A stretch of DNA of 37,089 bases. It comes from Dethiobacter sp. (lineage in GTDB: Bacteria > Bacillota > Dethiobacteria > Dethiobacterales > Dethiobacteraceae). The notes under the pieces are model-generated. The model made no database searches, was not told the DNA's origin, and was given only the letters and a program-made list of their open reading frames with translations. Both the position numbers and the translations under genes were made by a program. Shown here one piece after another: positions 1 to 37,089 of the stretch. The stretch covers positions 1 through 37,089 of the forward strand of contig JAGXTN010000034.1 of assembly GCA_018333455.1 (NCBI GenBank). The letters are read 5' to 3'. Within the stretch, counting starts at the first letter, position 1, and each line of letters starts with the position of its first letter.

Positions 1-28
1 AAGCTGATAAATCAACATGTTTATGCGT

Positions 29-59
29 TTTAATTTTCACCCATTGGGTGAAAATTAAA
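29..59. promoter_or_regulatory. Perfect 14-bp inverted repeat upstream of cooS
   Basis: Positions 29-42 and 46-59 are exact reverse complements separated by the three bases ATT. The arm is AT-rich at its outer end and has CACCC/GGGTG next to the loop. It is followed by an AT stretch without a long T run. It could be an operator or the terminator of a gene lying left of the window. Nothing in the sequence decides between these. Confidence 0.5.
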
Positions 60-138
60 TTTAGCTAAAACCCTGATGTTTTCTGATTTTAAGGCCATTT
101 TAAAATTGTTGACGTAGAATCTAGGTAATAGTAACAAG

Positions 139-171
139 GAGCGAACCGTTTTGGTTGGCTCTTTTCCTTTT
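139..171 (+). terminator. Terminator-like hairpin in the cooS leader
   Basis: GAGC-g-AACC (139-147) pairs with GGTT-g-GCTC (153-161) across a five-base loop and is followed by TTTTCCTTTT. This has the form of an intrinsic terminator. It either ends an upstream transcription unit outside the window or attenuates cooS, whose start lies 93 bases downstream. A TTGACG at 109-114 could be a -35 box for a transcript reading into this hairpin, but its -10 match (TAACAA, 132-137) is weak. A second short inverted repeat, TCATCTA (203-209) with TAGATGA (223-229), lies between the hairpin and the ribosome binding site. Confidence 0.55.
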
Positions 172-263
172 ATAAGCGATTTGCATCATTGAGCATACTT
201 GTTCATCTAGTAGAGACAATAATAGATGATGAAGTTGTGAAAAGAAATAAAGGAGGCTGTTGA

Positions 264-2393
264 ATGTCAATTAAAGATATTGTAAAATCGTATACGCGAA
301 GTGCAAAAAGAATGAGTGGAGATGAGAAAACCTTTGCTGCAGACTTGACCAGCAAAGACTTTAATGATCCCGCTGTCCACGAGCATACTCATGAAGCTAA
401 GGTGGATTATACGAAGATTAAGAAGTCACCCCCCATGGAAGAAGTCCATAAGTGGCAGAGAGATCATATCAAAACAGATGATCAAACCAAAGAAGGCTAC
501 CCCCTGAATGTAATTATTGATCCGACAATGCGGGAAATGTACCAGGTTGTAAATAATGCCGGTATGACCAACGTCTTCGACCGTTTTAGTGAACAGCAAC
601 CCACTCAATGTAAGTTTTGTATAGAAGGTCTATCCTGTCAGCTTTGTGCTAACGGCCCCTGCCGGATAAGCCAGAAAGCACCTCGGGGCGTGTGTGGTGT
701 TGATGCCCATACCATGGTGGCCAGAAACTTCATGTACCGCCACGTAACCATTGGTACATCGGCCAACATCTTCCACTGTCATCAAGCGGCAAGAACGCTA
801 AAGGCTGCTGGTGACCACCCTGAAAGTGGTTTAAAGATCCGTGACGCAGAAAAACTGAAAAAATATGCGGATATGGCTGGGCTAAACGCTAATCAATCAT
901 TAGAGAAGTTAGCTGTGGAGTTTGCAGAATGGGTTATCCGTGACATCCATGCACCCTTCCATATAGAATCCAAAACAGTAGAAGCATTTGCGCCCACGAA
1001 GAGAAAAGAACTCTGGCGGAAACTAGGCTTATTCCCTGGTGGCGGCTATAGTGAAGTTGCTTACGCACAAACACAATGTATGACCAACTTTACTTCCGAT
1101 CCCATTGAATTTTTACTGAGAAGCGTGCGTCTAGGCATTGCCAACGAATACCAAGGGTTGTTTATGCTGAACATCCTGCAGGAAATTTTAATGGGTACGC
1201 AGGAAATAACAATGAAAAAACAGAATATGGGCTTACTTAAAGAAAATAGAATTAATGTGATCACCAATGGTCACATGCCGCTGTTAGCCCACGTGGCCAT
1301 AGATCTGGCATCTAGTGATGAATGGCAGCAGAAAGCAAAAGATGCTGGAGCAGAGGGGATTCAAATCCTTGGGCATGTATGCGAGGGGCAGCAGCTCATC
1401 AATTATGAGGGAACCAACGACCAGAAATCCTACGTTGGGCAAGAGGGTGAATGGCTCTCTCAAGAATATTTGCTTGCCACAGGTGTGGTGGATCTGTTTA
1501 TGTTTGACTATAACTGCACTATGCCCACGATGCCCATTTTTGCTAAAAAATTTGGTACAAAACTTTTAAGCGCTCACCCAGTAATTAAGCTGCAAGGGAC
1601 GGAAACCCTTGACTTTATACCGGAAAAAATGAAAGAACAGGCAGCAAAGGCCCTGGAGATGGCGATTGAAGGCTTTAAAAAACGTAAGGCTGAGAACAGA
1701 GAAACGTATATACCGCCTCATGTTTCAGATTGCATGGTAGGCTTTAGCACAGAGTCTATCAAAAAAGCCTTGGGTGGAAGTTTACAACCTCTGATTGACC
1801 AAATAGCTAACGGTAACATTCGGGGGATAGCCACCATCGTCGGTTGTACCACTGCCCGTTACGGTCAAGGTGGAAGCAACATTTTTAAGATTACAAAGGG
1901 CTTAATCGAAAACAATATCCTGGTTCTCTCTGGCGGCTGTACATCATCAGTGATGGAGTATACAGGGCTCACCAATCCAAAAGCAGCGGATGAATGTGGT
2001 GAAGGACTAAAAGCTGTGTGCAAACAGTTAGGCATCCCACCTGTACTGTCTTACGGCGCCTGTGTAGATATTGGCAAGATGACCCATACAGCCATGGAAC
2101 TGGCAGATGCGTTAAACATTGACACTAATGCCCTGCCACTGGTTATCGGTGCACCGGAGTATCTGGAACAGAAAGCTGTGGCCGATGCCTGTACCGCCGT
2201 TGCTCTAGGCTGGCTTGTCCATGTAGCACCCGTGCCGTCCATTACCGGTAGTGATGTGGTGGTCAAAACCCTGACCGAGACCACGGAAACTCTAGGTCTA
2301 GGTAAAGTGGTTGTAGAAATGGATGCAGAGAATACAGTTCAGATCTACGTAGATCATATTGAGAAAAAACGCAAAGAATTAGGGTTAGGCTAG
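264..2393 (+). CDS. cooS: Anaerobic Ni-Fe-S carbon monoxide dehydrogenase, catalytic subunit
   Basis: CooS/AcsA-family enzyme that interconverts CO and CO2 in the cytoplasm as a homodimer. All C-cluster ligands known for the family are recognisable: His337 (NGHMP), Cys373 (GHVCEG), Cys418 (NCTMP), Cys528 (VGCTT), Cys559 (GGCTS) and Cys600 (GACVD). B-cluster cysteines fit Cys125, Cys128, Cys133 and Cys144. The bridging D-cluster motif is CX2C (Cys116, Cys119) with Ser124 where most CODHs have the second D-cluster cysteine; this is the form described for the [2Fe-2S] D-cluster of Desulfovibrio vulgaris CODH. At 709 residues it is longer than typical members (about 630-680) because of some 75-80 extra N-terminal residues without cysteine. 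AAAGGAGG sits seven bases before the ATG. No cooF, cooC or acs gene lies beside it within the window, so its electron partner and maturation factor are unknown. The family call is very secure; the physiological role is not. Confidence 0.97.
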   Translation: MSIKDIVKSYTRSAKRMSGDEKTFAADLTSKDFNDPAVHEHTHEAKVDYTKIKKSPPMEEVHKWQRDHIKTDDQTKEGYPLNVIIDPTMREMYQVVNNAGMTNVFDRFSEQQPTQCKFCIEGLSCQLCANGPCRISQKAPRGVCGVDAHTMVARNFMYRHVTIGTSANIFHCHQAARTLKAAGDHPESGLKIRDAEKLKKYADMAGLNANQSLEKLAVEFAEWVIRDIHAPFHIESKTVEAFAPTKRKELWRKLGLFPGGGYSEVAYAQTQCMTNFTSDPIEFLLRSVRLGIANEYQGLFMLNILQEILMGTQEITMKKQNMGLLKENRINVITNGHMPLLAHVAIDLASSDEWQQKAKDAGAEGIQILGHVCEGQQLINYEGTNDQKSYVGQEGEWLSQEYLLATGVVDLFMFDYNCTMPTMPIFAKKFGTKLLSAHPVIKLQGTETLDFIPEKMKEQAAKALEMAIEGFKKRKAENRETYIPPHVSDCMVGFSTESIKKALGGSLQPLIDQIANGNIRGIATIVGCTTARYGQGGSNIFKITKGLIENNILVLSGGCTSSVMEYTGLTNPKAADECGEGLKAVCKQLGIPPVLSYGACVDIGKMTHTAMELADALNIDTNALPLVIGAPEYLEQKAVADACTAVALGWLVHVAPVPSITGSDVVVKTLTETTETLGLGKVVVEMDAENTVQIYVDHIEKKRKELGLG

Positions 2394-2404
2394 GAGATGA
2401 AACA

Positions 2405-2430
2405 GGGGCTAGCCTGCGGTTAGCCCCTTT
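2405..2430 (+). terminator. Intrinsic terminator of cooS
   Basis: GGGGCTAGCC (2405-2414) pairs with GGTTAGCCCC (2418-2427), a ten-base stem including one G-T pair with a TGC loop, followed by TTT. It begins 11 bases after the cooS stop codon, so cooS is probably transcribed alone. Confidence 0.85.
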
Positions 2431-2447
2431 CATAAAAAAATACCACA

Positions 2448-2484
2448 GGAAGCATGGGGACGTGTTCTCGTGCTTCCTTTCTTT
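2448..2484 (+). terminator. Second hairpin downstream of cooS
   Basis: GGAAGCATG (2448-2456) pairs with CGTGCTTCC (2469-2477, one G-T pair) across a 12-base loop and is followed by TTTCTTTT. It may be a back-up terminator or a remnant of an inserted repeat. Confidence 0.55.
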
Positions 2485-2494
2485 TCATCCCACA

Positions 2495-2525
2495 AGCCAG
2501 CCTTCAAACGAGGGCTGGTTTTTTT
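2495..2525 (+). terminator. Third hairpin with T tract downstream of cooS
   Basis: AGCCAGCC (2495-2502) pairs with GGCTGGTT (2513-2520, one G-T pair) and runs into seven T residues (2519-2525). This is a convincing intrinsic terminator. Three terminator-like hairpins within 121 bases is more than one gene needs. Confidence 0.75.
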
Positions 2526-2599
2526 ATGCACAAGGCACGGCGGAAACAAACATTGATGAAGCCAACCTAGCCGCAACAATGCGGAACAAATGAGCATCC

Positions 2600-3057
2600 A
2601 CACCAAGGACGCAGAAACCTTCCTAACAGCGTTCACAAACATCGTCGGTTGCGTAGCGCTTCACAGCGTCGGTCACAACGGCAATGTCCCGGCTGCGGAT
2701 GCAGTCACAGATTGTCCGCTCCAAGCCGTATGCGGTCACCCTATGCCCGAACATCGTTTCCATCTGAACTGTACCCAGTTGGTGGAGTTCACGTTTAACT
2801 GAAAAAACGATAAACCCCTCCTCCCTGCGATTATTGGCATTATATCCTGTCGGCACAGTCACAGTATAATTGATTGGATCGCGGTCGGTTAGATCATGAA
2901 GGAACAACGCCGTTTCATGTGAGTAGATCAGCTTAGACCAGAAAATACAACCCCAAACTATGAAATATTGGCTCGTACATAAAAAATCACTCACCCCAAA
3001 AAATTTTGAGGTCAGTGAAATGTCTGAATAGTTAATTGCGGCTTTTAGAACCATCAA
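2600..3057 (-). pseudogene. Decayed AbiEi-type antitoxin gene fragment
   Basis: The minus-strand frame ending near 2623 carries the core of an AbiEi-family (type IV toxin-antitoxin) antitoxin. Recognisable pieces are IYSHETALFLHDLTDRDP, TVTVPTGYN, VKRELHQLG, MFGHRVTAYGLERTICDCIRSR and DAVKRYA. Upstream of IYSHETAL the reading frame continues, but it no longer resembles the N-terminal winged-helix region of the family. After DAVKRYA the frame breaks off at a stop instead of giving the usual C-terminal helices. No AbiEii toxin gene follows. I read it as a truncated, non-functional remnant. A functional short protein cannot be excluded, because 144 codons are open. Confidence 0.7.
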
Positions 3058-3081
3058 AGCTGCCGAAGACGGAAAAGAAAT

Positions 3082-3396
3082 TTAGATGATACGCTGCCAG
3101 TCGCGTCTTGCGTAAAGGATTCTCTCCACATCAACGACTTTTGACTTTTCGTTTATCGTCAAAAAGACAATATAGTTCTTTACGGGCAGCTTGCGATATC
3201 CTATCATTGCAAGTCTCTCATCCGTCACAAAAGTGCATTTTTGCTGCATAAGAGCAAGTCCCGCCATCGCTTCGTTCAAGGTATCCATCATCTTTATTGC
3301 CGTCATAGGCGCAGACAGTTGCGCGGAGATATATCTCACAATATCGCGAAGGTCGTTATCGGCAGGTTCAGATATCTCAACCCTATATCTTGCCAT
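3082..3396 (-). CDS. RelE/ParE-superfamily toxin
   Basis: A 104-residue protein with the size and pattern of ParE/RelE toxins: N-terminal YRVEISEPADNDLRDIVRYI, a central GYRKLPVKNYIVFLTI strand pair, and a C-terminal VVDVERILYARRDW, which is the family ending. Such toxins either cleave mRNA on the ribosome or poison gyrase; the sequence does not say which. The start ATG (3396) overlaps the antitoxin gene by 14 bases, so the two are translationally coupled. A longer in-frame start at 3435 would lie entirely inside the antitoxin gene and would add residues the family lacks. Confidence 0.9.
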   Translation of the reverse strand: MARYRVEISEPADNDLRDIVRYISAQLSAPMTAIKMMDTLNEAMAGLALMQQKCTFVTDERLAMIGYRKLPVKNYIVFLTINEKSKVVDVERILYARRDWQRII

Positions 3397-3655
3397 CTGT
3401 AATTTCCTGCCGGATGTCCCGCATGACATCTTCAAGAGGACGCTTCCTGCCCTCTGCTACCGCCGTCCTTCCCTCGTCAAGCAAGCGGTATAGTTCAAGC
3501 TTACCGCTTAGCATCTCATAAACCTCCATGCTCATAACGGCCAAATCACCCTGTCCGTTTTTCGTAATAAAGACAGGCTCCCTGCTTTCACGGCAGAATG
3601 TCGAAATTTCATTATAGTTATTCCTTAAGTCCGTACTGGATTTAATGTTTGGCAT
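3383..3655 (-). CDS. Phd/YefM-family antitoxin
   Basis: A 90-residue antitoxin, first gene of the pair. The N-terminal part (MPNIKSSTDLRNNYNEIS, then EPVFITKNGQGDLAVMSMEVYE) is the Phd/YefM DNA-binding fold. The C-terminal part (RLLDEGRTAVAEGRKRPLEDVMRDIRQEI) is the extended helix that would wrap and neutralise the toxin. The start at 3655 is set by AAGGAGG seven bases upstream; a longer in-frame start at 3727 would place the promoter inside the gene. It is expected to repress its own operon with the toxin as co-repressor, which fits the palindrome overlapping its promoter. Confidence 0.92.
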   Translation of the reverse strand: MPNIKSSTDLRNNYNEISTFCRESREPVFITKNGQGDLAVMSMEVYEMLSGKLELYRLLDEGRTAVAEGRKRPLEDVMRDIRQEITDGKI

Positions 3656-3668
3656 GAAATTATCCTCC

Positions 3669-3715
3669 TTGACTAATCTAAAGATATTATACACTAATTT
3701 CTTTAGATTAGTCAA
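3669..3715 (-). promoter_or_regulatory. Toxin-antitoxin promoter inside a perfect 15-bp inverted repeat
   Basis: On the minus strand TTGACT (3710-3715) and TATAAT (3686-3691) form a sigma-A promoter with an 18-base spacer. The same region holds an exact 15-bp inverted repeat (3669-3683 and 3701-3715) separated by 17 bases. One arm covers the -35 box and the other ends beside the antitoxin ribosome binding site. This is the layout expected of an autoregulated toxin-antitoxin operator. Confidence 0.88.
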
Positions 3716-3907
3716 GTATAATGACATAACAAGCTATTGTTGCGGCAGCTATGCAAGCAGTTGACAAAAATGTTACAGAATCGGGTGGGAGGGACCGAAC
3801 AGTTTTCCCGACATCCAACTCAACCGTACCTACCGTTCGGTATACGGCGGTTCCAATGTCCGATTATATAACAGAACTCATGGTGCTAAATTCTTTGTGG
3901 TTCCTTG

Positions 3908-3930
3908 GATAAACATTGTCACTGTTTATC
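3908..3930 (-). repeat. Inverted repeat spanning the aroE stop codon
   Basis: GATAAACA (3908-3915) and TGTTTATC (3923-3930) are exact reverse complements with a seven-base loop. The aroE stop codon (3926-3928) lies within one arm. There is no T tract on either side, so a classical terminator is unlikely. The 250 bases between this site and the antitoxin start hold no gene I can support. Confidence 0.5.
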
Positions 3931-4762
3931 TTCCATTAATTAAAGCTTTGCGCATAACCTCCACAGGCGGCTCTTGCCCCGTAAACAATCTAAACGCCCT
4001 TGTCCCCTGATGGAGCAGCATCCCCAGGCCATCCAGGCCTGGGTTTTTTAATTCGTCTGCATAAACAAGAAAATCTGTTGACATTTTCCCGTAGCGCAAA
4101 TCATAAAACATGGCACCGGCAGCAGCAGACAAATCCAGCAGCCACCCGCCGTCATCCCGTCTAAAAGGGGCTGCCAAGGTATTTACAAGCAACTTGGCAC
4201 CCACCAGAGCATCTGCCGGAACGGATGAAAGCGGAAAAACTCTAAAATTTTGTGCACCTAACGCCTCTGATATTTGCTGCGCTTTTTGCATTGTCCTGTT
4301 TATCAAGACAATATCTGTAACGCCGTTAGCTAGCAAAGCGGCGGCAACAGCTCTGGCCGAACCGCCTGCGCCTAGGATTGCCACTTTTTTCCCTTTAGGC
4401 TCAAAGCCGTAATCAAGAAGTGAATCAATAAAACCCTCGCCGTCTGTGTTATAACCGGTGAGGGTTCCGCTACTATTGACAATCGTGTTGACGGCGCCGC
4501 AGCGTTTAGCCGACACGTCTAGAGAATCAAGCATTGGGATTACTGCTTCTTTATATGGCACGGTAACGTTTAACCCGCTAAAACCCAAGGCACGGACGGC
4601 AGAGATAGCGGCGGCAAGGTTGGCGGCGGAGACGTGGAAAGGCACATAAAGATAGTTAAGCGCTAGAGCTTGGTAAGCAGCATTATGCATCGCCGGAGAA
4701 AGTGTATGGGTGATGGGATCACCTATCAGAGCAACTATTTTAGTCTGCCCGCTGATTTGCAT
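3926..4762 (-). CDS. aroE: Shikimate dehydrogenase
   Basis: NADP-dependent reduction of 3-dehydroshikimate to shikimate in aromatic amino acid synthesis. At 278 residues it has the usual length. The substrate motif LSPAMHN is at 21-27 and NVTVPYK ends in catalytic Lys71. AVNT (Asn92) and NTDGEGF with catalytic Asp107 follow, and the dinucleotide-binding GAGGSARA is at 131-138. The stretch after the Rossmann part, VNTLAAPFRRDD, departs from the common NTTPxGM, so cofactor-site details may differ. The ATG at 4762 lies eight bases after GGAAGGAG; the longer GTG at 4771 would overlap that site. It follows the exoD-like gene by 35 bases and is probably in its operon. yqeG and aroE are also near neighbours in Bacillus. 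Confidence 0.95.
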   Translation of the reverse strand: MQISGQTKIVALIGDPITHTLSPAMHNAAYQALALNYLYVPFHVSAANLAAAISAVRALGFSGLNVTVPYKEAVIPMLDSLDVSAKRCGAVNTIVNSSGTLTGYNTDGEGFIDSLLDYGFEPKGKKVAILGAGGSARAVAAALLANGVTDIVLINRTMQKAQQISEALGAQNFRVFPLSSVPADALVGAKLLVNTLAAPFRRDDGGWLLDLSAAAGAMFYDLRYGKMSTDFLVYADELKNPGLDGLGMLLHQGTRAFRLFTGQEPPVEVMRKALINGR

Positions 4763-4797
4763 GGAAAGCACTCCTTCCCTATTGCAACGCTCTCTTT

Positions 4798-5394
4798 TTA
4801 CATTTTACTTACAAAAAGCAAGCTGCCGTTTAAAATGGCAGTCAATAAGGCTGACAACAAAACGATGACGACTGCTGCTCCGCCAAAAACTCCCAGCGCA
4901 TAAAGTTTAGTGTTAAAAATAGTCAGGCTGATACCAATCAGCAAAATTACAGCAGCAAAAAGCGGGTTCAAAAAAGGGGTGGGCAAAACAATGAGCGATG
5001 ACATCAGCATCACAATCAGGCAGGCGACTCTCACAGCCGGCTCGCTGACCTGCACGTTCCTGCCACCGCCAAAGCGTTCCAACTTTTGGATCAGTGGGAC
5101 TCCCTTGGCAGCCAAGCTGTTCATCAGTTGGGGAGAAAGGTGACGGTGGCGCAAAAATGCGGGACACCACGGCACGCGTATGCCGAGCAAGCGTTGAAAA
5201 GACCATATAAACAAGAGGATGCCCATAGGGCTGCCTACGCCGGGCGGCAGCGGCACGAGTAGTGGCAAAGAAAGCAAAGCCAGCAGGAAACCGATACCCT
5301 GCCTGTCTATTTTCTCCAACAACTCACCAAGTGTCACTCCGTGCTCAGCATAACTACAAACAAGCTCTGTAATTCTCTGCGAAAGTTTCTCCAA
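4798..5394 (-). CDS. Exopolysaccharide synthesis ExoD-family membrane protein
   Basis: About 198 residues with the ExoD-family pattern: an N-terminal amphipathic part (LSQRITELV, TLGELLEKID), then GIGFLLALLSLPLLVPLPPG and SPMGILLFIWSFQRLLG. A middle soluble segment and two or three further hydrophobic helices (VACLIVMLMSSLIVLPTPFLNPLFAAVILL and the C-terminal stretch) follow. ExoD was named from exopolysaccharide defects in rhizobia, but its biochemical function is unknown. The best start is TTG at 5394, eight bases after GGAGG. An ATG out of frame sits between the two, and the longer in-frame start at 5469 has no good ribosome binding site. It is in the same direction as aroE and yqeG. Confidence 0.82.
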   Translation of the reverse strand: MEKLSQRITELVCSYAEHGVTLGELLEKIDRQGIGFLLALLSLPLLVPLPPGVGSPMGILLFIWSFQRLLGIRVPWCPAFLRHRHLSPQLMNSLAAKGVPLIQKLERFGGGRNVQVSEPAVRVACLIVMLMSSLIVLPTPFLNPLFAAVILLIGISLTIFNTKLYALGVFGGAAVVIVLLSALLTAILNGSLLFVSKM

Positions 5395-5465
5395 GCAACA
5401 TACCTCCAAAAGCCATTTCTTACGGTAAAAAAGCGACTTAGTGGCATTTTCAGCAGAAAACCTGC

Positions 5466-5621
5466 TCAACTATCAAGCCAACAAGGAGCCGAGCTGCCTG
5501 CAGTAAGCAAGTCAGTCAGCTTACAGTTAAGTTCCTCATGCAATTTTTCATAAATTACTTTCTTTTCAGCCGTGGTCAATGCTCTAATCAGCTCCATAGC
5601 TTCCAGTGGCTTGTCTTTCAT
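5466..5621 (-). CDS. Small 51-residue protein of unknown function
   Basis: An uninterrupted minus-strand ORF starts MKDKPLEAMELIRALTTAEK and ends APCWLDS. It begins with ATG preceded by GGAAGGTG nine bases upstream. It lies 44 bases after yqeG and 71 bases before the exoD-like start, in the same direction, so it fits as a middle gene of one operon. The sequence is a charged amphipathic helix-like segment (residues 1-38) followed by a short tail with Cys47-Trp48. I do not recognise a family. The ribosome binding site and placement support translation; conservation is untested. Confidence 0.5.
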   Translation of the reverse strand: MKDKPLEAMELIRALTTAEKKVIYEKLHEELNCKLTDLLTAGSSAPCWLDS

Positions 5622-5665
5622 CTGCCTGCACACCTTCCAGCAGCCTTTGTCCTAAGCAGTTATGC

Positions 5666-6142
5666 TTACAGTAAATTACGAAGGAAGATTTTTTCCACCA
5701 CGCGCATAAATTTTGTACCGATAATTTCTTGCTTGCTCATCGGCTTGACCAAAATCGTATACATGCCGGAACGATTGCCGCCCAAAATGTCTGTAAAAAG
5801 TTGGTCGCCCACAACGGCAATTTCGGCGGGCTGAAGGCTGAAATGGGAAGCTATCACACGAAAAGCAGTGCGGCGAGGCTTAAAGGCACCCGAGAGAGCG
5901 ATAACCCCTAATTTGGAAGAAACGCAATCCACCCGGGCATATGTGTTATTGGAAACAATGGCTATTTTCAGGCCGAAACTTCTCGCTTTGCCTACCCATT
6001 GCACTTGCTCTTCCTTTACTTCTGAACAACGCCAAGGAACCAAGGTATTGTCCAAATCAGCAATAATGGCTTTAATCCCTTGCTCTTTTAGGAAATCAAG
6101 TTTTATGTCATAGATGGAATCAACAATTTTATCCGGCCTCAA
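5666..6142 (-). CDS. yqeG: YqeG-family HAD-IIIA phosphatase
   Basis: A haloacid dehalogenase superfamily phosphatase of the YqeG type. Motif I is DLDNTLVPW with the nucleophile and acid/base aspartates. Motif II is IVSNN, the motif III lysine is in FKPRRTAF, and motif IV is GDQLFTDILGGNR. Length (158) matches the family. The physiological substrate is not established. The usable start is uncertain: TTG at 6142 gives MRPDKIVDSIYDI. Family members, however, begin a few residues earlier, and the upstream codons CTG AAA ATT (from 6151) keep that similarity and sit at a better distance from AGAGGTGAG. It is the first gene of the yqeG, small ORF, exoD-like, aroE run. Confidence 0.92.
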   Translation of the reverse strand: MRPDKIVDSIYDIKLDFLKEQGIKAIIADLDNTLVPWRCSEVKEEQVQWVGKARSFGLKIAIVSNNTYARVDCVSSKLGVIALSGAFKPRRTAFRVIASHFSLQPAEIAVVGDQLFTDILGGNRSGMYTILVKPMSKQEIIGTKFMRVVEKIFLRNLL

Positions 6143-6202
6143 AATTTTCAGGAGAACTCACCTCTTCTAAGTAGCAAACTCAAAGCAAAAATTTACAGCT
6201 TA

Positions 6203-6211
6203 ATTATACCA
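6203..6211 (-). promoter_or_regulatory. Extended -10 promoter for the yqeG operon
   Basis: Read on the minus strand this is TGGTATAAT, an extended -10 element (TGnTATAAT). It lies about 60 bases before the yqeG start. No good -35 box is seen at the usual distance, which is typical of extended -10 promoters. Confidence 0.6.
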
Positions 6212-6290
6212 TACTACGGACACAACTAAAAGATGCAGGAAAACCGTCAGCAAAGGAAAGGCTGGCATGCTGAGTTTACCAAACATCAGT

Positions 6291-6311
6291 TTGAATATTA
6301 AATTTATTCAA
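6291..6311 (-). repeat. Inverted repeat spanning the M23 gene stop codon
   Basis: TTGAATA (6291-6297) and TATTCAA (6305-6311) are reverse complements with a seven-base AT loop. The TAA stop of the M23 peptidase gene (6304-6306) is part of the structure. It lacks a T tract and is AT-rich, so a chance match is possible. Confidence 0.35.
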
Positions 6312-7113
6312 GAATACGAGAGTAAAGTTCGAGCACTTCGTCCACCGGGCGGCCTTGTCCAAGAAAAGTGTTGCCGTGCCATATTTCAAAGTGCAGATGG
6401 GGTTCGTCACTGGCAGTTTTAATTTCCCCCACAATATTGGCGCGCATACCCGTATTGCCGACTTGAGCCAGTGCTTGTCCGCCGGCTACCCGGGTACCGG
6501 CAGTGATTTCAGGATTTATGGAGGCCAAGTGACAGTAGCGTGTTACTACTCCGTCATCATGGCGGATCCAGACTTGCATGCCGCGGAATTTGTCTAACAG
6601 TTCCGGCGGAGTCGTCGGAGCCGCAGCCGAGAGGCGAATCGCCTCCTCATATTCAGCCAACGTCATTTCTTGGAAGTTATGGTCCGCACGGATGACAGTA
6701 CCGGAAGCGACGGCAAGCACAACAGTACCGCCGCTGATGCCATAATAATCAACACCCTCGTGGATACCATTTCTGTAGCGGCGAGGGGCGTTTGGCAGCT
6801 GACCGGGTACGGTAGTCACTCTCCGGCCTGCAATAGGGGAGGACATGTAGTCTAAAAGGTAAACCAGCTCGTCCACCGTGTTTGTTTGAAAGTTTACTTC
6901 GGCGGCAGGTGCGGGTTGAGCTGGTTGCAGCGGCAAGCCGCTTGCCGGCTCAACAATAGGCTTTTCTTCAGGCAAAGCTACTCTTGGCCTCTCTTGTGTA
7001 GGCGGCGCATCTGCCAGTTTAACAGGCTCGGCGAGCGTATTTTCTATGGGGTTGCAGGCCGTTGCCAAAAGAAGCAGCATAGCTAGCAACAAAAAAAGCA
7101 ACCTACTCTTCAT
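6304..7113 (-). CDS. M23-family peptidoglycan endopeptidase, predicted lipoprotein
   Basis: A 269-residue LytM/M23 zinc metallopeptidase expected to cut peptide cross-links outside the membrane. The N-terminus is a lipoprotein signal, with a hydrophobic core at 5-17 and lipobox LATAC with Cys20. A Pro/Ala-rich linker (about 30-72) follows. The catalytic domain (about 95-262) keeps the whole zinc site: His118 and Asp122 (GIHEGVDYYG), His195 (YCHL), and His239 and His241 (PHLHFEIW), so it should be active. An insertion (about 145-178, rich in Glu and Ala) interrupts the usual strand order between GTVIRA and VWIRH. It lies downstream of sigK by 127 bases. A sporulation role is an inference from position only. 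Confidence 0.92.
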   Translation of the reverse strand: MKSRLLFLLLAMLLLLATACNPIENTLAEPVKLADAPPTQERPRVALPEEKPIVEPASGLPLQPAQPAPAAEVNFQTNTVDELVYLLDYMSSPIAGRRVTTVPGQLPNAPRRYRNGIHEGVDYYGISGGTVVLAVASGTVIRADHNFQEMTLAEYEEAIRLSAAAPTTPPELLDKFRGMQVWIRHDDGVVTRYCHLASINPEITAGTRVAGGQALAQVGNTGMRANIVGEIKTASDEPHLHFEIWHGNTFLGQGRPVDEVLELYSRILE

Positions 7114-7240
7114 CGTTATCCTCCTCTAAGCCTTATTCTTGCAGACTTAGAGAAGATTCGACATCTATCTGCTCATTTCCTTTTTAATGAAAACTGAAAG
7201 TTGCGCGACAATTTATATTCCAGCTTTACCAAAGTTTTAT

Positions 7241-7945
7241 CTACAGATTTTGCCGATGATCACAAAACTCCTCGGCAATTTTGGCAATAACTTTTTTTTC
7301 TATGCGGGAAACGTACGAGCGGGAAATGCCAAGGTTTTTGGCAATCTCCTTTTGGGTTTGACGACGACCAAGCGGAAGCCCAAAGCGCATAGCAAGCACT
7401 GTCCGTTCCCGTTTTTTCAGTCCAAGGATAATCTCGTATAGTTTGCCTTCGAGCATTTTCTTGTTTACTTCTTCCAAGACTTCTTCCGAGCCGGTACCAA
7501 GTATTTCCAGCAGAGTGATTTCGTTACCCTCTTTGTCTGTTCCGATGGGGTCATACAACAGAACTTCCGCTTTTCGTTTTGTAATTACGCGAATGTGCAT
7601 GAGAATCTCATTTTCAATACAGCGGGCGGCATAAGTGGCAAGTCTTGTGCCTTTATTGCCCTTGTAGGAGTCGATTGCTTTAATCAAACCTATTGTGCCG
7701 ATGGAAATCAAATCTTCCTGTTCCTCGCCGGTGTTCTCAAATTTTTTTAGTACATGAGCCACCAACCGCAGATTACGCTCGATCAAAACGCTGCGTGCGC
7801 CGGAGTCACCCTGAGCCATCAACTCCAAATATTCTTTCTCTTCTTTTGCTTTAAGCGGTTGAGGAAACGAATTGTTTTTAAGGTACGAAACCAGCAGCAC
7901 AATTTCTTTCAAAACAGCAGCAACACCAAAAATAAATGGCAGCAA
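7241..7945 (-). CDS. sigK: Sporulation RNA polymerase sigma factor SigK
   Basis: Late mother-cell sigma factor. The N-terminus ([25 protein letters not shown]) matches the pro-sequence and start of sigma-K rather than sigma-E. Region 2 holds [35 protein letters not shown] and [13 protein letters not shown]. Region 4 ends with the helix-turn-helix [22 protein letters not shown]. The gene is continuous (234 codons), with no sign of the skin-type interruption known in some spore-formers. The start is TTG at 7945, preceded by GGGGGGAGGG. A CATATGAT on the minus strand near 7987-7994 resembles the -10 of sigma-E promoters, which would fit known control, but no clear -35 match is seen. Confidence 0.96.
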
Positions 7946-8042
7946 AAAATAGCCCTCCCCCCACTTAAAACTAATCTGCCGTCTCTCACATCATATGCGA
8001 GTACTGCTCTCTTTTTGTCTTGAAATTGGGGGGCGGGAGAAA

Positions 8043-9680
8043 CTAATCTTTAGCTTGTCTGGCAATTTGCTCCATCACACTGCGAAAGATGGCGGCGGCC
8101 GAACTGTCTCGGCTGTCTTCCAAAAAAACTGTGGCAGCAAATTGTTTGCCGTTAATTTCAGCAATTCCGGCAAACCAGGAATGGCTGATATTTTGTCGGG
8201 ATGTTTCGGCAGTGCCGGTTTTGCCTATTGCGGTAAAATAAGAGCTTTGCACGACTTGACCCGTACCAGACTCGACCACACTGGCTAACATGGTTTTTAG
8301 GCGCCTTGCCACTGCCGGTTGCATGGCCCTGCTGCCAGTATATGCCGGATAACGCCGGACGCTTCTGCCCTGGTTATCAATAATTTCAGAAACAAGCCGC
8401 GGATAAACATCCAGCCCATTGTTGGCAATGATCGCCATCATCCGCGTCAGCTGCAACGGGGTAGCTAATACTTGCCCCTGCCCGATAGAAAAATGGGCGA
8501 GATTTCCCAAGAATGGCAAATCAGCCACGGCAGGAATGCTTCCCGCCCTCTCCTCCAAGGGAATTCCCGTACGGATTCCTAGCTTAAATCGCTCCGCTGC
8601 GGCCGTGATTGCTTGCCGCCCCAATTTCTGGCCTAACCAGATAAAATAACTGTTACAGGAAAGGGCTAACGCCTCTTGCAAGGCCACTTCGCCGTGGGCC
8701 TCACCCCCAAAACAAGAGATTACCGCATCACCGACCACAATAGAGCCTGTACAAACATAATGCTCATCTATGCCAAGCAGACCTGATTCTAGGGCTGCTG
8801 CAGCCAGCACCACTTTAAAGACGGAACCTGGCGGATATTGTTGAATTGCCTTATTAACAAAGGGAGCGCGGGGATCGTTCTGTAATTCCCGCATGCGCAG
8901 ACTACTGACGCCGCTATACATTTCCCATGAATTAAGTTGCGGGTATGACGCCATGGCTAAAATATCACCAGTCCTTGGTTCCATCACTACGACAGCGGCG
9001 CTTTTCCCTTCCCTTGCCAAGGTCTGCTCCACCGCCCGCTGCTTTTCACTGTCGATAGTGGTAATGATATTGTAGGGTCTTGCTTGGTCAACGCTCCTCA
9101 AGTCGCGGTATCCCAAGCCGGGAACCAGGCTCCCGCGGGCATCCACAAAGGCTGCCAGCGAAAAAGGTCGTCCGGCGAAAAGTTCAGTGCTAAACGATTT
9201 TTCTAGGCCGGTGGGGCCGCTTGCTCCGCTTCTTTGGATATACCCAGTGACATGAGATGCTAACGCATTTCTGCCGTAGCGAACTTTGGAGAAAGTCGAA
9301 ACTACTCCTTCCCTGGGGGTGTTGCCAAGCTCGGCTAGCAGCTTTTCATTGTCTGACAAAGCATAGACCTGACCTAAGCCGCTGCCTTCAACATGCCTTT
9401 GTAAAATATCGTTTGTTTCTTCATCTACTAAGGGGGTAAAGAAGACATGGACCGGCACCCAGTGAGTATCAAGCAACGATTTTCCGTTCCTGTCCAGAAT
9501 CTGTCCTCGTCCGGCAGGATAATAATCGTAGCGCAGTGAACGCTGCGCCACGCTCTCCCAAGCGTAGCTGTATCCCGTCACTATTTGCAAGAAAAAAACA
9601 CGTCCGGTAAGTATGGCGGCAGCAAAAAAAAACAGGCTAAAAACAAGCAAGATCCTTCTTTGTCGTTGAACCCTCTGCAT
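8043..9680 (-). CDS. Class B penicillin-binding protein (transpeptidase)
   Basis: A 545-residue peptidoglycan DD-transpeptidase. There is one N-terminal membrane anchor (about 9-31). A dimerisation domain follows, starting at RGQILDRNGKSL (58-69) and including GYIQRSGASGPTGLEKSF (147-164). The penicillin-binding domain has active-site Ser286 in SVFK, SCN at 341-343 and KTGT at 487-490. All three catalytic motifs are present. The size and layout fit the PbpI/PBP2 group. In Bacillus the pbpI gene (yrrR) lies downstream of the alaS-yrrK-yrrL-yrrO block, as here. The ATG at 9680 follows GCGAGGTG by five bases. Position 97 bases upstream of sigK could suggest a sporulation role, but this is not shown. 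Confidence 0.93.
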   Translation of the reverse strand: MQRVQRQRRILLVFSLFFFAAAILTGRVFFLQIVTGYSYAWESVAQRSLRYDYYPAGRGQILDRNGKSLLDTHWVPVHVFFTPLVDEETNDILQRHVEGSGLGQVYALSDNEKLLAELGNTPREGVVSTFSKVRYGRNALASHVTGYIQRSGASGPTGLEKSFSTELFAGRPFSLAAFVDARGSLVPGLGYRDLRSVDQARPYNIITTIDSEKQRAVEQTLAREGKSAAVVVMEPRTGDILAMASYPQLNSWEMYSGVSSLRMRELQNDPRAPFVNKAIQQYPPGSVFKVVLAAAALESGLLGIDEHYVCTGSIVVGDAVISCFGGEAHGEVALQEALALSCNSYFIWLGQKLGRQAITAAAERFKLGIRTGIPLEERAGSIPAVADLPFLGNLAHFSIGQGQVLATPLQLTRMMAIIANNGLDVYPRLVSEIIDNQGRSVRRYPAYTGSRAMQPAVARRLKTMLASVVESGTGQVVQSSYFTAIGKTGTAETSRQNISHSWFAGIAEINGKQFAATVFLEDSRDSSAAAIFRSVMEQIARQAKD

Positions 9681-9686
9681 AAAAAC

Positions 9687-9735
9687 ACCTCGCAGGCTTT
9701 ACTAAAATTCTAGTCTGCCTTGCGGGGCCTTTTTT
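9687..9735. other. Possible leader hairpin upstream of the penicillin-binding protein gene
   Basis: CGCAGGC and ACTA pair imperfectly with TAGT and GCC-t-TGCG, and on the + strand GGGGCC and six T residues follow. There is no + strand gene to terminate. On the minus strand it would fold in the leader of the penicillin-binding protein mRNA. The match is imperfect. Confidence 0.3.
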
Positions 9736-9821
9736 ATACCTTGATTTCAAATCGACTTGTTTGATCTTAATCTGCCATGTGCGATTCGCCTTTCAGGTGA
9801 ATACTCGCACGGCACTTAAAC

Positions 9822-9859
9822 CGTAGGCGTCAGTCGAGGGTAGGGGACTGACGCCTACG
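9822..9859 (-). repeat. Perfect 14-bp inverted repeat over the U32 peptidase stop codon
   Basis: Positions 9822-9835 and 9846-9859 are exact reverse complements around a ten-base loop. One arm encodes the last Arg-Arg-Gln residues of the U32 protein. The other arm lies around and beyond its TGA stop (9830-9832). No T run follows on the minus strand, so it is not a standard terminator. It could slow or protect the mRNA 3' end. Confidence 0.75.
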
Positions 9860-11071
9860 TTCACGTCTGAGCAGAGAATATTCTGCGACAGGAACCGGCA
9901 TATCTAACGAGACGTGCTCCTGGACTCGGATTGCTTCCTGAATAGGTTCCCCCATAGAATTTGTCAGGTTAGCAACCTTAAACTCTTGCGGCTCAGTTGT
10001 GGGTCCAAACACGCTTAAGAATTCGTTTTCTGCAAAGCGATTGCGCATTTCCACTACCGCACGTTTTTTTTGCCGGTCATACGCTCGGATAATACCAACA
10101 AATTCATGGCTTGTCAACTGCTGTGTACTGCTAAACTCTTGTCCATCCTCTCCGGGATTCCCGAGCAAAAAACCGCTGGAATATGGGCGATGGCTGACTT
10201 TATGCAGCTCCTGCTGCCAAAGGGGATCTTCAGTAAAATGTTCCCGGTCGGCAAAAAAAGCATCCAGCGCTTGTCGGTAAACTCGGGTGACGGTGGCCAC
10301 GTAAAATACACTTTTCATCCGCCCCTCTATTTTAAAGCTGTTTACGCCTGCCTTGACCAAATCCGGCAGATACGCCAGCAGGCAAAGGTCACGGGCATTA
10401 AGAATATAAATGCCGCGATCGTCTTCAAACACAGGCAGATACTTGCCGGGATGCTTTTCCTCCACCAGACTATACTTCCAGCGGCAAGCCTGAGCGCACT
10501 CGCCGCGATTACCGCTACGGCCTGCCAAGTGATGGCTGAGATAACAGCGTCCGGAATAAGCCCAGCACATGGCACCGTGCACAAACACTTCCAGCTCCAT
10601 TTCAGTACGGCTCCGAATTTCCACCATCTCCGGCAGTGTCACTTCCCGAGCCAGCACGACACGTTCCGCCCCCATTCCTTGCCAAAAACGGGCACTTTGC
10701 CAATTAGTCGTGTTCGCTTGAGTGCTGATATGAATCGAAATCTCAGGCACCACTTCCCTTGCCAGTGAAAAAACGCCCGGATCAGCAATGATCAGGGCAT
10801 CCACGCCAATCCGAGCCAAGCTTTGCAAATAGACCGGCAGTTGCCGGATATCGTTGTTACTTGCGAAAATGTTAAGCGTAACATATACCTTAGCTCCGTG
10901 TCGGCGAGCAAATGCCACGCCTTCCTGCATTTCCTCTTCAGTAAAGTTGCCGGCAAAGGCACGCATGCCAAAATGCCGCCCTGCCAGATAGACGGCGTCG
11001 GCACCATAGAGCACTGCTATTTTCAGTTTTTCCAAGTCGCCTGCCGGCGCCAAGATTTCAGGTTTTTTCAT
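9830..11071 (-). CDS. Peptidase U32 family protein (TrhP/YrrO-like)
   Basis: A 413-residue member of the U32 collagenase-like family. The N-terminal TIM-barrel part begins PEILAPAGDLEKLKIAVLYGADAVYLAG. The family signature follows: ELEVFVHGAMCWAYSGRCYLSHHLAGRSGNRGECAQACRWKY. Its cysteines (MC, RC, EC, AC) correspond to the conserved iron-sulfur ligands. Relatives in Bacillus (YrrN/YrrO) and E. coli (TrhP, RlhA) take part in prephenate-dependent hydroxylation of tRNA uridine 34 or 23S rRNA, and tRNA hydroxylation is the best guess here. In Bacillus two adjacent U32 genes (yrrN, yrrO) occupy this place; here there is one. It starts 12 bases after mltG, with AGAGGGAAG before the ATG. Confidence 0.93.
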   Translation of the reverse strand: MKKPEILAPAGDLEKLKIAVLYGADAVYLAGRHFGMRAFAGNFTEEEMQEGVAFARRHGAKVYVTLNIFASNNDIRQLPVYLQSLARIGVDALIIADPGVFSLAREVVPEISIHISTQANTTNWQSARFWQGMGAERVVLAREVTLPEMVEIRSRTEMELEVFVHGAMCWAYSGRCYLSHHLAGRSGNRGECAQACRWKYSLVEEKHPGKYLPVFEDDRGIYILNARDLCLLAYLPDLVKAGVNSFKIEGRMKSVFYVATVTRVYRQALDAFFADREHFTEDPLWQQELHKVSHRPYSSGFLLGNPGEDGQEFSSTQQLTSHEFVGIIRAYDRQKKRAVVEMRNRFAENEFLSVFGPTTEPQEFKVANLTNSMGEPIQEAIRVQEHVSLDMPVPVAEYSLLRRERRRQSPTLD

Positions 11072-11083
11072 CAGCTTCCCTCT

Positions 11084-12148
11084 TTAGCGGTTACTGCGAG
11101 CCCTACGAATATTCGCTTGATGCTCAGCGTAGTTGTTCCCGAAATAATGAGTTCCGCTGCCATCTTCTTTAAGTACATAGAAAAGATAATCGACCTCGGC
11201 CGGGTATAAAACGGCCATAATCGCTCTTTTGCCCGGTGCTGCAATAGGTCCGGGTGGCAAGCCGGCATGCCTGTAAGTGTTAAATGGGGATTCCACTTCC
11301 AGGTCTGCATAGAGCAACCTGTCACGATGTTCTCCTAGAGCGTAAATCACCGAAGCGCAAATCTGTAAGGGCATACCCTTAGCTAAACGATTATGGATTA
11401 CTGCTGCTACCAGAGGGGCTTCCTGCGGAGACTGCACTTCCCGCTCCACAAGGGAAGCTAATGTAATCAGTTGATGGATATCCAAACCCAATTCCTTAGC
11501 TCGCCCCCTGATTGCAGGAGTTAACAATTCCCCTAGTCGCGACTGCATCCGTGCCAGAATTTCCTGCGCGGTCACATCTTCTGGAAATTCATAAGTGTCA
11601 GGAAATAGATAACCTTCCAAAGCGTAGCGCTGTCCTGGCTCCACCCGCCCTAGAACCGGGACAGCCTCTGTCGCCAGAAGCATAAACTCTTCGTAATCTA
11701 CCAAACCTTTTTGAGCTAACCGCTCGGCAATCTGCTCCAGCAAAAAACCTTCGGGAATGGTTACAGTCACAGTAGGCCGATAAACATTTCCGACAGAAAG
11801 CTCCTGCAAGAGCTGGTCCATCGTCATGCCATAAGTAAACATGTAATTACCGGCTTGGAGTTGCTGGTCTAATCCGCGGTATTTGGCGTAAAAGCGGAAA
11901 ACCAGGGCATGACGAACCAGCCCTTTTTCTGTCAGGATGGTAGCGATCCGCTGGGACGATGAGCCGGCCGGAATAGAAACTGGCACCGCCTCCTGTGCCA
12001 TGGCGGGCAGATCGACCGGCTTCAGCCAAACGCTAATTTGCATGGCAAATATGCCAAAAGCAACGGCGAGCAGAAGCAGAACTGCCCCCGCAAGCCGAAG
12101 CAAAGTGCGCTGTCTTATTCCATCCGTCCCCGCCACTTCAGCCCTCAT
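11084..12148 (-). CDS. mltG: Endolytic murein transglycosylase MltG
   Basis: A 354-residue membrane-anchored lytic transglycosylase that cuts nascent glycan strands and so sets their length. One transmembrane helix (about 16-37) is followed by a LysM-like region (SIPAGSSSQRIATILTEKGLV) and the YceG catalytic domain. GYLFPDTYEF is at 179-188 and the catalytic Glu235 is in LASLVEREV. Near the end is NTYRHAGLPPGPIAAPG. The usual LQSDxTVxYA segment is altered to PLQICASVIYALG, losing the conserved Asp/Thr pair. The ATG overlaps the stop of the DUF1292 gene as ATGA, so translation is coupled; no separate strong ribosome binding site is present. Confidence 0.94.
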   Translation of the reverse strand: MRAEVAGTDGIRQRTLLRLAGAVLLLLAVAFGIFAMQISVWLKPVDLPAMAQEAVPVSIPAGSSSQRIATILTEKGLVRHALVFRFYAKYRGLDQQLQAGNYMFTYGMTMDQLLQELSVGNVYRPTVTVTIPEGFLLEQIAERLAQKGLVDYEEFMLLATEAVPVLGRVEPGQRYALEGYLFPDTYEFPEDVTAQEILARMQSRLGELLTPAIRGRAKELGLDIHQLITLASLVEREVQSPQEAPLVAAVIHNRLAKGMPLQICASVIYALGEHRDRLLYADLEVESPFNTYRHAGLPPGPIAAPGKRAIMAVLYPAEVDYLFYVLKEDGSGTHYFGNNYAEHQANIRRARSNR

Positions 12149-12495
12149 TCTTCGTCTTCGCCATCCTCTTCTTCGTCATATTCTTCGTCTTCGCCATCGG
12201 CTTCTTCGTCATATTCTTCGTCGTCTTCGTCTATACGGCTCATCTCTTCCCAAGCTTCCGCCACTGCTTCCCATTCCTCACCTTCTTCAACAACGGTCAA
12301 CATCTGCTCACCATCATTCTCATCAATGCGGAAAACAATAGCCTCTTGCTCGTCAAGCTCACTCAGTTCATCTTCCACCGGAATCATAATGGCGTATTTG
12401 TTCTCCTTCACCTCAATAATGTTCAAGACAACAAAACTATGTTCCTGGCCTTCCTCGTCCAACAATTTTACAATGTCGTCATTAATTTCCGTCAT
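12145..12495 (-). CDS. DUF1292 protein with acidic repeat tail (YrzB-like)
   Basis: A 116-residue cytosolic protein. The first 70 residues are the DUF1292 domain: VKLLDEEGQEHSFVVLNIIEVKENKYAIMIPVED, then EAIVFRIDENDGEQMLTVV. The last 30 are almost only Asp, Glu, Gly and Tyr, built from an 11-residue repeat (YDEEADGEDEE, YDEEEDGEDEE). Function is unknown, although the gene is kept beside ruvX and mltG across Firmicutes. The ATG at 12495 follows AGAGGTGG; the upstream in-frame start at 12528 precedes that site. The acidic tail runs directly into the mltG start. Confidence 0.9.
   Translation of the reverse strand: MTEINDDIVKLLDEEGQEHSFVVLNIIEVKENKYAIMIPVEDELSELDEQEAIVFRIDENDGEQMLTVVEEGEEWEAVAEAWEEMSRIDEDDEEYDEEADGEDEEYDEEEDGEDEE
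12148..12231 (-). repeat. 33-bp tandem repeat, about 2.5 copies, at the DUF1292-mltG junction
   Basis: 12148-12180 and 12181-12213 are near-identical (two or three differences) and a partial third unit follows. The unit is a multiple of three, so gain or loss of a copy changes the acidic tail by 11 residues without breaking the frame. The first base of the repeat touches the mltG start codon. Confidence 0.85.
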
Positions 12496-12553
12496 CTTTT
12501 CTGTCCACCTCTTTCTTGAAATAAACATTATATTTTTTTCGACTTACCTGCTT

Positions 12554-12979
12554 TTATTCGCGAGGACGATTGGCCTGAGCCTGCAGATAATTTTGGAGGA
12601 TCAAAACGGCCGCCAGCTTATCTATGACTTTTTTTCGCTTTGCTCTGCTTATGTCTGCAGTCAACAGTGTCCGTTCAGCTTCCATAGTGGTCAGGCGCTC
12701 GTCCCAAAGTTTAAACGGCAACGACAAGGCTGCCGCCACTTTTTCAGCAAATTCAGCCGCCATTTCAGCCCTCGGTCCAATGGTGCCATTCATATTTTTC
12801 GGATAGCCTACTACAATCAAAGTAATCTCATACTCCAGTACCAGTTCACGGAGCCGTTGCAGATCTTCATCCCACTTGCTGCGACGAATCACCGTAATGC
12901 CATGGGCTATCCAACCCAGTTCATCACTAACTGCCACACCGATGGTACGATCTCCCACATCCAGACCAAGTATACGCAT
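12554..12979 (-). CDS. ruvX: RuvX/YqgF-family nuclease (putative Holliday junction resolvase)
   Basis: A 141-residue RNase H-fold protein. It starts RILGLDVGDRTIGVAVSD, with the first catalytic Asp at residue 7. GYPKNMNGTIGP, KLWDERLTTMEAE (catalytic Glu) and a final Asp in VIDKLAAVLILQNYL follow. E. coli YqgF acts in 16S rRNA 5' end maturation and relatives cut Holliday junctions; either role is possible here. GAGGTG lies four bases before the ATG. In Bacillus the order is alaS, yrzL, yrrK, yrzB, yrrL. Here an aldo/keto reductase is inserted between yrzL (ireB) and yrrK (ruvX). Confidence 0.95.
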   Translation of the reverse strand: MRILGLDVGDRTIGVAVSDELGWIAHGITVIRRSKWDEDLQRLRELVLEYEITLIVVGYPKNMNGTIGPRAEMAAEFAEKVAAALSLPFKLWDERLTTMEAERTLLTADISRAKRKKVIDKLAAVLILQNYLQAQANRPRE

Positions 12980-12992
12980 CCTACACCTCGGG

Positions 12993-13940
12993 TCAATATA
13001 TTTTCAGACAAAAATCCGGGCAATGGGCACCGCAGTAGCCACACAACACGCAATCTTTTTCCTCCGCATGTGCACGACCATCTCGTACTTTCAAAGCATC
13101 CTGCGGACAGTGGAGAACACAGCTTCCGCAGCCGCTACACCACTGCTGTACCTGCAGCCGTCGCTTAGTCTGTCGGAGCGTCTCCGCTAAGCCCACCGGC
13201 AAGCTCCGCCCAGAGAAAATAGCGCAGTTAAAGTCAATTTCCTCAGCAGAAACCATTCCTGCGGCAATGGAATCAAGGTGGGGCTGTTGCTGCACAAAGC
13301 GCAATGCTTCCTCATTATTGGCAATCAGATGTCCGCCCCCCAGCGGCTTCATCGCAAAAATACCAACCATGTTTTGACGAAGAGAGGCAATAACTGCAAG
13401 CATCTCTGTCACCGTACCATCCCGTATGCCCACACCGCCCATATTTACCAACGGGTGCACCACATCAATCTCCGGCATACTGAGTGCTGCGCGCAAGGCA
13501 GCCACGGTATGGCAAGAAAACCCCACAGCCCGCACCAAACCATCCTGCTTCGCTTCCAGCAAGTAATCGAGAGCCTCCCTGTGCCCCTTAAGCGTAAGCT
13601 CGGATTCCTGCTCATGAAGAAGGAAGATGTCAACTACTGGCAAGTCCAGGCCATCTAACGCTCGCTGCAAGCTTAATTTCATTTTTGCCCGGGTATAAGC
13701 GTAAGATTTAGAGGCCAGTACGGGCTTGCGATTTCTATGACGAATTGCCTGGCGGATGTGCGGATATGTGCCGTAAAGTTCTGCCGTGTCAATAAAATTG
13801 ACCCCTTGATCCAACGCCAGCTCTATCAGCCGCGCTCCTTCACCGACAGACAGATTGGCCTGAAGGGGGCCCATGGTCAAGGTGCCAAAACAAAGACGGG
13901 AAACCATCAGAGCGGTTTTCCCTAGAATACGATATTCCAT
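12993..13940 (-). CDS. Aldo/keto reductase with C-terminal 2x[4Fe-4S] ferredoxin domain
   Basis: A 315-residue fusion. Residues 1-265 form the AKR barrel with the complete catalytic tetrad: Asp51 and Tyr56 (FIDTAELYG), Lys78 (ASKS) and His109 (LLHEQ). Residues 268-315 carry two ferredoxin-type cysteine groups (CSGCGSCVLHCP and CVLCGYCGAHCP). Such fused AKRs are common in anaerobes and are thought to couple ferredoxin and a carbonyl substrate; no substrate can be named. It lies between ireB (four bases) and ruvX (13 bases), co-directional and with almost no spacer, so it is part of the operon. Confidence 0.93.
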   Translation of the reverse strand: MEYRILGKTALMVSRLCFGTLTMGPLQANLSVGEGARLIELALDQGVNFIDTAELYGTYPHIRQAIRHRNRKPVLASKSYAYTRAKMKLSLQRALDGLDLPVVDIFLLHEQESELTLKGHREALDYLLEAKQDGLVRAVGFSCHTVAALRAALSMPEIDVVHPLVNMGGVGIRDGTVTEMLAVIASLRQNMVGIFAMKPLGGGHLIANNEEALRFVQQQPHLDSIAAGMVSAEEIDFNCAIFSGRSLPVGLAETLRQTKRRLQVQQWCSGCGSCVLHCPQDALKVRDGRAHAEEKDCVLCGYCGAHCPDFCLKIY

Positions 13941-13944
13941 CTTG

Positions 13945-14217
13945 CTAACCTTGTTTCTCCAGTTGTTTGAGATAAGAAGCCACTAGTTCTTCCAACAATT
14001 CATCACGCTCAAGTTTGCGAATCAGCACTCGGGCATTCTGATGGCTTGTAATGTAAGCAGGGTCGCCGGACAGTAAATAGCCCACAATCTGGTTAAGGGG
14101 ATTATAGCCCTTTTCTTTTAATGCCCCATAGACCACGGAGAAAACATCTTTTGCCTGATATTCCTCCTCTTCCGCCACACGCTTAAATTTCATCGTCTGG
14201 TCAAACGAGCTTACCAT
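13945..14217 (-). CDS. ireB: IreB-family regulatory phosphoprotein (UPF0297, YrzL)
   Basis: A 90-residue protein matching the UPF0297/IreB family over its whole length: [65 protein letters not shown]. In Enterococcus faecalis IreB is a substrate of the Ser/Thr kinase IreK and affects cephalosporin resistance. It sits between alaS (29 bases upstream) and the AKR gene, its standard place beside alaS. The exact phosphorylated residue here is unknown. Confidence 0.96.
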
Positions 14218-14246
14218 TTCCTCACCTCCGGCTGGTTATCCTATTG

Positions 14247-16892
14247 TTATTCTACCCGTTCAAGACAATTCCTTTTATTTTTCTGACTTTCCACCAGTTT
14301 GTCCACATTTCCCAGAGCATCAAGCAACTTTGCCGGCTCTTTGCCCCCGGCTTGGGCCATGTCTGGCCGACCGCCGCCGCCACCACCTGTCAGTTTAGCA
14401 ACTTCACCCACCAGTCTTCCGGCATGGTAGCCTTCTTTAAGCAAATCAGCAGTAACTGCCCCTACTAGGAGAACTTTGCCTGCAGAGACTGCTCCTAAGA
14501 CAATAATCCCGGAGCCAAGCCTATTTTTCAGTCTGTCTGCCATTTCACGCAGCGTTTCCATGTTGCCGGCGCTAACACGGGCTGAAATTACCGGCACACC
14601 ACTTTTTTTAGAAACGTCTGACAAAAGCCCATCCACTTCCATGCCGGCCAGCTTTAACTGGAGCTGCTGGTATTCTCGCTGCAATTCTTTAAATTCACCT
14701 TGCAAATCTGTTATTCTCTCCGGCAACAGTCCAGGAGGAGACTTCATCTGCAGAGCAGCCTGTTCCAGTACTTCATTGCGCTCGTTAAACCAGCGATATG
14801 CTCCGGCGCCCGTGAGCGCCTCAATCCGACGCAATCCGGCTCCGATTCCTGTTTCAGCAAGAATCTTAAAAAGGCCTATCTCCCCGGCACTCTGCACATG
14901 AGTACCGCCACAAAGTTCCATACTATAATCACCGACGCGTACCACCCGCACATCTTCACCATATTTCTCAGTAAAGAGAGCCGTGGCCCCGAGCCCTCTT
15001 GCTTCTTCCATACTAGTCAACGTCACATCTACCGGCATATTTTTCCAGATATTTTCATTAACTCTTCCTTCCACCTCCGCCAATTGCTCCGGCGAGACGG
15101 CGCTTAAATGGGTAAAGTCAAAACGCAAACGGTCAGCCGTTACCTGTGAACCTGCCTGCCTAACATGACTGCCCAGCACTTCTTGCAGCGCACTGTGCAA
15201 CAGATGCGTAGCAGTATGATTCCTGCAGACGGCACTCCTCTCCTCGGCATGGACAACCGCCTTCGTTTGGTCGCCCACACTGATGGCCCCCTGTGCAACC
15301 TGACCACGGTGGATCAGTTGTGCAAACGGAGACACCACCACAGTGGCAACTTCCACCGCACCGTCTTCGGTCAGGATTATCCCGCTATCACCAGCTTGAC
15401 CACCCTGTTCACCGTAAAAAGGTGTGCTGTTTAAAACCAGCTCCACCTCTTCCCCTTCAATGGCGGAATTTACCAGCTCACCTTCTTTAAAAATAGCTAA
15501 GATTTCGCCTGTAGCCTGCAGTGAATCATAGCCGGTAAAGGAGGTGACAAGCTGGCGAATCGCTTCGTAGGCATTTCCCTCCTTGCCGTAGACGTTGGTG
15601 ATGCGAGCGCTGCGTCCGCGCTCCCGCTGGCTTGACAATGCGGCTTTAAAACCCTCCTCATCCAGCAGCATTTTATTTTCCGCTAAAATCTCTTTAGTCA
15701 GATCAAGAGGGAAACCATAAGTGTCATATAATTTAAAAGCTTGCTCCCCGGGGAGAACTCCCCGCGAACCAATGTTCCACATCAGGTCATTAAGTATTTT
15801 CATCCCTTGTTCCAGTGTTTCGTGGAAGCGTTCTTCTTCTATGCGCACCACCTTGCTAATATGCTGGCGACCTTCCACCAGTTCGGGATAAAATGTGCCA
15901 TACTCATTAACTACCAGGTCGACCGCCTTGTACAAGAAAGGTTCTCCCTTGCCAAGGATTTTGCCGTGGCGCACGGCACGGCGCAATAGGCGGCGCAAGA
16001 CATAGCCGCGCCCTTCGTTGCCGGGCAAAATCCCATCGCCTACCATAAAAGATATACCGCGCAAATGCTCCGTCAGAATCCGTAGGGAAACGTCCTTGTC
16101 GTCATCTTTTTGATAATTTGTGCCTGTGGCTTGGCTAAAATAATCTAACAAAGGCCTTACAGTATCAATTTCAAACAAATTGGTCACACCCTGCAGCACT
16201 ACAGCAATTCTTTCCAGACCGGCGCCGGTATCAATATTTTTCTTGGCTAACGGCACATACTCGCCGGCGGCTGTACAGTTAAACTGAGTAAATACCAAGT
16301 TCCAAATTTCCAGGAAACGGTCGCAATCACAGCCAACCTCACAATTAGGCCGCCCGCAACCTTTCTCTGGGCCTAAGTCATAGTAAATTTCCGAACATGG
16401 ACCGCAAGGGCCTTGGCCGATCTCCCAGAAGTTATCTTCTTTGCCAAGACGAAAGATCCGCTCGCGCGGAATCCCTATCATCTTCTCCCAAATAGCAAAG
16501 GCTTCATCATCATCCTGATACACACTGACAAAAAGTTTATCTTTTGGCAGCAGAAAACCTTTTGTCACCAGCTCCCAAGCCCAGCCGATAGCTTCTTCTT
16601 TAAAGTAATCGCCAAAGGAAAAATTACCTAACATTTCAAAAAAAGTGGCATGGCGGGAAGTACGGCCTACCCTCTCGATATCAGGTGTGCGCACACATTT
16701 CTGACAGGTGGCCAGCCGCGGATGGGGTGGTGTTTTTTCTCCGGTGAAGTAAGGTTTCAGCGGAGCCATACCGGCTCCAGTCAGCAGCAGCGTGGGGTCA
16801 TTATGAGGGATCAACGAAAAACTGGGCAGAATCAAATGATCCTTCCCTTGAAAAAATTGCAGAAAAGTTGTACGGATATCCTTGGATAGCAT
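14247..16892 (-). CDS. alaS: Alanine-tRNA ligase
   Basis: An 881-residue class II synthetase, normal length. The N-terminal catalytic domain includes RTTFLQFFQGKDH, LLLTGAGMAPLKPYF and HHATFFEMLGNFSFGDYF-type motifs (RHATFFEMLGNFSFGDYF here). The editing domain has zinc ligands in HTATHLLHSAL and CGGTH. The C-Ala domain ends near GGGGGGRPDMAQAGG. The ATG at 16892 follows GGGAGGG by six bases; the longer start at 16943 lacks such a site. The leader to the upstream permease gene is only 81 bases and shows no T-box, so tRNA-dependent control is unlikely. Confidence 0.97.
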   Translation of the reverse strand: MLSKDIRTTFLQFFQGKDHLILPSFSLIPHNDPTLLLTGAGMAPLKPYFTGEKTPPHPRLATCQKCVRTPDIERVGRTSRHATFFEMLGNFSFGDYFKEEAIGWAWELVTKGFLLPKDKLFVSVYQDDDEAFAIWEKMIGIPRERIFRLGKEDNFWEIGQGPCGPCSEIYYDLGPEKGCGRPNCEVGCDCDRFLEIWNLVFTQFNCTAAGEYVPLAKKNIDTGAGLERIAVVLQGVTNLFEIDTVRPLLDYFSQATGTNYQKDDDKDVSLRILTEHLRGISFMVGDGILPGNEGRGYVLRRLLRRAVRHGKILGKGEPFLYKAVDLVVNEYGTFYPELVEGRQHISKVVRIEEERFHETLEQGMKILNDLMWNIGSRGVLPGEQAFKLYDTYGFPLDLTKEILAENKMLLDEEGFKAALSSQRERGRSARITNVYGKEGNAYEAIRQLVTSFTGYDSLQATGEILAIFKEGELVNSAIEGEEVELVLNSTPFYGEQGGQAGDSGIILTEDGAVEVATVVVSPFAQLIHRGQVAQGAISVGDQTKAVVHAEERSAVCRNHTATHLLHSALQEVLGSHVRQAGSQVTADRLRFDFTHLSAVSPEQLAEVEGRVNENIWKNMPVDVTLTSMEEARGLGATALFTEKYGEDVRVVRVGDYSMELCGGTHVQSAGEIGLFKILAETGIGAGLRRIEALTGAGAYRWFNERNEVLEQAALQMKSPPGLLPERITDLQGEFKELQREYQQLQLKLAGMEVDGLLSDVSKKSGVPVISARVSAGNMETLREMADRLKNRLGSGIIVLGAVSAGKVLLVGAVTADLLKEGYHAGRLVGEVAKLTGGGGGGRPDMAQAGGKEPAKLLDALGNVDKLVESQKNKRNCLERVE

Positions 16893-16969
16893 GCCAAACC
16901 CTCCCTGACTCGTTTCAAAAACCATTATATAAGAGGGAAGCAAACTGTGTCAATAAACGGAACTACTCT

Positions 16970-16997
16970 GCTGCTACAGTTTTTGACTCTTAGCAGC
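16970..16997 (-). repeat. Inverted repeat spanning the AI-2E permease stop codon
   Basis: GCTGCTA (16970-16976) and TAGCAGC (16991-16997) are reverse complements with a 14-base loop. The TAG stop of the permease gene (16974-16976) lies in one arm. No T tract is present, and alaS follows, so full termination would not be expected. Confidence 0.4.
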
Positions 16998-18047
16998 CAG
17001 TTCCAAAGCATATTTGATAAAGATGCGCAGCATGGCAGTAAGCGGAACGGCAAAAATCAATCCGGCTACTCCAAAAAGTGTGCCTCCCAGAATTAGTGCA
17101 AAAATAACTGTTAACGGATGCAAACCAATGCTCCGTCCAATAACCTGCGGCGTGATTAATTGGCTCTCAATTTGCTGGACAATGATTACCACGGCAATAA
17201 CTTTTAAGGCCAGTAGCGGCGAACTGAGCAAGGCAATTAAAACTGCGGGAACGGCACCTATAAACGGGCCAAAGTAAGGAATTATGTTAGTGATACCGGA
17301 AATTATGCCTAAAAGCAGAGCAAACTCCATGCCGATGATCAGTAACCCGGTATAGGTCATGGCCGCGACAAGAAAACAAGTCAACAACATACCACGAAAA
17401 TACGCTCCCATAGTTCGATCCATTTCACTGCCCATAGCCACTACCCACTTACGGTACTGCATAGGAAACACAAGGAGCACAGAGCGCTTAAGGAGCTCCA
17501 TATCGCGTAAGATATAATAAACCAAAATGGGAATAACAAAAATCATAAAGGTATGGGAAAAAAGCGCCACAATTCTGTGGCTCACCAACTCGACTAAATG
17601 CAGCAACCAATTTTGCAGCTCTGTAATATTCTGATTCAGGACTTCACGCACCCCATCGGGAATGTTAATGCGCCTGTAATCGGCCTGGATATTAAGCATG
17701 AATTGCCGAACGTGACGTGTATACTCAGGAATCCCTTCAGCCAATATTTGCAACTCCAGAATCAGCACAGGGATGGTGCTGAGTCCAATGGCCAGAAAAA
17801 GGGAGAAAAATACGGCATAAATCAGTAAAATTCCCAGGTAGCGCGGAATACGGTGTTTCTCCAAAAAGTCCACTAAGGGATTCAAGATATAGGCAGCAAT
17901 AACGGCCAAAAAAAAAGGCAGCAACACAACTAGCAACTTATCCCCTGTTTGATAAAGCAAAAAAAACAACAGTAAAACCAAGACACCAATAATCAAGCTT
18001 CGTCCATGACGCAAATGCGCATGCTGGTATTTTGATTGTCCTTCCAT
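16974..18047 (-). CDS. AI-2E family transporter (YrrI/PerM-like permease)
   Basis: A 357-residue polytopic membrane protein. About eight hydrophobic segments can be seen (near residues 20-37, 40-57, 70-95, 160-180, 210-235, 240-265, 270-300 and 310-340). The family stretch GITNIIPYFGPFIGAVPAVLIALL is present, as are QLITPQVIGRSIGLHPL and GGTLFGVAGLIFAVPL. The family name comes from an E. coli member linked to autoinducer-2 export; others move ions, so substrate is open. In Bacillus the homologue yrrI is also just upstream of alaS. The ATG at 18047 follows a GGGGGGGAG ribosome binding site. Confidence 0.92.
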   Translation of the reverse strand: MEGQSKYQHAHLRHGRSLIIGVLVLLLFFLLYQTGDKLLVVLLPFFLAVIAAYILNPLVDFLEKHRIPRYLGILLIYAVFFSLFLAIGLSTIPVLILELQILAEGIPEYTRHVRQFMLNIQADYRRINIPDGVREVLNQNITELQNWLLHLVELVSHRIVALFSHTFMIFVIPILVYYILRDMELLKRSVLLVFPMQYRKWVVAMGSEMDRTMGAYFRGMLLTCFLVAAMTYTGLLIIGMEFALLLGIISGITNIIPYFGPFIGAVPAVLIALLSSPLLALKVIAVVIIVQQIESQLITPQVIGRSIGLHPLTVIFALILGGTLFGVAGLIFAVPLTAMLRIFIKYALELAAKSQKL

Positions 18048-18095
18048 AGTACTCCCCCCCAAGTTTACCTATCTTCTGATGCGGGGCAGTAGCCG

Positions 18096-18296
18096 CTAAC
18101 CCAGTAAACTCTCATCGACCCCCTGATTGCCTTGAGCTAATTCACTGAGCGCAATTAAAGAACCCTCCGCATCAACATAGAATGCTGTAAAGCCTTGTTG
18201 TCCATGCAGACAAAATTCGTGCAAGCAGTGCCAGCAATAATATTGTCCTGTTCCCACCTTACCGGTATCAATACTACGGCATAACGGACAGTGCAT
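18096..18296 (-). CDS. Small zinc-ribbon protein
   Basis: A 66-residue protein with two CxxC pairs (CPLC near residue 3 and CWHC near 20), expected to bind one zinc. A C-terminal part (FTAFYVDAEGSLIALSEL) looks like a small beta unit. I do not recognise a named family. The ATG at 18296 lies six bases after GAGGTGAT; a GTG nine bases earlier overlaps that site. It sits between a BofC-domain gene and the permease gene, all co-directional. Confidence 0.75.
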   Translation of the reverse strand: MHCPLCRSIDTGKVGTGQYYCWHCLHEFCLHGQQGFTAFYVDAEGSLIALSELAQGNQGVDESLLG

Positions 18297-18349
18297 ACCT
18301 ATCACCTCGCTTTATTGCCTGATAATATAACCGCTAAATAACAAATTAT

Positions 18350-18730
18350 TCAGCTTGTATAGTTTTCAAGCAAAGCCAGCAGTTCGCTTGCATCTTTGAA
18401 AGGCACACCTGCAGCCAGTTGTTCACGCAAGTCCTCCCGCACTTCGTAGTCGGTCACATACTGCAGAGTTCCATCTGGAGGCTGACCAGAGAAAATGGCA
18501 ATCCTTCCGCTATAGATACCAAGATAACCTTGAAAAATCATCTTGCCCTGGCCATTTTCCTCCGGATTAGGCGACTGCTGCCGCAGATCCGGAGGTGGCT
18601 GTGCCTCAGAAGGCAAAGGGAGAGCCTCCGGAGCAAGACGAACCGGCAAAATCATAGCTCCGGCATAGCCTATCAGTACGCCTATGAAAAGTAACAGCAC
18701 TATTAATGATTTCTTTTTACTTTTCCGCAC
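18350..18730 (-). CDS. BofC C-terminal domain protein, single-pass membrane
   Basis: A 126-residue protein. After a basic start (RKSKKKS) comes one transmembrane helix (about 8-30) and a Pro/Glu-rich linker. A C-terminal domain follows with YLGIYSGRIAIFSGQPPDG, TDYEVREDLREQLAAGVPF and ASELLALLENYTS, which resembles the BofC C-terminal domain. BofC in Bacillus is a forespore protein that restrains the SpoIVB signal for pro-sigma-K processing. The presence of sigK in the same window is consistent, but that specific role is inference. The GTG at 18730 follows AAGGTGG by ten bases; longer in-frame starts lack a site. Confidence 0.75.
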   Translation of the reverse strand: MRKSKKKSLIVLLLFIGVLIGYAGAMILPVRLAPEALPLPSEAQPPPDLRQQSPNPEENGQGKMIFQGYLGIYSGRIAIFSGQPPDGTLQYVTDYEVREDLREQLAAGVPFKDASELLALLENYTS

Positions 18731-18808
18731 AGCCGAGAAACCACCTTCACGTTTGTTGTTAATACAATTCCCACGCAGAGGATGGTTATTCAGCATGACT
18801 TCAAGCGC

Positions 18809-19195
18809 TCAGCGTCGCCTTAGTTCAACAAGAACACAGGCACACTCTGCCACTAGGCTATGATTATTTGCTAATTCCAACGCCTCATCACATTCTGCAC
18901 CAGGCTGAAACCACAAATACTTAATTCCTTGTTGAGCGCAGAGCGGAACAATCGCCGCAGTCACAGCCGGCGGCACTACGCAGTTTACCACATCTGGCAC
19001 TTCCGGCAGAGAAGACAGCTCAGGATAAACCTGTCGGCCTTCCAGCTCTCCAAACTTTGGGTTTATAGCGTAAACTGTATACCCGGCTTCTAAAAGACGC
19101 TTATAAACCTTATAGCCAAACTTACTGCGATCTGCTGAAACTCCGACCACAGCCCACACTTTCTTTGCCAACATTTCCCGCACTGTAGACACCAT
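18809..19195 (-). CDS. CoA-binding domain protein (YccU-like)
   Basis: A 128-residue protein of the CoA_binding_2 family. A Rossmann fold begins KKVWAVVGVSADRSKFGYKVYKRLLEAGY, followed by YAINPKFGELEGRQVYPELSSLP, VDVVNCVVPP-like PDVVNCVVPP and YLWFQPGAECDEAL. These residues bind CoA in the succinyl-CoA synthetase alpha fold, but stand-alone members have no established reaction. The start is either ATG 19195 or GTG 19192; GGAGG is seven bases before the latter. It lies between the SLT gene and the BofC-domain gene. Confidence 0.9.
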   Translation of the reverse strand: MVSTVREMLAKKVWAVVGVSADRSKFGYKVYKRLLEAGYTVYAINPKFGELEGRQVYPELSSLPEVPDVVNCVVPPAVTAAIVPLCAQQGIKYLWFQPGAECDEALELANNHSLVAECACVLVELRRR

Positions 19196-19232
19196 AACAC
19201 CTCCTATTATTTAAAGCTACTATCAACTATTT

Positions 19233-19790
19233 TCAATAAAGTGCCTGATAACGATTGTATGCCGCATTAACCTTTGAAACATAATTTCTCGTTTCAGGGA
19301 AGGGAATATCTTCCACATCTTCATACCTGCCAGACCAGACTCCTTCTACCAACCAACCGGCAACACGTCCTCGCCCTGCGTTATAGGCTGCCAGAACCTG
19401 CTCCCTATTGTGATTAAACTCTGTGGCAAGGTTAGCCAAATACCAAGTTCCCAGTCTGATGTTTATCTCGGGATCCAAAATCATCTCCTCTGTTAGGTCG
19501 GCGATCCCAAGTTGCGGAGCAATCCAGTCTGCGGTCGCAGGCATAAGTTGCATCAGGCCCAATGCGCCTCTGCGCGACACCGCATTTGGCTCAAAATTAC
19601 TTTCCACACGAATAACGGCTGCCACTAGGAGCGGGTCTACCCCATAGCTTGCGGCATATTTTTCGATGATTTCGCGATAAAAATATGGATATAACAAACG
19701 CCCTACCAGCGGGCTGAACAAAAAGGCAACCAGCAGGGTAACAATAATAATTGCCTGAAAAAAGCGCACCTTTTTTACCAGTTTAATCAT
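19233..19790 (-). CDS. Lytic transglycosylase, SLT domain
   Basis: A 185-residue enzyme with an N-terminal membrane anchor (about 12-33). The SLT fold holds catalytic Glu63 in VIRVESNF, then RRGALGLMQLMPATADW, NIRLGTWYLANLATEFN and VLAAYNAGRGRV. It should cut glycan strands outside the membrane. Its length is that of the short YjbJ-type enzymes. The gene overlaps the end of coaE by eight bases, with AGGAG seven bases before the ATG, a coaE-SLT pairing seen in several Clostridia. Confidence 0.94.
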   Translation of the reverse strand: MIKLVKKVRFFQAIIIVTLLVAFLFSPLVGRLLYPYFYREIIEKYAASYGVDPLLVAAVIRVESNFEPNAVSRRGALGLMQLMPATADWIAPQLGIADLTEEMILDPEINIRLGTWYLANLATEFNHNREQVLAAYNAGRGRVAGWLVEGVWSGRYEDVEDIPFPETRNYVSKVNAAYNRYQALY

Positions 19791-20391
19791 GGAAACACTC
19801 CTGCCTCAGCAGTCGCCATACTTTCTCTACCTGCTCTCTCGTTTCAGCCGGTGACCCATCATTATCGATGAGATAATCAGCACGGGCCACTTTTTCCTGC
19901 AGGGGCATTTGAGCCTCTATCCGCAGGCGGGCAGCTTCTTCCGACAGGATTTCACGGCTTAGCAGGCGGGATAGTTGTGTTTCTTCAGTCGCCTTTACCA
20001 CAATTACATACTCTACTTCGCAGTCAAAGCCTGCTTCATATAATAGAGGAATTTCCACCAAGACAATTCCAACGCCGCGCTCCCGAGCGCAAGCCAGCTC
20101 TTCCCTTAGCAAAGCCCGCACCGCCGGATGGGTCAACTTATTTAAGATCTCCCTTTTCTCCGGTTCAGCAAAAATAATGGCAGCCAATTTTTTTCTATCA
20201 AGGCTCCCGGAAGCAGCCAACACATCAGTACCAAAAGAACGAACGATTGCCTCCCAAGCTGGTTGATGCGGCTCAACCACAAACCTAGCCAGCCTATCGG
20301 TATCAATACGGTATGCTCCCAGTTCTTCAAAAATATCAGCCACAGTCGATTTGCCTGTAGCAATACCGCCGGTCAGCCCCACAATCAGCAT
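19783..20391 (-). CDS. coaE: Dephospho-CoA kinase
   Basis: The last step of coenzyme A synthesis. The 202-residue P-loop kinase begins with the Walker A motif GLTGGIATGKST (5-16). The family features RIDTDRLARFVVEPHQPAW, LTHPAVRALL, VEIPLLYEAGFD and LLSREILSEEAARLRIEAQMPL follow. It is the first gene of the long minus-strand run and has its own sigma-A promoter 49 bases upstream and an AGGAGG site. Confidence 0.96.
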   Translation of the reverse strand: MLIVGLTGGIATGKSTVADIFEELGAYRIDTDRLARFVVEPHQPAWEAIVRSFGTDVLAASGSLDRKKLAAIIFAEPEKREILNKLTHPAVRALLREELACARERGVGIVLVEIPLLYEAGFDCEVEYVIVVKATEETQLSRLLSREILSEEAARLRIEAQMPLQEKVARADYLIDNDGSPAETREQVEKVWRLLRQECFHD

Positions 20392-20416
20392 AGGAATCCT
20401 CCTTCATTATACAATT

Positions 20417-20445
20417 ATTATACCAGATTTAAGTGAGAACTCCAA
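20417..20445 (-). promoter_or_regulatory. Sigma-A promoter of the coaE operon
   Basis: On the minus strand TTGGAG (20440-20445) and TATAAT (20417-20422) are separated by 17 bases. A second TATAAT-like hexamer follows closer to the gene. The -35 box overlaps the T tract of the upstream fadE terminator. Confidence 0.75.
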
Positions 20446-20469
20446 AAAAAACCGCCCATTTGGGCGGTT
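20443..20469 (-). terminator. Terminator of the fad operon
   Basis: On the minus strand AACCGCCCA pairs with TGGGCGGTT and runs into eight T residues (20443-20450). It lies 23 bases after the fadE stop and separates the fad operon from coaE. Confidence 0.92.
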
Positions 20470-20491
20470 AATTGAGGAGGAGCACTCCATA

Positions 20492-22270
20492 CTAGGCAGT
20501 TACCACATACTTATTCACTTTGAAAACTGCATCTGCAATTTCGCGCTTCAACGCAAATACATTTTCCTGCTCGTAGCGAGTCAATTTGCGCAGGATAGAA
20601 AAGAGGGTGCGTCTGGCATCGCCTTCTTCCATGGCGGCGACTACTTCCTTAGCCCAAGCTTCAAATTTTGGAACCAGTTCGTTTACATAGCAGACGGTCA
20701 TCTTGATCGCCAGAGCGGCAGCATCTTCGCCTTTTGCGGCGGCAATTTTCTTCGCTCTTAGCATTGCCGTTTCTGCAGAGAAAATTTCGTTAACCATGTC
20801 GGCCATCCGACCTAAAATTTCCTGTTCTTTAATCAATTTCTCACCATATTTTTGTGCGGCAGTACCAGATATCAGCAGGAATATCTTCTTTAAATTCTCA
20901 ATGGCCTGCACTTCTTTGCCTAACAGTTCATCTGACTCTTCCTGCATTGAGGGCATTAAAAGTTCTTCCTGTAGTTTCATCGCAGCCTGAATTAGCGGAA
21001 TTTCACCTTTTTGCGCTTTTTTCAAGAGCGTAGCCGGAATAATCAGACGGTTAATTTCATTAGTCCCTTCAAAAATCCGATTAATTCGGCTGTCACGATA
21101 AACTCTTTCCACGGCGTACTCCTGGCTATAACCGTAACCGCCATGAATCTGAACTGCTTCATCCGCCACAAAATCCAGTGTCTCAGAGCCAATAATTTTC
21201 ACGATAGAGCATTCCGTGGCATATTCTTGAATACCCTCTGCCACTTTCTGACCTGCATCTTCAGCGTCCATATCCAAATTTTCCACCAGCGAGTTAATTA
21301 AACCGCCGGTACGGTAGCAAATACTTTCCGTGACATAAGTACGAATATTCATATCGGCAATTTTACTCTTAATCAAACCAAACTTAGCAATAGGCAAATT
21401 GAACTGGACACGCTCCTGCGCATAGCGGGCGGCCAACTCAATGGCATATTTTGCTGCGCCGGAGCAACCTACGCCCAGTTTATAGCGGCCGATATTGAGA
21501 ATGTTAAACGCCACCTGATGCCCTTTACCCACTTGGCCCAGCAGATTTTCCACAGGCACTTTGGCATCTTCAAAAATTACAGAACAGGTGGATGAACCTT
21601 TAATGCCCATCTTGTGTTCTTCGGCGCCGATGGAAACGCCCGGCGCATCACGATCGACAATAAAAGCTGTGAAATGTTGCCCATCTACTTTGGCATAGGT
21701 GACAATCACATCTGCCCAAGAAGCGTTGGTAATAAACTGCTTAGAGCCGTTAAGAATATAATGTTTCCCGTCCTCAGAGAGTACCGCCCTTGTTTTGGCG
21801 TTCATGGCATCAGAGCCGGCTTCGGCCTCTGTCAGTGCGTAGGCTGCTACTTTTTGACCTGAAGCCAAGCCAGGCAGGTAGCGTTTCTTTTGCTCCTCAT
21901 TGCCAAAAAATAGAATGGGTAAAGTGCCAATCCCTGTGTGAGCGCCAAAGGCTACGGAAAAAGAACCACCACGTGATACCTGTTCAGCAATGATCAGCGA
22001 AGTGATTTTATCTGCTTCCGCTCCACCGAACTTTTCAGGGATATCACTGCCTAAAAAACCTAACTCCCCCATTTGCCGCATAAGGCCAACGGTGACGCCA
22101 TCTTCCATTTTTTCAATGCTATCAGTAACAGGCATCACTTTTTCTTTAATGAAATTGGCTATCGTGTCGCTTACCATTTTATGGAAATCATTAAAATCTT
22201 CTGGTGTGTACACCTGTTCCGGTTCAGTCTGAGAAATCAGGAAAGAACCGCCCTTGATTAATTCTGTCAT
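20492..22270 (-). CDS. fadE: Acyl-CoA dehydrogenase FadE
   Basis: A 592-residue flavoprotein that oxidises acyl-CoA to enoyl-CoA. The three ACAD domains are visible: helical N-terminal part, beta domain (YALTEAEAGSDAMNAKT, WADVIVTYAKV), and C-terminal helical part (ERVQFNLPIAKFG, AVQIHGGYGYSQEYAVERVYRDSRINRIFEGTNEINRLI). The catalytic Glu is expected in FEGTNE. About 190 further C-terminal residues match the long form of Bacillus FadE (YusJ, 594 residues). It is last in fadN-fadA-fadE, with AAGGAGG before the ATG. The electron acceptor (ETF) is not encoded here. Confidence 0.95.
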   Translation of the reverse strand: MTELIKGGSFLISQTEPEQVYTPEDFNDFHKMVSDTIANFIKEKVMPVTDSIEKMEDGVTVGLMRQMGELGFLGSDIPEKFGGAEADKITSLIIAEQVSRGGSFSVAFGAHTGIGTLPILFFGNEEQKKRYLPGLASGQKVAAYALTEAEAGSDAMNAKTRAVLSEDGKHYILNGSKQFITNASWADVIVTYAKVDGQHFTAFIVDRDAPGVSIGAEEHKMGIKGSSTCSVIFEDAKVPVENLLGQVGKGHQVAFNILNIGRYKLGVGCSGAAKYAIELAARYAQERVQFNLPIAKFGLIKSKIADMNIRTYVTESICYRTGGLINSLVENLDMDAEDAGQKVAEGIQEYATECSIVKIIGSETLDFVADEAVQIHGGYGYSQEYAVERVYRDSRINRIFEGTNEINRLIIPATLLKKAQKGEIPLIQAAMKLQEELLMPSMQEESDELLGKEVQAIENLKKIFLLISGTAAQKYGEKLIKEQEILGRMADMVNEIFSAETAMLRAKKIAAAKGEDAAALAIKMTVCYVNELVPKFEAWAKEVVAAMEEGDARRTLFSILRKLTRYEQENVFALKREIADAVFKVNKYVVTA

Positions 22271-22296
22271 TTTGCTTTCCTCCTTTAATCTTCGCT

Positions 22297-23472
22297 TTAG
22301 ACTAATTCAAAAAGGCCTGCGGCACCCATGCCGCCACCAATACACATGGACACGACGCCATACCGAGCCTTTTGCCGCTTCATTTCAGCTAGCAATGTGA
22401 CGGTAAGTTTGGAACCTGTGCATCCCAGCGGGTGGCCAAGGGCGATGGCCCCGCCATTGACGTTGACCTTCTCTTGGTCTAATCCCAAGGTACGCACAAC
22501 TGCCAATGCTTGGGCGGCAAAAGCTTCATTAAGTTCAAAAAGATCAATTTGTTCCTTGTCTATGCCGGCTAACGCCAATAGTTTGGGAATTGCCGCCACG
22601 GGACCTATGCCCATTACTTCGGCTTCAACGCCTGCCACAGCGTAGCCGCGGTAAACGGCAAGCGGAGTAAGACCCAACTCTTCAGCTTTTTCCCGGGACA
22701 TAAGCAGTACGGCTGCCGCACCGTCGCTAGTTTGCGAAGAATTGCCTGCGGTGACAGAGCCTCCCTGCATAAAGGCAGGGCGAAGTGAAGCCAATTTCTC
22801 GGCGGTAGTATCAACACGTACACCGTCGTCCATGGTAAACACTTCATTTTCCACCACTAGCCGCCCTTTGCCGTCGAAAGACCTCTTCTTTAGCGGTACC
22901 GGAACAATTTCATCGTTAAACTTACCTGACGCAATGGCAGCCGCCGCCAGCCGATGGCTCCTTTCGGCAAACATGTCTTGGTCTCCCCGACTGATTTCAT
23001 AGCGGGCTGCCACACGCTCTGCCGTTAAACCCATATTCATATAAGCCTGCGGATACTCTTTCATCAATGTTGGATTCGCAGCCATCTTGTTCCCGCCCAT
23101 GGGCACCGCGCTCATGCTTTCCACGCCGCCGGCAATAATTACATCGACCAAACCGGTCTGAATTTTTGCAGCAGCCAAAGCAATGCTTTCTAAACCGGAA
23201 GAGCAGAAACGATTTACCGTTAAACCTGATACTGTTGGTGGAAATTTAGCAATCTGAGCTGCAATGCGACCCACGTTCATCCCCTGTTCCGCCTCTGGAA
23301 ATGCGCAACCCAAAATAACGTCTTCCACTAGATCAGGTGATATCCCCGCTCGCTTCACCACTTCCTGCAAAACAAGCGCTGCCATATCGTCTGGTCGTAT
23401 ATCTTTCAGTCCACCGCGCTTCGCTCTCCCTACCGGAGTACGGGCTGCAGAAACGATTACCGCTTCTTTCAT
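22297..23472 (-). CDS. fadA: Acetyl-CoA acyltransferase (3-ketoacyl-CoA thiolase) FadA
   Basis: A 391-residue thiolase that performs the final thiolytic step of beta-oxidation. Nucleophile Cys90 is in [11 protein letters not shown]. The second catalytic set is [10 protein letters not shown], His in [14 protein letters not shown] and Cys in [12 protein letters not shown]. It lies between fadN and fadE with 28- and 26-base gaps and an AGGAGGG ribosome binding site. The order matches the fadNAE operon of Bacillus. Confidence 0.96.
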
Positions 23473-23500
23473 CTTAATCCCTCCTATCTGAATAATTAAT

Positions 23501-25867
23501 TTAGTTCCGTAACGGCTTACCTGTTTTTAACAAGTGCGCCATCCGCTGTTGTGTTTTCGGCTGCATACAAAGCTCCACAAATACTTCCCGCTCAAGATCA
23601 AGCAGATATTGTTCAGTTACCCAGGTGTTTGCCGTCACATTTCCGCCTGTCATGATATAGCCCAGTCTTTCAGCTAGGAAAGCGTCATATTCTGAGATTT
23701 GGAGACCTTCCTTCATGTTATAGAGACCTGCTTTGAGCGTCGCCAAGCCATTCTCACCGATTACCCTGATTTTTCTGGAAACAGGTGGTTTATAACCGGC
23801 GATGGCCATACCAAGTACAGCTTGCTTTGCTTCAAAAATCAAACGGTCATGGTTAGGCACAAAGCCATCTGCCGGGCGCATATAGCCAAACTTCACGGCC
23901 TCCTTGGCACTGGTGCTCACTTTCGCCTGAGCCACAGTCATGAAGCCGGCCACAATCAACTGGGTCAGATCGACCGCCTCATTGTCCATTACCGTTTCCA
24001 CGCTGCGCAAGACCATTTCCTTTGTGCCGCCACCGGCAGGTATCACACCCACGCCCAATTCGACCAGCCCCATGTAAGTTTCCGCCGCAGCCAAAATCCG
24101 ATCGGAGTGGGCCAGCACTTCGTAACCGCCGCCCAACGCCATACCATGGGGAGCTGCTACCACCGGCTTACTGCAGTATTTCAGACGCATCAGGGAACTC
24201 TGGAAGTGACGAACCATCATGTGCAGTTCATCCCATTCTCCGGCCTGAGCCTCCATTAGAATCATCATTAAGTTTGCACCGACACAGAAATTCTTAGCAT
24301 GATTGGCAATAACCAACCCTTCCCAGTTCTTCTCCACTTCCTCAGCAGACTTGGTAATCATGGAAAGAACGTCCGCGCCGATCGCCTGACGGACAGAATG
24401 GAACTCTAGGCAGACCACTCCATCACCGATATCAATCAGACTGGCACCAGCGTTAGACTTTACTACGCCACTCTTTTCTTTAAAGTTGGGAAGATAAATG
24501 GTACCAAAAAGATTAGGCATCTCTTGATAGGCTTTAGTTTTAAAATCATAAAAATACGTTTTCCCATCTTCTTTTTTATAAAATGACGCTATTCCTGCAG
24601 CCAGCATCTCTGTCACCATAGGGGGCACCGTGCCACCTTCAGCAGCTATACGCTCAGCCGCTTCTTTGACGCCGATGGCATCCCATGTTTCAAAGGGGCC
24701 CATTTCCCAGTTAAAACCCCAGCGCATGGCTCTGTCTACGGAAAGGATATCATCAGCAATCTCTGCAGCTTTTAGCGCTGAGTAGACCATCATACCACGT
24801 AGCGACTTCCAAGCAAAGATGCTACCTTTATCGCCTGCTTTAAGCAAGGCGCGTACTCTGCCTGGAACAGATGTAGCGTTCTTTGCCGCTTCCAAACTGG
24901 CAAATTTTGCTTTCTTCTGCTCTCGATATTCCATACTCTCCATTTCCAGAGTTAGAATCCGCTTTTCTTTGCCACTCTTTTCTTTCTTATAAAAACCCTG
25001 ACCGGTTTTCTCCCCCAGCCAGCGCCTCTTATTCATTTCTTCCAAAAACGGCGGGATTTTAAAAGCATCTTTCTCCCAGCCCTCTGATACTTTTTCACCC
25101 ACATTTTGCGCCACATGCAAAAAAATGTCAAGACCAACCATATCCAATGTACGGAATGTGGCACTCTTGGGGCGCCCCATGGCCGGACCGGTAACTGCAT
25201 CTACTTCTTCCGGCGTCAGCCCCTCTTCCTGCATGGCGACAGCCGTAGACAACAGACCGTAGACCCCAATCCGGTTGCCAATAAAGTTGGGCGTATCTTT
25301 TGCTAAGACAACACCTTTACCCAAGACTCTGTCTCCGAAATCCTTCATAAACTCTACAATGGCAAGGTCAGTGTCAGCACCGGGAATAATTTCAAGCAAT
25401 TTCATATAACGAGGCGGATTAAAAAAGTGTGTCCCCAAAAAGTTTTTGCGAAATTCTGGTGAACAATCTGCAACCATTTCATTGATAGAAAGTCCGGAAG
25501 TATTACTGGAAACGATCATGCCTGAATTCCAGTATTTTTCCACCCGCGCAAAAAGATTTTTCTTAATTTCCATTTTTTCAGCCACTACTTCAATGACCCA
25601 GTCCACACCCGCAATCTTGTGCAAATCGTCTTCCAAGTTCCCATAAGTAAGCAGACTAACGTCTTCCGCTTGATACAACGGGGAAGGTTTCATTTTTTTT
25701 AGGTTTTCGATTCCTTGCCTAGCCAGCTTGCTCCTGTCACCAGTCGCGGCATCCGGCGGCACGATATCCAAGACAAGGCAAGGAATCCCTACGTTAGCCA
25801 GATGGGCGGCTATACTGGCTCCCATAGTCCCTGCCCCAAGGACAGCAGCATTTTTGATTGTTCTCAT
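23501..25867 (-). CDS. fadN: 3-hydroxyacyl-CoA dehydrogenase / enoyl-CoA hydratase FadN
   Basis: A 788-residue bifunctional beta-oxidation protein. The N-terminal Rossmann domain begins [21 protein letters not shown], with [12 protein letters not shown] and [19 protein letters not shown]. 3HCDH C-terminal domains follow ([40 protein letters not shown]). The C-terminal crotonase domain (from about 480) has [40 protein letters not shown] and [19 protein letters not shown]. This order, dehydrogenase first, is that of Bacillus FadN rather than E. coli FadB. It is the first gene of the operon. Confidence 0.96.
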
Positions 25868-26172
25868 CCCAAATTAGCACCTCCTGTTAATATTTCTACT
25901 TGTAAAATATTTATGTTGTCAATTTCGTTATTTTAACCTGCAATTCCTGCTAATTTGCAAATATTTTAAAAATATTTTTTATTCCCTAAAACACTGATAA
26001 CTCTCTTGAACAGAGCTTGATTTTAACAATATTTTACTGCAAATCTTATTAGTTTTACAATATTCAGCATTTTAAAATAAAAATTCTGGCAATTTTATAC
26101 GGTTGATGATATACTCGATAGGAAAGTTTTATATTTGCCCCCATGAGAGAAGATAGATATGGAGGGACCATC
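25868..26172. promoter_or_regulatory. Divergent control region between fadN and the MarR gene
   Basis: A 305-base AT-rich spacer. Towards fadN, TTGACA (minus strand, 25917-25922) and TAGAAA (25893-25898) lie 18 bases apart, and AGGAGGTG precedes the ATG. Towards the MarR gene, TGGCAA (26087-26092) and TATACT (26110-26115) lie 17 bases apart. Several AATATTTT or AAATATTT elements are scattered through it, including a near-palindrome at about 25959-25978. These are candidates for regulator binding, but AT richness alone could produce them. No ORF is supported. Confidence 0.6.
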
Positions 26173-26679
26173 TTGCACGAATTCAAAGAAACAGCAGTTT
26201 TTACCACAGCCTTTCAGGAAATCTTCCCCAAGCTAATGCATTATTTGGAAGCAGAAGAAATCCGAGAACTCACAGGTTTAGGAATAACCCCTGGTCAAAC
26301 CAATGCTCTGCTGATCCTTTATCTGCACGAAGACCTAACCATGGGAGAATTGAGTGCCGAAATTTATTTGGCGGAGAGCGCCGCCACACGTCTCGTCGAT
26401 CGCTTGGTTAAAATGAATCTGGCAAAGCGCAGGGGGGACGATAAAGACCGTAGGGTGGTCAGAGTTTTTCTTTCCTCATACGGACGTCAGCTTGCCGGCC
26501 TCGTCTTTGAGCGGCGTTCCCAAAGATTCCGCAACCTAGCCAATCACCTCTCTCCCGAGGAACGGGATATGTTGGTTCACTCCGTAAAAGCTGTTTTAAG
26601 GGTCTTTGAAGAGCTGGAAGCAGAAACGACGATTAAAGCTAGATTGCAAGAAGAAGAAACGCAAAAAAGACTGGGGTGA
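26173..26679 (+). CDS. MarR-family transcriptional regulator
   Basis: A 168-residue MarR-type winged-helix repressor. The DNA-binding part is GLGITPGQTNALLILYLHEDLTMGELSAEIYLAESAATRLVDRLVKMNLAKRRGDDKDRRVVRVFLS, with recognition helix around AESAATRLVDRL and the wing RRGDDKDRRVV. Dimerising helices flank it, and the last 25 residues are highly charged. TTG at 26173 follows GGAGGG by seven bases; the ATG at 26143 has no site. It is transcribed away from fadN, so control of the fad operon, perhaps by acyl-CoA, is a natural inference, not shown. Confidence 0.9.
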   Translation: MHEFKETAVFTTAFQEIFPKLMHYLEAEEIRELTGLGITPGQTNALLILYLHEDLTMGELSAEIYLAESAATRLVDRLVKMNLAKRRGDDKDRRVVRVFLSSYGRQLAGLVFERRSQRFRNLANHLSPEERDMLVHSVKAVLRVFEELEAETTIKARLQEEETQKRLG

Positions 26680-26722
26680 CCCGGTCTTTTTCTATATTAA
26701 ATTTAAATTTTTGGAGGGCAAC

Positions 26723-27307
26723 ATGCGCAAGCTACTCGACCTACTATTTACTTGGCCGCCGTTTTTTTATATTCTGCTGGCGGCTAACTTCTTCGGCTCA
26801 TTATATGGCTTCTGGTGGTATCGCCACCAATTTATGGAAACAAACTATCTTCTCTGGCTCTTCGTTCCCAACTCTCCCATGGCCATCCTCTACTTTTTTT
26901 TCGCACTTCTTTTTTTCCTGCGCGGCAAACGCTCCGTTTTTTGGGAAGGATTGGCGTATTTTGGTTTAATTAAGCACGGCCTGTGGACGGTAGCCATTAT
27001 CACAAGCTATTATTTTGCAGGACACACGCATCCTGAAAATATTCTGCTTTGGGCAGGACATCTTGCCATGGCGTTGCAGGCTGTGCTTTTCTGGTTATAC
27101 TACGGTCTTCCCCTCACTTATCCATTGGCAGCCGGAATCGCAGGCTGGTATCTCTTTGATGATTTTCTCGACTATGTCGTTGGCATTCATCCCTATATTG
27201 ACACCTCTGCCATCAGTCTGACCGCCGTTCGGGGTTTTGCCGTAACTTATAGCGTACTCCTAGCTGGAGCGTATTTTTTTACAGCTTGGCGTCACAAAAA
27301 TAACTAG
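26723..27307 (+). CDS. DUF1405 membrane protein (YpjA-like)
   Basis: A 194-residue protein with about six hydrophobic helices. It includes the family features LLAANFFGSLYGFWWYRHQF, LFVPNSPMAILYFFFALLFFLRGK, HGLWTVAI, ENILLWAGHLAMALQA and DDFLDYVVGIHPYI. YpjA/DUF1405 proteins have no assigned function. The ATG at 26723 follows GGAGGG; the longer frame start at 26606 lies inside the MarR gene. Its stop codon shares CTAG with the stop codon of the convergent DUF1284 gene. Confidence 0.88.
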   Translation: MRKLLDLLFTWPPFFYILLAANFFGSLYGFWWYRHQFMETNYLLWLFVPNSPMAILYFFFALLFFLRGKRSVFWEGLAYFGLIKHGLWTVAIITSYYFAGHTHPENILLWAGHLAMALQAVLFWLYYGLPLTYPLAAGIAGWYLFDDFLDYVVGIHPYIDTSAISLTAVRGFAVTYSVLLAGAYFFTAWRHKNN

Positions 27308-27699
27308 CGTAGCGGCAGCTCATCGCAAAAATTCTGCCAACGACAACCGATACATGCCTTTTTTGGGAGAGAACTATCAGCGACTGCTGCTAACCTGGCA
27401 GCAAGTTCGTGATACGACAACCGTTCTCCGGGCCAGACGCCGAGCATTTTAAGCACAATACCGTCCCGTTCTTTAACTAAGACCTGCTCTTCAAGTGCAC
27501 ATTCGCCTGTAGCCATCAGATGCGGACACAGACGACAAATATCGTCAGGCCCATCAACCAATTCAACAAACTGCCGCGGCTTGTCAGACAGGCTCTTTGC
27601 AATCAGCGCCATATTAGCTGTAAACTCGCTACTATAGCCAAGGCCACGAAATCGGGGCAAGCAAAGCAAGTGGTGCCCCCGTAGGTTGATATCTTTCAT
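27304..27699 (-). CDS. DUF1284 protein, cysteine-rich
   Basis: A 131-residue protein. It starts with the family block LRGHHLLCLPRFRGLGYSSEFTANM. Cysteines follow as CRLCPHL, GECAL and, near the end, CIGCRWQNFC. The spacing suggests an iron-sulfur or zinc site, as predicted for DUF1284; no reaction is known. The ATG at 27699 matches family starts, though its ribosome binding site is poor, and a GTG at 27723 is possible. It lies 33 bases after bioY and may be co-transcribed with it. Confidence 0.87.
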   Translation of the reverse strand: MKDINLRGHHLLCLPRFRGLGYSSEFTANMALIAKSLSDKPRQFVELVDGPDDICRLCPHLMATGECALEEQVLVKERDGIVLKMLGVWPGERLSYHELAARLAAVADSSLPKKACIGCRWQNFCDELPLR

Positions 27700-27732
27700 C
27701 TTCTTGCCGTGTTTCCCGCCCACAGCAATAAG

Positions 27733-28293
27733 TCAATTAAGCGATGGGCGATATTTGCTGGGCAGAGCAAGCAGGATTCGTTGTGCAAGCAGCGATGAAA
27801 CGGCAACTTTAATTAAGTCCCCAGGAAGAAACGGCAGCATAAAGCCGACTGCTGTCTCAAGAGGAAGACCAAGCACTCTAGCCATTTGCAAGATACCGGG
27901 AATGTAAACAACAAGCACGCCACCAAACAATGCGGCAAAGCTTAATGTTTTGAGTGAAGGCTTTGCCTTGTTTTCAGTTAACTTACCGACGATGTAGGCG
28001 CCGAGCACAAAACCAAAAAGAAAGCCGCCGCTACGCCCAAATAATATACCCAAGCCAGCCGTGCCGCCAGCAAACACAGGCAAGCCGACAACGCCGAGTA
28101 AAATATAAATAATCTGACTCATGGCTCCTTTATTAGCACCAAGCAGCAGTCCGGCAAGCATCACCGCAAATGTTTGCCCTGTAATCGGCGGCAGGCCGGC
28201 AGGCATTGGCACCGTAATGTAGGCCATAATAGCAGTCAACGCAGCAAAAAGGGCGACTAAGACTAAGTCAAGCACAGCAAATTTCTGTTTCAT
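27733..28293 (-). CDS. bioY: Biotin transporter BioY (ECF-type S component)
   Basis: A 186-residue membrane protein with six hydrophobic segments and the BioY motifs: VPMPAGLPPITGQTFAVMLAGLLLG, GVVGLPVFAGGTAGLG, GRSGGFLFGFVLGAYIVGKL and FLPGDLIKVAVSSLLAQR. It binds and imports biotin, with or without the energising EcfAAT module, which is not in the window. The ATG follows AAGGAGG by seven bases. A perfect BirA-like operator overlaps its promoter, which supports the assignment and indicates repression when biotin is plentiful. Confidence 0.95.
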   Translation of the reverse strand: MKQKFAVLDLVLVALFAALTAIMAYITVPMPAGLPPITGQTFAVMLAGLLLGANKGAMSQIIYILLGVVGLPVFAGGTAGLGILFGRSGGFLFGFVLGAYIVGKLTENKAKPSLKTLSFAALFGGVLVVYIPGILQMARVLGLPLETAVGFMLPFLPGDLIKVAVSSLLAQRILLALPSKYRPSLN

Positions 28294-28322
28294 AATCTTC
28301 CTCCTTCGATTAGTTTAGCTGG

Positions 28323-28378
28323 ATTATAGCATAACAGTTTCCCCATTGTCAACTCAATTTGTATTTGTGGTTGACAAT
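28323..28378 (-). promoter_or_regulatory. bioY promoter with BirA-type operator
   Basis: On the minus strand TTGACA (28347-28352) and TATAAT (28323-28328) have an 18-base spacer. ATTGTCAAC (28345-28353) and GTTGACAAT (28370-28378) are exact inverted repeats 16 bases apart, very close to the Firmicute BirA half-site TTGTTAACC with a 14-16 base spacer. The half-site nearest the gene covers the -35 box, so bound BirA would block polymerase. Confidence 0.88.
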
Positions 28379-28403
28379 GAGAATATGGTGAGTAGACCCC
28401 CAT

Positions 28404-28430
28404 GCCGCCTGCCTGCCGCAGGCGGGCGGC
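28404..28430. repeat. GC-rich hairpin in the bioY-fbaB spacer
   Basis: GCCGCC-t-GCCTGC pairs with GCAGGC-g-GGCGGC around a single C, so the real loop must be larger. It has no T tract on either strand. It looks like an intergenic palindrome rather than a terminator. Confidence 0.55.
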
Positions 28431-28463
28431 ACCATCAGAAGGATGAAAATACGCCTCAGCTGG

Positions 28464-28498
28464 CCCTCACCCTAGCCCTCTCCCGCAGGGAGAGGGGA
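28464..28498. repeat. REP-like palindrome, copy 1
   Basis: CCCTCACCCTAGCC followed by the hairpin CCCTCTCCC-gca-GGGAGAGGG. The same 35-base pattern returns at 36677-36711 with only two differences. It lies 50 bases after the fbaB stop and may stabilise or end that transcript. Confidence 0.8.
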
Positions 28499-28547
28499 TA
28501 AGCTGAGCAGCGGCAGAGTGGACAGTTGTCGGCTATTTTCAGGCTAG

Positions 28548-29612
28548 CTAGGCAATTGTCACGTTTTCGTCTAAGTAAACGTCCTGAATTGCATTGAGGA
28601 GCTTAACTCCCTCTGCTAAGGGGCGCTGGAAGGCTTTGCGGCCGGAAATCAGGCCCATACCCCCGGCACGTTTGTTGATAACAGCAGTCCGAACTGCTTC
28701 GATCATATCATTTTCCCCGGCTGCTCCGCCGGAATTGATTAAGCCGCTGCGCCCCATGTAGCAGTTAGCTACCTGGTAACGGGTCATCTCAATTGGATGG
28801 CTACCAGCCAGTGAGCTATATACTCGCGGATGCGTTTTGCCAAACTCCTTACCCGTTTTCTCGCTTACTGCCAAGTATCCGCCGTTTATTTCCGGCAACT
28901 TCTGTTTAATAATATCGGCCTCAATGGTAACGCCCAGGTGATTAGCCTGACCTGTTAAATCGGCGGCTGTGTGATAATCTACACCATCTATTTTAAACAT
29001 CGCATTCCGCAAATAACACCAAAGAACCGTAAACATCCCCAGTTCGTGTGCTTGCCGGAAAGCTGCAGCAACTTCCCTGAGCTGATGACGAGACTCTTGG
29101 GAGCCAAAATAAATGGTGGCACCCACACCCACAGCCCCCAGATCACGAGCCTGCTTAACATCAGCAAACATTACTTGGTCAAAAGTGTTTGGGTAGGAAA
29201 GAAACTCATTGTGATTTATTTTGACAATAAACGGTATTCTATAGGCATATTTGCGCGACACCGCCCCCAATACTCCTAAGGTAGATGCTACGGCATTGCA
29301 GCCTCCCTCCATTGCCAGCTTGACAATGTTTTCCGGGTCAAAATAAGCGGGATTTGGAGCAAACGATGCGCCGGCAGAATGCTCAATGCCCTGATCCACC
29401 GGCAAGATAGAAAGATAGCCCGTTCCAGCCAACCTGCCATGGGAAAAAAGCTGCTGCAAGCTCCTCAGCACCGGCGTAGGCCGGCTTGTCTGCGTATAAA
29501 CGCGCTCCAGATAATCCGGGCCGGGCAAGTGCAACTGCTCCTTGTTAATTGTGCCACAGCGATAGCTCAGCAAACTTGCCGCCTCAGACCCCAGAATTTC
29601 CGCAATATTCAA
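28548..29612 (-). CDS. fbaB: Class I fructose-bisphosphate aldolase, FbaB type
   Basis: A 354-residue Schiff-base aldolase (FbaB/DhnA group) that interconverts fructose 1,6-bisphosphate with dihydroxyacetone phosphate and glyceraldehyde 3-phosphate. It matches E. coli FbaB closely from end to end: [68 protein letters not shown] and [19 protein letters not shown]. The Schiff-base lysine corresponds to Lys236 in ADIIKQK. TTG at 29612 is seven bases after AGGAGG and gives MNIAEILG, equal to the family start; the ATG at 29648 would bury that site. The start TTG overlaps the TGA of a 21-codon upstream ORF. Confidence 0.95.
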
Positions 29613-29674
29613 CGACCTTCCTCCTTGCATTTTATTACGCTCCTGCACCGCTGACGAAAAATTGCTTTGCCCAA
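29609..29674 (-). CDS. Possible 21-residue leader ORF of fbaB
   Basis: TTG at 29674 follows GAGGAGG by seven bases and opens a frame encoding [21 protein letters not shown]. The frame ends with TGA, which overlaps the fbaB start as TTGA. It contains the fbaB ribosome binding site near its end. The layout is that of a translationally coupled leader. The sequence is basic (several Arg and Lys) with two cysteines. Without conservation data it remains tentative. Confidence 0.35.
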
Positions 29675-29761
29675 ACAGAAAACCTCCTCATGCTACATCT
29701 TCCGCCATAGTTCGACCTAGAGCACTAAAATCCCTTTATTAGGAATTAGAATTAGTACTTA

Positions 29762-30511
29762 TTAATAATATTTTTGACTAAGATAACTTTTTAGTTCCGG
29801 GATACCTATTTCGCCAAAATGAAAAACTGATGCTGCCAACAGAATATCGGCGCCTGCCTCAGCAGCTTCCAGAAAATGCTCCAACTTACCGGCTCCGCCT
29901 GAGGCAACAACCGGCACGCTTGTCACTGCTTTAATCCTCCGGATTAAGGGCAAGTCATAACCTGTTTTCGCGCCGTCACAAGCTTTGCTGGTGGGAAGGA
30001 TGATGGCAGCGCCGCGAGCCTCGGCTTCCTTCGCCCACTCAATAGCGTCCATGCCCGTTTTCTGATTGCCACCTTCAACGTAAACTTCATACCCGGAAGG
30101 CAATGCCTGGTTTTTATCTACATCAATGGCCACAACCACTTTCTCCCGGCCAAGCAACTTTACAGCTTCATCAATTAAACTGGGGTTGCGAAAAGCGGCA
30201 CTACTAATCGACACACGGTCAGCCCCGGCAGCCAACACTGCTTCAGCCTCACCAACATTTTTAATTCCTCCGCCAACTGTAAAAGGAACTGTGGTGACGG
30301 CAGCTACGTCCTTTACCGTCTTTAAGATGGTTTTTCTGCCTTCAATGGTGGCAGTAATATCCAGAAACGCCAACTCATCAGCACCCGCCTCACAATAAGC
30401 GCGGGCGCACGCCACAGGATCCCCTGCATCTTTTAAACCGACGAAATGGATCCCCTTAACTACTCGCCCATCTTTTATATCCAAGCAAGGCATAATTAAT
30501 ATTTTGCGCAA
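29762..30511 (-). CDS. hisF: HisF-family protein (imidazole glycerol phosphate synthase cyclase-like)
   Basis: A 249-residue (beta-alpha)8 barrel. Catalytic Asp11 (CLDIKDGRVVKG) and Asp130 (VVVAIDVDK) of HisF are kept, as are both phosphate-site regions (VGGGIKN, ASGGAGKLEHFLEA, AASVFHFGE). Compared with Thermotoga HisF, the ammonia-gate residues change: Arg5 is Leu5, Lys99 is Arg99, Glu167 is Ile170; Glu46 is kept. The TSxDxDG motif is TSKACDG, losing the first Asp. No hisH or other his gene lies nearby; instead it follows a KASIII-like gene by 17 bases. It is therefore either a divergent HisF or a paralogue with another substrate. TTG at 30511 follows GGGGGAAG; longer starts would overlap the upstream gene. 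Confidence 0.85.
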   Translation of the reverse strand: MRKILIMPCLDIKDGRVVKGIHFVGLKDAGDPVACARAYCEAGADELAFLDITATIEGRKTILKTVKDVAAVTTVPFTVGGGIKNVGEAEAVLAAGADRVSISSAAFRNPSLIDEAVKLLGREKVVVAIDVDKNQALPSGYEVYVEGGNQKTGMDAIEWAKEAEARGAAIILPTSKACDGAKTGYDLPLIRRIKAVTSVPVVASGGAGKLEHFLEAAEAGADILLAASVFHFGEIGIPELKSYLSQKYY

Positions 30512-30528
30512 AACAACTTCCCCCTTCA

Positions 30529-31611
30529 TTAATACGACCCCGCAGCACGAGGACACTCAATATATTCTCTAATCATTTCCAGGCCGGTTTTTTCACAGGG
30601 CGGCAACTCTATATCGGCCAAACTAACAGGGGTTACCCGTTCGCCCCAACGGATAACATGAGCACTATATGTAAGGCCGGCTCCGAAAGCCGGCAAAAGA
30701 ATCTGCATTCCCGGCTTTACAAACCCTTCCTCAATGGCTTCCACTAGCGCTACCGGCGTGGTAGCCGACGACATATTACCGTACTTATGAATGTTAATAA
30801 ATACCTTCTCCGGTGAAATTTTAAGTCGTTTGCCCATGGCTTCCACAATTCGTAAATTTGCCTGATGTGGCACAACAAGCTCAATCTGGTCGGCAGTCAG
30901 GCCGGCTTGGGCAATAGCCTCTTCTGAGGCCTCCGCCATTCCCAAGACTGCTTTCTTAAAAATTTCTTGACCGTGGAAATCCCACCAGACTCCGCCGCGC
31001 ATACTTCGCCCATCAATGTAACGCATGCCTATCCCATGAGCACGCAATATATCACGCGATTCTGCGAAACAACCTAGCTTATCAGCCAATAGCCCTTCAT
31101 TTTTTTCTGTCCCCTGAACTACAAAAGCGGCGGCACCATCGCCAAAGAGCACCGCAACATTACGATCCTGCCAATCTTGAATATTGGTGATGACTTCGGC
31201 ACCAATAATCAAGGCTGTCCGCACGGCCCCTGTTTTAATCATCGCGGAAGCAACAGAAAGTGCATACATGCCACTAGTACAAGCTGTATTTAAGTCAAAT
31301 GCCGCTGCTTTTTTGATGCCTAGCAGTAATTGGATGTAGGATGCGTTATTTGGCACCACATCATCCGGCGTACAGCTACCGAAAATAATCAAATCTACAT
31401 CATCGGCAGCCACTCCCGCAGCAGCTAGAGCACGCGCTGACGCTATGTGCGCCAATTGACTAATCGACACATGGGAAACACGGCGCTCCTTCATGCCAGT
31501 GCGTGTCACAATCCACTCATCATTCGTGTCGAGAAAGGTGGAAATGTCTTCGTTTGTCAAAATGGCAGGCGGCATACACTTGCCCCAACCGGTAATCGCA
31601 GCATATTTCAT
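30529..31611 (-). CDS. 3-oxoacyl-ACP synthase III-like protein (KASIII/FabH family)
   Basis: A 360-residue thiolase-fold condensing enzyme with the full KASIII triad: Cys111 (NTACTSG), His249 (VPHQANLR) and Asn279 (KYGNMSSAT). It also has the family N-terminus (GWGKCMPPAILTNEDI, TNDEWIVTRTGMKERR) and FGDGAAAFVV. It is about 35-40 residues longer than typical FabH because of a C-terminal tail (RVTPVSLADIELPPCEKTGLEMIREYIECPR). No other fatty acid synthesis gene is adjacent, so it may prime a specialised product rather than bulk lipid. The ATG at 31611 is chosen over 31626 because family members start MKYAAITG. The HisF-like gene follows at 17 bases. Confidence 0.88.
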   Translation of the reverse strand: MKYAAITGWGKCMPPAILTNEDISTFLDTNDEWIVTRTGMKERRVSHVSISQLAHIASARALAAAGVAADDVDLIIFGSCTPDDVVPNNASYIQLLLGIKKAAAFDLNTACTSGMYALSVASAMIKTGAVRTALIIGAEVITNIQDWQDRNVAVLFGDGAAAFVVQGTEKNEGLLADKLGCFAESRDILRAHGIGMRYIDGRSMRGGVWWDFHGQEIFKKAVLGMAEASEEAIAQAGLTADQIELVVPHQANLRIVEAMGKRLKISPEKVFINIHKYGNMSSATTPVALVEAIEEGFVKPGMQILLPAFGAGLTYSAHVIRWGERVTPVSLADIELPPCEKTGLEMIREYIECPRAAGSY

Positions 31612-31666
31612 TCGCTCTCTTCCCATCCCTTCAGCTACTTTGCTTAGAAAGTTTTTCCTTATAGAT

Positions 31667-31688
31667 AGTATACGCTTAGTATACGCTG
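31667..31688 (-). promoter_or_regulatory. Tandem 11-bp repeats upstream of the KASIII-like gene
   Basis: AGTATACGCTT (31667-31677) is followed directly by AGTATACGCTG (31678-31688). Each unit contains the palindrome GTATAC, and on the minus strand each gives TATACT, a good -10 box. TTGTTC lies 17 bases before the first TATACT. The repeats may be two alternative -10 elements or a two-site operator, 56-77 bases before the start codon. Confidence 0.5.
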
Positions 31689-31838
31689 TTTTGCCTGAGA
31701 GAACAACCTCAACGATAAAACGATTTCACCACCAGAATTTACACTAATTCTCCTGCAACCTAGCTGCCCTAACTGTGAGTTATAAATTTAGAAGATAAGA
31801 GCAGGTAAGTCGCTGCAGATGACGAAATATTGTCTATT

Positions 31839-32405
31839 ATGGATAACAATCACTCTGAAAAGGACCTGGTTGCCCGAGCCAGGCATTGCCCGGAGGCTTT
31901 CGGCCTGCTTTATGACCAAAACTACGCTGCCATACTCAACTATTGCCTGCGCCGAACGGGTGATGTTGAGCTTGCCCAGGATCTCACCGCTGAGACCTTT
32001 GTTAAAGCGCTGAAAAATATCGGCCGCTACGAGTGGCGGGGCAGCTCATTTTCTGCCTGGCTCTATCGAATTGCCGGCAATGAATTAACCAGCTATTTTC
32101 GCAAAGGACTCCACAAGGCGGTCTCCCTCGAGCACCTGCGTGAAAGTCAGGGCTTTGAGCCGTCATCGCCGGAGGAGTTAGAAGACGAATTGATTGCGGC
32201 ACAGGAGCAGTTGGCGCGTCAGCAGGAATTCCTGTCTTGCCGACAGAAAATCAGCCAATTGCCGCCAAAATATCAGGAAGTAATTGCGTTGCGTTTTTTT
32301 GCCGGCAAGAGCCATCAAGAGATAGCCGAAATTTTAGCTAAGCCGGAAGGAACAGTAAAGTCACTTTTACACCGTGGCTTAAAAAAATTGCGGAGTTTCT
32401 TTTAG
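31839..32405 (+). CDS. ECF-type RNA polymerase sigma factor
   Basis: A 188-residue sigma-70 family protein with only regions 2 and 4. Region 2 includes FGLLYDQNYAAILNYCLRRTGDVELAQDLTAETFVKAL and FSAWLYRIAGNELTSYFRK. Region 4 holds LPPKYQEVIALRFFAGKSHQEIAEILAKPEGTVKSLLHRGLKKLR. The linker (about 90-125) is acidic. The start is uncertain: ATG 31839 or TTG 31830, neither with a good ribosome binding site. The next gene encodes a membrane protein with an RsgI-like domain, so the sigma factor is probably held inactive at the membrane. It is not SigI, whose C-terminal part differs. Confidence 0.92.
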   Translation: MDNNHSEKDLVARARHCPEAFGLLYDQNYAAILNYCLRRTGDVELAQDLTAETFVKALKNIGRYEWRGSSFSAWLYRIAGNELTSYFRKGLHKAVSLEHLRESQGFEPSSPEELEDELIAAQEQLARQQEFLSCRQKISQLPPKYQEVIALRFFAGKSHQEIAEILAKPEGTVKSLLHRGLKKLRSFF

Positions 32406-32474
32406 CATGCGTTAAAGCATCTCAAGCGCAACCTTTTATCCATAGCAGCGTTAAATAAGCAGAGGTTAAATAAG

Positions 32475-33692
32475 ATGAAAATGACTGGCAAGCCCGATTA
32501 TGGAAAACTACAAACTAAGCTGGAAAACCTCGAACTTCCCGAGGTGCAGATACCAGCAAACCAGCTGCGCTTAAGGCAAACGCTGCTTGCTTCAGCTTGT
32601 TTTAAAAAAGAAGTCACGCTTCTCCCCGTTCAGCAAAAAATTAGAGCTAGAGTATTTAACGTCAGGCCGGCCGCATGGACACTAGTTGCCTCGCTGACTA
32701 TACTGCTCCTAACTCTAGGTACTTACAGAACTTTTTTTACTGCACCTCAGGCCGTAGCCAGCCTTACCATGCAAGTCAACCCGGCAATAACGATGACTAT
32801 TAGCGCAGGATACAAAGTCATCACAGCAAATGGTTTAGATGCAGACGGTCAAGCGCTGCTGGCAGAGTTGGACTTATCAGGTCAGAATGTGCGTGAGGCG
32901 CTGCGCATAATTGCAGATGCACTGCGCGAAGGCGGCCTGCTCAGCCCAGAGCGTCGGATAATAATCGCAGTGCATCCGGTGGGTGACAGATTGGCAGCAA
33001 CAGATTTGGCTGCTTTGTCGGGGAATGTGCGCCGAACTATCGACGAATACTTGGCAGACCACGGGTTATCGCTTAAAGTGACAAACAGTGAACTTACCGC
33101 CGAATTCACGGAAGCTGCCGCTGATGCCGGACTGTTACCTGCTGATTATGTTGACCTTGTTGCCGCAGTTGGTTCTCCGCTCGCTTGGCAGATACTAAAC
33201 CTGTATAAAGAGCTGAGTATTAGTCCGGTTCTCTTCAGAGAAAAGCTTGACACCATTACAGAGGCAATAATTGAACTCATGGAAGAAAAAGGGCTGAACA
33301 AGCAAGAAGCTCTGACCATGATTAAGGAAGCCATCAAAGCTGATCCCACGCTGGAGGGTTTTAACGAACTGCACGAAATCCCCGACGCCCCGGAGGAAGA
33401 AACAAATGCTGTTGAAGATGGCGAATCCGGCAAGCCTGATGATGTTCAATCTGACCATGACGCTCCTGATAAATACTTGAACGAAAAGGAAGAGTCCGAC
33501 AGACATAAACGCGATCAACTCAAGCCCGATGCTTTTAACGAAGATACAGCCGAGGGATACGAATCCGACAAACCTGCGCGTGATGAATCTAAACCCGACG
33601 CTTCTGGAGAAGAGACGACTGAGACCGAGGAAGACGCCCTGCAGTCAGGAAATGAGCTCCAGAAGCCGGCTGATAGTTCCGAAGAACATTGA
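32475..33692 (+). CDS. Membrane anti-sigma factor with RsgI-like domain
   Basis: A 405-residue single-pass protein. Residues 1-65 would be cytoplasmic and contact the sigma factor. One transmembrane helix spans about 66-86. An RsgI-like middle domain (about 93-170) starts ASLTMQVNPAITMTISAGYKVITANGLDADGQALL and ends RIIIAVHPVG. Asn102-Pro103 falls where RsgI proteins of cellulolytic Clostridia are cleaved between Asn and Pro. A helical region (about 215-310) follows, then an acidic low-complexity tail (about 310-405) with repeated ESDKP/DESKPDA-like units. AGAGGT precedes the ATG. The gene lies 69 bases after the ECF sigma gene. The N-terminus does not match the RsgI_N domain that binds SigI. 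Confidence 0.83.
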   Translation: MKMTGKPDYGKLQTKLENLELPEVQIPANQLRLRQTLLASACFKKEVTLLPVQQKIRARVFNVRPAAWTLVASLTILLLTLGTYRTFFTAPQAVASLTMQVNPAITMTISAGYKVITANGLDADGQALLAELDLSGQNVREALRIIADALREGGLLSPERRIIIAVHPVGDRLAATDLAALSGNVRRTIDEYLADHGLSLKVTNSELTAEFTEAAADAGLLPADYVDLVAAVGSPLAWQILNLYKELSISPVLFREKLDTITEAIIELMEEKGLNKQEALTMIKEAIKADPTLEGFNELHEIPDAPEEETNAVEDGESGKPDDVQSDHDAPDKYLNEKEESDRHKRDQLKPDAFNEDTAEGYESDKPARDESKPDASGEETTETEEDALQSGNELQKPADSSEEH

Positions 33693-33701
33693 ACTGGAAG
33701 C

Positions 33702-33731
33702 AAATTCCCCTCCCTTAAATTCCCCTCCCTT
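33702..33731. repeat. 15-bp exact tandem repeat
   Basis: AAATTCCCCTCCCTT occurs twice in direct succession (33702-33716 and 33717-33731). The second copy is the beginning of the larger palindromic element that follows. Confidence 0.85.
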
Positions 33732-33849
33732 GGAGGGGTGCCCGTTAGGGCGGGGTGGTCTCTTATACAAACCGAATTGTCACAATGGAGATACTAAAGC
33801 TTGCCGACCACCCCGGCGCTTCGCACCACCCCTCCAATGGAGGGGGAAT
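33720..33849. repeat. Paired inverted REP-like elements between convergent genes
   Basis: The left element has a small palindrome, CCCCTCCCTTGGAGGGG (33722-33738), then a GC-rich middle and GGGGTGGTC (33752-33760). The right element is the mirror order: GACCACCCC (33806-33814), a GC-rich middle and CCCCTCCAATGGAGGGG (33829-33845). The two face each other over a 45-base AT-richer core, like a BIME made of two REP units. No transposase is seen in the core. Confidence 0.8.
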
Positions 33850-33882
33850 AGCCACAAGCGGTGAGCGGGAGCATACACAAAC

Positions 33883-33919
33883 CCGGCCCGGTTCAGTATT
33901 CCTGAGCCGGGCCGGATTT
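33883..33919. terminator. Bidirectional terminator between the anti-sigma and stalk-domain genes
   Basis: CCGGCCCGGTTCAG (33883-33896) pairs with CTGAGCCGGGCCGG (33902-33915) over 14 bases with one G-T pair. ATTTGT follows on the + strand and GGTTTGTGT on the minus strand. It lies between two convergent genes and can serve both. Confidence 0.82.
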
Positions 33920-33937
33920 GTCTGATAGCAAAGCAGA

Positions 33938-34885
33938 CTATTGGCGGACAATAATGCTACGGTCACTAGGATTCCACCGAACTGCAGCATCGAGATTCTC
34001 GGAAACAAAACGCAGCGGGACGACTGTTCTGCCTTGTACAACCTTGGCCGGTGCTTCGAGAACCACTATCCTTGGAGCTGCTCCCGCAATCTGAATACGA
34101 GCCTCATCATCTCCAAGGCGAAGCTTAATAGTAATTACTCCACTGGTGAAAGTCACTTCCTTGTCTTCCTCGTCCCAACGGAGGACAGCGCCTAGCTGCT
34201 CGCCCAAGAAACGTAGTGGTACAAGCGTCCGCCCATCTTCTACAAAGGGGGCTACTTCCAGCCTTGTGGCTTCACCATTTACGCGGGCGCTTTTTTGCCC
34301 AAGCTGTAACCTGACGACTCTCCGTTCCAAGGTAACCTCGATGTCGTACTCCAGTGTCGTGTACCCGGCTGCAGCAATTTTACCGGGCCTGCCAAGCTCT
34401 TTATCATCGTCGGTGTCATCGGTTTCTTCAGCCGTCAGGCTGATGCTGACGGAAACATAGGGGACGTACTCACCCACATCGTATACGCCGTCGCTGACAA
34501 TCACTATGCTACGGCTTTGTTCGAATGTTATGTCTAGGGAGTCGTCGTCAAGCTCAATATCGTAGCTTTCAATACCATATGCCCGTTCAACAACGCTGAC
34601 AAAATGCCTTCTCGCCTGCTCCAGCGCCGCCTCATCCATGGCACCGGGCTTTTTAAACTCCCCGGAATAAGCTAACCGTTGCCGTCTGGCATACAAATCC
34701 AAATCCTCAGCTATGACGTTAAACCCGTCTAACGGCACCCCGCCAAACTCCCGTTTGACTTCAGCAATGATCGTCTCCAGAGCAGTTTCCCTTGACTGGT
34801 AGCGTCGCTCTGCACCGGCCGCAAACTGTGCGGTCAACATTGAAAGGGCAAAAAGAATCATTAATACAGTTGCCTTACGCTTCAC
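33938..34885 (-). CDS. Secreted stalk-domain (copper amine oxidase N-terminal-like) protein
   Basis: A 315-residue protein. The signal peptide (1-25) has a hydrophobic core VLMILFALSML and a probable cut after AAGA. Residues 26-190 form a domain I do not recognise, rich in Asp/Glu (DIELDDDSLDITF, ETDDTDDDKELG). Residues about 200-315 carry two copies of the stalk motif: DGRTLVPLRFLGEQLGAVLRWDEEDKEVTF and QGRTVVPLRFVSENLDAAVRWNPSDRSIIV. No copper-oxidase catalytic domain is present; such domains in Firmicutes are found in surface proteins and probably mediate binding. GTG at 34885 lies eight bases after AGGAGG. Confidence 0.85.
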   Translation of the reverse strand: MKRKATVLMILFALSMLTAQFAAGAERRYQSRETALETIIAEVKREFGGVPLDGFNVIAEDLDLYARRQRLAYSGEFKKPGAMDEAALEQARRHFVSVVERAYGIESYDIELDDDSLDITFEQSRSIVIVSDGVYDVGEYVPYVSVSISLTAEETDDTDDDKELGRPGKIAAAGYTTLEYDIEVTLERRVVRLQLGQKSARVNGEATRLEVAPFVEDGRTLVPLRFLGEQLGAVLRWDEEDKEVTFTSGVITIKLRLGDDEARIQIAGAAPRIVVLEAPAKVVQGRTVVPLRFVSENLDAAVRWNPSDRSIIVRQ

Positions 34886-35014
34886 CTTCTCTACCTCCTG
34901 CTCGATATTTAGTACCGACTGCACCGCCGGCCTAAAGCTATAACGAACTGAAATAAAAAAGGTTGCATTACCGCAACACGAAGTAAACATCTAAAGCGAT
35001 GAAAATCTTCTCCA

Positions 35015-35051
35015 CTCACCCTGACCCTCTCCCCCCAAATGGTGGAGAGGG
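35015..35051. repeat. REP-like palindrome, divergent copy
   Basis: CTCACCCTGACCCTCTCC is followed by a short loop and GGAGAGGGT. The paired arms are ACCCTCTCC (35024-35032) and GGAGAGGGT (35043-35051). It shares the CTCACCCT-ACCCTCTCC core of the copies at 28464 and 36677, but has a longer loop. Confidence 0.65.
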
Positions 35052-35100
35052 TACTATAGCAACGCAGAAAAAAGCGATAATAAAGCCTGCCCAACATTAA

Positions 35101-35126
35101 GCCCCCTCACCTGGAGGGGGCTTCTT
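35101..35126 (-). terminator. Hairpin over the glycosyltransferase stop codon
   Basis: GCCCCCTC (35101-35108) pairs with GAGGGGGC (35114-35121). The glycosyltransferase stop (35107-35109) lies in the hairpin. T-rich sequence follows on both sides (TTCTTT on +, TTAATGTT on minus), so weak termination in either direction is possible. Confidence 0.65.
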
Positions 35127-36519
35127 TGGTGCGCGGCGTTTTGACCCATGTCGCTGGCTGCCGGTGGAGAATTTTCAGAGCCACCGAAGTGGTGAAGGGA
35201 GCAATGAAGAAGAAGCCGGCCACGGGGATAAGCAGCAGATGGGAAACGGCCAAAATTCTCCGTAAGCGGCTTTGCGGCGCCAAAGCAAAGTTGATAAAAG
35301 GCTGGAAATGGCGTAATCGCTCGAAGGTAAAAATGAAGTATACTGATACGGTGATATTAACAATCACGCCCATTCCGGCAAACAGTTGCTGTGGGTCAGC
35401 CCGGTCAAACAGGCTGAGTAGGAAAGCAAGCGGCGGGAAAAGAATCATCGTCTGGAAAAAAAGCCACTCAACCGGACCCTTCCAGAACAGGACACGCAGC
35501 ATCCTGCTGGCCCTCTTTTCCTTAACTTGACTCCGAACGCTGGCCTGTCTCAGTTTATCCATCACTTGCAGATAACCGCTTCCCCAGCGCAGTCGCTGCC
35601 GGAAGAAAGCACGATAAGTAGCTGGTGTTTGCTCCGTGCTGGGATAGGGAATGTATTCTGGCCAAGCACCCGCTTCCACATACGCTCGGATGCCCAGTTC
35701 CAGATCCTCGGTCAGGGAGCAGTGGTCAAAACCGCCGATTTCATCCAGCAAGCTGCTGGTCACAAACAGATTGGTTCCGCCGACGAAAGGAAGCTGACGC
35801 ATCACTGACGGCAGGTTCCACTCGTGTGAAACGGACTGATAAATCGCCGCCACTTTATTAATAGGATAAAGTTGGAAGAAATTACGTACCTGGTAGACAG
35901 GGCCTTGCCAGAGCTGAACTTGGCCGGCACTCGCCAGGTAACGGTAGGCCACATACAGCAACCCTTCTTTGTCCGGGCGGCTCTCGGCGTCGTAAAAAGC
36001 GCAGATTTCCGTTTGCCGGTTACGGAACGGCAGAGCAAAATTGAGCGCCCGTCCTTTGGTGGATGGTACATTCCTGCCCAAGCAATGACCGTGTAACTGA
36101 CCATCAAAGTCCTGAGGAACAATCAGATGACGAAGAACGGGCAACCCTGTTTTTCCGGCCAGCTCAGCCAGTTTATACTGCACTACATCCTGCGTGGTTA
36201 GCCCGGCCTTCGCATGAAGCTCCTTTTCGTCGGTGACAACGAGAATTTCCAGGAGGTCTGCCGGATAGCACAGTCCTACCAAATGGTCGATGGTATTGCC
36301 GATCACCTCTGATTCATTGTAGGCTGGTACTAAAATAGTGATTCGGGGCAAAGTTCGCCCGCAATACTGCTTCTGCAATTCATCCAACGACAACTTCGGC
36401 CTTTTTCGCCAATAGGTCCTCTCTGCCCACTGACCCCGAATCAGCATGCGCATAAACAGCAAAAGCGCCAGAAAATAAACAACCACTGTAGCCATGTAAA
36501 GAGTCTGTTTCACATCCAA
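35107..36519 (-). CDS. Membrane glycosyltransferase, GT2 family
   Basis: A 470-residue enzyme. An N-terminal helix (about 7-27) precedes a cytoplasmic GT-A domain: ITILVPAYNESEVIGNTIDHL, the acidic pair in FYDAESRPD, PFVGGTNLFVTSSLLDEIGGFD, SLTEDLELGIR (catalytic TED) and QRLRW (Q-x-x-R-W, as in processive synthases). Three or four C-terminal helices follow (WLFFQTMILFPPLAFLLSLF, GVIVNITVSVYFIFTF, LLLIPVAGFFFIAPFTTSVAL). The architecture is that of cellulose- or hyaluronan-synthase-like enzymes, so it may make and export a polysaccharide; the sugar is unknown. The start is TTG at 36519, nine bases after AGAGGGG. Confidence 0.9.
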   Translation of the reverse strand: MDVKQTLYMATVVVYFLALLLFMRMLIRGQWAERTYWRKRPKLSLDELQKQYCGRTLPRITILVPAYNESEVIGNTIDHLVGLCYPADLLEILVVTDEKELHAKAGLTTQDVVQYKLAELAGKTGLPVLRHLIVPQDFDGQLHGHCLGRNVPSTKGRALNFALPFRNRQTEICAFYDAESRPDKEGLLYVAYRYLASAGQVQLWQGPVYQVRNFFQLYPINKVAAIYQSVSHEWNLPSVMRQLPFVGGTNLFVTSSLLDEIGGFDHCSLTEDLELGIRAYVEAGAWPEYIPYPSTEQTPATYRAFFRQRLRWGSGYLQVMDKLRQASVRSQVKEKRASRMLRVLFWKGPVEWLFFQTMILFPPLAFLLSLFDRADPQQLFAGMGVIVNITVSVYFIFTFERLRHFQPFINFALAPQSRLRRILAVSHLLLIPVAGFFFIAPFTTSVALKILHRQPATWVKTPRTKEAPSR

Positions 36520-36556
36520 TGTTGACTACCCCTCTTTTGGTTTAGACATATTGCCC

Positions 36557-36596
36557 GGTAAAGGTAAAATCATTACCTAGTTTACCCATGTTTACC
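36557..36596 (-). promoter_or_regulatory. Cluster of GGTAAA/TTTACC repeats upstream of the glycosyltransferase
   Basis: GGTAAA occurs twice in tandem (36557-36562, 36563-36568), followed by ATTACC, TTTACC and TTTACC (to 36596). Direct and inverted copies thus fill 40 bases, ending 38 bases before the start codon. It may be a regulator binding site. Confidence 0.5.
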
Positions 36597-36676
36597 GCAG
36601 AACACGCAACTACCCTACTTTTTTTTGCTTCCAAAACATCTAAGGCACGGACGGCAAGAACATGATACCCTCGTTG

Positions 36677-36711
36677 CCCTCACCCTAACCCTCTCCCACA
36701 GGGAGAGGGGA
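36677..36711. repeat. REP-like palindrome, copy 2
   Basis: CCCTCACCCTAACC followed by CCCTCTCCC-aca-GGGAGAGGG (36689-36709). It is almost identical to the copy at 28464-28498 and in the same orientation. The 285 bases between the glycosyltransferase start and the 5S gene hold this repeat, the GGTAAA cluster and the rRNA terminator, but no gene. Confidence 0.8.
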
Positions 36712-36762
36712 GCAGCAAATTGGAGCAAGCATAAACCAATTTTCAAGAAAGCGACGCATAAC

Positions 36763-36792
36763 AAAACGCACCTGCCATAATGACCGGTGCGT
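36763..36792 (-). terminator. Terminator of the rRNA operon
   Basis: On the minus strand ACGCACC pairs with GGTGCGT (36786-36792 with 36766-36772) and TTTTGTT follows. It begins about 13 bases after the 5S gene. Confidence 0.78.
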
Positions 36793-36804
36793 GTGTAAAA
36801 ATTA

Positions 36805-36921
36805 GTCTGGCGGAGACCTACTCTCCCAGGGACCTACGTCCCAAGTACCATCGGCGCTGGAGGGCTTAACGGCCGTGTTCGGAATGGGAACGGGTGTGAC
36901 CCCTCCGCCATTTCCGCCAGA
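36805..36921 (-). rRNA. rrf: 5S ribosomal RNA
   Basis: About 117 bases. On the minus strand it runs from TCTGGCGG to CCGCCAGAC, the closing helix. It contains the conserved CACACCCGTTCCCATTCCGA and GAACACGG segments, then GATGGTACTTGGG and GGGAGAGTAGGT. Ends may be off by one or two bases. It follows 23S with a spacer of about 46 bases and no tRNA between. Confidence 0.96.
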
Positions 36922-36967
36922 AAGTTCTTTCAAAACTGCACAGCGAAGCATATTAATATCAAAAGTT

Positions 36968-37089
36968 AAGGTCAAGCCCTCGACCTATTAGTACCGGTAA
37001 GCTTTGACATTGCTGTCTTTACACACCCGGCCTATCAACCAGATCTTCTCTCTGGGGTCTTACCTCGTTTACCGAGCGGGAGAACTTAT
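36968..37089 (-). rRNA. rrl: 23S ribosomal RNA, 3' end (partial)
   Basis: The minus strand reads through GGTTGATAGGCCGGGTGTG, CCGGTACTAATAGGTCGAG and GGGCTTGACCTT, which is the conserved 3' terminus of bacterial 23S rRNA. The gene continues past the right edge of the window. Confidence 0.95.

Follow-up and report, generated by a model that had tools for sequence, protein, structure and literature searches.

Does the CO dehydrogenase-like gene that stands at the start of a Dethiobacter sp. contig, with all C-cluster ligands and a CX2C D-cluster motif, encode an enzyme acting on CO? The window, meaning the whole 37,089-nt stretch of DNA analysed, begins at base 1 of contig C31 of a 2.26-Mb genome in 171 contigs. 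The encoded protein belongs to structural group D-2 within clade D of the CO dehydrogenases (CODHs) and probably does not function as a CO dehydrogenase.

The gene and its surroundings

The open reading frame at 264-2393 on the plus strand is real, and 263 nt are visible upstream of it before the contig edge. The following features were located:

251-256, plus strand: Shine-Dalgarno sequence AGGAGG, 5′ of the ATG start at 264 (sequence)
264-2393, plus strand: gene for a 709-aa CODH-fold protein, group D-2 of clade D (open reading frame, profiles, alignment, tree)
264-512, plus strand: N-terminal extension, residues 1-83, in all D-2 proteins and absent from nearly all other CODHs examined
609-620, plus strand: CX2C D-cluster motif C116-K-F-C119 (alignment to solved CODHs)
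633-635, plus strand: S124, replacing the second D-cluster Cys of CX7C enzymes (alignment)
636-695, plus strand: B-cluster cysteines C125, C128, C133 and C144 (alignment)
765-767, plus strand: N168, where CODHs have the acid-base His (CooS-V: Tyr), the mark of group D-2 (alignment; Table 2 of PMC6344411)
1272-1274, plus strand: H337, C-cluster His ligand (alignment)
1380-1385, plus strand: C373, at the Cys295 site of CODH-II (CooS-V has Glu), then E374, Glu in D-2 only (alignment)
1512-1517, plus strand: N417 (Asn as in CooS-V, Asn337 there), followed by the C-cluster Cys C418 (alignment; PMC9311411)
1845-1847, plus strand: C528, C-cluster ligand (alignment)
1938-1940, plus strand: C559, C-cluster ligand (alignment)
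2061-2063, plus strand: C600, C-cluster ligand (alignment)
2166-2174, plus strand: E635 (Glu494 of HCP, Glu556 of CooS-V) and K637, the catalytic Lys (alignment; PMC6344411; PMC9311411)
2405-2430, plus strand: terminator-like hairpin directly 3′ of the stop codon (sequence, scan)
2447-2478 and 2494-2521: two further terminator-like hairpins (scan)

As had been predicted, the gene is alone in the window, where no cooC, hydrogenase or acs gene was found among the ten large open reading frames checked. The term orphan applies to the locus only: elsewhere in the same genome a search for cooC returned two CooC homologues (contigs C7 and C148), CODH/ACS genes lie on contigs C157 and C7, and two other CooS-type CODHs are encoded besides the window gene. 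On contig C56 (L024, 3470-5374), a second solitary CODH with the canonical His/Lys signature was found, surrounded by genes resembling an Asp23-family gene, rsmD and coaD. Contig C157 (L025, L116) harbours a cluster of genes for an archaeal-type CdhA (TIGR00314, 1028 bits), a protein with a CdhC domain, more CODH/ACS-like proteins and a protein of 899 aa whose CODH domain is preceded by ~270 additional N-terminal residues; an HCP gene lies on the opposite strand.

No riboswitch or leader RNA was found 5′ of the gene in an Rfam search of the window, which returned only rRNA at the window end (36805-37089, at the contig end: 5S rRNA and the last part of 23S rRNA). A palindrome at 34-54 (TTTTCACCC-ATT-GGGTGAAAA) was discarded as a regulon operator, having a single occurrence in the genome even allowing two mismatches. 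Also upstream of the gene, a hairpin at 139-170 (GAGCGAACC/GGTTGGCTC, with a single mismatch) that precedes a T-rich run is either a putative terminator of a lost upstream gene or a putative attenuator. Further along, the minus strand carries a beta-oxidation-type operon at 20492-25867 (acyl-CoA dehydrogenase, thiolase, 3-hydroxyacyl-CoA dehydrogenase/enoyl-CoA hydratase).

Cluster residues and group assignment

The protein matched the profile of the Ni-CODH catalytic subunit (TIGR01702) with 672.6 bits, above the cut-off of 478, and PF03063 with 489.5 bits (E 1.5e-146), while the hybrid cluster protein (HCP) profile TIGR01703 gave 30.6 bits, below its cut-off of 360.8. The nearest PDB chain by sequence was CooS-V (451.7 bits), as was the best match of the AF2 model (Foldseek E 3.8e-49; model pLDDT 76.5, pTM 0.81). 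Confidence at residues 108-145 was too low for the model to be used for D-cluster geometry; residues 1-28 were mostly below a pLDDT of 50, and a helix was modelled at 58-70. Within the N-terminal extension, the first ~60 residues are variable and residues 61-83 conserved, with W64, Q65, R66 and H68 invariant. In D-2 proteins the D-cluster motif begins no earlier than residue 100, against 36-63 in nearly all other CODHs examined; assignment of the extension to a known domain was rejected, with no Pfam or PDB match above noise.

The predicted C116-K-F-C119 motif, with Ser124 at the usual second D-cluster Cys, was confirmed by alignment to the solved CODHs, and the C-cluster ligands were indeed complete (H337, C373, C418, C528, C559 and C600). 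In an alignment of 78 D-2 rows (~71 distinct sequences, one partial row being without some signature residues), the D-, B- and C-cluster residues, N168, E374, E635 and K637 were invariant; since C116, C119 and S124 are among them, the CX2C motif is not a sequencing accident. However, the acid-base His/Lys pair of active CODHs is incomplete, Lys637 being kept and the His replaced by Asn168 in 78 of 78 rows. The original prediction that the protein should be active because all its C-cluster ligands are present is thus not supported, given this Asn, found in all D-2 proteins, and a second shell resembling that of CooS-V (N417, E635).

Table 2 of PMC6344411 (Inoue 2019) classes CODHs by D-cluster type, C-cluster ligands and acid-base His/Lys, and the signature found here (type III; H-C-C-C-C-C; N; K) is that of group D-2 in that table. 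Group E-2 agrees in the type III motif but not in its acid-base His and clade E, while group D-1, that of CooS-V, has Glu instead of C373 and Tyr instead of N168. In a side-by-side comparison of 43 proteins, Asn at 417 and Glu at 635 were common to D-2, CooS-V and the D-3-like proteins; E/F enzymes had Gln at 417 and Ser, Thr, Ala or His at 635, and Asn168 together with Glu374 appeared in D-2 alone. Moreover, the tree split D-2, CooS-V and the D-3-like proteins from D. vulgaris CODH and the other E/F enzymes at 100/100. The kinship with D. vulgaris CODH proposed originally was therefore not borne out, as the window protein clusters with CooS-V in clade D, apart from the D. vulgaris enzyme, which lies in an E-type group. 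The best tree had D-1/CooS-V as the sister of D-2 (support 99/96), while trees pairing D-2 or D-1 with the D-3-like proteins stay unrejected (p 0.076 and 0.13), the branches being long.

Since D-2 lies in clade D and the D. vulgaris enzyme in the E-type group, the CX2C motif they share is convergent: judging from the sequences, it arose separately in clades D and E, whichever topology holds within clade D. A single origin within clade D is favoured, subject to the long branches. Furthermore, CX2C and the Cys295-to-Glu replacement had been described as correlated in the CooS-V subclade (PMC9311411); the D-2 sequences indicate that CX2C can occur with Cys295 intact and that the two are not strictly coupled.

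Both solved CX2C proteins, D. vulgaris CODH (PMC6168284) and CooS-V (PMC9311411), have a [2Fe-2S] D-cluster. The motif therefore agrees with the [2Fe-2S] type assigned in the original prediction, and the cluster type of the window protein itself would follow by analogy. The better oxygen tolerance also proposed was not sustained, having been deduced from the motif alone, while in D. vulgaris tolerance is tied to a rearrangement of the C-cluster as well (PMC6168284). If the protein were a genuine Ni-containing CO dehydrogenase like that of D. vulgaris, with an oxygen tolerance raised by a [2Fe-2S] D-cluster, the CX2C motif, the six C-cluster ligands and Lys637 would be in keeping with it; against this stand the Asn in place of the acid-base His in every D-2 member and the position of the protein in clade D, not E.

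Distribution of D-2 genes and of CODH maturation genes

A total of 17 D-2 genes (the window gene included) were found at about 70% identity or more in a phylum search of 398 genomes, with no further match until 45%. Among named genomes, a scan detected 62 D-2 loci, all in Bacillota where the record gives the group, with hosts including Anaerovirgula, Geosporobacter, Alkaliphilus, Ruminiclostridium, Anaerocolumna, Halonatronum, Orenia and Desulforamulus. The gene is also present in the genus-mate G003 and in the Dethiobacter sp. CROMO_SB3 MAG. In Geosporobacter ferrireducens, a single chromosome has two D-2 genes at separate sites, with identical products (L058, L059). The alanyl-tRNA synthetase (AlaRS) of the window is 90-93% identical to those of genus-mates and 51% to that of Anaerovirgula, against 87% and 90%, respectively, for the D-2 protein; because its identity to Anaerovirgula is far above that of AlaRS, the D-2 family has, by this sequence comparison, probably moved between lineages. 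A solitary gene of patchy occurrence, carried by 4 of 20 family genomes, would suit a protein that is structural or a relic and catalyses nothing itself. Yet D-2 proteins are 70-90% identical across distant Bacillota lineages with many invariant columns, and their spread between lineages is not a relic-like pattern, which makes that explanation very improbable.

No widely conserved coo, acs or hydrogenase neighbour of D-2 genes was seen among 73 loci, and the only conserved upstream element noticed by eye, among the upstream regions listed, was the ribosome-binding site. The search for conserved operon partners yielded nothing beyond a Crp/FNR-family regulator and a methyltransferase in two lineages. 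In particular, a Crp/FNR-family regulator gene lies within ~2.5 kb upstream of D-2 in Desulforamulus and in Alkaliphilus/Natronincola (L103, L107, L111, L035, L036 and L095, L097-L100), and most of these loci also have a glycine/sarcosine-methyltransferase-like gene near D-2, in a different orientation in the two lineages. Two of these regulators, when scanned, reached no family cut-off, that of a CO-sensor family included. Such a regulator gene is not visible in the window because the contig ends.

D-2 was the only CooS-type CODH in 19 of 49 D-2 genomes, several of them complete or single-contig assemblies. CooC was sought with a query encoded beside a CODH gene and matching CooC best in the PDB. 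In these 19 genomes the search gave either no hit or just MinD-like fragments (E about 1e-7), while 19 of the 28 other D-2 genomes searched had a clear CooC (best match E 4e-25 to 1e-163; Fisher p 1.5e-6, kinship ignored). Neither the ACS domain (PF03598) nor CdhA was found in any of the 19. HypB was missing in eight of them (G390, G110, G175, G444, G448, G456, G457 and G462) and present in 11, so nickel handling exists in some of these hosts, for other enzymes. Moreover, nine further genomes had no CooC and no CdhA, and their other CODHs were only of clade B, clade C or D-3-like, as assigned by residue signature or similarity (Tyr/Gln in clade C; Asp for the second C-cluster Cys in clade B). 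Taken with the 19 sole-D-2 genomes, they indicate that D-2 is kept where a canonical CODH and CooC are both absent. Overall, CooC was absent from 28 of 47 D-2 genomes, although the genome of the window gene has it.

HCP was found in 20 of 20 genomes tested (the 19 and the window's own); its co-occurrence was discarded as a clue to function, the phylum base rate (81 of 101) being too high to inform. Immediately 3′ of four clade C-type CODH genes (Tyr/Gln; L126-L128, L133) lies a gene resembling an NAD(P)/FAD oxidoreductase; three of the four are in genomes without CooC.

These distributions bear on both nickel-dependent explanations. D. vulgaris CODH is inactive if made without CooC, while CODH-II and CODH-IV mature in E. 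coli without it given added nickel (PMC6006190), so CooC is not strictly needed. An enzyme of the D. vulgaris kind could draw support from the latter and from the CooC of the window's own genome; the CooC dependence of the D. vulgaris enzyme, set against the many D-2 genomes without CooC, and the 19 hosts without another CooS-type CODH or ACS leave it decidedly unlikely. Alternatively, D-2 proteins could be slow or specialised Ni-containing enzymes, CO scavengers or sensors, in which Asn168 and Glu635 alter proton transfer and the C-cluster is otherwise normal. Their first-shell ligands are complete including Cys295, unlike those of CooS-V, and Crp/FNR-type regulator genes lie near D-2 in two separate lineages. 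However, CooC is missing in most D-2 genomes, CooC and HypB are both missing in eight, and the two regulators fell below every family cut-off, so that we hold this explanation to be unlikely, if less readily dismissed.

Proposed activity and comparison with known relatives

The closest solved relative, CooS-V, combines a CX2C motif and a [2Fe-2S] D-cluster with a hybrid cluster of the Fe-S-O type and is inactive on CO; it showed no detectable NO reduction and turned hydroxylamine over slowly, its Fe-S-O cluster rearranging (PMC9311411). This, together with the lack of CooC in so many D-2 genomes, tells further against the predicted activity. A C-site without the acid-base His, a CooS-V-like second shell and the inactivity of CooS-V on CO favour a CooS-V/HCP-like function over CO oxidation. 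Thus, the explanation we prefer, and consider rather likely, is that of a solitary D-2 member forming a [2Fe-2S]-bridged homodimer whose C-site does not serve CO/CO2 and which acts as a CooS-V/HCP-like redox or stress protein. The CODH-type homodimer would be bridged by a [2Fe-2S] D-cluster held by C116 and C119 of both subunits, and one [4Fe-4S] B-cluster per subunit would provide the usual electron path inward to the buried C-site. At this site the six C-cluster ligands are retained, but Asn occupies the acid-base His position and the second shell carries an Asn and a Glu as in CooS-V; the site would perform no CO/CO2 chemistry at a useful rate. Most likely, it would hold a nickel-poor or nickel-free Fe-S(-O) cluster cycling with the redox state and reacting slowly with small oxidants of the hydroxylamine type, in a role that may be redox or nitrosative stress or sensing.

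Counting against this proposal, besides the CooC-independent maturation of CODH-II and CODH-IV, D-2 keeps Cys295 (C373) and the catalytic Lys, which leaves room for a Ni C-cluster; the loss of Cys295 is thought to make CooS-V a hybrid-cluster protein. A bolder reading, given a little less than an even chance, makes D-2 proteins redox enzymes or sensors of CODH fold and without nickel, whose cluster would be intermediate between C- and hybrid clusters (Cys295 retained, Glu/Asn second shell of CooS-V), in anaerobes without any CO metabolism.

Group D-2 itself has already been described (PMC6344411), though it is uncharacterised; its frequent occurrence as the sole CODH without CooC or ACS appears to be new relative to the literature examined here. 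As far as PMC6344411 was examined, its account of D-2 mentions neither the N-terminal extension, nor hosts with D-2 as their sole CODH, nor the missing CooC. Profile-based annotation labels D-2 proteins CO dehydrogenases, and if they are inactive, surveys that include them in the CO-oxidising potential would err for many Clostridia. Moreover, D-2 separates CX2C from Cys295-to-Glu and may thus represent a natural intermediate in the change of a C-cluster site into a hybrid-cluster site. Its role could be addressed by a single gene deletion in the sole-D-2 hosts, where no other CODH is present.

Compared with known systems, the window protein differs in no tested feature from group D-2 as given in PMC6344411 (representative WP_015926279), which has the same type III D-cluster, complete C-cluster ligands, Asn and Lys, and is likewise bacterial only. 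CooS-V of Carboxydothermus hydrogenoformans (D-1; PDB 7b7q, PMC9311411) shares with D-2 clade D, CX2C with Ser, the Asn before the second C-cluster Cys and the Glu two residues before the Lys; however, it has Glu for Cys295, which D-2 keeps, and Tyr for N168, and its solved chain of 629 residues is without the N-terminal extension. D. vulgaris CODH (E-2; PDB 6b6v, PMC6168284) has CX2C, the six C-cluster ligands and the Lys in common with D-2, but it belongs to clade E, has the acid-base His, and presents Ser at the E635 position, Gln at N417 and Thr for Ser124. The clade D-3-like proteins of the same phylum (L041-L053) share clade D, Cys295 and the Asn and Glu second shell, while they have a CX7C type II D-cluster, Tyr for Asn168 and 42-45% identity to D-2. 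Finally, HCP/hydroxylamine reductase (TIGR01703) shares the prismane fold family and the Glu at the E635 position, whereas D-2 has Cys at the site of the Glu ligand in D-1 and, according to PMC6344411, in HCPs.
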